The notes under the pieces were generated by a model. That model was not told the DNA's origin and made no database searches. It saw nothing but the letters and a program-made list of their open reading frames with translations. A stretch of 41,801 nt of DNA from a virus. This document shows positions 1 to 41,801 of this stretch, piece after piece. The stretch is from IMG/VR virus record IMGVR_UViG_3300025426_000056, positions 1-41,801 of that record; one strand, 5' to 3'. Position 1 is the first letter of the stretch. Each line of letters starts with the position of its first letter. A program made the translations under genes and the position numbers.

Positions 1-117
1 ATTGTGTTTTGGATACATTCCAAATTCTGTTTCAACCAGCCAAATATCTTTTCCATCCCAAACAAGGATTTCTGAATCTTTTGGTGCGGTTTCTATTGGC
101 TGCCAATCAGTCATCAT
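1..117 (-). CDS. DUF551-type small phage protein, 3' end cut by the window edge
   Basis: The first 39 codons are visible before the window ends. After a double Met the protein reads TDWQPIETAPKDSEILVWD, the tryptophan/TAPKD signature of short phage DUF551-type proteins. Their function is unknown. The start lies directly after the stop of the upstream gene in the same frame, with GGAGA a few bases ahead, so the two are translated as a pair. Both share the block TAPKDSEILVWD, pointing to tandem duplication. Confidence 0.7.
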   Translation of the reverse strand, partial: MMTDWQPIETAPKDSEILVWDGKDIWLVETEFGMYPKHN

Positions 118-297
118 TCATTCTCCTTTTGGTGGTTCGGGAAGTGGCATCCAGTGGGTTGGAAAAATCTGTCCTATTTCTAAAACTATAAAATATGGCT
201 GGCTGTCGTCTCCTCTACAATCTGCCCAACATTCGCCAATGTAAATACCTATTTCATCCCAAACAAGTATTTCTGAATCTTTTGGTGCGGTGCGCAT
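118..297 (-). CDS. DUF551-type small phage protein (59 aa), tandem paralogue
   Basis: This 59-residue frame starts MRTAPKDSEILVWDE and ends FPTHWMPLPEPPKGE. The closing THWMPLPEPP is the usual C-terminal signature of DUF551 proteins, which are common in phage accessory operons and have no known biochemical role. A stop codon lies two codons upstream of the ATG, so the usual N-terminal WQPIE block is missing; either this copy is shortened or the ancestral start was lost. No strong ribosome-binding site is visible. The next gene begins immediately after its stop and repeats the TAPKDSEILVWD block. Confidence 0.65.
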   Translation of the reverse strand: MRTAPKDSEILVWDEIGIYIGECWADCRGDDSQPYFIVLEIGQIFPTHWMPLPEPPKGE

Positions 298-398
298 GGG
301 TTATATCGTCTCTAATGGCTCTTTATATAGCCATAAAAGCGTTAAATGTAAATGAAAATAGCCATTAAGGGCCAGCCATTCCTCTCTCTCTATCTATA

Positions 399-433
399 GG
401 TTGACACTATCATAGATATTGGGGTTGTCAACT
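399..433. repeat. GGTTGACA element and GTTGTCAAC near-palindrome
   Basis: GGTTGACAC at 399-407 is followed by GTTGTCAAC at 424-432, so GTTGACA and TGTCAAC face each other across about 20 bases. GGTTGACA recurs on the same strand at 542, 587 and 847, and a GTCAA/TTGAC dyad lies in the divergent regulatory region near 11946. This could be an operator family for a phage repressor. TTGACA also matches a -35 box, but no well-spaced -10 is obvious here. Confidence 0.4.
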
Positions 434-541
434 TATTAAGCTTAGCAATAGTAATTTATTTTTTGGGTGGGATGTATTGCCCTACAAAATGAAAATATGT
501 TGGGTAATAGCTTGGCAATGGGTGTATATGTTGTGTATATA

Positions 542-569
542 GGTTGACAGTTATTTGGAAAATTTTACC
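542..569 (+). repeat. 28-bp direct repeat, copy 1
   Basis: Starts with GGTTGACA and ends with GAAAATTTTACC. It matches 587-614 at 25 of 28 positions, with the two starts 45 bases apart. The AAAATTTT core is itself a palindrome. Likely a protein-binding site or iteron; no partner can be named. Confidence 0.65.
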
Positions 570-586
570 CAAATATCGGGGGGTTG

Positions 587-614
587 GGTTGACACTTGTT
601 TTGAAAATTTTACC
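587..614 (+). repeat. 28-bp direct repeat, copy 2
   Basis: Second copy of the GGTTGACA to GAAAATTTTACC repeat, differing from 542-569 at three positions, all in the middle. Both outer blocks are fully conserved, which fits a bipartite binding site. Confidence 0.65.
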
Positions 615-650
615 ATTTTTACGTGGGGGCTAAATCATCATCACCATCGG

Positions 651-674
651 CTATAGGGGGGTGTATAGGGGGGG
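651..674 (+). repeat. Duplicated G-tract motif
   Basis: TATA followed by six G (656-661) and again TATA followed by seven G (668-674). These are the longest G runs noted in an otherwise AT-leaning genome, just ahead of the repeat and parS cluster. They could slip during replication or form a G-rich structure; nothing in the sequence decides this. Confidence 0.4.
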
Positions 675-687
675 CAACAGCCAAGCC

Positions 688-718
688 GAACAGAACGGGA
701 ACAGAATATATTCCTATC
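688..718 (+). repeat. 31-bp direct repeat left of parS
   Basis: Composed of AAC words spaced 5 and 6 bases apart followed by TATATTCCTATC. It agrees with 791-821 at 27 of 31 positions. The pair brackets the palindrome at 749-764, about 30 bases to the left and 26 to the right. The AAC phasing, close to half and full helical turns, suggests binding by an oligomeric protein. Confidence 0.65.
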
Positions 719-748
719 CTAGGCGCGCAGTCCTAAATAGCCAAGCCG

Positions 749-764
749 TGTTTCACGTGAAACA
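749..764. promoter_or_regulatory. parS-like 16-bp palindrome (ParB/Spo0J binding-site consensus)
   Basis: TGTTTCACGTGAAACA is a perfect 16-bp palindrome identical to the widely conserved bacterial chromosomal parS consensus bound by ParB/Spo0J. It lies in non-coding DNA between two direct repeats. No ParA or ParB gene is seen in the window, so the obvious candidate to bind it is the host ParB. A phage protein that uses the same sequence cannot be excluded. The match is directly visible; its function is inferred. Confidence 0.7.
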
Positions 765-790
765 ATATAGCCATGCTTCATGGGCGGGGA

Positions 791-821
791 GAACAAAACG
801 TGAACGGATTATATTCCTATC
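791..821 (+). repeat. 31-bp direct repeat right of parS
   Basis: Second copy of the repeat at 688-718 (27 of 31 identical), containing AACGTGAAC at 797-805 and the same TATATTCCTATC tail. AACGTGAAC resembles half of the parS palindrome (CACGTGAAAC), so the repeats and parS may be related binding sites. Confidence 0.65.
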
Positions 822-861
822 GTCTATTGTTAAGCCATATGGCTATGGTTGACAATGCACC

Positions 862-890
862 TTGGCAATGTCACGGGATTGCTATAGTAT
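862..890 (+). promoter_or_regulatory. Possible sigma70-type promoter
   Basis: TTGGCA (862-867) and TAGTAT (885-890) are separated by 17 bases; an overlapping TATAGT at 883 is a better -10 but leaves only 15 bases. It points toward the plus-strand small-gene operon, though nearly 400 bases upstream of it. Confidence 0.25.
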
Positions 891-924
891 AAGGCCAAGC
901 TAATTGCCACGCTGGGTTGGACAT

Positions 925-993
925 AACGTGAACAATGTTTATGGTTTGTTCATGGTTTGTTCTATTGCTGGAACGGAACGTGAACAGAACGTG
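925..993 (+). repeat. AACGTGAAC repeat cluster
   Basis: AACGTGAAC occurs at 925-933 and 977-985, the second inside a run with AAC at 972, 977, 983 and 988 (steps of 5, 6 and 5 bases). With the copies at 797 and the variant AACGGGAAC at 694, this makes a spaced iteron-like family. A further copy lies at 4152-4160 in another intergenic gap. Confidence 0.5.
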
Positions 994-1191
994 TCTGGCG
1001 TTCTCGGTTTAATCCTAAACAATACTGAGGCGCATTGAGTGCCATAAGGCAACCTATCCGCTACCTACGCCAGTCTTATTGCCAAGCCTAGTCATGATCG
1101 CTTGGTATTGTTATGGTTATGCGCGCGCGTGAGAAAGGCGGAAAGAAGGGTTGTTGCGAATAAAAATAATCCCCAAAATAAAAAAAATCGT

Positions 1192-1220
1192 TTGCATTAA
1201 ATAGCAATTCGCGGCATTAT
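1192..1220 (+). promoter_or_regulatory. Putative promoter of the plus-strand small-gene operon
   Basis: TTGCAT (1192-1197), a 17-base spacer and CATTAT (1215-1220) make a reasonable sigma70-type promoter about 70 bases before the first gene of the operon, after an A-rich tract at 1178-1187. No other promoter is obvious before 3349. Confidence 0.45.
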
Positions 1221-1288
1221 CAGAGTGTGAGGCGCAAGTGATTTGCCCAGCAAGCACAAGGCCTTAGCAATTAAGTGGAGATTGAGAC

Positions 1289-1546
1289 ATGATAGCAATT
1301 CACACGAAATATATAGCGCCAACAAATACCAAGGGTGCGCGGATTAAAGCTTACACCCACAGTAGATTCTCAGTCGTGGTTTCTTATCCTTACGAAAAAT
1401 CAACTGAGATGGCGCACTATGAAGCCGTGAAAGCATTGGCGGAAAAATACCATCTCTCATGGTCTATAGATGCCATGTGTTTTGGTGATAGTGCTGATGG
1501 CAAGGGATATACCTTTTGTTTTAATCAATCAAAAATCGCAGCTTAA
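1289..1546 (+). CDS. Small conserved phage protein, unknown function
   Basis: An 85-residue soluble protein starting MIAIHTKYIAPTNTKGARIK and ending in a DGKGYTFCF block. This N-terminal pattern is familiar from small uncharacterised proteins in phage early regions; I know of no assigned role. GGAGATTGAGAC precedes the ATG, the leader shared by many genes in this genome. It is first in a seven-gene operon, 68 bases after the putative promoter -10. Confidence 0.75.
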   Translation: MIAIHTKYIAPTNTKGARIKAYTHSRFSVVVSYPYEKSTEMAHYEAVKALAEKYHLSWSIDAMCFGDSADGKGYTFCFNQSKIAA

Positions 1547-1559
1547 TGGAGATTGAGAC

Positions 1560-1772
1560 ATGGAGAAAATTGACGAACATTTGAAATATCCTCGCTTAGA
1601 CGATAAAGGTCAGCCTGATGAACGTTATGAGGTAAACTATGAGTGGACGGGTTATTCAATCCCCATGTTAGTGTTGCGCTTTTGCGGTGAATCCATAGGT
1701 TGCCCAAAAGGTCTTACAACTGCGCGAAGGATTGCCGAGGCGCATTACAATGAAATGATTGGCCTTAATTGA
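1560..1772 (+). CDS. Hypothetical small phage protein (70 aa)
   Basis: Starts MEKIDEHLKYPRLDDKGQPD; no recognised domain, signal or membrane segment. It begins 13 bases after the previous stop with the same GGAGATTGAGAC leader. The 22 bases up to and including its ATG also occur before the gene at 2740, implying duplication of the junction. Its stop overlaps the first bases of structured leader element 1. Confidence 0.65.
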   Translation: MEKIDEHLKYPRLDDKGQPDERYEVNYEWTGYSIPMLVLRFCGESIGCPKGLTTARRIAEAHYNEMIGLN

Positions 1773-1830
1773 TTGCAGCTTCAAGCACCATAGCAATATG
1801 GTGTTTGTGGAAGCAATCAAGCTTCATAAT
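1771..1830 (+). ncRNA. Structured leader RNA element, copy 1
   Basis: Outer strands GATTGC (1771-1776) and GCAATC (1813-1818) can pair around a 9-bp stem, 1783-1791 with 1798-1806, closed by the loop AGCAAT. GAAGC at 1810-1814 can pair either with GCTTC upstream (1778-1782) or with GCTTC downstream (1821-1825), giving two exclusive folds. Compared with the other copies, the ribosome-binding sequence after it is degraded (AGCGA where the others have GGGGA or GGAGA). It precedes the gene at 1847. Confidence 0.6.
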
Positions 1831-1846
1831 ATAGCGAATTAACATC

Positions 1847-2080
1847 ATGCAATATCAACTTATTATTCCACCAATAGCAGAGACACAGATAACGGGTTTT
1901 GCAATGGCTGCTGAAAAAATTATTGGCAACTCTCATTGGCGCTTAGAGATATGGCGCGGTGAAAGCTTGCCTCGTGCTTATAAAGACGGGAAACCGCAAG
2001 AGAGCATCAAGGTGTGCAGTAAGTCTGTTATAAATCTTAGCAATGCGATTGTGTTGTTTTATAATCAAACAAAAAACTGA
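1847..2080 (+). CDS. Hypothetical phage protein (77 aa)
   Basis: Starts MQYQLIIPPIAETQITGFAM; soluble, mixed alpha/beta look, no known domain recognised. It follows leader element 1, whose ribosome-binding segment is weaker than in the other copies, so expression may depend on the folded leader or be low. The next gene begins 13 bases after its stop with a good GGAG site. Confidence 0.65.
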   Translation: MQYQLIIPPIAETQITGFAMAAEKIIGNSHWRLEIWRGESLPRAYKDGKPQESIKVCSKSVINLSNAIVLFYNQTKN

Positions 2081-2092
2081 AGGAGTATTGTT

Positions 2093-2377
2093 ATGCTTAC
2101 ATTTAATATCGAATTAACTGACACTTTTGGTGGTGTGGCGAATTATGCGTGGGTTAAGCGTGCTAGTGTTGTTATGCCTGAATTGACACACTATGGCTAT
2201 GACGGCTCGCAAGGGTATCATAAAGCAAATAAGAAAATGGAACGTGAGTTAATCAAGAAGGCCAAGAAAACCATAGGCCTATGCGGAAGGCATATTAAAG
2301 AAACATGGGGAGACACAATAGTCCTGCGTTATCCTTCTTCTAATGTAGTATGCTTTATAGAGATTGATCCTGCCTAG
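2093..2377 (+). CDS. Hypothetical conserved phage protein (94 aa)
   Basis: Begins MLTFNIELTDTFGGVANYAW and has a basic middle rich in Lys. The opening, an FNIELTDTFGG type followed by an aromatic stretch, is one I associate with small conserved phage proteins of unknown function. AAGGAGTATTGTT precedes the ATG. It lies between leader elements 1 and 2. No membrane segment or signal peptide is visible. Confidence 0.7.
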   Translation: MLTFNIELTDTFGGVANYAWVKRASVVMPELTHYGYDGSQGYHKANKKMERELIKKAKKTIGLCGRHIKETWGDTIVLRYPSSNVVCFIEIDPA

Positions 2378-2405
2378 TGTTTCCTTACCAGCGATTAGGT
2401 GGAAA

Positions 2406-2466
2406 AATTGCAGCTTCAATCCCATCATTCGTGGTGGGATTGTGGAAGCAATCAAGCTTCACAATA
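2406..2466 (+). ncRNA. Structured leader RNA element, copy 2
   Basis: Same architecture as copies 1 and 3 but with a different central stem: 2418-2426 pairs with 2433-2441 around a six-base loop. Five of the nine pairs differ from copy 1, yet pairing is kept on both sides (one is a G-U pair). ATTGC at 2407-2411 pairs with GCAAT at 2448-2452. GAAGC (2445-2449) again has two possible GCTTC partners, 2413-2417 and 2456-2460. A GGGGATTGAGAC ribosome-binding leader and the ATG at 2481 follow. Confidence 0.65.
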
Positions 2467-2480
2467 TAGGGGATTGAGAC

Positions 2481-2726
2481 ATGATTATGATAAACGAAAC
2501 GCTAATAAATCAAGCAAATAACGCATTCGGGAGAACTTTTTATCTTATCCACGCAAAAGCGGCGAACGTACCCGCTGGCTCTGGTACTAGATGGGATGAC
2601 GAGTGCTTCAAGGTTATTTCATTAGATCGCAATGGCACGCGCCATGGGCGGGCATACAAAACACTTGATGAAGCGCAAACAGACTTTGAAGCTTGCACAA
2701 CACCGATTGTCGCGATTGAAGCTTAA
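2481..2726 (+). CDS. Hypothetical phage protein (81 aa)
   Basis: Starts MIMINETLINQANNAFGRTF; the start may also be the second Met. It has a RAYKTLDEAQ stretch of the kind seen in small phage proteins with a beta-strand/helix layout, but no domain can be named. It is expressed from leader element 2 and ends 13 bases before the next gene, with the duplicated GCTTAATGGAGATTGAGAC junction in between. Confidence 0.7.
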   Translation: MIMINETLINQANNAFGRTFYLIHAKAANVPAGSGTRWDDECFKVISLDRNGTRHGRAYKTLDEAQTDFEACTTPIVAIEA

Positions 2727-2739
2727 TGGAGATTGAGAC

Positions 2740-3012
2740 ATGAGACTGATTATTGTTAATCGCGCTTGCGGATACATCTTCGCCGATATAATCGCAGAGA
2801 CACCTATGCAAGCAATCAAAAAAATGGTGGAAGATATGGACATTCGATCCAAATATTACCAGACGACAGAGCATGACAATAACGCTCAATATGATGTCTA
2901 TCAAGTAGATGAAGACTTCCCGCAAGTAGATGACGGCCAAGATCAAAATCTAATTGAAGCACTAGAAAGATCGGGCAAGTATATCGCAAGCATAGCAATG
3001 GAAGAGGCATGA
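2740..3012 (+). CDS. Hypothetical acidic phage protein (90 aa)
   Basis: Starts MRLIIVNRACGYIFADIIAE; a short beta-like start is followed by an acidic, Asp/Gln-rich second half (VDEDFPQVDDGQDQN) and a C-terminal helix. No domain recognised. A strong GGAGATTGAGAC leader precedes it. Its stop overlaps the first bases of leader element 3. Confidence 0.7.
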   Translation: MRLIIVNRACGYIFADIIAETPMQAIKKMVEDMDIRSKYYQTTEHDNNAQYDVYQVDEDFPQVDDGQDQNLIEALERSGKYIASIAMEEA

Positions 3013-3070
3013 TTGCAGTTTCAAGCACCATAGCAATATGGTGCTTGTGGAAGTAATTAAGCTTCACAAT
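3011..3070 (+). ncRNA. Structured leader RNA element, copy 3
   Basis: Central stem 3023-3031 with 3038-3046 is a perfect 9-bp match closed by AGCAAT. The third pair is G-C here but G-U in copy 1. The outer pairing GATTGC with GTAATT survives through G-U pairs. A downstream GCTTC at 3061-3065 is retained, followed by AGGAGATTGA and the ATG at 3086. Confidence 0.6.
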
Positions 3071-3085
3071 ATAGGAGATTGAAGT

Positions 3086-3349
3086 ATGGCATACAAAATT
3101 ATTATTTCTCGCCAATCCGCCGTTTTGTATTTACAAAAAGAATACGGGACGCAACGCGCTAATGTTATGCTTAAAAACATGCAAAAAGCAAAGGAAGGTT
3201 TTTGGTTTTTACCAGATATTTTTTTTGGAAAGCTTAAAACCAAAAAAAATGCCGTTGCATTAGCAGAAAGAGTAAAAATGAACGTTTTTTATCAACAAGG
3301 GAAACTTGGCAAAAAACTTGCTGACCCTTGTGTTTATCTAATAGATTAA
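3086..3349 (+). CDS. Hypothetical basic phage protein (87 aa)
   Basis: Starts MAYKIIISRQSAVLYLQKEY and is rich in Lys with several short helices; predicted basic, so nucleic-acid contact is possible but unproven. Last gene of the small plus-strand operon, translated from leader element 3 with AGGAGATTGA as ribosome-binding site. A rho-independent terminator follows about 20 bases after its stop. Confidence 0.7.
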   Translation: MAYKIIISRQSAVLYLQKEYGTQRANVMLKNMQKAKEGFWFLPDIFFGKLKTKKNAVALAERVKMNVFYQQGKLGKKLADPCVYLID

Positions 3350-3369
3350 ACTATCCCTTTCCCTATTAT

Positions 3370-3401
3370 ACCCCTTAGTTTTTGGCTAGGGGTTTTTTTT
3401 T
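3370..3401 (+). terminator. Rho-independent terminator of the plus-strand small-gene operon
   Basis: ACCCCTTAG and CTAGGGGT form a stem with one unpaired base and a short T-rich loop, followed by a run of nine T. Confidence 0.8.
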
Positions 3402-3431
3402 GCCCGCTTTCCAATCCAAGCTATAGCCCGT

Positions 3432-3465
3432 AAAAAAGAGAGCGGCTAACCCGAAGGATAGCCGC
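3432..3465 (-). terminator. Rho-independent terminator of the minus-strand early operon
   Basis: Read on the minus strand, GCGGCTA (3465-3459) pairs with TAGCCGC (3448-3442) and is followed by TCTC and six T. It lies about 28 bases after the last minus-strand gene and faces the plus-strand terminator, so the two operons are insulated. Confidence 0.8.
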
Positions 3466-3492
3466 CCCAAGTTTCCCCGCTATAGGGAATTG

Positions 3493-3660
3493 CTAATCTT
3501 TATTCCATTCTCTGGGCGTGGGGTTTTTCTCCCACGACCATTTTTCAATTGGCCCTAATTCATCCCATGCCTTGCGCTTAATTCCCACGTCATAATAAGG
3601 GCGGCGCTTGCAATCTTCCTCATACGCAATTTGACCAAGTGTTTTATTTAATTTTGTCAT
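3493..3660 (-). CDS. Hypothetical small phage protein (55 aa)
   Basis: Starts MTKLNKTLGQIAYEEDCKRR and carries LGPIEKWSWEKNPTPREW near the end. The layout, an N-terminal AYEEDC block and a tryptophan-rich tail, recurs in small phage proteins of unknown function. An upstream TTG at 3678 would add six residues, but GAGAGGAAGC sits at the right distance for the ATG at 3660, which I prefer. Last gene of the minus-strand operon. Confidence 0.65.
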   Translation of the reverse strand: MTKLNKTLGQIAYEEDCKRRPYYDVGIKRKAWDELGPIEKWSWEKNPTPREWNKD

Positions 3661-3674
3661 GGTTAAGCTTCCTC

Positions 3675-4070
3675 TCAATAAACAACAATACCGCGTGAAT
3701 AATAGGCGCTTGCGTCTTTGCCCTCTGGTACGTCATTAGGCCGCAAGATATACAATGAAGCGCCGCGTGGGTCTGTCTGGACATAAGGCTTCAAATCAGG
3801 ATATTTTACCATAATATTGCCAAGACGTTTTAATGCGCCTCTCTCTCGGTCAGGTATAATTGTGCCTTCAGGCACGTTATTAGTTTGACGTGCGCGGGCG
3901 TTGTAAAACATTGGCTTGCCCGTGTTTTCATTCCTTACGATATGACCCCATGCCGTGCCACATTCCAATTCATACCAGCGGCGCAAAATCCTGCTAATTC
4001 GGCGCAATGCCCTTGCGTCATAATAATCAATGCCAAGTGCTTGAAGTGTTTTGATTGCGTCATACTTCAT
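3675..4070 (-). CDS. Conserved phage protein of unknown function (131 aa)
   Basis: Has the pattern ALRRISRILRRWYELECG near residues 20-38, then a GKPMFYNARAR region, PDRERGALKRL, and a C-terminal QTDPRGASLYILRP block. I recognise this set of motifs from uncharacterised proteins frequent in alphaproteobacterial and other phages. The basic helix near the N-terminus could contact nucleic acid, but no activity is known. About 110 non-coding bases, containing an AACGTGAAC copy, separate it from the upstream gene. Confidence 0.8.
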   Translation of the reverse strand: MKYDAIKTLQALGIDYYDARALRRISRILRRWYELECGTAWGHIVRNENTGKPMFYNARARQTNNVPEGTIIPDRERGALKRLGNIMVKYPDLKPYVQTDPRGASLYILRPNDVPEGKDASAYYSRGIVVY

Positions 4071-4181
4071 GTCATCACCTATAGGGTTTCAATTATAAAC
4101 AAGCATTTATGCGCTTGTGATAGTATAAAACCACAAACCCAACCCAGCGTCAACGTGAACAAAAACAGAACCTGCGTTTTT

Positions 4182-4313
4182 TTACATTTTCATGAGCATG
4201 AAGAATAAAACCACGGCCACGACCTGATCGTGAAAGAATGTTGCTAGTATTGCCACGATTGCACCTAGAACCATAGTGCCAAGGGCGTCTAAAATGTCGC
4301 TATTCTTAAACAT
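4182..4313 (-). CDS. Short membrane protein (43 aa)
   Basis: A 43-codon frame starting MFKNSDILDALGTMVLGAIV and ending in LMLMKM-like sequence. Two hydrophobic stretches (about residues 13-27 and 31-42) are split by FFHDQ, suggesting a small hairpin membrane protein. It starts one base after the small-terminase stop with TGAGGATTAAC as ribosome-binding site, so translation is likely coupled. A holin-like role is conceivable, but the position among early genes argues for caution. Confidence 0.55.
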   Translation of the reverse strand: MFKNSDILDALGTMVLGAIVAILATFFHDQVVAVVLFFMLMKM

Positions 4314-4314
4314 G

Positions 4315-4863
4315 TTAATCCTCATACTCTGAAACGTCTTCACCCGCTGCCTTGCTTGCCGCTAGCAATGCACGTTTGAAAGCCTCTCGATCTTGTTCTG
4401 ATAAGCTTTCCACTGGTACAGATTGCACAGCTTGCAGTTGAACGGGACCACCATTAGCACCCGTTAATGCCATGCTTCCCCTTTCGCTGTAAGCCTTTGG
4501 ATGATAGCGAGAGGCAATCCACTTCAAACTGTCAAGCCTTATGCGGTCTTTCATTGGGTCTTCAACATTGTTGCCAAGTTCTATAATCATGTGCGCGCAA
4601 TGATCTGCCACGGCTTGTCGTGCTTCATCAAGCGCAGCACTAAAATCAGGATTGGTAGCTGCCCAAGTGTAAATAGTAGATTTTGGCATTTTGCATTTCT
4701 TGCAAGCATTGGCTAAATCAACACCATGCTCTGTCATCTGGTAAATGATGAAATCCGCTATTTCTTGGTTGAATGTCGTTGGTCTGCCAATCTTAGCAGC
4801 GCGAACAATAGTTAAGCTGTCAGCGTACTTTTCCGAGGGAATAAGATCTTTCTTGCGTGTCAT
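4315..4863 (-). CDS. terS: Terminase small subunit (Sf6/HTH type)
   Basis: A 182-residue protein that probably recognises the packaging site and feeds DNA to the large terminase. Residues 25-75 form a helix-turn-helix type region (GRPTTFNQEIADFI, then KCKMPKSTIYTWAATNPDF) and are followed by ALDEARQAVADHCAHMI and RIRLDSLKWIASRYHPKAYS, the arrangement of Sf6-like small terminases. The C-terminus is acidic. The large subunit is not in the window. Having terS at the end of the early minus-strand operon, far from the structural genes, is unusual. Confidence 0.85.
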   Translation of the reverse strand: MTRKKDLIPSEKYADSLTIVRAAKIGRPTTFNQEIADFIIYQMTEHGVDLANACKKCKMPKSTIYTWAATNPDFSAALDEARQAVADHCAHMIIELGNNVEDPMKDRIRLDSLKWIASRYHPKAYSERGSMALTGANGGPVQLQAVQSVPVESLSEQDREAFKRALLAASKAAGEDVSEYED

Positions 4864-4872
4864 TTTTAATCC

Positions 4873-5121
4873 TTAAAATGCGATTGCGTCATTTTTTTCA
4901 CGTTCTTTTAGCGCAATTTCGATTGACCATTGTGTCGCATGGTCAATGTCTAAAGCTTCATCCCAATATTCAGAAACTTTATGGATTGCACGCATCGCCT
5001 CGCTGTGTGTCATGGCGTGACCATGCTTGTGTGCAACATCAAGAACATCATCCACCAGCAAAACTGCGAGCGGGAAATGCCCATTTTCTCTTAAAGTTTT
5101 ATATGCCTCTGCTACTGTCAT
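4873..5121 (-). CDS. Hypothetical small phage protein (82 aa)
   Basis: Taken from the ATG at 5121, giving MTVAEAYKTLRENGHFPLAV at the start. The same frame stays open upstream to 5253, but that part overlaps another gene almost completely and lacks a ribosome-binding site. The protein looks all-helical and soluble, with two His-containing helices. Its start lies one base after the upstream stop, implying coupled translation. No known domain recognised. Confidence 0.65.
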   Translation of the reverse strand: MTVAEAYKTLRENGHFPLAVLLVDDVLDVAHKHGHAMTHSEAMRAIHKVSEYWDEALDIDHATQWSIEIALKEREKNDAIAF

Positions 5122-5122
5122 G

Positions 5123-5335
5123 TTATAAATCCCACGGGCTAACATTTTTGATTGCTGCGTGACACTTGCGTTCAATCGACATTGCTTCATTAGGCACAAA
5201 CGTGCCATCCGCATCAACAACATCCGAATACTTATTGATGAAGTCAATGGCATCTAGAAGCGCATCTTCCATGATCGCATTATGCAATTCTAAATTAGCG
5301 ATTTGCATTTTTAATTTGAATAAATCAGTTTCCAT
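5123..5335 (-). CDS. Hypothetical helical phage protein (70 aa)
   Basis: Starts METDLFKLKMQIANLELHNA with a heptad-like run of Leu and Ile that probably forms a coiled coil over the first 35 residues; the tail is IERKCHAAIKNVSPWDL. GAAGGATAAAAGC gives a good ribosome-binding site. It overlaps the upstream small membrane gene by 11 bases. Function unknown. Confidence 0.65.
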   Translation of the reverse strand: METDLFKLKMQIANLELHNAIMEDALLDAIDFINKYSDVVDADGTFVPNEAMSIERKCHAAIKNVSPWDL

Positions 5336-5498
5336 TGCTTTTATCCTTCACATATCGTTGGTCAATATCGAGTGAGCCTACATTCACATCAGGATCATCA
5401 ACCTGATTATTATTGCGTGTTAATTCTAAATATATTGTGACGCAGATCAATGCCAGCGGCACAATAAAAAAGATTGAGGCAATGATCGACAAAGTCAT
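5325..5498 (-). CDS. Single-pass small membrane protein (57 aa)
   Basis: The frame starts MTLSIIASIFFIVPLALICV, one strong transmembrane segment at residues 3-25, followed by a polar Asn/Asp-rich tail. The stop lies inside the next gene (11-base overlap) and the start follows a still smaller membrane-like frame, giving an unbroken tiling of the operon. The ribosome-binding site is weak. Function unknown. Confidence 0.5.
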   Translation of the reverse strand: MTLSIIASIFFIVPLALICVTIYLELTRNNNQVDDPDVNVGSLDIDQRYVKDKSNGN

Positions 5499-5502
5499 CA
5501 CA

Positions 5503-5583
5503 TCACCCGTTCACAGCGATATAAACACAAAACACTAACAACACGATTGAAACGGCTGCAATAGCGTCAGCGATCAAAAACAT
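5503..5583 (-). CDS. Possible micro-membrane protein (26 aa)
   Basis: A 26-codon frame beginning MFLIADAIAAVSIVLLVFCV, almost entirely one transmembrane helix. It fits exactly between the stop at 5588 and the start at 5498, which supports coding despite the size and the lack of a clear ribosome-binding site. It could instead be untranslated spacer. Confidence 0.35.
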   Translation of the reverse strand: MFLIADAIAAVSIVLLVFCVYIAVNG

Positions 5584-5587
5584 TATT

Positions 5588-5887
5588 TCATACTTCGTCA
5601 TTGTCAAACCCCTCTAGTTTTACATAAATATCATCATCACTTTTATATGGTATATGCGTCACAACATAACCAATTCGATTAACAAGATGATAACCACTTG
5701 TAAGGCAGGGAACGCCGTTATCATCGTCTTGATAAGTCCAGACTGTGTTAGTGCCTTCATTGGCAAGAGTTAAAATATAATCCAATTCTTCACCATACGT
5801 CTCATAAAACCATGAGTCATTGAAGTGATTAGGAATTGGTTGATAAAGATCATCAAATTGATCTTCTGATATAATTATAGTCGCCAT
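5588..5887 (-). CDS. Hypothetical phage protein (99 aa)
   Basis: An acidic soluble protein starting MATIIISEDQFDDLYQPIPN. No domain recognised. ATAGGAGATTGAGAT precedes the ATG, the same leader cassette found before both genes upstream and in other operons, so the three genes are likely made at similar levels. Confidence 0.7.
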   Translation of the reverse strand: MATIIISEDQFDDLYQPIPNHFNDSWFYETYGEELDYILTLANEGTNTVWTYQDDDNGVPCLTSGYHLVNRIGYVVTHIPYKSDDDIYVKLEGFDNDEV

Positions 5888-5898
5888 ATCTCAATCTC

Positions 5899-6414
5899 CT
5901 ATGTTTCTTCAGTTTCATCTTCATCTTGATCTTTATTGTCAAGCCAAGATTCATATTCATATTGCAGCATAACTTTTAACATATCGTTACCAACATTGTC
6001 AGCCCAATCTTCATTGTCAAATAATGTATAAATATCGCCTATCTCATAATCCTGACCAGAGGCATAAACGCCACAAAAACCCATACCAACCTCAAGATAA
6101 GCACATTCAACCTCATAACCCATAGATTCAAGCTTTTGCAGTATTTGAATAGGCGGCCCCCAAGGTGTCATAAAACCACCTTCACCCGATAAACCATCGT
6201 TAGAGACTGCAAAAGGATACCCCTCGCAAATATCCCATTTAATTCCCCAATTCTCTATACGCCATTCATACCAACCTTCACCAGAAAGCAAATGCTCTGG
6301 CATGGGTGAGAATGTCTCACAAAGCTTTCCTTTGTTAATGGCATCGCAGACTTTGTTCATCATAGCCACATCGTTATGGCTGATTTTAATACGATTTTCG
6401 CACCAGTTTGGCAT
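5899..6414 (-). CDS. Api92/YubB-like ferredoxin-fold protein (DUF1281 type)
   Basis: Begins MPNWCENRIKIS and contains WRIENWGIKWDICEG at about residues 50-65 and MTPWGPPIQILQKL further on. The MPNWC start with a later NWGxKWD block is the hallmark of the Api92-like ferredoxin-fold family, which is widespread in phages and plasmids; its function is unknown. The C-terminus is a long Asp/Glu tail. GGAGATTGAAAT provides the ribosome-binding site. Confidence 0.8.
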   Translation of the reverse strand: MPNWCENRIKISHNDVAMMNKVCDAINKGKLCETFSPMPEHLLSGEGWYEWRIENWGIKWDICEGYPFAVSNDGLSGEGGFMTPWGPPIQILQKLESMGYEVECAYLEVGMGFCGVYASGQDYEIGDIYTLFDNEDWADNVGNDMLKVMLQYEYESWLDNKDQDEDETEET

Positions 6415-6417
6415 ATT

Positions 6418-6651
6418 TCAATCTCCTATTTTCTCAATACGATCTAATTCTAATTCATGCCATTCACCATCATCACCTTCATAAGAAATCTCAATAATGT
6501 CAGCATGAACAGCATTTGATGAGTAACAATCTAAGCCGTTATTCATTTCTTCATGTAATTGTTGAACAATGTCGGCGTTGTCATCAGACTCGCACTCAAC
6601 TTTATATTTTTCGAGATAAGTAACTTCTCGTGTAATGTAATATGTTGGCAT
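6418..6651 (-). CDS. Hypothetical acidic phage protein (77 aa)
   Basis: Starts MPTYYITREVTYLEKYKVEC with alternating beta-strand character, then an acidic mid-section and LELDRIEKIGD at the end. No family recognised. Same GGAGATTGAAAT leader as the Api92-like gene four bases downstream; the pair are likely co-translated. Confidence 0.65.
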   Translation of the reverse strand: MPTYYITREVTYLEKYKVECESDDNADIVQQLHEEMNNGLDCYSSNAVHADIIEISYEGDDGEWHELELDRIEKIGD

Positions 6652-6720
6652 ATTTCAATCTCCATATAGTCAAGGTCGAATCACCTTGTATCAATAGAAA
6701 ACCACATAAGTCGGAAAGTG

Positions 6721-7641
6721 TCAACTGTCTTTCGAAAGAAGTTGATCGTTCCAATCGGTATCTGGCACTATTGGTAAATGAACAGTTACAGCCAAGCCTT
6801 GGCGTTTAATATTATAGGCTAGTTCATAAGCCTTATATTGGCCTGTGAAGCTTAGATCATGGTCTGCAAAGACATGAACCTCTTGGCATACTTTAGGCGG
6901 TATCCATTTAGCTAGCTGGTTGGCGTTGAGTGCTGCCCATACTGGCATATTGAAAAGAATAGAAGCGGATAAGGCTGTTTCTATTCCTTCAGCAATGCCC
7001 ATCACTTGATTTTCCGAACCAAGGCGAACGGCGGAACCTTCGGGAAGCGAGCCTTGCATCACTCTTCGGCCCACTTTATTGCCATGCTCATCAACATAGG
7101 TAATGTGAACATTCACAGCCTTGTTGTTAGGTGTAATAACCTTAGATAGCAAAGCAAAACACTGCAATCGCGTGTCAGGATAAACAATATCCTTGGCAAT
7201 ACGCAGTACTGAAGAAGGCATTTGGAGAGCCATAGAAGCCACCCCTCTGCTGGATAGGTACTTACCCACTGGATCAGTAGCTGATATAACCCCTGCGCGT
7301 TCCCATAGCATCCTCATGCGCCTCAAAAGTTCTTCTTCGCTAAACTGCCGCACCTGCTTATATTCTATCGTTAAATTGCTTAGATTCCTAATCTTAAAAG
7401 CAATGTCAGCAAATGGCATCTTTGTTTTCTTAGATAGCAAAGTAAATCCATCACCCGCGCCACAGTTTGAACAGAAATAAGTTCCTAAACCATCCCTGTC
7501 ATCAAACCGCCAGCGATCTTTACCACCACACAATGGGCATGGGCCGTGTCTATTGTTAAGGTACTTACGATCAATGCCAAACTCAGGCAAGATGGCTTGC
7601 CATTTTCCCTTGGCGTATTCCCTGATTTGCTCGCTATGCAT
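6721..7641 (-). CDS. DNA primase with zinc ribbon and TOPRIM domain
   Basis: A 306-residue primase that would make RNA primers for phage replication. The zinc ribbon is CPLC (Cys35, Cys38) and CSNC (Cys57, Cys60), the form seen in phage P4-alpha and T7 primases. The TOPRIM_3-type domain holds GIAEGIETALSA with catalytic Glu218 and FADHD with Asp260 and Asp262. There is no fused helicase domain; the adjacent SF2 helicase gene, overlapping by eight bases, may supply part of that role, although a replicative DnaB-type helicase is not seen. Confidence 0.88.
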   Translation of the reverse strand: MHSEQIREYAKGKWQAILPEFGIDRKYLNNRHGPCPLCGGKDRWRFDDRDGLGTYFCSNCGAGDGFTLLSKKTKMPFADIAFKIRNLSNLTIEYKQVRQFSEEELLRRMRMLWERAGVISATDPVGKYLSSRGVASMALQMPSSVLRIAKDIVYPDTRLQCFALLSKVITPNNKAVNVHITYVDEHGNKVGRRVMQGSLPEGSAVRLGSENQVMGIAEGIETALSASILFNMPVWAALNANQLAKWIPPKVCQEVHVFADHDLSFTGQYKAYELAYNIKRQGLAVTVHLPIVPDTDWNDQLLSKDS

Positions 7642-9112
7642 ATTTCGCTCTCGATTTTGCTTTGGCTATGTTGCGGTGTTTAATCCATGACGCAGTTGCG
7701 GGTTGCAATGGCAATGGGTCTTTGCGGAAGAATTGCTGCGGCTTTTCGTGAAACTTATCTTGATAGGCATAGAACGCCCAGCCATCCTTATAACCCTGAA
7801 TGCGAGCGTATTGGATTAACTCGCGGTAGAACGTCTCCATGAAGGTCGTATCAAATGTTGGTTTAGCAACTTTCTTGCCCCGTGTTATCTCAAGCAACTC
7901 ACCTGCGGCATTCTCAACTTTGTTCACAGCCTCAGCCTTAAAACCACATGATGGGCAGGTCGTTGTTTTAGGTGGTCTAAGGTAATGGCACTTAGGACAT
8001 TCCTTTGGCAGCAGTGTTGGTTTTTCTCTGGTTGAAGTGTTCTTGCTACCATCGTGCAGCTTATCGTGGTGGATGTCTGTAACAAAACCCAACCGCAAAG
8101 TTGTGTCACTATGGTCTAAGATCAAACAATGATCCTTACCAGCGGCAGTGCGTAATCCTCTGCCAATGATCTGCGTGTAAAGTATCTCAGACTTTGTTGG
8201 GCGGGCTAAGATGATGCAGCGAACATCCCAATCAATGCCAGTCGTCAGCGTTCCAACATTGCAAACGATTTTGATTTGACCAAGCGCAAACTTATTTGCA
8301 ATCTCTGTGCGTTCAGTCATATCAGTAAAAGCATCTTGATACGCAGTCGGTATGCCAGCCGCTTCAAACTCTTTTTGCAAGTGTTTAGCATGGAGGCGAT
8401 TAACGCAAAAGCAAAGTGTTGGTCTATATTCCGCCTTCTCAATCCATGTCGAGACAATATCTGCAACCAATGGCTGCTTATCCATCGCCTCACCTAAACC
8501 CTTCAACTCGTAATCGCCTGCCACAGTTTTAACACCGCGCAGATCGGGATGGCTTGGCGCAAATACCTTAAAATCACACAGATGCCCAAGTTCGATCAAC
8601 TTTTGAGTTGTTGTGCAAACAATCAGATCATCCCAGATCTTGCCCATACCCTTCGCCCATGGCGTTGCGGTTAGGCCAATGATCGGTATGTCCTGCCACT
8701 CAGGCATTGCGAACCATTTAGTGTAAAACTCAAACGTCACATGGCATTCATCAATGATGGCAATATCGAATAACCTAAGCTGACGGCGCATAAGTGTTTG
8801 AACCGATGCCACTTGCACCTGCGCTTTCGGATTAGTCAGTTCATGGTCGGCTTGAATAACGCCAATCTCGTTGGCAGGGATTCCGTTTTGGATAAATCTC
8901 TCGACAGTCTGGTCAATCAAGCTAATTGCGGGAACGCAGAAAATAACACGCCCGTTGTTTTCCCTAGCCAGACGAACGACTGAGGCAGCCATCACAGTCT
9001 TTCCTGCGCCTGTAGGCGCTTGAACAACTGGTCTGCGTTTGCCCGATTTAATCGCTTCTCTTAGCGCATCAATGGTTTCAAGCTGGTAGTCGCGTAATTG
9101 TATATCAAACAT
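7634..9112 (-). CDS. SF2 DEAD/DEAH-family helicase with C-terminal zinc ribbon
   Basis: A 492-residue helicase. Walker A is APTGAGKT (32-39), the DECH box is 121-124, LTATP is 147-151 and motif VI is QIIGRGLR (314-321). A zinc ribbon, CPKC (372-375) and CPSC (386-389), follows the second RecA-like domain. This layout is typical of phage and type I/III restriction-like DNA helicases that remodel forks or recombination intermediates. A repetitive AT-rich gap lies upstream, and the primase gene overlaps its end by eight bases. Confidence 0.88.
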   Translation of the reverse strand: MFDIQLRDYQLETIDALREAIKSGKRRPVVQAPTGAGKTVMAASVVRLARENNGRVIFCVPAISLIDQTVERFIQNGIPANEIGVIQADHELTNPKAQVQVASVQTLMRRQLRLFDIAIIDECHVTFEFYTKWFAMPEWQDIPIIGLTATPWAKGMGKIWDDLIVCTTTQKLIELGHLCDFKVFAPSHPDLRGVKTVAGDYELKGLGEAMDKQPLVADIVSTWIEKAEYRPTLCFCVNRLHAKHLQKEFEAAGIPTAYQDAFTDMTERTEIANKFALGQIKIVCNVGTLTTGIDWDVRCIILARPTKSEILYTQIIGRGLRTAAGKDHCLILDHSDTTLRLGFVTDIHHDKLHDGSKNTSTREKPTLLPKECPKCHYLRPPKTTTCPSCGFKAEAVNKVENAAGELLEITRGKKVAKPTFDTTFMETFYRELIQYARIQGYKDGWAFYAYQDKFHEKPQQFFRKDPLPLQPATASWIKHRNIAKAKSRAKYA

Positions 9113-9163
9113 GGCAATATCCCCTATATGTAATTATATATATTATATTTATTATAGATATAT

Positions 9164-9203
9164 AATACTCTTAGGTAATTATAAATACTCTTAGGTAAGT
9201 ATA
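9164..9203 (+). repeat. Two 20-bp tandem repeats in AT-rich DNA
   Basis: AATACTCTTAGGTAA occurs at 9164-9178 and 9184-9198; the 20-bp units agree at 19 of 20 positions. A weaker relative, GACTCCTAAGTAA, begins at 9330. The spacing of two helical turns suits side-by-side binding of one protein. Confidence 0.6.
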
Positions 9204-9413
9204 ATATATATAATATATTCTCTCTGGAATGGATAAGAATAGTTATATAGTACTGTATAGTAGTAGTTATATACTCAATGGTTAATATAGTAGTATTATA
9301 TATAATATATAATATATAGGGCATAGTTAGACTCCTAAGTAAACTATTGTCGTGCTGCCGCTTATCATGTATTATTGCTATGTTAGGGACTGGCAGGTCG
9401 CTAAGCATAGTTT

Positions 9414-9446
9414 GTGGTCTGATTAGCTGCACACTGGTCAGACCAC
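9414..9446. repeat. 9-bp perfect inverted repeat
   Basis: GTGGTCTGA (9414-9422) and TCAGACCAC (9438-9446) are exact inverted copies around 15 bases. No T run follows on either strand, so an operator or RNA hairpin is more likely than a terminator. It lies just after the stop of the amidotransferase-like gene. Confidence 0.6.
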
Positions 9447-9461
9447 CGACCTAAATCCGTA

Positions 9462-10151
9462 TCACTGATTTGCGCCTTCAACAAGCTTAACTACAAAATT
9501 CAACAAAAGCTTGTGATGTTCGCCGTTGTGCCAATGCTTGGCAAGGTATTTCTTGTCATACCAATTCTGCTGGCTTTCGGGATGGCAGCCAATCAAGCCG
9601 ACATTCCCCTGAATGATTGCCATAGGATCGCCGTTTACATACCGCGCAACTACCTCAGCAATACCAACGCCCTCAAAGGCGCACCCATCGTAGAAGAACA
9701 TCTGGAGGCTAACACCATACCAGAACACATCGGCGATGGTGCTGTACGACCTTCTAATGTCGCTGTCGGGGCGTTTGATATACTGGACTGGTTCAAGATC
9801 TGCCAAAAGATCAAAATAATTCCTTCCAGCCCAGTAAGCACCCATGCAAATGCCAAGGTAGCAACCACCGCTGGCTACATACTCAGCAATGATGTTCCCT
9901 TCCCGTCTCTTAAAAAAATCATAGTACTTATCAGCATCCCCTATGCCTCCCCCAAATGCCACAACATCAACGCCGTTTAAGGTGCTGAAATTAAACTGGC
10001 TTTCGTCAAAGATTTTGACATCATAATGGGGTGAAAAGATACCAACCATAGCCTCACAGCATTCCTGCGAACACTCAGGGTCATGCTGAAATATAGCCAT
10101 GCTTCTACGACCACGATTGGTCAGAAGCTTTTTTGATTGATACCCAGACAT
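9462..10151 (-). CDS. Class I glutamine-amidotransferase-like protein (BPL_N type)
   Basis: A 229-residue protein from the ATG at 10151, which has GAGGCGG as ribosome-binding site. It shows the flavodoxin-like amidotransferase fold: VVAFGGGIGDADKYY, then a nucleophile elbow GICMGAYWAG with Cys102, and CHPES with His190 and Glu192, a complete Cys-His-Glu triad. It resembles the N-terminal domain of eukaryotic biotin-protein ligase (BPL_N) more than GuaA or CarA, and no synthetase domain is fused. The substrate is unknown. It could take part in nucleotide or DNA modification, but no neighbouring modification genes are seen. Confidence 0.7.
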   Translation of the reverse strand: MSGYQSKKLLTNRGRRSMAIFQHDPECSQECCEAMVGIFSPHYDVKIFDESQFNFSTLNGVDVVAFGGGIGDADKYYDFFKRREGNIIAEYVASGGCYLGICMGAYWAGRNYFDLLADLEPVQYIKRPDSDIRRSYSTIADVFWYGVSLQMFFYDGCAFEGVGIAEVVARYVNGDPMAIIQGNVGLIGCHPESQQNWYDKKYLAKHWHNGEHHKLLLNFVVKLVEGANQ

Positions 10152-10155
10152 AATT

Positions 10156-10350
10156 TTACCGCCTCGTATGCAAAATAGCATAACACTCGTATTCTTTATG
10201 CCCATCATCTAAGCATTGTTGATTATATTTGTTAACTTGAGCAAAATGACCTATACTTCCGAAAATTACTGCAATTACAAAAATAACAATTATACTTACA
10301 GCAATTTTAAGAATATATTTATCCAATAAATCCTCAAATGTTCCCATCAT
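10156..10350 (-). CDS. Small single-pass membrane protein (64 aa)
   Basis: After MMGTFEDLLDKYI comes one transmembrane helix (about residues 14-35, KIAVSIIVIFVIAVIFGSI), then a polar tail with two Cys. The start overlaps the preceding stop as ATGA, and AAAAGGATTAA is the ribosome-binding site. Function unknown. Confidence 0.65.
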   Translation of the reverse strand: MMGTFEDLLDKYILKIAVSIIVIFVIAVIFGSIGHFAQVNKYNQQCLDDGHKEYECYAILHTRR

Positions 10351-10664
10351 TTAATCCTTTTCAATCGTGCTTCCATCATTGCATCAGCGATTTCATAAGC
10401 ACGTTCAGCTTGTCGCTCTACGGAAGCATTGGTCCTAAAAGATGTAAATGCTGCCATTGCAAAGCGGTCACGCATAGTTTCAGTATGAACTTGCATTCGT
10501 GGACTAGTAATATTGGTAATATTGTTCCCCAGAGATGATTCCAGTTCCTCAATGCGATTAGCGGCTTCGTCAAATAAATCAGAACTTAATGTGAAATTTT
10601 GATTTTTTGGATCACGAATCCATTGTTCAAAATTACGCAGTTGTTTAACGATATCCTGAGTCAT
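10347..10664 (-). CDS. Conserved phage protein of unknown function (105 aa)
   Basis: Mostly helical. DLFDEAANRIEELES (about residues 29-43) and MRDRFAMAAF (64-73) with AYEIADAMMEAR near the end match a pattern I recognise from small conserved phage proteins. No catalytic motif. It shares a four-base overlap with the downstream membrane protein gene. Confidence 0.7.
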   Translation of the reverse strand: MTQDIVKQLRNFEQWIRDPKNQNFTLSSDLFDEAANRIEELESSLGNNITNITSPRMQVHTETMRDRFAMAAFTSFRTNASVERQAERAYEIADAMMEARLKRIK

Positions 10665-10688
10665 TTTTCATCGTCCTTTTTTTCAAGA

Positions 10689-10898
10689 TCAATCATTTTT
10701 TATCTCCTTCTCATCTAATTCTTCACGCATATCTTTTATGGTCTGCTCTAATACTTCAACTTCTTTCTTTAAATATTCATTCTCTGTATATGCCCTTAAA
10801 ATGTCAGCAGTCATTTGTTCAACCGCATCCTTTTTAATAAGCACATACCCATCATTCATCATTTGCTGGTATGTTATTTGCCATTGCGCCATGTTCAT
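10689..10898 (-). CDS. Coiled-coil small protein (69 aa)
   Basis: Starts MNMAQWQITYQQMMNDGYVL; residues 25-66 form a charged coiled coil with Leu/Ile heptads ending in DEKEIKND. A start at the third codon (MAQWQ) is also possible. GAGAG sits just upstream. It overlaps the upstream gene by about 47 bases, more than is usual here, so a later start (MMNDGY) cannot be excluded. Confidence 0.55.
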   Translation of the reverse strand: MNMAQWQITYQQMMNDGYVLIKKDAVEQMTADILRAYTENEYLKKEVEVLEQTIKDMREELDEKEIKND

Positions 10899-11121
10899 CA
10901 CTCTCTAACGTATAACTAATTAACTGGCGGGCATCACCTATGCGAATTGCCTCTGGTTTGGTTTCATCTCTAAGTATTCTATCAATTTCAATCATAATGA
11001 ACTTAAAGATGCGGTTGCTGACATATAAACGTGCAATTTCTTCCTTTGCCAAGGGATAAGTGGCAAATGGGTCGCGCTTCATGTTCCTGAAAAGTTTATC
11101 TTCGTTCATCTCTATTTCCAT
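10852..11121 (-). CDS. Hypothetical phage protein (89 aa)
   Basis: Starts MEIEMNEDKLFRNMKRDPFA; helical and charged, with no domain recognised. GGAGTTACC upstream supports the first Met; a second Met four codons in also has a purine-rich leader. Function unknown. Confidence 0.6.
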   Translation of the reverse strand: MEIEMNEDKLFRNMKRDPFATYPLAKEEIARLYVSNRIFKFIMIEIDRILRDETKPEAIRIGDARQLISYTLESDEHGAMANNIPANDE

Positions 11122-11157
11122 TTCGGTAACTCCAACAAGTGGAGATTTGATTAAGTG

Positions 11158-11385
11158 TTATTTGATACGTTTTGTCAACCCAAATAATTCTATCAACTCT
11201 GTTTCCGATAAATAGGATAAATAATCCTTTAATTCCTCGTAGCTTGGCTTTTGGTTTTTACGCATAAAAGCCATGATTTTGACTGGGTCCAACCCAGCCA
11301 TTTTAGTCAAGCTTTCTAATTCTTTAAGATCGTCTGTAACGGCTGATAATCTGTCAGCTAGGTCAGCTATTGTCGTAGCCTTCAT
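11158..11385 (-). CDS. Hypothetical phage protein (75 aa)
   Basis: Starts MKATTIADLADRLSAVTDDL, with a helical middle (KELESLTKMAGLDPVKIMAF) and a basic end. TGGAGACGC at the right distance supports the ATG at 11385 over a TTG at 11400. It overlaps the RusA gene by 23 bases. Possibly a small DNA-associated protein, but no motif shows this. Confidence 0.6.
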   Translation of the reverse strand: MKATTIADLADRLSAVTDDLKELESLTKMAGLDPVKIMAFMRKNQKPSYEELKDYLSYLSETELIELFGLTKRIK

Positions 11386-11731
11386 CAAGCGTCTCCACAA
11401 TGATCAAAAAGGGCGGGCCTTCCTCAACCCACTTCGCTTCAAGCCATTGGCATTGGCAATCATCTGCCACGACGCCTCCAGACTGTAATGCATCATTTAC
11501 CGCTTTTGAGGATATGTTGTCTATATCTCTTTTGCGCTTATCTGGCTTTTTTGCCAAGACAGTCAATTTATAAAAGGATGTAATTGTTTTAACCCGTTCC
11601 AGAGAGAAAACTGCATGAGCCTGGGTAATCCAGTCAGTATATTCCTTGGATCGGTAAAGACCTTTGCCTCGCCCCCTGCGCCAAAGCCTATTAATAGATG
11701 GCGGACGGGGAACTTCAAACCTTACTATCAA
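11363..11731 (-). CDS. rusA: RusA-family Holliday junction resolvase
   Basis: A 122-residue protein, the usual RusA length. KRDIDNISSKAVNDAL carries Asp69, Asp71 and Lys76, and VVADDCQ carries Asp90. These match the catalytic Asp70, Asp72, Asp91 and Lys76 of E. coli RusA in spacing. It would cut four-way junctions made by the ERF/exonuclease recombination system encoded on the opposite strand, or clear branched DNA before packaging. Its start overlaps the end of the HTH regulator gene by 17 bases. Confidence 0.88.
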   Translation of the reverse strand: MIVRFEVPRPPSINRLWRRGRGKGLYRSKEYTDWITQAHAVFSLERVKTITSFYKLTVLAKKPDKRKRDIDNISSKAVNDALQSGGVVADDCQCQWLEAKWVEEGPPFLIIVETLDEGYDNS

Positions 11732-11915
11732 AGATGTCTGGCCTTAATTCTTCAGGTGTCATCTTCGACATCTTGGCAATAACATGAACGTGTTCTACGG
11801 GAATCTGTCTCCATTTGGATACAGCTTGCCGTGTAATTCCAAGCTTTCGGGCCAGATTGGACAAATTGCCGTTACGGGCGAACACAGTGGTAAGGATAGG
11901 GTTTCTTTCTTTCAT
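11715..11915 (-). CDS. Cro/YdaS-like helix-turn-helix regulator
   Basis: A 66-residue protein with LARKLGITRQAVSKWRQIPV as the helix-turn-helix and a C-terminal TPEELRPDIF, the signature of YdaS/Cro-type small regulators. First gene of the long minus-strand operon, facing a plus-strand operon, so it most likely binds the intergenic segment 11916-12015 and controls both. AGGAG lies only two bases from the ATG, which may limit its own translation. Confidence 0.85.
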   Translation of the reverse strand: MKERNPILTTVFARNGNLSNLARKLGITRQAVSKWRQIPVEHVHVIAKMSKMTPEELRPDIFDSKV

Positions 11916-11945
11916 TCTCCTAAAATGGCCAAGTATAAATAAATA

Positions 11946-11962
11946 GTCAACAGCTAATTGAC
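11946..11962. promoter_or_regulatory. Operator-like inverted repeat
   Basis: GTCAA (11946-11950) and TTGAC (11958-11962) form a dyad around CAGCTAA. The right arm overlaps the -35 box of the plus-strand promoter, so a bound regulator would block it. The adjacent Cro/YdaS-like protein is the obvious candidate. Confidence 0.45.
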
Positions 11963-11986
11963 AGGGGGTGCAAAATAATTCATAGT
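11958..11986 (+). promoter_or_regulatory. Putative promoter of the plus-strand recombination operon
   Basis: A perfect TTGACA (11958-11963), 17 bases, then CATAGT (11981-11986) with four of six consensus -10 bases. About 30 bases upstream of the first gene's ATG. Confidence 0.6.
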
Positions 11987-12015
11987 CGCTTCATTGATTG
12001 ATATGGAGAAACGAT

Positions 12016-12336
12016 ATGCAGAAGTTTTATCTACCTATATCCAGTAGTCACTTGCCACCCAAGTCACCACTTGGATTTATCTACGAACATGAAACATACC
12101 TTAGCATTAACAAGGTTGTATCTGATATTTATGACCAGCAGATCGAAAACATTATCCATGTTTATGAAATTGATCCTCAACGTGGGACTGTCCACGATGT
12201 GATGGTTGACATCTGCGAACTTATACGTCAGAGATACATTATTGATTTGCCATACATCGAAGATGGCAAGTACGAAATTGAAGCATTATTAGATCAACAC
12301 CAACCAACATGGAGATACGATTATGAAAATGTCTGA
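12016..12336 (+). CDS. Hypothetical phage protein (106 aa), first gene of the recombination operon
   Basis: The ATG at 12016 follows GGAGAAACGAT and gives MQKFYLPISSSHLPPKSPLG. An acidic helical half follows (DIYDQQIENIIHVYEIDP). No domain recognised. A TTG at 11998 would add six residues but lies too close to the promoter. It overlaps the ERF gene start by 14 bases. Confidence 0.65.
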   Translation: MQKFYLPISSSHLPPKSPLGFIYEHETYLSINKVVSDIYDQQIENIIHVYEIDPQRGTVHDVMVDICELIRQRYIIDLPYIEDGKYEIEALLDQHQPTWRYDYENV

Positions 12337-12904
12337 AACAATCGCAGAACTTGCCACCGCATTATCTAAGGCACAAGGCCAGATTGAGGCTGCGTCCAAA
12401 GGTTCTGTAAATCCACACTTCAAAAGCAGATACGCTGATCTTAATTCACTGCGTGATGCAATCCGTGAACCATTGGCAGTCAATGACCTTTCAATCATTC
12501 AGCTTCCTCGTGTGGACGGCAATCACGTAGAAGTTGAGACAATGCTTCTTCATAAATCAGGAGAATACATTGCTGAAACATTACGGATGCCATTCGGACA
12601 AAATAACGCACAGGCTATCGGGTCCGCTCTTACTTACTGCCGCCGTTATAGCTTGGGCAGCTTGCTTAACCTGTCTGCTGATGATGATGATGGTAATGCT
12701 GCCGTTGCGTTATCTGGGAAACAAGATAGCCAAGGAAGTTCTAAAGCTGAACATTCTAATATCAAGGATGAAGCAAAGAAAATAGCACAGGATGGCACAG
12801 AAGCTTTAATTGTGTGGTGGAATAACCTCACCAAAGAAAGCCGCGAATCATTTTCTAAAGATGATCTTGCAGAATTGAAAAAGATAGCTTCAAAGGTAAT
12901 CTAA
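12323..12904 (+). CDS. erf: ERF-family single-strand annealing protein
   Basis: A 193-residue recombinase of the ERF superfamily, which anneals complementary single strands during phage recombination and genome circularisation. Recognisable blocks are ALSKAQGQIEAASKGS, NPHFKSRYADLNSLRDAI and the conserved GSALTYCRRYSLGSLLNL followed by an Asp cluster. The C-terminal third is variable and helical, as usual for the family. It is followed directly by the exonuclease gene (stop and start share one base), a standard annealase/exonuclease pair. Confidence 0.9.
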   Translation: MKMSETIAELATALSKAQGQIEAASKGSVNPHFKSRYADLNSLRDAIREPLAVNDLSIIQLPRVDGNHVEVETMLLHKSGEYIAETLRMPFGQNNAQAIGSALTYCRRYSLGSLLNLSADDDDGNAAVALSGKQDSQGSSKAEHSNIKDEAKKIAQDGTEALIVWWNNLTKESRESFSKDDLAELKKIASKVI

Positions 12905-13533
12905 TGTCTGGATTTAATGATCAGCGCACACCTGAGTGGTTTGCTCAACGATGCGGTAAAGTTACCGCCAGCCGTGTGGCTGACATTTGCGGAAAAACGA
13001 AGAGCGGGTATTCGTCTACTCGCGCTTCGTACATGGCAGAGTTATTGGCGGAGCGTTTGTCTGGTACACCTACGCAGAAGTTTCAATCTCAAGCCATGAT
13101 GTGGGGGACAGAGTACGAGGATGAGGCACGCAGTGAGTATGAAAAACGCACTGGGTGTCTTGTAGAGGGAATCGGCTTTGTCCCCCATCCATCCCTTCAG
13201 TGGGCTGGCGCATCGCCTGATGGATTGGTGGGTAAAAATGGTCTTATCGAAATTAAATGTCCTAATACCAGCACTCACCTTGCAACATTAGAAGATAATG
13301 AAATACCATCTAAGTATGTGTTTCAAATCTTTTGGCAAATGGAATGTATGGGAGCAGATCGCCAATGGTGCGATTTTATCTCGTATGACCCACGTTTGCC
13401 TGAAAACCTGCGTTTGTTTGTTAAGAGAATAGATCGAGACGACAATCGTATTACCGAAATTCGTAACGAAGTCATTCTATTTTTGGATGAGATTGAAGCG
13501 AAGATAACCAAACTAAATGCACTATTTAAATAG
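12904..13533 (+). CDS. YqaJ / lambda-exonuclease family recombination nuclease
   Basis: A 209-residue nuclease that would resect double-strand ends to give tails for the ERF protein. It starts NDQRTPEWFAQRCGKVTASR, the family's RT-EWF-RxGKxTAS block. MWGTEYEDEAR (66-76) is the conserved upstream acidic segment. WAGASPDGLVG has catalytic Asp106, and LIEIKCP has Glu116 and Lys118 of the PD-(D/E)XK core. Length is typical. Translation is coupled to the ERF gene. Confidence 0.9.
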   Translation: MSGFNDQRTPEWFAQRCGKVTASRVADICGKTKSGYSSTRASYMAELLAERLSGTPTQKFQSQAMMWGTEYEDEARSEYEKRTGCLVEGIGFVPHPSLQWAGASPDGLVGKNGLIEIKCPNTSTHLATLEDNEIPSKYVFQIFWQMECMGADRQWCDFISYDPRLPENLRLFVKRIDRDDNRITEIRNEVILFLDEIEAKITKLNALFK

Positions 13534-13542
13534 GAGAAAAGT

Positions 13543-13827
13543 ATGGCGTACGAAAGCAATGTTAACTGGATTAATGTTTTTCGAAATAAGTATAAGTCTG
13601 GCGATAAGCAGCCAGATTTTAAGGAAAACAACAAAAACAATAACCAAATTGAAGTTGAATGCCCGCATTGCAATAAGACATCAATTATGGATGTTGCTGT
13701 TGCTGTATGGGAGAAAACAACCAAGGCTGGAGAAACTTATTTTTCCATTAAGTTTGGCAAAAAATATGTAAAGCCAGACCAATTTCCACAGGAAAACAAC
13801 GGCCCTGTCGATAGCATTCCATTCTGA
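13543..13827 (+). CDS. Possible SSB-like protein (94 aa) with DSIPF tail
   Basis: Starts MAYESNVNWINVFRNKYKSG. The middle has one CPHC pair and a beta-rich AGETYFSIKFGKKY stretch. The protein ends PVDSIPF, close to the acidic DDIPF tip by which bacterial SSB recruits partners. Located right after annealase and exonuclease, where phages often keep a single-strand binding protein. An OB fold is not provable by eye, so the role is inferred. AGGAGAAAAGT is an excellent ribosome-binding site. Confidence 0.6.
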   Translation: MAYESNVNWINVFRNKYKSGDKQPDFKENNKNNNQIEVECPHCNKTSIMDVAVAVWEKTTKAGETYFSIKFGKKYVKPDQFPQENNGPVDSIPF

Positions 13828-13828
13828 T

Positions 13829-14293
13829 ATGACAATACTTGAGACACCAAAGGAAAAGCCAAAACGTGATCAGTCACGCGCATTTGATTTGTGGTTATCC
13901 AAATATCCGCAACTTAAGCCAACCCAGACAAGCCAAAACGAATGGTTGTTTGGAGAAATGCGTAAGGACGGCAAAATTGTTAGCGCAATAAACTTTACCA
14001 TGATGCCAGATTTTATCGACCATAATGGAGATGATAGCTGGGGTGGCATAGAGTGGGTCAGAAACATAGATGTAGAAACTTTTCTTATATCTATCCAGTT
14101 TGGCAGCCAATACGGCGTTCCTTTGGTGCATCTCTTGTATTTTCCCTTTACTGATACTCTTATGTTTCAAACCATTTGGAAAGATGGCATTAAAACAGAA
14201 GTAAAGTTTGAGGAGAATAATAAATATAAAAATGGGTTAGCTAAAGTTTACTTTACCTCTCCTAAACTTATTGAGGGTGATGATGAGAAATAA
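13829..14293 (+). CDS. Hypothetical phage protein (154 aa)
   Basis: Starts MTILETPKEKPKRDQSRAFD; aromatic-rich, with WLSKYPQLKPTQTSQNEW and DDSWGGIEWVRNI. It begins one base after the previous stop, without a clear ribosome-binding site, so it is probably translated by coupling. No known fold recognised. Confidence 0.65.
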   Translation: MTILETPKEKPKRDQSRAFDLWLSKYPQLKPTQTSQNEWLFGEMRKDGKIVSAINFTMMPDFIDHNGDDSWGGIEWVRNIDVETFLISIQFGSQYGVPLVHLLYFPFTDTLMFQTIWKDGIKTEVKFEENNKYKNGLAKVYFTSPKLIEGDDEK

Positions 14294-14603
14294 TAATATA
14301 CCATTATCTGAGCAATTCAGGTTAATTTCCGAAAAATGGGTTGAAGCAGAAACAGCCGCATCACTTCTTGAGGAAACAAAATCTGCTGTTCTATCCAAGA
14401 TGATGGCAGATCTTGGTGATATACCAGTCAGTAGAGCAGAAATGAGAATAAAAGCGACACAAGATTGGCGTGATTACATTGAGAAAATGGTTGAGGCTAG
14501 ATCGCAAGCATCTATGCTCAAAGTTGAAATGGAATTCATAAAAATGCAATTCTCTGAATGGCAATCGCGTGAAGCTACAAAAAGAGCAGAAATGAAATTG
14601 TAG
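14283..14603 (+). CDS. Conserved helical phage protein, recombination-operon partner
   Basis: A 106-residue, mostly helical protein. PLSEQFRLISEKWVEAETAA, SLLEETKSAVLSKM, IEKMVEARSQASMLKVEME and FSEWQSREATKRAEM form a pattern I recognise from uncharacterised phage proteins encoded near recombinases. The start at 14283 suits GAGGG upstream; 14280 is possible. It overlaps the upstream gene by 11 bases. Probably a coiled-coil protein. Confidence 0.75.
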   Translation: MRNNNIPLSEQFRLISEKWVEAETAASLLEETKSAVLSKMMADLGDIPVSRAEMRIKATQDWRDYIEKMVEARSQASMLKVEMEFIKMQFSEWQSREATKRAEMKL

Positions 14604-14612
14604 GAGTTAAAT

Positions 14613-14876
14613 ATGAATGATGCTAACCTATACCAGATAACACCTGATCAAATTGATGAACTTCGTGAAGTTGTTGTTCAAATGTCTGATGTGTTTGAGG
14701 GACATGAACTTGATGTTGTTATGGTTGCTTTAAACACAATAGTTGTAAGCACTATAATGTCTCATGTGCCAGAAGCTTATCAAAGATATTCAGCGCAAAC
14801 ATTTATGAACACATTTATGATTACAATGGCAAATTCAGGAGTTAACTTATATCCCGACAAGGAATATATAAATTGA
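14613..14876 (+). CDS. Hypothetical phage protein (87 aa)
   Basis: Starts MNDANLYQITPDQIDELREV; helical with a hydrophobic centre (VVMVALNTIVVSTIM) that may be a buried helix rather than a membrane segment. GTAGGAGTTAAAT precedes the ATG. Its stop overlaps the TTG start of the HNH gene. Confidence 0.65.
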   Translation: MNDANLYQITPDQIDELREVVVQMSDVFEGHELDVVMVALNTIVVSTIMSHVPEAYQRYSAQTFMNTFMITMANSGVNLYPDKEYIN

Positions 14877-15223
14877 AACGAGTTAAAATAACCACCTCTA
14901 TGCGGGTGAAAATATTTGAGAAAGATAACGGCATCTGCCATATGTGCAAACTTAAGGTAGATGCTGGTCAGGAATGGGATGTATCACATGAAATTCCTTT
15001 GGAAGCTGGCGGTAAGGACGATATTTCTAATTGGTTTGTGGCACATCGCAAATGCCACAGGCATCATACCGCCACTGTTGACATGCCACTCATAGCTAAA
15101 GTAAAGCGTATAAGGGCAAAGAATATGGGTGCTAAGAAGACAAGATCGCCCATGCCAATGGGTAAAAACTCCAAGTGGAAAAAACGAATGGATGGAACTG
15201 TAGTTAGGAGAGATAAAGAATGA
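14873..15223 (+). CDS. HNH endonuclease (116 aa)
   Basis: Starts at a TTG that overlaps the previous stop, with AAGGA eight bases ahead. CHMC (residues 23-26) and a C-H-R-H-H group form the zinc site; DVSHEIPLEAGGKDDISNW is the central HNH motif. The tail is very basic. It could be a free-standing homing nuclease or the packaging-associated HNH protein of some phages; its place among recombination genes fits either. The alternative ATG at residue 10 would keep the whole domain. Confidence 0.8.
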   Translation: MKRVKITTSMRVKIFEKDNGICHMCKLKVDAGQEWDVSHEIPLEAGGKDDISNWFVAHRKCHRHHTATVDMPLIAKVKRIRAKNMGAKKTRSPMPMGKNSKWKKRMDGTVVRRDKE

Positions 15224-15540
15224 AATTTTTGTTCACCATGAATATGCCATCAGCAACGGACAATCTTGTTCACCAGATTATTGGTGACGTTGATGGTGCG
15301 AATAGCATTGATGATTTGAAATATATGTTGAACCATGCAGATTTTATCAAAATCCGCCAATTCTACAGTCATCGCACACCCAACAATGAAAAGAGATTGG
15401 AGGATCGCGGCGACATGATCATCAATGTGCAACATATCGGTAAAACACAAGAGTATTTAGAGGGTAAAATACATGACGCCTACAATGATGCTGGAAGAAG
15501 CGGCCCGTATTCTGAAAGAGCGGAGCGAACAATACGGTAG
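15220..15540 (+). CDS. Conserved small phage protein (106 aa)
   Basis: Starts MKFLFTMNMPSATDNLVHQI, with SIDDLKYMLNHADFIKIRQF and RGDMIINVQHIGK near the middle. Similar segments (a DFI-x-x-x-Y part, then an MIINTxHIGK part) occur in uncharacterised phage proteins near DUF6378 genes, as here. ATGA overlap with the HNH gene and GGAGAG upstream fix the start. Confidence 0.7.
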   Translation: MKFLFTMNMPSATDNLVHQIIGDVDGANSIDDLKYMLNHADFIKIRQFYSHRTPNNEKRLEDRGDMIINVQHIGKTQEYLEGKIHDAYNDAGRSGPYSERAERTIR

Positions 15541-15895
15541 CGCAGACGAATGTTTTGACCGCATCAGTAAGTTAGCGTCAATTATTCTTAACAAAGAGAT
15601 TACCAAGTACGATGTTGCTATGATCCACGTGGCAACAAAGCTTGGTCGGCTGCAAGAAACTCGGTGGCTGGACGACAACTATATTGATGGTGTAAACTAC
15701 TTGGCTTTCGCGGCGCAATTCATAAATGCCCGTGGGAAGAACAGTAAACCTGATAACGCAACGGAGGATGACGGCGTTATTGAAATGGCGCGGAAGCTAG
15801 CGCCAACACCTAGACGAGAGGAGAAACCTCGTGAGAAAAATAGTACCCCTAGCACTTTTGCTAGTGACGGCATCTACACAGGTGTCCAAAGCTGA
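15473..15895 (+). CDS. DUF6378-type phage protein
   Basis: EEAARILKERSEQYGSADECFDRI followed by a central AMIHVATKLGRLQET and NYIDGVNYLAFAAQF matches the DUF6378 pattern of phage proteins, all-helical and distantly MazG-like. A nucleotide-pool role is often guessed but unproven. The last 40 residues are a polar linker that overlaps the next gene by 65 bases. GAGGG lies upstream of the ATG. Confidence 0.75.
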   Translation: MTPTMMLEEAARILKERSEQYGSADECFDRISKLASIILNKEITKYDVAMIHVATKLGRLQETRWLDDNYIDGVNYLAFAAQFINARGKNSKPDNATEDDGVIEMARKLAPTPRREEKPREKNSTPSTFASDGIYTGVQS

Positions 15896-16427
15896 TGAAA
15901 GTGCGGCAGAATTCTTCGCCAAAGACAAAACCTATTGGTCGAAGGGTCTGAAAGCGCCAGATAAGCTTGAGTATAATGGATCTAATGTTGTGGCTGATGT
16001 TATAAAAGCTGGCGATTACCAAAAGCAAAAAGTCGTTCAGATGGTCACTGAGAAAGTACGCGCTGCGCTTGGATCGGAATGGGTCCCAACTGCATTGCGT
16101 ATTGCCAAGGTAGAGTCTGGATTTAACTGTAACGCCGTGGGGCCACGTACACGGGTAGGCAGAGGTAGAGGGGTATATCAACTCATGCCAGGGTCTAGCG
16201 CCGCTCTAGGGTATTCCTATGGCCGTTTAAATGAGTGTTCCTATGGTATTGATGCGGGCGTTGCCCATATGCAGAAGTGCCTAGAGTCAGCTGGTGGGCA
16301 TATGAATCCAAACCAGATGGCAGCGTGTCACGTTAGCGGCTGGGGTGGCTGGAACCGCAAACTGAAGCGCCGTGATGAAAAATACCGCAAAAAGTATATT
16401 CATATGGCGAGTCGCGCTAGGATATAA
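15831..16427 (+). CDS. Exported lytic transglycosylase (SLT-like)
   Basis: A 198-residue protein beginning at GTG with GAGGAG well placed upstream. Residues 1-21 (MRKIVPLALLLVTASTQVSKA) form a signal peptide, so the enzyme acts in the periplasm on peptidoglycan. RIAKVESGFNCNAVGP carries the catalytic Glu95-Ser96, and GVYQLMP (114-120) and the Asn/Gly-rich middle match the SLT fold. Located in the early operon rather than with lysis genes; it may aid superinfection exclusion, early wall remodelling or lysis. Confidence 0.82.
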   Translation: MRKIVPLALLLVTASTQVSKADESAAEFFAKDKTYWSKGLKAPDKLEYNGSNVVADVIKAGDYQKQKVVQMVTEKVRAALGSEWVPTALRIAKVESGFNCNAVGPRTRVGRGRGVYQLMPGSSAALGYSYGRLNECSYGIDAGVAHMQKCLESAGGHMNPNQMAACHVSGWGGWNRKLKRRDEKYRKKYIHMASRARI

Positions 16428-16502
16428 GAGGGAACGGGTGGTTGCGTAATAGACTCGCGTGGGTCCATGGTTAGCCCACACCTTAATAATATGGAGATTG
16501 AT

Positions 16503-17069
16503 ATGACTAAACCAATGAGTGTTCAAGAATTAAATGTCGTAGATAAAAGAATGATCGAATTGTGGAACAGTGGTTTCACAGGTCAGATGCTTGCCGAGTA
16601 TTTTGGTAAAACACGAAATGCAATTTTAGGTCGCCTATCAAGGCTAAGAGATGCTGGCCACAACGTATCAGTAAAAGGCCAGTTAAACCCGAACAAAAAT
16701 AAGCAAGAAAAACCAAAGCTTTATAATACAACCAAAGAAAGGGCGATCACAAGACGGGTTAAAGATGCTATTAAGAAGCTTGACAGTAGGAAGAAAAAAG
16801 ACCTTACGCATGAAGATGATTTGATTCGAGTTGATAATTTTGACAGGTGCAAAGATACCCGTGTGCGTATTTATGACTTAAAAAGTCATCACTGCCGATA
16901 TATAGTAGACAATAGAAACCCAGATAAGTCTTGGTATTGCGGTCATCCCAAGGAAGTTAATAGCTATTGCGGGTATCATGCCAAACTTTGCTACTTACCG
17001 CCAGACCGACAACGATCAAAACAATCAGCAAGAAAATCCTCATTTGCCTATGGAAGAACGTCACGATGA
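16503..17069 (+). CDS. GcrA-family cell-cycle transcription regulator
   Basis: A 188-residue protein. Residues 14-48 hold the DNA-binding part, with the GcrA signature TRNAILGRLSRL (37-48; GcrA has TRNAVIGKVHRL). The C-terminal segment has HHCRYIV and WYCGHPKEVNSYCGYHAK, echoing the sigma70-binding C-terminus of GcrA. GcrA works with sigma70 at CcrM-methylated GANTC sites, and one GANTC (16452-16456) lies about 50 bases upstream of this gene. The basic middle is an insertion relative to chromosomal GcrA. It would let the phage tune host cell-cycle promoters. Confidence 0.82.
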   Translation: MTKPMSVQELNVVDKRMIELWNSGFTGQMLAEYFGKTRNAILGRLSRLRDAGHNVSVKGQLNPNKNKQEKPKLYNTTKERAITRRVKDAIKKLDSRKKKDLTHEDDLIRVDNFDRCKDTRVRIYDLKSHHCRYIVDNRNPDKSWYCGHPKEVNSYCGYHAKLCYLPPDRQRSKQSARKSSFAYGRTSR

Positions 17070-17299
17070 TGCTGCAACTAGATCCTCCCATTCCAGTAGA
17101 AACGCCCAAAGGAAAAGCGATGGCTGTTGGCTGGTTGGATTATGGTGCGGAACATCATCTTCTTTGGATTTGCTTTATTGACAAAACAGGCGAATGTTGG
17201 TCTTATCCTAATCCAGAGATTCGTGCGCAGAGCAATCCAAGCATGGGCAGAGTATACAACGAGACATTCCTAGGGGAACCTTGGAAAATCAAATCATAA
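17066..17299 (+). CDS. Conserved small phage protein (77 aa)
   Basis: Starts MMLQLDPPIPVETPKGKAMA with an ATGA overlap on the GcrA-like gene. The opening LDPPIPVETPKG plus a later LDYGAEHHLLW and NPEIRAQ segment is a pattern I know from small conserved phage proteins. It looks beta-rich. Function unknown. Confidence 0.75.
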   Translation: MMLQLDPPIPVETPKGKAMAVGWLDYGAEHHLLWICFIDKTGECWSYPNPEIRAQSNPSMGRVYNETFLGEPWKIKS

Positions 17300-17365
17300 G
17301 CTTGAAGTAGGGCGTAACCATTGTTCATATAAGGGGCTGATGGGGCGAAAGCGGGCTGTGATATT

Positions 17366-17394
17366 AAGTGCTATATCCACGCCATGTGGCACTT
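17366..17394 (+). other. Hairpin in the leader of the last plus-strand gene
   Basis: AAGTG/CACTT (17366-17370 with 17390-17394) encloses CCAC/GTGG (17377-17380 with 17386-17389). No T run follows, so it is more likely a 5' UTR structure than a terminator. AGAGGGACATAAA and the ATG at 17412 come next. Confidence 0.4.
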
Positions 17395-17411
17395 ATTAAG
17401 AGGGACATAAA

Positions 17412-17618
17412 ATGAAATTTATTAAGTTAACAAATTCTGTGATGCAAGGAAGTCCAATTTGGATCAATATTGATCAAATTACGGCTGTATTTGAAAAACC
17501 ATCCCAGGAAGGTGGTAGTTTACAAACGCATATTTTTGGCGGCAATACAGCGAATGGTGTAACTTGGATAGTTGATGAAGGAATATCAGAAGTAATTAAA
17601 TTTATAAAAGAAGCTTAA
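17412..17618 (+). CDS. FlbD-like small phage protein (68 aa)
   Basis: Starts MKFIKLTNSVMQGSPIWINI. The order KLT, IWIN-DQI and a late VDEGISEVIKFIKE resembles the short FlbD-type pattern, though this may be convergent. Function unknown. Preceded by AGAGGGAC. Its TAA is immediately followed by the complement of the minus-strand fibre stop, leaving no intergenic base. Confidence 0.6.
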   Translation: MKFIKLTNSVMQGSPIWINIDQITAVFEKPSQEGGSLQTHIFGGNTANGVTWIVDEGISEVIKFIKEA

Positions 17619-18509
17619 TTACTTCGACTCCAACGCAGCAACCTTATCTGATAATTCTTTAATGGCTTCAATTAGAACGCCAACAATGTTGCCATAAGCA
17701 ACAGACAATGTGCCATGCGTATCATGCACAACTTCAGGAATGACTTCTTGCATTTCCTGAGCGATAACACCAACGCCACGTTTGCCACTATCAATACGGG
17801 TGTAATTAACTCCGCGCATTCTTTCCACTAACATAAGAGCGTTTTGAATTGTTGTTACATCTGTTTTTAAATTAGCATCTGAATATGCTGTAACATTTCC
17901 TGTGGCGGTAATATTCCCGCCAGATGTAATATTCCCGCCAGATGTAATATCACTTGCAACAGACAAGGTTGAATTTATAGTTGCGCCATTCGAAACAGTA
18001 AGCGCATTTGCGGTTAATGTTGTACCATTAAATGTAAGTCCAGCAGTACCAACTGTTGTGCCACTAGAATTGTACTGGACGTATGTATTACTTCCAGCCG
18101 CGCCTGGTGAAATATTATTGTTTAGAACAACATTTGTGCCGTCAGATACAATGTTCGCCCGCGATCCTTGGGAAATTATATATGATGATCCACCACCTAA
18201 AGATGATATTGTTACTGTAAATGCGCCAGTTGTGTTATTCTGCGCTATCCACTGACCACCAACTCCTGACGGCAACGCATAAACCACATTTGCAGTTAAT
18301 GTGCCAACAATATTTAAAATTAATGGTATATATTGGGTTGAAGTGAGATTTACAGTCCCAGATACACCAGTGACTGTTAAGGTTGTTGTGCCGCCGAAAG
18401 CCTGATCAATGATTGCCCAATCGGAGTTAACTGGTACGTTCCAATCATTGACGTAATCACCATTAGAGGGTTTTTCGATGGACTTGTTTGTTGTAAATGA
18501 ACTTGCCAT
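17619..18509 (-). CDS. Tail fibre/spike protein with C-terminal S74 chaperone domain
   Basis: A 296-residue protein. The first 200 residues are Thr/Gly/Asn-rich beta-strand repeats, including a repeat of ITSGGNITSGGNIT. The last 87 residues are an intramolecular chaperone (peptidase S74): SDANLKTD begins at Ser210, followed by MRGVNYTRID and GVGVIAQEMQEVIPEVV. In this family the domain helps the fibre trimerise and cuts itself off at the Ser. It is the last gene of the late operon and abuts the plus-strand operon. Confidence 0.85.
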   Translation of the reverse strand: MASSFTTNKSIEKPSNGDYVNDWNVPVNSDWAIIDQAFGGTTTLTVTGVSGTVNLTSTQYIPLILNIVGTLTANVVYALPSGVGGQWIAQNNTTGAFTVTISSLGGGSSYIISQGSRANIVSDGTNVVLNNNISPGAAGSNTYVQYNSSGTTVGTAGLTFNGTTLTANALTVSNGATINSTLSVASDITSGGNITSGGNITATGNVTAYSDANLKTDVTTIQNALMLVERMRGVNYTRIDSGKRGVGVIAQEMQEVIPEVVHDTHGTLSVAYGNIVGVLIEAIKELSDKVAALESK

Positions 18510-18518
18510 TGGTTACCC

Positions 18519-20906
18519 CTAAATCTTCTCGTTGGCGATGGCCAATGCTTTTGTGATTGCTTCGTCTGGAACGGTTAATAGTGGTTCCGTTCCTTTATTG
18601 ATGCGATTCTTAGCACGTTCTGCGTCCCGAACCAAGGTTTGCGCATCCATTACTTTGCCACCCATGGCGCGGCCCACACGTCCGCCTGAAGCATGAGATG
18701 TAGCCGTTCCAGCCGTAGCCGCGACAGCAGCAGTCATGCCAGTTTTAAGCTTTTGCATAATCTCTCTTGATTGCGCATCGCTTTGCAGCATTCTTTGCAA
18801 CAATTGAAAGTCTTCTGGTTTTTGTGATGTTGCTAGACGAACAATCGCATTTGCCTTACGTGCCGCAACAGCCTCAACACCCTTTTTAGCACCATATCCC
18901 AAACCAGCGACAGCAAGCGCTTTAGGGTTGGTTAAGAGGGCTGGGTTTTCAATTAAAGCTAAACCCATTGCCCCCAAGCCAACTTGATTAATAGTGTTTG
19001 ATGGAAGCTTGGGCGTAATAGTATTTGCAACAGCAGCAAGATGCGCCGTATCGGTGGCGTTCTTTACCGAATCAAATGTGCCAGGTCCAATACCAGTATT
19101 TAAAACAGTTTTGTAGCGACCAAGCGTTGTGTTATCCGCTGCGTTAAATACGCGAATAGCTTGTTGAGGATTCTCTTTAATAAACGACAACAACCCATTA
19201 GCCATGCTTTGTTTTTCTGCGGGCGTGTACTCCGTAGAAAACGCATTCATCATCTGGTCTGGCAACTCTGGTGTTGATGTTTTTGATGCAATATTGCCAA
19301 CATCAAAGAATTTCTGACCAGCTTCATAAGCGTTATCATTTTGAAAATAACGGCGAGCAGTATCAGTTGCATCCCCATAAAGAAAGTTGCCATTTTGATC
19401 TGTAACAGCATTTCTCATATAATCAGATAACTGATTTTTCTGATCCGTTATAAGTGTTGATAGTTGGTTTTTACCCTTTTTATAAGCTTGTTTAGCCTGT
19501 TCATTAAGGCTACGTTTTACATAATCTAAATACTCAAGGCTAAAACCAGTCTGGGGTGAATTTTGTATATTAGGTTGACCATTAACAGTAGTGGGTTTTA
19601 ATGCGGGAAAGCTTGGCGGAGCCGTTTGTTGACCACCAGTGAAAGGTTTGCCATATTTAGCATTCCACATCATATCCGCTTCGGAAAAAGCTTTTGTGCC
19701 AAATTTATTATTAATTAAAAACCCTAAATTAGGAGGAGTTAAATTTTGTGCGTTTGGGTCATTATAAGCGGCTGAATAGACTTTATCTAAAACATCCGAT
19801 TTAGCTTTATCAGCTAATTGTTGTTGCGCGGCGGAATTTATTGGCTTTCCAGCTGCCTGATCTATAGCTGATTGGAACACGCCAGTGCTATCGGAATAAC
19901 GGTTGTTTAAATCCGACACAAGATTATCGACGGCGGTTGTGTCGCTTGCCTTACCAGCAGCCTTTTCAACAATACCCTTTGCACCAGATATATCTATTGG
20001 CATAGCACTTTTGTCTTCAGCTAAACCTTTTTGAATTATAGAAGGTGCAGCCTCCCCAGCGGCGGTAGGTGCTTGCCCAGATAAAAGTGAACGAGCAGCG
20101 GCAGATTGGGTATCAAATAAATTTTCAAATGTATTACGCGCAGCCCCAGCCAAAGAGCCAAGACCACGAGCAACTAAATTACCCGCTGGGCCAGCTATGG
20201 TACCCATTTCAGCGCCTGTTAGGGCATTTTTACCAATATCTGACCAAGTAGATCCTGGAGCGGATGAAGCGGCACTTGATGCGGCACCTGTTAAAGCACC
20301 CAGTCCAGCTGCGCCAGCTAATGTAGCACCAGCTTCAGGTGCAAGAACTGCGGCAGGTATAGCAGATGCTATGTTTGTGGCTACGTGACCAGCGCCATAG
20401 GCCCAAGGATGCTGTTGCCAACGAGCATTATTATAAGCTTCTTGCTCTGCTAAAATGTTTTTATAACGCTCGTCTTCGGTATCACCATAGCTTGCGTAAT
20501 CATCAGATTTAGCTTTTGATGAAGCAATTGTTTTTGCGACCAATGGGCCGACTATAGGAACACTTGATTCTGTTGGCGTAGTAAATGCTTTCATTGCTCC
20601 TTCTTTAGCAACGGCGGCATCTGCTATTGGTTGGTATCTTGCTACTCTTGCTTGATGCTCTTCTTCAGCTGATTGTGGCCCAGTTTGTTGTTGCTGACCG
20701 CCAGATGCAATTTTCATTAGATCTTGATCGGACATTTGTGCATATGGATTGTCTTTTGGTGCAGAACCAACAATCGACATCAACTGGTCATTTGACATAT
20801 TTTGCAATGAAGGCGTTTGTTGTTGATCCTGTGATTGCTGGCCACCAGATACAATTGATTGTAAATCAGAATCAGACATTTGGGAAAAATCAGGAGTATC
20901 AGCCAT
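18519..20906 (-). CDS. Large virion/internal protein (795 aa)
   Basis: A structural protein with three imperfect N-terminal repeats of a short MSD-DLxxI-SG motif (residues 9-70), a long Ala/Gly-rich hydrophobic zone about 175-260, and a helical remainder. The C-terminus (SGGRVGRAMGGKVMDAQTL and DEAITKALAIANEK) is a tail shared by large virion proteins of alphaproteobacterial phages. Internal virion or DNA-ejection role likely, from the long helical body and position. It shares one base with the upstream gene (TAATG). Confidence 0.65.
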   Translation of the reverse strand: MADTPDFSQMSDSDLQSIVSGGQQSQDQQQTPSLQNMSNDQLMSIVGSAPKDNPYAQMSDQDLMKIASGGQQQQTGPQSAEEEHQARVARYQPIADAAVAKEGAMKAFTTPTESSVPIVGPLVAKTIASSKAKSDDYASYGDTEDERYKNILAEQEAYNNARWQQHPWAYGAGHVATNIASAIPAAVLAPEAGATLAGAAGLGALTGAASSAASSAPGSTWSDIGKNALTGAEMGTIAGPAGNLVARGLGSLAGAARNTFENLFDTQSAAARSLLSGQAPTAAGEAAPSIIQKGLAEDKSAMPIDISGAKGIVEKAAGKASDTTAVDNLVSDLNNRYSDSTGVFQSAIDQAAGKPINSAAQQQLADKAKSDVLDKVYSAAYNDPNAQNLTPPNLGFLINNKFGTKAFSEADMMWNAKYGKPFTGGQQTAPPSFPALKPTTVNGQPNIQNSPQTGFSLEYLDYVKRSLNEQAKQAYKKGKNQLSTLITDQKNQLSDYMRNAVTDQNGNFLYGDATDTARRYFQNDNAYEAGQKFFDVGNIASKTSTPELPDQMMNAFSTEYTPAEKQSMANGLLSFIKENPQQAIRVFNAADNTTLGRYKTVLNTGIGPGTFDSVKNATDTAHLAAVANTITPKLPSNTINQVGLGAMGLALIENPALLTNPKALAVAGLGYGAKKGVEAVAARKANAIVRLATSQKPEDFQLLQRMLQSDAQSREIMQKLKTGMTAAVAATAGTATSHASGGRVGRAMGGKVMDAQTLVRDAERAKNRINKGTEPLLTVPDEAITKALAIANEKI

Positions 20907-23900
20907 TATTGATTCCCACTTGCTGTTTGACGGCGCGCTAATTCAGCAGCAGCTTGCCTCCGAATTAACTCGCTTTGCGCTTGTTGTTGAACCTGTGTAT
21001 TGGGTGTACTTTGCGTTGATTTTTGCGCTTCCGTACCAGCGGGTGGAATATAGAAAGGATTAGCTTTATCAAAATCCTTAGCAGCCTTAATTATATTATG
21101 TTTTGCAGGGTCCATTCCACCTAAATAGTCACCCTTTTGGATAATTTTATCAGCCTGAGGTACAATAGCATTTTGGATCATAAATTTAATTGCCCTCGCA
21201 TCAACGCTTGCAGCATCGGGAGAGCCGTTTTTTAACATTGCATTAAATTGCGAAACCCTTTGCTGGTCGCCACCAAGCGCAGCTTTTACGTTTTCAATGG
21301 CAAGCGGTGTAACGCCTTTTTTAATTTCATCATAAATAGCTGGATTTGTTATAAATTTATCGGTCCAACTAGAATCAACACCAGCACTATTTAAAACTTT
21401 AGCTACATTAGCTTTCCATTCAGCAATTCCACCAGTTTGAATACGGGGATTACCATCTTGGTCAAAGAGCGTATTTAATAATTGTTGTGCTGTGGCTTTT
21501 CTACTTACAGCTTCAGTTGATGCATGCATAGCATCATTTTGTGTTGTTAAGTTAGCTGTTTGTTGTTGTTTTCTGTTATCAGCATAAAGATCAGCCAATT
21601 TACTGACGTCAGCATTTTCAGTGGTATTTGCGGTTAACCTAAGTTGAGCGGCTTCACGTTGCATTTCATCGGCAGCATCTTTATTACCAGATAATCTAAA
21701 TTGATACGCTTGATTAGATGCATTATCGGCAGCGCGATTTAATTGTGCCGCCTGAGATGATGGATTTGAAGCGTAAGTTGAACGTAATTGTTGTATGTCA
21801 GAAATAGGATTTGACATAAGATAATCTTGATATGGGTCTTTAGGCTGACCATTAGTAGTGGGTTGTTGCCCAGAAGAAGGTTGTGCTTGCGCCTGTTGCG
21901 GCCCTTGCGCTTGTTGTTGTCCTTGTGCTGGAACTGGTTTTGTTTGCTGCGGCGTACCCCCAACTGGAGTGGGTGCAGAAGGTGCAGACGGCGCTTGAGG
22001 ACCAGCCAAAGAACCTAAGTTTGATGTACCACCCTTTAAAACATTTGGTAGGTTGGCATAAAATTGGTCAGATGGTATGGGATGATTAGGATCAAATTTA
22101 CTTACTGTCAAAAATTTCCCAGGATTTTTAGGATCTGGAACTGTTGTATAAGTGTTATTTATTAAATCAAATGTATTTTTCGCAATTTGGCTTTGCTGCA
22201 ATTGCTGACGTTGTGAAGCTTGAGCAGCGCCTCCAATACCTTGTAATATAGCCGCACCAAGATAACGACTTGGCGATGAAGCCATAGTACCCAAGCCAGT
22301 AGCCAGCGGAACAAGCCAATTTTGGTTTCGATCATACCAGTTTCCGACACTATCAGCGGCACTTCCAATTTGACCGAATATTCCTTGTGATTCTTGACCG
22401 CCAGCAAGACCTGGAGCAACCCGCGCTGTTTTTGGACTAGCGCCTGTTTGAGCCATAGATTGTGATGCCCAATTAATCAAATCCGAATTAGTATTCATCT
22501 TAGCTAAAAATGGATTTGATTCAATAGCTTTAGGGCTAACAGTGTCTTTTATATTAGCGTCTGGATCTGAAAGAACTTTTTTAGCACCCTCTGCACCAAG
22601 GAAATGAGCAAGATATGTATTTGTCAAATTTGGTTCAAAACCAGCATTTTGAAGTGAAGTTTGATTGTCTTTAATAAATCTTGCACCAGCTTGTGCATTG
22701 GCAACTGGATCAAATTTATCCTGTCCACTGCCGTATCTCTTCCATGTTCCATCAGTAAATTGGAAAAGACCACCCGCAGACGAATTTTGATTTTGTGCAT
22801 TTGGCGAAAATTGGCTTTCGTGCGCTGCTATGTGCAACCCAATTTGTGGATCAACCCCTTCTTTATTAAAAGCATCAGTGATAACATTTGGAATATATGT
22901 CTGAGCATTATCGCTGCTGTCGTCAGGTGGGTTTCCGACAACATTCCCTTCAGATCCATCGTGATGTTCACGCTGCGGAACAACACCACCATCCTTGAAT
23001 GGTAAAAACATTGCAGCTGGGCCAAGAGATGAAAAAAATGAACCTAAACCACTTCCAATGCTACCCATTAAACCCGTACCAGCAGCGGAAGCACCACCAG
23101 CACCAAGGCCAATATTTTCAGCTGTAAAACCAGAACCAAGAACAGAATCCAGTGTTCCCGCATTTGTTGCTGCATTGAATCCACCAGCTAAATTTCCAAG
23201 TCCGCCAGCCACATCAGAGCCAAGGCCATATAAACCTTTTAATGTGCTTGCTGCACCAAGAAGATTACCAGCTGTTGAACCTTGCCCGCCAGCCTGTGCT
23301 GTCTGCGCAGCTTTTAGCATTTGAGGTGATTTTTCGCCTTCTTTAGCTACTTCTCCAACTATGCTGTCCCCACCATAAGGAATAGCATGGTCTTTATTAT
23401 CATCAACTTCACCGCCATCATCATAATGATGACGGCCTATTACACCACCTCTTGCATTCCCAGAAGGTTGTTGTTGCGAACTATCTAACCAACTTTTAGC
23501 TTGGCTAATCAAACCAGGTTGTGCTGGAGTTGTATATGTTGACCCATCTTTTGTATATGATTGGGCTGGTGTACCCATAAGACCTTGCTTGGCCCAATTA
23601 AAATCACTAACACCTTCTTTTAAATCACCTATGTCGGACATTATTTGTTTTCCGACAGGCGCTTGTTGTGTGCTTGGCGTAGATGCTGTTACAAGCTTTG
23701 GTGTTGGCAAATTACCAGATGGGACCACACCCTTAGCGCCAGGCGTTGAACTGTTTTGCTGACCATACAGGCCGCCAGATGCGTAAGGTGCATACATCTG
23801 CGCACGGGCAGCAACAAGTTGTTGAAGATCCATAGGATCAACTAAACCGCCACCCGCAAAACCCAACCCAGCGTGTTCTGGGCCTACTGCCCCTCCTTGC

Positions 23901-24979
23901 GAATTAGCAACAAGGCCGCCAGCATAATAATGACCACGGCGAGCCGCTTCATCTGTGGCTTTGTCATAGTCAACGGTTTTGTACCCGTTTTGTTCCCCAA
24001 CGGCTTCTGGGTGATGCTTCTCGACATCTTGTGCGACAAGACCAATTTGTTTAGGACCATGTTGCCCCTTATAACGGAATTTAACAATCTTCTGACCATC
24101 GAAGGTCTTACCAATTGTTTGTACATCTTCCTTGAGTCGTTCATCAGAGAAAAATGGTGCGGGACCAGTAGTTGTTGTAGTTGATCCAGATAACGCACCA
24201 GTGCCTTCTGCAATGTTTGCGAGAAATTGTGCCGTCTGGAATGGGTATCCCTGTTGTTGCAGGAATTGATTGTAGAGGGCTGTAAGGCCAGCCTGTTGGG
24301 TTTGCTGTGGTACTGTACCAGCGGTAAGCGCAGCCTGACCACCAGTGATGGCAGCGTTTTGTGCGGCTGTGCCAAGACCGCCAATGGCCTGACCTGCTTG
24401 TGATAGACGAGCAAGGTTTGCCTGTTGTGCGGCTAAATCAGCACCCTGTTGTTGTGCAGCAACATTTTGTGCTTGGGTATATCCAGATTGTAGTTGGCCA
24501 GCTAATGCTTGCTGGTTAGCAAGATTTTGCTGATAAGCCAAATTAGAAAGGCCAATATTACCACGATCACCGCCAAATGCTCCCTGTGTAGCTTGCTGAC
24601 CTTGTAATTGCGAAGCTTGTTGCGCATTTTGCATTTGTTGCGCGGCGAGAGTTGTACCCACCACATTTTGCAAATATGGCGACATATATTGATTTGTATT
24701 TAATTGACCCAAATTAGCGGGGCCAGCACCAGCCATTGTTAAGCCAGTCGCAACATCGTAATAAGGCTGTGCGCTTCCCATATTAGACTGGATCTGATTA
24801 ATGCCAGACTGTTGCGTTTGATTAATTGGCGCAACGAAAGCGTTAGGATCAGTGGAATATTGCTGGAACGGAGTTTGGGCGACCTGTTCAGCTTGGGCGT
24901 TAACTGCGTTATATCTCGCTAGCACCTCGGGAGGTATACTCACAGTTGACGATGAGGTACTCGTTTTGCCGCCGCCCAT
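20906..24979 (-). CDS. Giant virion protein with internal S74-like domain and SLT lysozyme domain
   Basis: A 1357-residue protein. Residues 12-60 hold the familiar phage opening VSIPPEVLARYNAVNA and TPFQQYSTDPNAFVAP; residues 100-260 are Gln/Ala-rich helices. At 276-350 there is an S74-like segment (SDERLKEDVQTIG, IGLVAQDVEKHHPEAVG) lying inside the chain rather than at its end. At about 697-850 an SLT transglycosylase domain follows, with AAHESQFSPNAQ giving catalytic Glu721 and GGLFQFTDGTW downstream. The rest is Pro/Gln linker and helices. Likely a tail or ejection protein that opens the peptidoglycan at entry. Confidence 0.8.
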   Translation of the reverse strand: MGGGKTSTSSSTVSIPPEVLARYNAVNAQAEQVAQTPFQQYSTDPNAFVAPINQTQQSGINQIQSNMGSAQPYYDVATGLTMAGAGPANLGQLNTNQYMSPYLQNVVGTTLAAQQMQNAQQASQLQGQQATQGAFGGDRGNIGLSNLAYQQNLANQQALAGQLQSGYTQAQNVAAQQQGADLAAQQANLARLSQAGQAIGGLGTAAQNAAITGGQAALTAGTVPQQTQQAGLTALYNQFLQQQGYPFQTAQFLANIAEGTGALSGSTTTTTGPAPFFSDERLKEDVQTIGKTFDGQKIVKFRYKGQHGPKQIGLVAQDVEKHHPEAVGEQNGYKTVDYDKATDEAARRGHYYAGGLVANSQGGAVGPEHAGLGFAGGGLVDPMDLQQLVAARAQMYAPYASGGLYGQQNSSTPGAKGVVPSGNLPTPKLVTASTPSTQQAPVGKQIMSDIGDLKEGVSDFNWAKQGLMGTPAQSYTKDGSTYTTPAQPGLISQAKSWLDSSQQQPSGNARGGVIGRHHYDDGGEVDDNKDHAIPYGGDSIVGEVAKEGEKSPQMLKAAQTAQAGGQGSTAGNLLGAASTLKGLYGLGSDVAGGLGNLAGGFNAATNAGTLDSVLGSGFTAENIGLGAGGASAAGTGLMGSIGSGLGSFFSSLGPAAMFLPFKDGGVVPQREHHDGSEGNVVGNPPDDSSDNAQTYIPNVITDAFNKEGVDPQIGLHIAAHESQFSPNAQNQNSSAGGLFQFTDGTWKRYGSGQDKFDPVANAQAGARFIKDNQTSLQNAGFEPNLTNTYLAHFLGAEGAKKVLSDPDANIKDTVSPKAIESNPFLAKMNTNSDLINWASQSMAQTGASPKTARVAPGLAGGQESQGIFGQIGSAADSVGNWYDRNQNWLVPLATGLGTMASSPSRYLGAAILQGIGGAAQASQRQQLQQSQIAKNTFDLINNTYTTVPDPKNPGKFLTVSKFDPNHPIPSDQFYANLPNVLKGGTSNLGSLAGPQAPSAPSAPTPVGGTPQQTKPVPAQGQQQAQGPQQAQAQPSSGQQPTTNGQPKDPYQDYLMSNPISDIQQLRSTYASNPSSQAAQLNRAADNASNQAYQFRLSGNKDAADEMQREAAQLRLTANTTENADVSKLADLYADNRKQQQTANLTTQNDAMHASTEAVSRKATAQQLLNTLFDQDGNPRIQTGGIAEWKANVAKVLNSAGVDSSWTDKFITNPAIYDEIKKGVTPLAIENVKAALGGDQQRVSQFNAMLKNGSPDAASVDARAIKFMIQNAIVPQADKIIQKGDYLGGMDPAKHNIIKAAKDFDKANPFYIPPAGTEAQKSTQSTPNTQVQQQAQSELIRRQAAAELARRQTASGNQ

Positions 24980-25002
24980 ATTAAACTCCTAATTTCCGCT
25001 GA

Positions 25003-25497
25003 TTATACAGCAGATTTATCCTTCCAACCACCAGTTTTAGCGCCATATAACCAATATGCCCCGTGCGGTTCGCCAAACTGACGTTGATACAATCGAACTT
25101 TACTTTCAGCCCGATTAGAACTTAAGATTCCAATTACCAAGGGGATGCCAAGCTTATCGGCAGCGGCCTTAGCAAACTCACACATTTTACGTGCGCGACC
25201 ACCCTTGGCGCTGCGGTAATCTGGATGGACGAAAATGGCCCGTTCAATCAAGGTCAGATCATCCGAATACCACATTGGTTCTGTGCGAAGAAGGATTGCC
25301 GATTCGAATTGTTTACCTGGCGCACCAATGATTCCAACAATTCCCCGTTCCAGATTAAGTGCTGCCCAAATCTCAGCAAGCAACTTGGTTGGATTCGGGT
25401 TAGTCAAACCATTCTCCTCACACGCAGCCAACGCTAATTGCATCATGCCATCAACGTCGTCTTTAGTGCCAACACGCACTTTTACTTCATCACTCAT
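25003..25497 (-). CDS. GNAT-family N-acetyltransferase
   Basis: A 164-residue GNAT-like protein with FVHPDYRSAKGGRARKMCEF as the acetyl-CoA binding motif A (RxxGGRA type) and a basic C-terminus. GNAT genes inside structural operons are common in phages of Alphaproteobacteria; the target is unknown and may be a virion or host protein. AGAGAGGGTCT precedes the ATG. It lies directly upstream of the giant virion protein. Confidence 0.8.
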   Translation of the reverse strand: MSDEVKVRVGTKDDVDGMMQLALAACEENGLTNPNPTKLLAEIWAALNLERGIVGIIGAPGKQFESAILLRTEPMWYSDDLTLIERAIFVHPDYRSAKGGRARKMCEFAKAAADKLGIPLVIGILSSNRAESKVRLYQRQFGEPHGAYWLYGAKTGGWKDKSAV

Positions 25498-25515
25498 AGA
25501 CCCTCTCTCTATGGG

Positions 25516-26232
25516 TTAGTTCTTTTTTGGTCCTGGAAGATTTTTGAGTGTCTTCACAGTTTTCTTGCGTTGTTCACGCACGAATTTGTCTAATGTGTCA
25601 TGGCCCTTATTAATGTCACCACCACCAATCCAAGTAACGTCATCTGGGTGGATAACAAATTCCCCACCAGCAGCCACAATCGGAACAGGCGAATCACTTG
25701 TTAATGCCCCACCTTTTGCTTTCTTAACTTGGGGTTGTCCGTAAGGTGTGCCAGGCGCGCCATATGGCATTGAACCACCGCCATAAAGTGGACGATTAAA
25801 GATGCTTTTAGCGACCTTAAAACCAGCTATTGTATTACCTTCACCCATTGAGGAAATAATATCGGCAGGAATAACATAAGATCCGCTTGCGACATGGATG
25901 GGTAGATGATCTGTACGGCCAGCAACTTGGCTATGAATAGGGCCAACATGAATGCGATTGGTTGTGACCTTAGCTTCTGGTGGCTTAACAGGCTTTGGCG
26001 ATGCTGGTTTGGGCATTGGTGCAGAATGGAACATACCAGCTTGCGGCTTGGTCGTCTGCATAATGAAATTGGGTGTATGTCCGCCAAAAGCACGATGGGG
26101 ACGCTTTTTAGACACTTCGCGGGCTGTGCTAAGGGCAGCGGCTATCGCTTGCTTAATCGGATGGCCCGAATGAACAAGTTCGGAAATATTGCTGGATATA
26201 GCCTTACGCGAAGACCCTTTGATCAGCGGCAT
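25516..26232 (-). CDS. DUF6496-type virion-associated protein
   Basis: A 238-residue protein starting MPLIKGSSRKAISSNISELV, HSGHPIKQAIAAALSTAR: the short DUF6496 N-terminal motif seen at the front of phage proteins. Later HVASGSYVIPADIISSMGEG and PVPIVAAGGEFVIHPDDV repeat a beta-strand pair that I recognise from conserved virion-region proteins. It ends in a basic Lys-rich tail. Likely structural or assembly role, not proven. Confidence 0.75.
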   Translation of the reverse strand: MPLIKGSSRKAISSNISELVHSGHPIKQAIAAALSTAREVSKKRPHRAFGGHTPNFIMQTTKPQAGMFHSAPMPKPASPKPVKPPEAKVTTNRIHVGPIHSQVAGRTDHLPIHVASGSYVIPADIISSMGEGNTIAGFKVAKSIFNRPLYGGGSMPYGAPGTPYGQPQVKKAKGGALTSDSPVPIVAAGGEFVIHPDDVTWIGGGDINKGHDTLDKFVREQRKKTVKTLKNLPGPKKN

Positions 26233-26275
26233 ATTAATTCCCCAAATGTTCCAGCATAATACACGATTTTCCCGC

Positions 26276-26623
26276 TTAAGAATAGATAAGTGTGAGGACT
26301 TGTGAAGTTCCAGGCGTTACGACAATTCCATTAACCACGGGGATATTAAATTCATATACCCCAATAGCTTCTGGTATGGATGCTATAATAGATGCTGATG
26401 TGGCTGTTGTTGTATTGGCGGCGTCATAAATAGCACCATTTGTCGAACCAGCTGTTGTTACGCTTACCCGAAGAACACGCGCAGCGCCTTGGACAACAAC
26501 TCGTTGTGCAGATACCGCAACGGCTGTTTTATTGCCGTTTAAAGCCAAGCTTGTTTGGGACGACGTGTTTAGTGCCGTAACAATGTTTTTGGAGGTGGTG
26601 AAAATATCGTCTAAACTTGCCAT
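26276..26623 (-). CDS. Small beta-rich structural protein (115 aa)
   Basis: MASLDDIFTTSKNIVTALN leads into Val/Thr-rich beta strands with an AGSTNGAIYDAAN turn and VVTPGTSQVLTLIYS at the end. I recognise the type as a short conserved protein next to the large connector-region gene in phages of this group. It shares one base with that gene (TAATG). Confidence 0.7.
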   Translation of the reverse strand: MASLDDIFTTSKNIVTALNTSSQTSLALNGNKTAVAVSAQRVVVQGAARVLRVSVTTAGSTNGAIYDAANTTTATSASIIASIPEAIGVYEFNIPVVNGIVVTPGTSQVLTLIYS

Positions 26624-28740
26624 TAGTACCGTCCATCTGGTTGGAAGCGATACCTAATACCGCCAAGCCGCCACCACGAACCAACGTCATTGCTGTTTAT
26701 TTGTATAGAAACCAAACGGCCACGGAACCGAGGACTTATAAATTCTGTCCCTTGAGTTAACGTGTAAGGTCCGTAAGAACGGGGCGTGTCGCCTGGATAA
26801 TCCGTAACATAGAATGTTAATTGGACTGTGGCAGTCGGGTTTTGGTACACCGCGCCGCCATTAACATTCCCGTTGTAATAACCCCATTTCATATCAGGCC
26901 ATACCTGATCTATGAAGTTTTTCACATTAGCCTCTGATAGGGCAAAGTAACCCGTTTGGAAGCTTGATTGCATTGGTTGGTTATTAACGCCATTATAAGC
27001 TGCGTCTGGAGATGTTTCGTGCTGGTAAATATATTGATCAGAAGATGCGCCAATGGGTGGTCCAAGCACACTTTGATTGATCCAAGCGGTGCGAGATAAC
27101 GTACCAAAATCCCATTGTTGCATATATACGTTGTATTTAACGTAAGCGTTAACTTCGCCGCCATCGCTAATATTTGGATAGAACCAAGAAATTTCGCCAA
27201 AGTTTGAGTTGACTGCAACTCTTATTTTATTAAGGTTTGTCTCATCCAAATCTTGGAATATCACGTCCCAAATTGGGCATGGGAGCGGGACAACGCCAGC
27301 TGATGAGTATGTCCAGAATTGGCTTTGCCCCATCCAGTAAACAACATTATTCAGCGATGCCGCAGCTTTTCTGGAAATTAATCCGCAGCCCGTACCTAAT
27401 TCGTTAAATGAATAAATATATGGCTGATTAATATATTGCATTGACCAAAGGCCAATATCGGTCCAGATCAAACCTTGTTGCTGAGCCTGAATTGCGCCAA
27501 CAATCTTAGAACCTTTAGGGATGCGATAAGAACCAGCCTGATTTGTAGTCAATGCAATCCAGCTTGTTGTGCTGGTAAAATCATTAATATCTGACCACCG
27601 AACAAGCAGTGGGTCTTGTATGCCATTTAATGTGCTGCCCCACGCTACAATTTGGCGTTGAGGCATAGCCACAAAGATACCATCATTGACGACAGGGCCA
27701 GCATTATCAACGATAGCTGTTGGGTTACCAGATGTTGGGTCCCAATAATAAATAGCGCCACCGACTGGGCAAGCTATCAAAATTTGGCCCCAGTTATCCA
27801 TTGTCCAGTCTGTTGGCTGGATTGGATTACCTGTGGTCGGAACTACAGCTGCCCCTGCACCATATGCACCAACGCCATAAGCACCAATGCCATAACCCGT
27901 ACCAGCGGGAACTGGTCCTGTGCCAATATAATAATCGTATTGCGCCGACCCGCCATTTTCAGAACCAGTGGTCGTAGATGACGCTGTTGTTGATCCTGTA
28001 ATAACGAAATTATTAGCATCAGTTATACTTTGGACAGTATAATTACCGAAGAAAGTAATCCCACCAACAGTTGTTGAAACCAAAACTGGGAATGTATTTC
28101 CAGCAACATATCCATGATTATTTAGGGTGACAGTAACTGTTGCACTTCCACTGGTGACATTAAAAATAGGGACAGCGCCACCATTAGTAACAGTGCTAGT
28201 AGCATAAGCGGGACCACCAAGTGCATTTGTTGCCAGAATGTCAAACGTGCCTGTTCCAACTGTAATTGCAGGATAAAAACCGTAGAGTATAAGACCACCA
28301 ACGGAAATTTGAGTTTTGATAAATACTGAATCATAGCTGGTGATAGTAGCGCCTGAATCATTAATTGTTACAACATTACTTCCAGATGTAGTGGAAACAG
28401 ATACTGGGGTAACATTGTCCTCTATGGTACGAGGAGTGATGTTTTGGCGGCTACCATTTGATATGACGCTTAATGTGTTTGTATTTCCAGCACCATATTC
28501 CGCACCAACAGCAAGCCAAGCTTTAGAATTAGTGTCTTCCCATGCCCACAAAGCGCGAACAATTGAACCTATTTTATTGGGAAAATAAGTTAGCCAGCCG
28601 CCAAGCTTTTGAACCAAACCAAAACCATTACGATCTGGGACAAAACGCACAAGGTTAGTGAATGAAAGTCCCGCTTGATTTAAAGCAGGGGTTTCATTTT
28701 GATCGACACCAGGAGTAATTTTTACCTGTGCGTGGGGCAT
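26623..28740 (-). CDS. Large conserved structural protein of the neck/tail region (705 aa)
   Basis: Starts MPHAQVKITPGVDQNETPAL and contains LVRFVPDRNGFGLVQKLGGW. This start is well known to me from large proteins of alphaproteobacterial phages and prophages, which lie in the position of P22 gp10-like stabilisation proteins. The body is rich in beta strands with bulky aromatic residues. It probably plugs or extends the neck, but the exact role is inferred from position and composition. Confidence 0.7.
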   Translation of the reverse strand: MPHAQVKITPGVDQNETPALNQAGLSFTNLVRFVPDRNGFGLVQKLGGWLTYFPNKIGSIVRALWAWEDTNSKAWLAVGAEYGAGNTNTLSVISNGSRQNITPRTIEDNVTPVSVSTTSGSNVVTINDSGATITSYDSVFIKTQISVGGLILYGFYPAITVGTGTFDILATNALGGPAYATSTVTNGGAVPIFNVTSGSATVTVTLNNHGYVAGNTFPVLVSTTVGGITFFGNYTVQSITDANNFVITGSTTASSTTTGSENGGSAQYDYYIGTGPVPAGTGYGIGAYGVGAYGAGAAVVPTTGNPIQPTDWTMDNWGQILIACPVGGAIYYWDPTSGNPTAIVDNAGPVVNDGIFVAMPQRQIVAWGSTLNGIQDPLLVRWSDINDFTSTTSWIALTTNQAGSYRIPKGSKIVGAIQAQQQGLIWTDIGLWSMQYINQPYIYSFNELGTGCGLISRKAAASLNNVVYWMGQSQFWTYSSAGVVPLPCPIWDVIFQDLDETNLNKIRVAVNSNFGEISWFYPNISDGGEVNAYVKYNVYMQQWDFGTLSRTAWINQSVLGPPIGASSDQYIYQHETSPDAAYNGVNNQPMQSSFQTGYFALSEANVKNFIDQVWPDMKWGYYNGNVNGGAVYQNPTATVQLTFYVTDYPGDTPRSYGPYTLTQGTEFISPRFRGRLVSIQINSNDVGSWWRLGGIRYRFQPDGRY

Positions 28741-28744
28741 TTAA

Positions 28745-29569
28745 TTACCTTGTAGGTGTAGCAGCAACTGGAGAAGATAAAGAAGTCCACGCAGATGCGG
28801 CAAACTTCTTACGAAACTCTTCTTCAATTGCCTTTTGTTTAAGTGCCTGATACTGACCCTCATAGCTTTGCGCCATTGCAGGATCATCCGACTCACGCCC
28901 AAAGTTGCGTTGATATGCAGAGATGTAGACCATTGATGCCATGATCAAAAGATCAGGCAAGTAGGTGCTGATAAATGTTGTCGAACTATTTGCCAAGCTT
29001 GATGTGGCAAATTGATAAAGAGACTGTGTGCGAATTGTACCTGTTAATAAAACAGGATACGATGAATTGGGGTATGGTCCGACAATAATATTTTGTGACG
29101 TATTTCCACTAGATGCAGCGTCTCCACCATAAATTGCAAAAAAAGTCGGAACGGCAGTGTAAGAACTGTCATTATAAACATTTTGTATGTATTCCTTCGA
29201 TGTAGGGGTAAGGGGCAATGTTGCAGTGCCAGATACCACACTTACGGTCTGAAGGGTAACAAAATCATTAACAGATATAGAAAGAATGTTATTTCCTGAA
29301 GAAAATGTATAGTTTGGGTTGCTAGTTACGGATTGCGATAGATCCAAATCACGTTGAATGCGCAACTCAGCGTAATTCAGCATTTGAGGAATCAAATTAT
29401 TAAAATTGGTGTCAGGCTGCGATAATGTGCCGCCATAAGCCACATTTGCCAAATAAGTAATGCCATTAATTGTTGTATTAGTTGTAGGTGTAAAAATATC
29501 AACAACGGCCATCGTACCGATCTGGTTAATGTACCCATTGTACGTTAGCGCATTTGTTGGAACTGACAT
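28745..29569 (-). CDS. Phage adaptor-like structural protein (274 aa)
   Basis: YAELRIQRDLDLSQSVTS at about 65-85 matches the adaptor/connector protein pattern (NAELRIxRDLDL). The C-terminal half is helical with a basic KKFAASAWT tail. Likely joins the neck or stabilises packaged DNA, from position between the neck protein and lysis genes. It shares one base with the spanin gene upstream of it (TAATG). Confidence 0.7.
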   Translation of the reverse strand: MSVPTNALTYNGYINQIGTMAVVDIFTPTTNTTINGITYLANVAYGGTLSQPDTNFNNLIPQMLNYAELRIQRDLDLSQSVTSNPNYTFSSGNNILSISVNDFVTLQTVSVVSGTATLPLTPTSKEYIQNVYNDSSYTAVPTFFAIYGGDAASSGNTSQNIIVGPYPNSSYPVLLTGTIRTQSLYQFATSSLANSSTTFISTYLPDLLIMASMVYISAYQRNFGRESDDPAMAQSYEGQYQALKQKAIEEEFRKKFAASAWTSLSSPVAATPTR

Positions 29570-29772
29570 TACTTAATACCTTTGCAATAAGCTTGGCGAC
29601 GAGCATTGTTTTCTTTTACGCCACGTATTGTCTCGTCAGTGTCCTTTGGTGACCAGCTGATACCAGTCCAGACAGTGCAAGCACTACTTCCGTTCAAAGG
29701 AATCTGGGTCGCGCAACCTTGCAGGATTAGCGTCAACGGAATCAATAGCATCCCCAGCTTTAACGGCTTCAT
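29569..29772 (-). CDS. Rz1: Rz1-like outer-membrane spanin lipoprotein
   Basis: From the ATG at 29772 (TTGGAGAAAGTCG ahead) a 67-residue lipoprotein precursor is read: MKPLKLGMLLIPLTLILQGC is a signal peptide with lipobox LQGC, modified Cys at residue 20. The mature part is 47-48 residues. It overlaps the Rz-like gene out of frame by 89 bases, the classical Rz/Rz1 arrangement. The pair fuses inner and outer membranes at the last step of lysis in Gram-negative hosts. Confidence 0.75.
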   Translation of the reverse strand: MKPLKLGMLLIPLTLILQGCATQIPLNGSSACTVWTGISWSPKDTDETIRGVKENNARRQAYCKGIK

Positions 29773-29923
29773 CGACTTTCTCCAAAGATTGCGTGTTTTC
29801 CTTGTTAATGTATGCGTTAACAGCATCGGTGCTAATTTTATAATACACCCCCGTCAACACTAGCACAACAATAATTGCTGCGCCTACATATCTCCCTATC
29901 GGTGTCAGGAAAAAGGCAAACAT
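29684..29923 (-). CDS. Rz: Rz-like inner-membrane spanin
   Basis: A 79-residue protein with one N-terminal transmembrane helix (YVGAAIIVVLVLTGVYYK, residues 12-29) and a charged periplasmic part rich in Asp, Glu and Lys, the Rz topology. GGAG eight bases before the ATG. The lipoprotein gene starts inside it in another frame. It lies directly downstream of the endolysin gene, as spanins usually do. It is shorter than lambda Rz. Confidence 0.7.
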   Translation of the reverse strand: MFAFFLTPIGRYVGAAIIVVLVLTGVYYKISTDAVNAYINKENTQSLEKVDEAVKAGDAIDSVDANPARLRDPDSFERK

Positions 29924-29924
29924 C

Positions 29925-30674
29925 TTAAACTCCGTGTTCCTCTAAATGCTTTGATCTAAAGTACCAGATGGCGACTCCGCACAAGACGATAATTGCGAAC
30001 ATGTCGAAAGTCGTATTGGAAAGAAGGCTTTGTATCTGGGTAAATAGATCGTTTGCTGATTGCGCCTGACCAACATAGTCTTGCGCATTGCTGGTAAGGG
30101 TTTTAGCTGCACCAGCCACGCCAAGCGCAGAAGTTGCCAAGGCTGTATTCCCCTGTTTACTGTCCGCCATTGTCTTGGTTGGCGGTGTGTCAGGGGTAGC
30201 GCGATGTTCCTGCTCTTCAATGGGTTTGCCACCCGTTGTCCACCATTCCGATTCTGCGTTGCGGCGGCGTACCAAGCCTGGGAGGACTTTCCCACCACCC
30301 CGTGTCCATTTTTGTAATTCTGTTGGGACTTTTTCAAACTGACCTGCATTGACGCATTTCAAAAGAGTTGAAGATGCAAGGTTTCCCTTACCAGCATTAT
30401 AGCAAAAATCGACCAAAACATCGAACTGATGCTGAGTTAATTCAACCTTCACCAGAGATTTAACATCGTTCTCAAACCTAACCATGTCAGCGGCTAAGAT
30501 ACGATTAGCATCCTCTTGGGTAATCGTCATGCCTTCCTTAACTTCAGGCGCGCCAGCCGCAGAAGTGTGTCCATATCCGATGGTTAAAATACCAGCAGGA
30601 CAGCGGTAGGCAGTCAACTTGCAGCCTTCAAATGGCTTTGTGAGGGCGTTTAAACCACCTTCGGACATTTGCAT
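29925..30674 (-). CDS. GH24 lysozyme endolysin with C-terminal membrane segment
   Basis: A 249-residue muramidase. FEGCKLTAYRCPAGILTIGYGHT aligns with the GH24 active site: Glu16, Cys25 and Thr31 sit at the positions of T4 Glu11, Asp20 and Thr26. Cys in place of Asp is known for endolysins of the R21/P1 type. The rest of the lysozyme domain runs to about residue 150, followed by a Thr/Pro linker and a strong C-terminal transmembrane helix (FDMFAIIVLCGVAIWYF). No N-terminal signal or SAR helix is seen, so export must rely on a holin or the C-terminal anchor. Confidence 0.85.
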   Translation of the reverse strand: MQMSEGGLNALTKPFEGCKLTAYRCPAGILTIGYGHTSAAGAPEVKEGMTITQEDANRILAADMVRFENDVKSLVKVELTQHQFDVLVDFCYNAGKGNLASSTLLKCVNAGQFEKVPTELQKWTRGGGKVLPGLVRRRNAESEWWTTGGKPIEEQEHRATPDTPPTKTMADSKQGNTALATSALGVAGAAKTLTSNAQDYVGQAQSANDLFTQIQSLLSNTTFDMFAIIVLCGVAIWYFRSKHLEEHGV

Positions 30675-30678
30675 GGAA

Positions 30679-31149
30679 TTAGCCTTTCACAGTGAGGATG
30701 TAAGCTACGAAAAACACAACTATAATTACCACAAATATGAGGATAAAAACACTCCCCCATACTGCCAAGCCACGTAAAAACTCAGCTTTTTCTCTAGCTG
30801 CTTTCTCGGCGGCGAGGCGATCAGCTTTTTTGATTCGGGTAATCTCTTCCTGAAGGCGTATCCACTCACCATAACCATATTGTGACACAAACAGGTTTTG
30901 CGCTTCCTGCATCCATTGGTTAATTTGCTGCTTGGCGGCATAGGCATCCATTGCCCTTTTTTCGGCGCTTTCCTTGGATTGGAAAAGACTTTTGGGTGGA
31001 TCTGCCACCATACGGGTAATTTCACCAACGCTCCCCATTAATGAGGAAACGTCCTGCATCATACCCTGAATTTCCTTACCAGCGGCAATACCTGATTTAA
31101 TAGCGCCGTATGCCGTTTGCGCTAATGCGAGGATTGTTAACGGGTCCAA
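30679..31149 (-). CDS. Membrane-anchored coiled-coil protein, possible holin (156 aa)
   Basis: Starts at TTG with GGGGA six bases upstream. The N-terminus (DPLTILALAQTAYGAIKSGI) is amphipathic and followed by charged helices; residues about 128-152 form a strong transmembrane segment (WGSVFILIFVVIIVVFFVAY). It lies immediately before the endolysin gene, so a holin or lysis-control role is possible. The long soluble part is unlike a typical holin, and a virion role cannot be excluded. Confidence 0.6.
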   Translation of the reverse strand: MDPLTILALAQTAYGAIKSGIAAGKEIQGMMQDVSSLMGSVGEITRMVADPPKSLFQSKESAEKRAMDAYAAKQQINQWMQEAQNLFVSQYGYGEWIRLQEEITRIKKADRLAAEKAAREKAEFLRGLAVWGSVFILIFVVIIVVFFVAYILTVKG

Positions 31150-31201
31150 TTTGTTTCCCCATAGTAATCCCCTCTTGTTAAGAATGAATGATATATATCA
31201 G

Positions 31202-31435
31202 TTATTTGTCTGCTTTGGCATCTAATTTATCAAATATTTTAGCTAACATATCTTTAATTTCACGCATTGATTCTGAAAATTCATCTTTTCTAATATAGTT
31301 TGAAGGAAGGTCCACTTCTAGTCGGTGGATGTCTTCCTTCATTTTTTGTACCGCATCCCATACTTGTCGGCCTAGCCAACCACCCAACGCAAACCCCGCT
31401 CCTACAGCTGTGTCAATTAGGGTCTGCATTTCCAT
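31202..31435 (-). CDS. Small phage protein with C-terminal coiled coil (77 aa)
   Basis: MEMQTLIDTAVGAGFALGGW gives a weakly hydrophobic start; then LEVDLPSNYIRKDEF and a charged helix ending IFDKLDAKADK. I recognise the LPSNYIRKDEF plus FDKLDxKADK pattern from small proteins in phage lysis or tail regions. Possible holin-associated protein; unproven. Confidence 0.65.
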   Translation of the reverse strand: MEMQTLIDTAVGAGFALGGWLGRQVWDAVQKMKEDIHRLEVDLPSNYIRKDEFSESMREIKDMLAKIFDKLDAKADK

Positions 31436-31444
31436 GGTTAACTC

Positions 31445-31645
31445 CTACGAGGCTGGCGCGTCTGGGCTATCAGGAGCAGCAGAAGTTTCAGGCGCTACTT
31501 CTTGAGCAGGTGCTGGCGTCAATTGACTTTCTGCGTCCTGTTTAATTTTAAAAATAAGTTGCTGAACCTCAGCAAATGGACGGTTGCCCAATGCACCGAG
31601 GATATAATTAACTTCATCTACTGTTAAGGTTAAATTCACGTTCAT
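31445..31645 (-). CDS. Small phage protein, unknown function (66 aa)
   Basis: MNVNLTLTVDEVNYILGALG then PFAEVQQLIFKIKQDAESQL, with a Pro/Ala/Ser-rich tail. The order of LTVDEVNxILxxLGxxP and V-x-x-LI-x-KI is a recurrent phage small-protein pattern. Probably a dimer-forming helical protein. Function unknown. Confidence 0.7.
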   Translation of the reverse strand: MNVNLTLTVDEVNYILGALGNRPFAEVQQLIFKIKQDAESQLTPAPAQEVAPETSAAPDSPDAPAS

Positions 31646-31884
31646 TTTCCATTTCCCTCTGGTTTAATGATCGCAGTCGATGACTCACGATCTATATTTA
31701 ATACACCAAAACAACAGATATTCCAATCCTCCCCATCACGTTCATCCGTAATTGGGACAGAAATATTTAAGTGCTTGAATAGGTATTCTTTGCTGTTGTC
31801 TTCAAATACCCGCCATACATGGTCAGGCGTACCCCGCCCATCCATGCCACGGCTTTTGTTAAATCTGATGCTATACTTTGGCAT
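31642..31884 (-). CDS. Hypothetical phage protein (80 aa)
   Basis: From the ATG at 31884: MPKYSIRFNKSRGMDGRGTP, then DHVWRVFEDNSKEYLFKH and DWNICCFGVLNID. The RGTPDHVWRVF and DWNIxCFG blocks match small conserved phage proteins I have seen in marine phages, with unknown function. A longer start (31914) lacks a ribosome-binding site and overlaps the oxygenase gene. It shares one base with that gene. Confidence 0.65.
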   Translation of the reverse strand: MPKYSIRFNKSRGMDGRGTPDHVWRVFEDNSKEYLFKHLNISVPITDERDGEDWNICCFGVLNIDRESSTAIIKPEGNGK

Positions 31885-32537
31885 TAGATTATTTCCGCTG
31901 CTGGAGCGGGACAAGCGGGCGGCGGCGCAAATTGAACGCTAAGGTTAAAATGCACAAATTTAATTGGCTTTTTACCTGCATGACGACCAAATGAATGTGG
32001 CAACCAACCATTTGTAAATACAATCATGCCAGGCTTAGGTTCAAAATTAATCATGTCGCTGGCTTCTGTAGCCATTGTCATGTTTGTTTCATCCAATCCA
32101 ACGATTGTCTTGGCAGGGCGTGGATCATGAATAACCAAACGTGAACAACCTTCTGGCGTATCAAGGAAATAAAAACCTACTATTTGTGCGCCGAATTTAT
32201 GTGTATGCTGTTCCATAAGGGAATGTTTGGAATGTTCTTGTGTCCACATTTCCGTAAAAAACGTCTGCTTATTCTCCATGTTATATCCTTGATCTTTAAG
32301 AATATCCCACGCAGTTTGTGCAACGAACTTAGAAAAATCAGCAATTCGTGGATCATTAAAATAACTTTGCGACATATATACTGGATATATTTCGTTTTTA
32401 GGATGCGCTTTTTTTGCTTCACGAAGATTATCTTCTGAAACTTCCATCACAGATTTAAGAAAATCTGGACGCTGTGCCACATATACTGATGTTGGAAAAT
32501 AAATATATTTTTCCATTTGTGGTTGTACATTATACAT
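31884..32537 (-). CDS. 2-oxoglutarate/Fe(II) dioxygenase
   Basis: A 217-residue double-stranded beta-helix oxygenase like the 2OG-FeII_Oxy_5 family. EQHTHKFGAQIVGFYFLDTP carries His111 and His113; MIVFTNGWLPHSFGRH holds the distal His181, and Lys193 may take the usual Arg position for 2-oxoglutarate. Family members in phages lie next to tail genes; hydroxylation of a virion protein or of DNA/sugar is possible, but the substrate is unknown. GAGGG lies upstream of the ATG. Confidence 0.8.
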   Translation of the reverse strand: MYNVQPQMEKYIYFPTSVYVAQRPDFLKSVMEVSEDNLREAKKAHPKNEIYPVYMSQSYFNDPRIADFSKFVAQTAWDILKDQGYNMENKQTFFTEMWTQEHSKHSLMEQHTHKFGAQIVGFYFLDTPEGCSRLVIHDPRPAKTIVGLDETNMTMATEASDMINFEPKPGMIVFTNGWLPHSFGRHAGKKPIKFVHFNLSVQFAPPPACPAPAAEII

Positions 32538-32564
32538 TTTAATACCCTCTGATTTAAATAAACA

Positions 32565-32963
32565 TTACGCTGATTTAGGAACGACAGCAATCCACGTTTT
32601 GGTTGGCTCGTCCCATTTATACATTTTAGGGGGCGTTCCCGTTCCAGCATCAGATGGAATTGCTACAGGAGCAGTCCAAATCCAATTTGTTGCTGCACTG
32701 ATTGTCCATGATGGATATGGCTGAGGAGGATAAAACACATCATGTGTTGCATCATAAGTATAGCCAGTGCCAGCGTAATTACCTCTCAATGCAACGCCGC
32801 CATCAGGTTTTCCATCCTGACCATAATGAACATTACCACGGGTGTTATATGATGTTTGTACCCACTCAGAAGCAGGGCCAAACAAACCAGAGTTAATGAC
32901 ATCTTGTTCAACAACAATGACTTGCTGAACTATTCCATTAATAACTTGTGCAAAATGGCTCAT
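32565..32963 (-). CDS. Conserved phage tail-region protein (132 aa)
   Basis: Taken from the ATG at 32963: MSHFAQVINGIVQQVIVVEQ. WVQTSYNTRGNVHYGQDGKP and GVALRGNYAGTGYTYD form a pattern known from cyanophage and other marine phage structural regions. The Trp/Pro-rich C-terminus ends KTWIAVVPKSA. The start follows the preceding stop by four bases. A fibre-associated or tail-tip role is plausible. Confidence 0.75.
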   Translation of the reverse strand: MSHFAQVINGIVQQVIVVEQDVINSGLFGPASEWVQTSYNTRGNVHYGQDGKPDGGVALRGNYAGTGYTYDATHDVFYPPQPYPSWTISAATNWIWTAPVAIPSDAGTGTPPKMYKWDEPTKTWIAVVPKSA

Positions 32964-32967
32964 TTCA

Positions 32968-33924
32968 TCACCACTTAATTGAACCTGAACCAGTGAATTT
33001 GTAAATGCGATTGCCACCAGAGCAAATTACTGTTGGCGAACCAGTCGTTGCAGATGCTGCCGAATATGTGTTTGAGTAAGATATGACAACAATACCTGAT
33101 CCACCAGAACCGCCAGTTCTACAATAAGCGCCTCCCCCGCCGCCGCCAGTATTTGCTGTCCCGCTAACACCATTACTAGGGTAAATTCCGCCGCTGCCGC
33201 CGCCGCCAATTCCCCCCGATCCAACACAATAACCATTACTAGCACCCCCGCCACCGCCAGCATAATAAACTGATGATCCAATTATTGATGATGCTTTTCC
33301 TGCCCCTCCATTGCCCGCATGAATATTCGTAGCATTACCACCAGCCGCACCAGCGCCGCCGCCGCCGCCAGCATTAATAATAATACTACAACAATAAAGA
33401 AAATAACCATAACCACCAGCATTACCCTGACCAGCAGTACCTGAACCTGGGCAGAAATTGGTATCACCTGCACCACCACCACCTGATCCACCAGAAGTGG
33501 CGACTGCTACAGCTGCTCCGTGACCACCGCCAATAGAAGTTAAGAAAAATACAGATGAATTGCTTCCATTGCTATTTTGTCCTCCACCGCCGCCAACAGT
33601 TATTGTATAGGTAGTGCATTTTGTTACTGATGTAGTTCCACAAATAAATCCACCAGCGCCACCACCGCCGCCAGCATTTGTATTGCCGCCGCCGCCGCCA
33701 CCCGCAACAACAAGATAATTAACTGATGAGGGAGCAGTATAATTAGATTTGCCATAAAAATTAGTTGGCATTGTAATAGCGCCAGAAGCAACACCAGCCA
33801 ATGTTCTGACACTTGAACAATTTAAACTAATTGTTGACGTACCCGAACCACCAAGTTCAACTTCAATTGATTGACCCGTTGTAGTGCCGCCTAAGCTAAT
33901 TGGGCCTGATGAGTTAAGTGTCAT
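32968..33924 (-). CDS. Glycine-rich tail fibre/adhesin protein (318 aa)
   Basis: N-terminal MTLNSSGPISLGGTTTGQSI with MPTNFYGKS is an attachment-type block shared by phage tail proteins. From about residue 70 onward there are many runs of five or six Gly separated by aromatic and Ser-rich strands, the glycine-rich domain used by receptor-binding adhesins. C-terminus: RIYKFTGSGSIKW. Probably the tip that contacts the host. It overlaps the long fibre gene by four bases (ATGA). Confidence 0.8.
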   Translation of the reverse strand: MTLNSSGPISLGGTTTGQSIEVELGGSGTSTISLNCSSVRTLAGVASGAITMPTNFYGKSNYTAPSSVNYLVVAGGGGGGNTNAGGGGGAGGFICGTTSVTKCTTYTITVGGGGGQNSNGSNSSVFFLTSIGGGHGAAVAVATSGGSGGGGAGDTNFCPGSGTAGQGNAGGYGYFLYCCSIIINAGGGGGAGAAGGNATNIHAGNGGAGKASSIIGSSVYYAGGGGGASNGYCVGSGGIGGGGSGGIYPSNGVSGTANTGGGGGGAYCRTGGSGGSGIVVISYSNTYSAASATTGSPTVICSGGNRIYKFTGSGSIKW

Positions 33925-36900
33925 TTGTCACCTTTGAGTGCTTTAACTTCAGCAGACAATTCTTTGATTGCTTCCACTAATAGTGGAATAAGACGTTCAT
34001 AACGAACTGTTAAATATTTATCATCAATTGGCGCAGGTGCAACAACTTCAGGCATAATTTTTTGAACATCTTGAGCAGAAATACCTACTTCTTTTTTAAC
34101 ATCATAACCTAAAGACTGCGCTGTTTCATTGGCTTGATAATAAAAACCAGTAAGAGATAATACTTTATCTAAAGCATTTTCAATATCGCCAAGACGTGTT
34201 TTAAGACGATCATCGGAATAATATGCAGTTACGTTATTTGTAGCGCGAATTTCACCCGTTGTGCCAGATGCAGCTGTGCCAACACCAAAAGAACCAAATT
34301 GAACACTTGAAGTTGTAGTAATAGCTTGAGGAATACTAAATGTAACAGCACCCGTTGAAGCTGAAACTGAGATACCAGTTCCCGCAACCGCTGATGTTAC
34401 ACCTCCATTTGTTATGGTTACAGCACCAGTTGATGTTGAAACAGTAATTCCACTTCCAGCAGAAACAGATGTTACACCACTATTTGAAATAGTTATAGAA
34501 CCAGATCCGTTGGCAATACCAATTCCACCGCCTGCGGTTAAGTTAGCAACAGTGTAATTAGTTCCATTTCCAATTAAAAGTTGCCCAGCCGCTGGTGTAG
34601 TTGTTACTCCAGTGCCGCCATTTGCGACAACCAATGTGCCAGATAATGTGACTGCGCCAGTGGTGCCTGTTGATGGCGTAAAGCCAGTTGTACCTGCACT
34701 AAATGATGTGACGCCGTTATTGGTTATAGTCACACCGCCAGTGCTGCCTGAAACACCAATTCCAGTACCAGCAGTAATTGATGTTACGCCAGAGTTGGTG
34801 ATTGTGACTGAACCAGTCGAACCAGAAACACTAATTCCTGTACCAGCAACCGCAGAAGTTACGCCAGTATTCGAAATTGTTATAGCACCCGTTGAAGCTG
34901 ATGCTGAAATACCAGTTCCAGCAGTTATTGATGTAACTGTAATGCTTGAAAGTGATGACCAAGACGGAGCAGATGTTCCAGCTGATGTAAGAACTTGTCC
35001 AGATGTTCCAGCCGCAGAGTAAGCGTGTGCTGTTCCTGTGCCATATCCAACCCCACCAGCAGTAGGAGTTGCATTGCTATTTGTGCCGCCATTAGCGATT
35101 GGCAACACGCCAGTAACAGCTTGAGATGTGCCTGCTAATGGGACTTGCCCCCAAACTGGTGCAACGCCAATTCCATTGGAAAGAAGCACGTTTCCAATAG
35201 CCGTGTCTGCCAAGCCAGCGATTGTTGTTGTGCCGCTTGCATATAACAGGCTGCCTGTTGTGTAAGATGAAAGGCCAGTGCCGCCGTTTCCGACAGGCAG
35301 CGTCCCTGTAACTCCAGTGGCGAGGGATACTTGTGACCAAGTGGGTGCAGCAGATGCGCCGCCAGAGGTAAGCACATAGCCAGATGTCCCGTATGTTGCG
35401 CCACCAATACCTAATTGACCAGCCGAACCAAAGCGGAAAGCCTCAGTCGCTGTTGCTGATCCTGTGGCGGTTGTAAAGACAGACGCATAAGCACCCTGTG
35501 CTGTATCTGTGAAATTCTCAGCTGCTGACAATGCAAAATAAGCAGTCGAGCTAGATGCAAACCCAGTTGCACCATAACCACGACCAGAGAACTGAGCAAG
35601 GAAATCACCAGACTGTGTTGCTGTGGGCGATGCGGCTGTGCCACGAGCTGAACGGCCTGTATAAACAGAGTAATTGCCCGTACCATACGCATCTTGAGTG
35701 ATGCGGGTGTTCGCCGAATTAGCACCGACAATATAAAGATCCGTACCAGAAGGGAGTGTGGTTGTCGGTGTCGTTGTCTGTGTGTTTGAGACAATCGTAA
35801 GGGTTGTCTGTGGCGTTGCTGTGTTTAGGCCGAGGCGATAATTGGTGTTATCCCAAAAGAATTTGGAATTATTTTGCGTATAAACACCAGATGACCCAGC
35901 GAAGACCACCGAGCCAGCCGTAAATGTGGTCGCTGTTCCTGTGCCGCCATAACCAACGCCAATTGTAGAACCATTCCAAACACCAGCAGTAATTGCACCG
36001 CTTGTGCCGATGGTAAGGGCATCAGTTGCGCCATTATTTACAACAAAATGAATTGCATTTGATGTTGTCGTTCCGATGGCAAGATCAGCAGAAGTTGCTG
36101 TTAAAAACACATTATTTGGGGCATTGAAAGCGCCAGATCCGCTAAACCCAGACGAATTCATACCGAAATCGCCATAATAGGTTGATGCAGTTCCGTTATT
36201 GTTACTTACAATAAAATCTGTTGATGCCGCAGTTCCCGAATTTGTATTTTGAAGAACAATTTCGTTGTATGTGTTCACACTTGATGTGTAACTAGCGAAA
36301 ATGTTTAAATCGCTATATCCCAAACTTCCGTAACTATAAGCACCAGTTGATGAGGCACTAGCAAGCGAACCATTTGCACTCACATAAGTAAAAGCGCCAG
36401 TAGATGGTGTTGTTGCACCAACAGTTCCGTTAAACGCATTTGACCAAGTGGCGGTTGTTCCATTCGATGTCAAAATTGTATTTGCAGAACCAATACCAAG
36501 GCGTGATGCTGTGTTTGTACCAGTACCGATAATTAAATCGCCAGTACTTGTAATTGGCGATAATGCGTTAAACGCAGTTGATGCTGTTGTTTGCCCTGTA
36601 CCGCCAAAAGAAATTGGAACAGTATTAAGGCTTATAACACTGCCTGTTTTTTGAAGCGGTGATGTAACTGTAACGCTAGATGATGATGATGTTTGCGTCC
36701 AATTTAATGCAGTCGTGCCAACAGTAATTGTTCCTGTTGTGGTCATCACCCAACCAGTAGCACCATTTGTCGAACCAGCAGTAACAAAGTTTGCAGAGCC
36801 AGTTTCAATAAAGTTTGGTCCCGTTCCAACTGTGTTGAAATCAGTTGCACGAGTCAAAACCCAGTTTGTCGAGCCTGAACCTTGATTTGTTACTGTATAA

Positions 36901-38612
36901 ATGCCGTTATATGCGGCATTGCTTTCATTTTTAACAAGAACACGAGTGGCATTAGTAACGTCTGTGGCTGTGAACGTATAGCCGTCAATTGTTAACGCAG
37001 CTTGTGTTCCAGCATTGGTAATTGTTGCGCCAACACCAGCTGTACCATTATTATAAGTAATTGTGCCAAGATCAGTCGTTGTTGCGTAAGATGATTGCGT
37101 GTGGAATGTTTGATTTGAGACTGTAGCAACTTGGTTATCAACATATTGTTTTGTTGATGCTTGAAGCGCCGCAGTTGGATCTTGTGTAAGCGTTAATGTG
37201 GTTAAACCAGAAATAGTTGTGGCTGTTGCGCCAAGAGAAATGCTTGTGCTGCCAATTGTAACAGATGAATTAGTCAAACCAGAATTAGGTATCGTTGTTT
37301 GCGCTGTAACTGCGCCTGTTCCGTTACCGAACAAATAACCAGACAAGCTTGTTGCGCCAGTACCGCCATTGGCAACTGGCAAAGTTCCTGTAACTCCAGT
37401 GGTTAATGGTAAGCCAGTAGCATTTGTCAAAATAGCTAATGATGGTGTTCCAAGATTAGGAGTGACGAATGTTGGGCTGGTGTTTAAAACAACAGAGCCA
37501 GTACCTGTTGATGTTGTAACGCCTGTACCACCCGCAGATACGGGAAGCGTTCCAGAGGTTAAAGTTGTTGTGCCTGTGGCATATAAAGCGCCGCCAGAAG
37601 TAAGAGAAGAAAGGCCAGTACCGCCATTGGCAACACCGAGTGTGCCTGTAATTGCACTTGAAAGATTTACTTTGCCCCAAGAAGGAGCAACGCCAACACC
37701 ACCCGACAAAAGAACATTGCCTGTCGCAACGTCATTTAAACGTGCAAGACTTGTTGATGATGATGCGTAAAGCAGATCACCAGTTGTATATAGATTAAAG
37801 CCTGTGCCGCCTTGCGTAGCTGATAAAGGTGTTGTTAACCCACTAAGGCTAGTAATATCCCCATTAGCGCCAGAAGCAGCAGCCCCAAGGTTTGTTCTAG
37901 CGCCGTTGGCAGTAGTAGAACCAGTCCCGCCATAAGAGACACCAATAGCAGAGCCGTTCCAAGTGCCAGAAGAAATAGTGCTGAAGGAACCTGTACCCGT
38001 AAATGAGAGGTTCGTAAATGCACCCGTAGATGGCGTGGTCGCACCAATTGTTGTTTGATTGATTGTAGAAGTTTCAATATCGACATTGAATAAACTACCA
38101 CCTGTGATCGACACATTATTAGAATTTTCATAGGCCATTGAACCAAGGCCAAGGTTAATCCAATGCGGCGCATTTCCAGAACCTTGTGTGGCAAGGACAT
38201 AACCATTTGTACTTGGTGCTAATTCCTGCCAAGTAGAGGAACCACGATATAAAAGGCTGCCAACAGTGGTGCCAAATGTATCAAGGATAGCACTTGGTGT
38301 TACATCAGATGGAGATGCCGTACCGCCAGTCAGGTTAGCTTTAACAGTACCTGCCGCCATTTGGGCGAGGTAAGTATTGCTAATAGCTGCCGTGGGAAGC
38401 GTAATAGTGACAGCGCCGCCAACTGTTGAAGATTGAAGAGGCGAACTGGCTGTAACACTGCTAATTCCAGGCGCTGGGTAAGTTGTGGCTACGTATTGGC
38501 CAATTTGTGCAGTTGTTACCTTAACCGATGAACCAGATTGAACAGCTTCAAGTTGTTCCGAACCAGACAGGGATGTTGCCGATGTTAAATTCGGTATTTG
38601 CACATTGCTCAT
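33921..38612 (-). CDS. Long tail fibre with C-terminal S74 chaperone (1563 aa)
   Basis: Starts MSNVQIPNLTSATSLSGSEQ, the usual N-terminus of this fibre family. The body is Thr/Ser/Gly-rich with at least ten GGTG motifs, many in the form GTLPVANGGTG, and 25-residue tandem repeats ending in NxGVTS before the end. The last 98 residues are the S74 chaperone: SDDRLKTRLGD begins at Ser1466, followed by VGISAQDVQKIMPEVV. It folds the trimeric fibre and is expected to cleave itself. Antisense frames over this gene are artefacts of the repeats. Confidence 0.88.
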   Translation of the reverse strand: MSNVQIPNLTSATSLSGSEQLEAVQSGSSVKVTTAQIGQYVATTYPAPGISSVTASSPLQSSTVGGAVTITLPTAAISNTYLAQMAAGTVKANLTGGTASPSDVTPSAILDTFGTTVGSLLYRGSSTWQELAPSTNGYVLATQGSGNAPHWINLGLGSMAYENSNNVSITGGSLFNVDIETSTINQTTIGATTPSTGAFTNLSFTGTGSFSTISSGTWNGSAIGVSYGGTGSTTANGARTNLGAAASGANGDITSLSGLTTPLSATQGGTGFNLYTTGDLLYASSSTSLARLNDVATGNVLLSGGVGVAPSWGKVNLSSAITGTLGVANGGTGLSSLTSGGALYATGTTTLTSGTLPVSAGGTGVTTSTGTGSVVLNTSPTFVTPNLGTPSLAILTNATGLPLTTGVTGTLPVANGGTGATSLSGYLFGNGTGAVTAQTTIPNSGLTNSSVTIGSTSISLGATATTISGLTTLTLTQDPTAALQASTKQYVDNQVATVSNQTFHTQSSYATTTDLGTITYNNGTAGVGATITNAGTQAALTIDGYTFTATDVTNATRVLVKNESNAAYNGIYTVTNQGSGSTNWVLTRATDFNTVGTGPNFIETGSANFVTAGSTNGATGWVMTTTGTITVGTTALNWTQTSSSSSVTVTSPLQKTGSVISLNTVPISFGGTGQTTASTAFNALSPITSTGDLIIGTGTNTASRLGIGSANTILTSNGTTATWSNAFNGTVGATTPSTGAFTYVSANGSLASASSTGAYSYGSLGYSDLNIFASYTSSVNTYNEIVLQNTNSGTAASTDFIVSNNNGTASTYYGDFGMNSSGFSGSGAFNAPNNVFLTATSADLAIGTTTSNAIHFVVNNGATDALTIGTSGAITAGVWNGSTIGVGYGGTGTATTFTAGSVVFAGSSGVYTQNNSKFFWDNTNYRLGLNTATPQTTLTIVSNTQTTTPTTTLPSGTDLYIVGANSANTRITQDAYGTGNYSVYTGRSARGTAASPTATQSGDFLAQFSGRGYGATGFASSSTAYFALSAAENFTDTAQGAYASVFTTATGSATATEAFRFGSAGQLGIGGATYGTSGYVLTSGGASAAPTWSQVSLATGVTGTLPVGNGGTGLSSYTTGSLLYASGTTTIAGLADTAIGNVLLSNGIGVAPVWGQVPLAGTSQAVTGVLPIANGGTNSNATPTAGGVGYGTGTAHAYSAAGTSGQVLTSAGTSAPSWSSLSSITVTSITAGTGISASASTGAITISNTGVTSAVAGTGISVSGSTGSVTITNSGVTSITAGTGIGVSGSTGGVTITNNGVTSFSAGTTGFTPSTGTTGAVTLSGTLVVANGGTGVTTTPAAGQLLIGNGTNYTVANLTAGGGIGIANGSGSITISNSGVTSVSAGSGITVSTSTGAVTITNGGVTSAVAGTGISVSASTGAVTFSIPQAITTTSSVQFGSFGVGTAASGTTGEIRATNNVTAYYSDDRLKTRLGDIENALDKVLSLTGFYYQANETAQSLGYDVKKEVGISAQDVQKIMPEVVAPAPIDDKYLTVRYERLIPLLVEAIKELSAEVKALKGDK
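34355..34950 (-). repeat. 75-bp coding tandem repeats in the long fibre gene
   Basis: The encoded unit is 25 residues (VTSxxAGTGIxVSxSTGxVT, then ITNxG). Three units run head to tail and two more lie closer to the C-terminus, separated by an unrelated stretch. Such repeats can expand or shrink by slippage and change fibre length. Confidence 0.65.
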
Positions 38613-39331
38613 TTAAGCGACCCTGTGTTTGGAACTTGGCTAAAGTTGTATGGCAAGCTTGGGTTATTTATAACATATCCCCCTGAAATATAAAAACCCG
38701 TAAATGACGACCCTTGCAGGTCAATTTGTTTTGCGTTGACAACTGTTACGATCCAATTTCCATTGGCATTTGGAACGCCATTGACCATTTGGACTATTAC
38801 ACTTTGGCCAGAAATAATGCCATTTGTAGTTGCCATGCTTAGTCTGATTAATCCAGACCCATTATTAACAGCACCCGTCACATTGCGGTAAGTAACTGCA
38901 TTTGGGTCCGTACCAGGCAATTGATTAAGGCCCAGAGGCGGTTCACCAGTTTCCTGTGTGACGCGATTGTTATTATCCTGCGTAATGCGGTTGTTGCCGC
39001 CCTGGACAGGAATACCCGTCGGATAATTAATGCTGTTTTGACCAGATGTGACACGATAATCTGTCTCATCATCAACAAAGTATTCGATACGTGGATTCTC
39101 GATTGGCACTGGATCAGCAGGAACAACAATAGCCCTCAACTGCTGTTGAGGTTCGTCATAGCATGTATCGCAAACCAATATGCGTTTATTGATTAATGAT
39201 GCGCCAGCCCAGTCAAATTGCCATTGCAAATCAACCCGATTAACACGGAAACCACAGCGATCACATATGGCATGAGCCTGTGGTGCGCGTGGGTTAGTCC
39301 TTGCCCGTCCTGACTGAGATGCGTATGCCAC
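38609..39331 (-). CDS. Conserved virion protein with zinc-binding motif (240 aa)
   Basis: MAYASQSGRARTNPRAPQAH is followed by CDRC (Cys23, Cys26) and CDTC (Cys54, Cys57), a zinc-ribbon. QLRAIVVPADPVPIENPRIE then begins a Thr/Gln-rich middle and a beta-strand C-terminus. I recognise the N-terminal 80 residues from conserved structural-region proteins of alphaproteobacterial phages; the role is unknown. ATGA overlap with the long fibre gene. Confidence 0.75.
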   Translation of the reverse strand: MAYASQSGRARTNPRAPQAHAICDRCGFRVNRVDLQWQFDWAGASLINKRILVCDTCYDEPQQQLRAIVVPADPVPIENPRIEYFVDDETDYRVTSGQNSINYPTGIPVQGGNNRITQDNNNRVTQETGEPPLGLNQLPGTDPNAVTYRNVTGAVNNGSGLIRLSMATTNGIISGQSVIVQMVNGVPNANGNWIVTVVNAKQIDLQGSSFTGFYISGGYVINNPSLPYNFSQVPNTGSLK

Positions 39332-39339
39332 TAGCCCTC

Positions 39340-40035
39340 CTACGGCCTATAATAGCCTATGATTTGAGGACTGATGTATTGCGAAGCTTGTTCCACGTTT
39401 TGTGCAGCAACTACATTATATGCATCATCAGCGGCTGCTTTAAGCATAACAGTAGCTTGCGGATTCCAAATCATTGATAGACGTTCAGCCAATCCAAATG
39501 CAAAAGCTTCCAGCCAAAGATATGGAATATCCACCTGCTGCCCACTGGTAAAGTTTGAGTCTTGGATTTGCTTAACTCGATAATAGTTAAGATATTGCGC
39601 GCTTGTGCCATCAGGGACAGGCCACAAAGTAACGGTTGGCGACAGTAAGCGGTCAAACCAATAAACAGTGGTAAATCCCTGCTGCTCTTTGTTTGGATAG
39701 GAAGAATATTCTGTGCGGCTGATGGGCAGAATATAACGATCAATAGGCTGCGTATTTCCTGTAGTCGTTGTAACATACGCATCAAGGATCATCACAGTGC
39801 TTGGATCTACACTATAGGTTGTTTGACCCTGAACCAAGGGAACCTGAACAAGATCAACCTGCCAAAGATTGACACCTTGGTTTGACCAGCGAGACAGCAA
39901 CATATTAGCCGCAGTTTGAGCAGAAGACATATGCTCCTGAGTCAGCGCAGTGTTACGCACCCCAGCCAAATTAAAGGCGTATAGGGTTATTTCGCCTAAG
40001 CTGGGGTTGTAATTATATGTGCCGCTTGTGGCCAT
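39340..40035 (-). CDS. P22 gp4-like tail accessory/head-tail connector protein
   Basis: A 231-residue protein with the helical layout of P22 gp4-type connectors: AFNLAGVRNTALTQEHMSSA, then AANMLLSRWSNQGVNLWQVD and a late WLEAFAFGLAERLSMIW. It would seal the portal and join the tail. Located next to other conserved structural genes, upstream of the fibre genes. It ends YYRP. Confidence 0.78.
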   Translation of the reverse strand: MATSGTYNYNPSLGEITLYAFNLAGVRNTALTQEHMSSAQTAANMLLSRWSNQGVNLWQVDLVQVPLVQGQTTYSVDPSTVMILDAYVTTTTGNTQPIDRYILPISRTEYSSYPNKEQQGFTTVYWFDRLLSPTVTLWPVPDGTSAQYLNYYRVKQIQDSNFTSGQQVDIPYLWLEAFAFGLAERLSMIWNPQATVMLKAAADDAYNVVAAQNVEQASQYISPQIIGYYRP

Positions 40036-40044
40036 TAGTCACCC

Positions 40045-40872
40045 TTAGAAGGTGGTAGTTGTAGCATTATTGATCAAATAACCACCAGCAAAGATTGACG
40101 CAATATATGGTCCGCCTGTGCTTGATTTAATTTGATATTGAATGTCCGTTCCAGCGGGATGAGCGACAGGAACAGTGTACGGAATGTTAAAGATTTGCAC
40201 AAACGGAGACTGCGCTAACACAGTTGTGTTCCCATTTGTTGTGTAGTTATAACCATTTTCTTGGATAGTTGCACCAAGGTTAAACTTATTATACTCAGCA
40301 AACGTCATATATGCGCTGGATGTAAATCCGATTGATGCGTTGGCTTGGATATAAGTAAGATAGAAGGTATAGCCAGCTGGAACTGTGTAAATGGACATTT
40401 GTGTTTGTCCGATACCAGCATTGATCTGAGCGTATAATGTGCCGCCAGACGATTTAGCAGTAATATTGCCAGCATTAAGGCCGTTTGTGACAAACAAACC
40501 ATTAATACGGAAATAGGAATTAGTTGTTGTGACAGTTCCAGAACCATTGAGTGTCGCCAGTTCTGAAATGATATTATAGTTTGCATCCAAGCCGTTGACC
40601 TGAACAATCAAACCAGCATCAGTTGCACCAGATGCACTCAACAAAACAAGCTGAATAGCTGATGAGGGATAAACATAAGCGCCGCCTGATTGTGTCAGAC
40701 CTTCCCAAGTAGGTCCAAGAGCAGTTGATGCAACCTGAGTTGAATAGCCAAAAATCTCAACAGGTTGATGGTACGAGATTAATCCACGACCAACTTGCAA
40801 TTCGAATGGTTCATGTTTGCCATTTTTGGTGATTGAGTCCCAAACAACGCCTGGTTGAGAAAACGTAGCCAT
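40045..40872 (-). CDS. Conserved beta-rich structural protein (275 aa)
   Basis: MATFSQPGVVWDSITKNGKH, then PTWEGLTQSGGAYVYPSSA and VQVNGLDANYNIISELATLN. The middle YFRINGLFVTNG and TQMSIYTVPAGYTFYL complete a pattern I know from virion proteins of marine phages. Beta-rich and Gly/Thr-rich, so likely part of the capsid surface or tail. Exact place in the virion unknown. Confidence 0.72.
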   Translation of the reverse strand: MATFSQPGVVWDSITKNGKHEPFELQVGRGLISYHQPVEIFGYSTQVASTALGPTWEGLTQSGGAYVYPSSAIQLVLLSASGATDAGLIVQVNGLDANYNIISELATLNGSGTVTTTNSYFRINGLFVTNGLNAGNITAKSSGGTLYAQINAGIGQTQMSIYTVPAGYTFYLTYIQANASIGFTSSAYMTFAEYNKFNLGATIQENGYNYTTNGNTTVLAQSPFVQIFNIPYTVPVAHPAGTDIQYQIKSSTGGPYIASIFAGGYLINNATTTTF

Positions 40873-40874
40873 AA

Positions 40875-41042
40875 TTATTTACCTTTCATGCGTGCAACAG
40901 CAGCATTATCTACCAGATTTGGGTAAGGTCTGCCAGCAGCTCTTGCGTGCGCTTTAGCCAATTGCACTTTTTTGTGAGTTAAATGTTTCGTGTGATGATC
41001 TTTGGGGAGTTTTGTATCCCAAAATTGTTTTTCTTCGGACAT
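40875..41042 (-). CDS. Small basic phage protein (55 aa)
   Basis: A 55-codon frame from the ATG at 41042, which overlaps the nuclease stop as ATGA. It reads MSEEKQFWDTKLPKDHHTKH and ends HARAAGRPYPNLVDNAAVAR plus a few residues; the AGRPYPNLVDN block recurs in small phage proteins. Basic and His-rich, with unknown function. It fills the gap before the next structural gene. Confidence 0.65.
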   Translation of the reverse strand: MSEEKQFWDTKLPKDHHTKHLTHKKVQLAKAHARAAGRPYPNLVDNAAVARMKGK

Positions 41043-41467
41043 CAATTACTCCCATACAAACTTAGTCCACTATGTATTTTAACATAGTTTTCAGCTTCAA
41101 GGTCATTTTTTGAAGCCAATAAATAAATTCGTGCATATTCTAACAAGTCTGGATCATCTTTAAAATGACCCAATCCACGATTACAGTGATTGCATAGCAT
41201 ACCACGAATTTGATTAGTTTTATGGTCATGATCAACTACAAGAGTTTCTTCATTTCCACAAATTGTACATCTTATCGTACTGGATAAAATATCTTTTAAA
41301 TCCTTGTCAGAAATCATATTTCTATAATTTCCACGGCGAATTTCAGAACGATAAGAATTTCTGCAATCTCTACACCAACTATCTAAGCCATTTTTCTTCT
41401 TATTATGAAGAGGAAAAAATTCAATTGTTTCAGGCTTATAGTTGCTGCAACGAGTGCATTTTAGCAT
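41042..41467 (-). CDS. Endonuclease VII-type HNH nuclease
   Basis: CTRC (Cys8 and Cys11 when numbered from the upstream ATG at 41479) with a second pair at 36/39, then CTIC and VVDHDHKTNQIRGMLCNHCN, the recombination endonuclease VII motif (zinc cysteines plus DHDH). Such proteins cut branched DNA or act as free-standing mobile HNH enzymes inside structural operons. The ATG at 41467 (MLKC) has GGGGCGTCAA upstream; 41479 would add four residues. Confidence 0.8.
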   Translation of the reverse strand: MLKCTRCSNYKPETIEFFPLHNKKKNGLDSWCRDCRNSYRSEIRRGNYRNMISDKDLKDILSSTIRCTICGNEETLVVDHDHKTNQIRGMLCNHCNRGLGHFKDDPDLLEYARIYLLASKNDLEAENYVKIHSGLSLYGSN

Positions 41468-41709
41468 TTGACGCCCCATTTTTTCAGCGCCAAATTAATA
41501 CGGCTATTAGGGTCATGAGCAGTTTTAGCAGAAGTAAGTTTTTCCTTCATCCCGCACATTCTTGCCCTAAAGTTTTGATGACGTGGATTATCGCTGTCTT
41601 TGGTTGGGGCTTTAAGATGATGACCTTCAGCTCGTGCAGAAGCACGCCCTTTTTCATTTAAGCCACCTGAAGGGTTTTTGCCTTCTTTACGAGTCCATGC
41701 TGCTGTCAT
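41461..41709 (-). CDS. DUF6321-type small phage protein (82 aa)
   Basis: MTAAWTRKEGKNPSGGLNEK begins a basic protein with GRASARAEGHHLKAPTK and NPRHQNFRARMCGM. The AWTRKEGKNPxGGLNxKGR pattern is that of DUF6321 proteins in phages, whose function is unknown. It follows a terminator, so it is the first gene of the visible late transcript or depends on read-through. It overlaps the nuclease gene by 7 bases. Confidence 0.75.
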   Translation of the reverse strand: MTAAWTRKEGKNPSGGLNEKGRASARAEGHHLKAPTKDSDNPRHQNFRARMCGMKEKLTSAKTAHDPNSRINLALKKWGVKC

Positions 41710-41724
41710 GCTTGCCTCACTTAG

Positions 41725-41750
41725 TAAAACGGGGGCGCAATGGCCCCCGT
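41725..41750 (-). terminator. Rho-independent terminator inside the late operon
   Basis: Read on the minus strand, ACGGGGGC (41750-41743) pairs with GCCCCCGT (41736-41729) around CATTGC, and TTTTAC follows. It ends the transcript of whatever gene lies to the right, and may attenuate the downstream structural genes. The T run is short, so some read-through is likely. Confidence 0.7.
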
Positions 41751-41776
41751 AAATAAGACTACCTTAGGGGGTTATC

Positions 41777-41801
41777 TTATTCCCATTCCATCTCTTCTTT
41801 A
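41777..41801 (-). CDS. C-terminal fragment of an upstream gene, cut by the window edge
   Basis: The last eight codons read KEEMEWE then TAA, an acidic ending just before the terminator. The product cannot be named; a capsid or scaffold gene is possible from its place ahead of the neck and tail genes. Confidence 0.35.

Follow-up and report, generated by a model that had tools for sequence, protein, structure and literature searches.

The question raised by this locus is what three repeated hairpin elements, each lying between genes of one phage operon, are and what they might do there. The window, that is, the whole 41,801-base stretch of DNA that was analysed, comes from an IMG/VR phage record (a virus of bacteria). 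Seven small ORFs on its plus strand (1289-3349) are readable as one operon, and a known function was found for none of them. The elements occupy the junctions ORF 2/3, 4/5 and 6/7, splitting the genes 2+2+2+1, and the remaining junctions are only 12-13 nt long. Element 1 is preceded by a 70 aa ORF (1560-1772) and followed by a 77 aa ORF (1847-2080); element 2 lies between ORF 4 (94 aa, phrog_22729, 2093-2377) and an 81 aa ORF (2481-2726); and a 90 aa ORF (2740-3012) ends inside element 3, which is followed by an 87 aa ORF (3086-3349), all on the plus strand. Homologues of ORF 4 (2093-2377) occur in Caulobacter, Agrobacterium and Stenotrophomonas phages, and some of those in giant Caulobacter phages are located within the terminal repeats or close to them; the phrog_22729 ORF could possibly be an early host-takeover gene. 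At the operon end, a hairpin with a T run resembles an intrinsic terminator (3372-3401, plus strand). The terminator scan listed none overlapping the three elements, and their identity as intrinsic terminators or transcription attenuators was rejected, the combination of a GC-rich stem and a U run not being met at any of the three. The count of sigma-70 promoters in the region was near the shuffled level.

A sequence-only reading had placed three repeated hairpins in this operon, and this claim held. The copies lie at 1770-1834, 2405-2469 and 3010-3074 (plus strand), with elements of approximately 58 nt. The 22-mer TTGTGGAAGCAATCAAGCTTCA, allowing up to 3 mismatches, had 3 matches in the window and 0 in 100 shuffles, and the fold z-scores of copies 1, 2 and 3 were -4.1, -2.8 and -6.0. 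The three window copies are real and not chance matches.

Each element follows one plan: an upper stem (U) stands on a lower stem (P1), whose 3′ arm, referred to as the shared arm, is used again in a hairpin further downstream (P2). Because the same arm, GAAGCAAUC, is used in both P1 and P2, the two helices exclude each other. U comprises 14 positions, namely a C-G or U.G pair, a U.G pair, a U.U mismatch and then 11 pairs with a tetraloop. Copies 1 and 3 have GCAA as this loop and copy 2 has UUCG, both of them stable RNA tetraloop types. In element 1 (1770-1827, plus strand, as are all three), the P1 5′ arm (1770-1776) begins with the stop TGA (1770-1772) of the 70 aa ORF, U is formed by 1779-1792 and 1797-1810 around the GCAA loop (1793-1796), the shared arm spans 1810-1819, and P2 pairs 1810-1814 with 1821-1825. 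P1 of copy 1 pairs UGAUUGC with GCAAUCA, and P2 reads GAAGC-AAUCAA-GCUUC. Element 2 (2405-2462) has U at 2414-2427/2432-2445 with the UUCG loop and P2 at 2445-2449/2456-2460; it is the exception in that the upstream stop (2375-2377) lies 39 nt before U. In element 3 (3010-3067), the stop TGA (3010-3012) again falls in the P1 5′ arm, U is at 3019-3032/3037-3050 with the GCAA loop, and P2 (3050-3054/3061-3065) includes one U-G pair.

Several details of the sequence-only reading had to be corrected. Its six-base loop is a tetraloop plus the closing pair, its nine-pair central stem is 11 pairs with the U.U mismatch and CU/GG (14 positions), and its upstream GCUUC:GAAGC pairing is replaced by the favoured (U)GAUUGC:GCAAUC(A). 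The downstream GAAGC:GCUUC hairpin, which it had set against the upstream pairing as mutually exclusive, held. Also upheld was the claim that five pairs differ between copies 1 and 2 with both sides changing together: five U pairs differ, and 5/5 are changed on both sides. The claim of three differing central stems held only in part. The upper stems of copies 1 and 3 are identical save for one G-C/G.U difference, and therefore the window alone yields only two stem alleles. The framework of copy 3 carries C-to-U changes that keep the pairing as G.U. A ribosome-binding site had been claimed after each copy, which was also only partly borne out: an SD-like AGGA/AGGG follows P2 by approximately 6 nt in copies 2 and 3, and no recognisable SD was present in copy 1.

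Relatives were found in other phages. Scanning viral contigs with exact patterns recovered close copies (L004-L006), of which L006:980-1037 is the copy-2 element unchanged with a different gene behind it. Two diverged members (L007 and L011) belong to a different phage group, with a nearly identical framework and a wholly different U. Covariance model R1, applied to 80 phage loci located by the L007 terminase, gave three further members with different arms, and a structure scan together with a second covariance model (R2) then yielded a subfamily II of 18 sequences. Covariance-model E-values are rough. In subfamily II, U has 14 positions and often a GNRA loop, P2 mostly spans 5-8 pairs, and the SD is preceded by a conserved ACCTAAC linker. 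The deposited phage MW202825.1 carries one more member, which lacks an annotation there, and the same plan recurs with unrelated sequence in related phages. In the loci found through the terminase, subfamily II included, all members are divergent from the terminase gene.

Some further features are recorded as observations. In subfamily II, the linker ACCTAAC(T/A), between P2 and the SD, is nearly invariant despite the variable helices (loci including L178, L191, L140, L195 and L206), and a similar TCCTAAC precedes SDs in L096 and L232. Two U.G wobbles in U are invariant in 16/16 subfamily II sequences (alignment A6 columns 16/46 and 26/36), and the neighbouring pairs vary freely. An ArdC-type antirestriction gene lies directly upstream of the elements in L140, L178, L191, L193, L195, L206 and L221, with varying small genes downstream; the L140 copy carries PF08401/PF18818.

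Other searches were negative. Against Rfam 15, the window gave no match at the gathering score, and only chance-level matches appeared in four loci at E<=5. Distant blastn against named phages returned only chance matches of 21-23 nt. An 18-mer of the 3′ box had 21 loci in GTDB genomes, about the chance number, none preceded by a hairpin. The pattern TTGATTGCA..GAAGYAATYAA in viral contigs gave, known members aside, 35 loci, all without the structure. The earlier statement that this is not a known class is supported, without an Rfam match, and the family, absent from Rfam, has probably not been described before.

The pairing itself was assessed by covariation. For P1+U in 16 subfamily II sequences, 96.6% of cells were paired compared with 77.2% after shuffling, a value reached by 0/500 shuffles; 15/22 pairs had two-sided changes, with 68 two-sided changes in total. 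Controls in which P1+U was slid were only 31-45% paired. A MAFFT-only alignment not fitted to structure gave 97.7% paired, with two-sided changes in 13/22 pairs. For P2, the MAFFT alignment was 97.4% paired versus 76.9% in shuffles and contained 28 two-sided cells (0/500 for both), and the covariation score was also above the shuffles (0/500); the number of changed P2 pairs and of pair types was not above the shuffles. The permutation tests are inflated by sequence kinship; the slid controls retain that kinship and still fail. Where a column belongs to both helices, changes come as triples across the P1 5′ position, the shared position and the P2 3′ position, the triple reading A-U-A in L178a, G-C-G in L111 and C-G-C in L200. 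When arms were swapped between members, only P1, P2 and U were weakened, and a third pairing with the ribosome-binding site or the loop showed no covariation in these tests. The outcome that would have refuted the pairing, many one-sided breaks in further copies, was sought and not found. Thus, the proposal of a cis-acting RNA with two exclusive folds is supported, both shared-arm pairings covarying across the wider data, and the two alternative folds very probably exist.

To define prevalence, an initial strict scan, which missed the window's own copies, and a loose scan with many chance matches were both replaced by a gap survey with shuffles. It covered 472 gaps (50-115 nt long) separating ORFs of the same direction, in loci located via a terminase or ORF 4. 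The P1/U/P2 plan was present in 37/472 gaps (approximately 8%), compared with 1/2400 shuffled gaps at the same score (1/1040 and 0/1360 shuffles at the survey threshold). The surveyed loci were chosen since related phages carry the element, the ORF calls are heuristic, and the score thresholds were fixed after members had been seen. The ORF-4 loci, which are largely independent of the family-defining loci, showed the plan in 17/208 gaps versus 1/1040 shuffles. Of the 77 gaps that contain a strong hairpin, 19 had both P1 and P2 versus 0.9 expected (approximately 20-fold), and P2 without P1 was at chance (4 versus 3.2 expected). The unit is therefore the two alternatives together, given that P1 and P2 co-occur and P2 by itself does not exceed chance.

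The sequence-only reading had not noticed that most members have the stop codon of the upstream gene within the 5′ arm or immediately ahead of it. Counted from the first stop base, U begins at a distance of 6-15 nt in 30/37 gaps, compared with 46/211 (22%) in shuffles, and in a curated set of 31 elements U starts exactly 9 nt after the first stop base in 13. At this most frequent position (-9), members differ in which stop they use (TGA, TAA or TAG), and the TGA of copy 3 corresponds to TAA in L005. At -9, being a stop is thus what is kept, although the codon differs. In copy 2 and a few others, the stop is 17-39 nt before U. The three helices, their mutual exclusion, the stop-codon placement and the recurrence of the element are shown by sequence comparison.

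Among known systems, the closest are ribosome-controlled attenuators and translational coupling by RNA unfolding (PMC12548453), in which exclusive hairpins are likewise set by ribosome position and a stop lies at the regulatory arm. In contrast, our elements have no leader peptide, terminator or hairpin at the ribosome-binding site and are a repeated part between ordinary genes. The early RNase III sites of T7 are similarly long imperfect hairpins between small early phage genes; however, a clear shared-arm second hairpin was not found in T7, and our elements have a stop in or next to the 5′ arm. Cluster K mycobacteriophages carry a conserved 13-bp start-associated sequence (SAS) and, upstream of a subset of these repeats in the non-structural half of the genome, sequence-conserved 17-bp inverted repeats (ESAS) of unknown function (PMC3203893). 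The window also has a start-associated repeat, GGAGATTGAGACATG, which precedes genes at eight places when as many as 3 mismatches are allowed, versus 1.1 expected (1277, 1548, 2469, 2728 and 3074 on the plus strand; 5899, 6426 and 6663 on the minus strand). The elements and this repeat combine somewhat like SAS/ESAS, but the Cluster K SAS, GGGATAGGAGCCC, is absent before starts in the window, whose own repeat differs. Scored for the P1/U/P2 plan, 6/10 SAS sites of TM4 had a score of 0, three had 38-41 and one had 48.5. The HK022 put RNA, of approximately 70 nt, with two adjacent stem-loops in phage early transcripts (PMC9378689), is alike in size, stem-loop arrangement and presence in early transcripts, but put occurs in early-promoter transcripts without a described shared arm, and a sequence relation was not found; put also binds the zinc-binding domain of RNAP beta′ and suppresses termination. 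Identity with put was not supported: its location, one per operon and promoter-proximal, is not met by three intercistronic copies, two of them starting at stop codons. As known examples of the plan, the TM4 ESAS, the T7 RNase III sites and HK022 gave no convincing match.

What such an element does remains an inference, there being no ligand, probing or expression data behind the word "switch" used in the earlier reading. Our best explanation is a phage family of intercistronic, bistable, cis-acting, attenuator-like RNAs gated by the terminating ribosome; the gating is inferred from anatomy, and we consider the chances of this explanation being right or wrong to be roughly balanced. Both states would contain U. 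In state A, the stretch at the upstream stop, or immediately beyond it, would pair with the shared arm as P1; in state B, the shared arm would pair downstream to form P2 shortly before the SD of the next gene. A ribosome with a stop codon in its A site covers approximately 12 nt beyond it. The footprint of the terminating ribosome would thereby take in the P1 5′ arm as far as the base of U, so that P1 would be blocked and P2 would form, and without terminating ribosomes P1 could form. The element would in this way signal to the mRNA further downstream whether the upstream gene is being translated. This geometry of stop codon and footprint therefore suggests that termination of the upstream gene chooses between P1 and P2. 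A ribosome-gated bistable RNA is expected to have two exclusive helices, one of them within the expected ribosome footprint at a fixed codon, and this is met, in anatomy only. When the segment from the stop to 12 nt beyond was kept unpaired in silico, the median P(P2) rose from 0.04 to 0.95. Since ruling out P1 necessarily shifts the calculation towards P2, it indicates feasibility only, not proof; in silico, several subfamily II members favour P2 even without a ribosome. The stop position could also be a mere consequence of genes ending where a non-coding element begins.

The output of the element was considered separately. A translational attenuator acting by SD masking was not supported: no arm covaries with the ribosome-binding site, which the earlier reading had not noticed, and the predicted accessibility of the site is equal between the states (median 0.56 versus 0.57). 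Because of this, the element probably does not act by masking the ribosome-binding site directly. Cleavage or decay, standby binding or re-initiation, and transcription remain possible. The output itself is unknown; control of mRNA cleavage/decay or of downstream initiation is the most plausible, though tentative, candidate.

The main rival, ranked second and considered possible, is an mRNA processing site. Here, the P1+U stem of state A (approximately 22 positions with a small internal loop) would be cut by an RNase III-like enzyme; the upstream mRNA would end in U, and the freed shared arm would form P2 as a 5′ protective hairpin downstream, so that P1 and P2 would be sequential rather than a regulated choice. 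In its favour are the intercistronic position, the P1+U length in subfamilies I and II, the internal loop at the P1/U junction and the 2+2+2+1 separation of genes in the window. Early mRNA of T7 has processing sites that the elements resemble. It would also account for a strand used twice, as the substrate first and then as the product's 5′ hairpin. However, the total stem is shorter in several further members; the T7 RNase III sites, examined at assumed positions, lack a shared-arm P2 save for a borderline score at R1.1, a level also reached several times by sliding windows over HK022; and cleavage is only inferred, without cleavage data.

A passive stabiliser or insulator is unlikely. In that case, U would protect the upstream 3′ end or halt post-termination ribosomes, and P1 and P2 would be by-products of arm duplication. 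U is indeed the strongest helix, and the one with the greatest regularity, and is located at the front edge of a terminating ribosome, but P1 and P2 both show covariation, and P2 lacking P1 is no commoner than chance, which is not expected of by-products.

It is very unlikely that the elements are mobile DNA, or a recombination cassette, sitting at gene junctions in the manner of the T4-type promoter-stem-loop cassettes, with the RNA fold secondary. For it speak the downstream genes that differ while the element stays (L006 versus copy 2), the differences downstream of the same ArdC-type gene among L191, L095 and L178, and a copy-1-type element at the copy-3 locus (L005:8852-8909); the L005 and L006 patterns possibly reflect gene exchange at the elements. 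Against it, compensatory changes with G-U pairs, frequent GNRA/UUCG loops, a covarying P2 and the strand-specific siting ahead of start codons point to selection at the RNA level. Changing neighbours around a retained element are also known from other phage junction cassettes. Mobility does not conflict with RNA function, and this rival is compatible with the ribosome-gated reading. A transcription-level element like HK022 put, whose two adjacent hairpins would act on RNA polymerase against pausing or termination in the early operon, shares with state B two adjacent stem-loops within approximately 60 nt of RNA but is very improbable given the stop-codon intercistronic sites, three copies in an operon rather than one near a promoter, and no Rfam match.

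Returning to the ribosome-gated element, a bolder reading is that it represents a widespread, phage-specific class of stop-codon RNA switches for which the terminating ribosome is the signal; on balance, we lean slightly against it. If it is true, the element would be a standard part reused between small early genes, with each downstream gene or mRNA segment responding to the preceding translation. How the many small genes of phage early operons are timed and dosed relative to one another is poorly understood, and a recurrent RNA part that senses termination would, if real, provide a simple and compact means of operon wiring.
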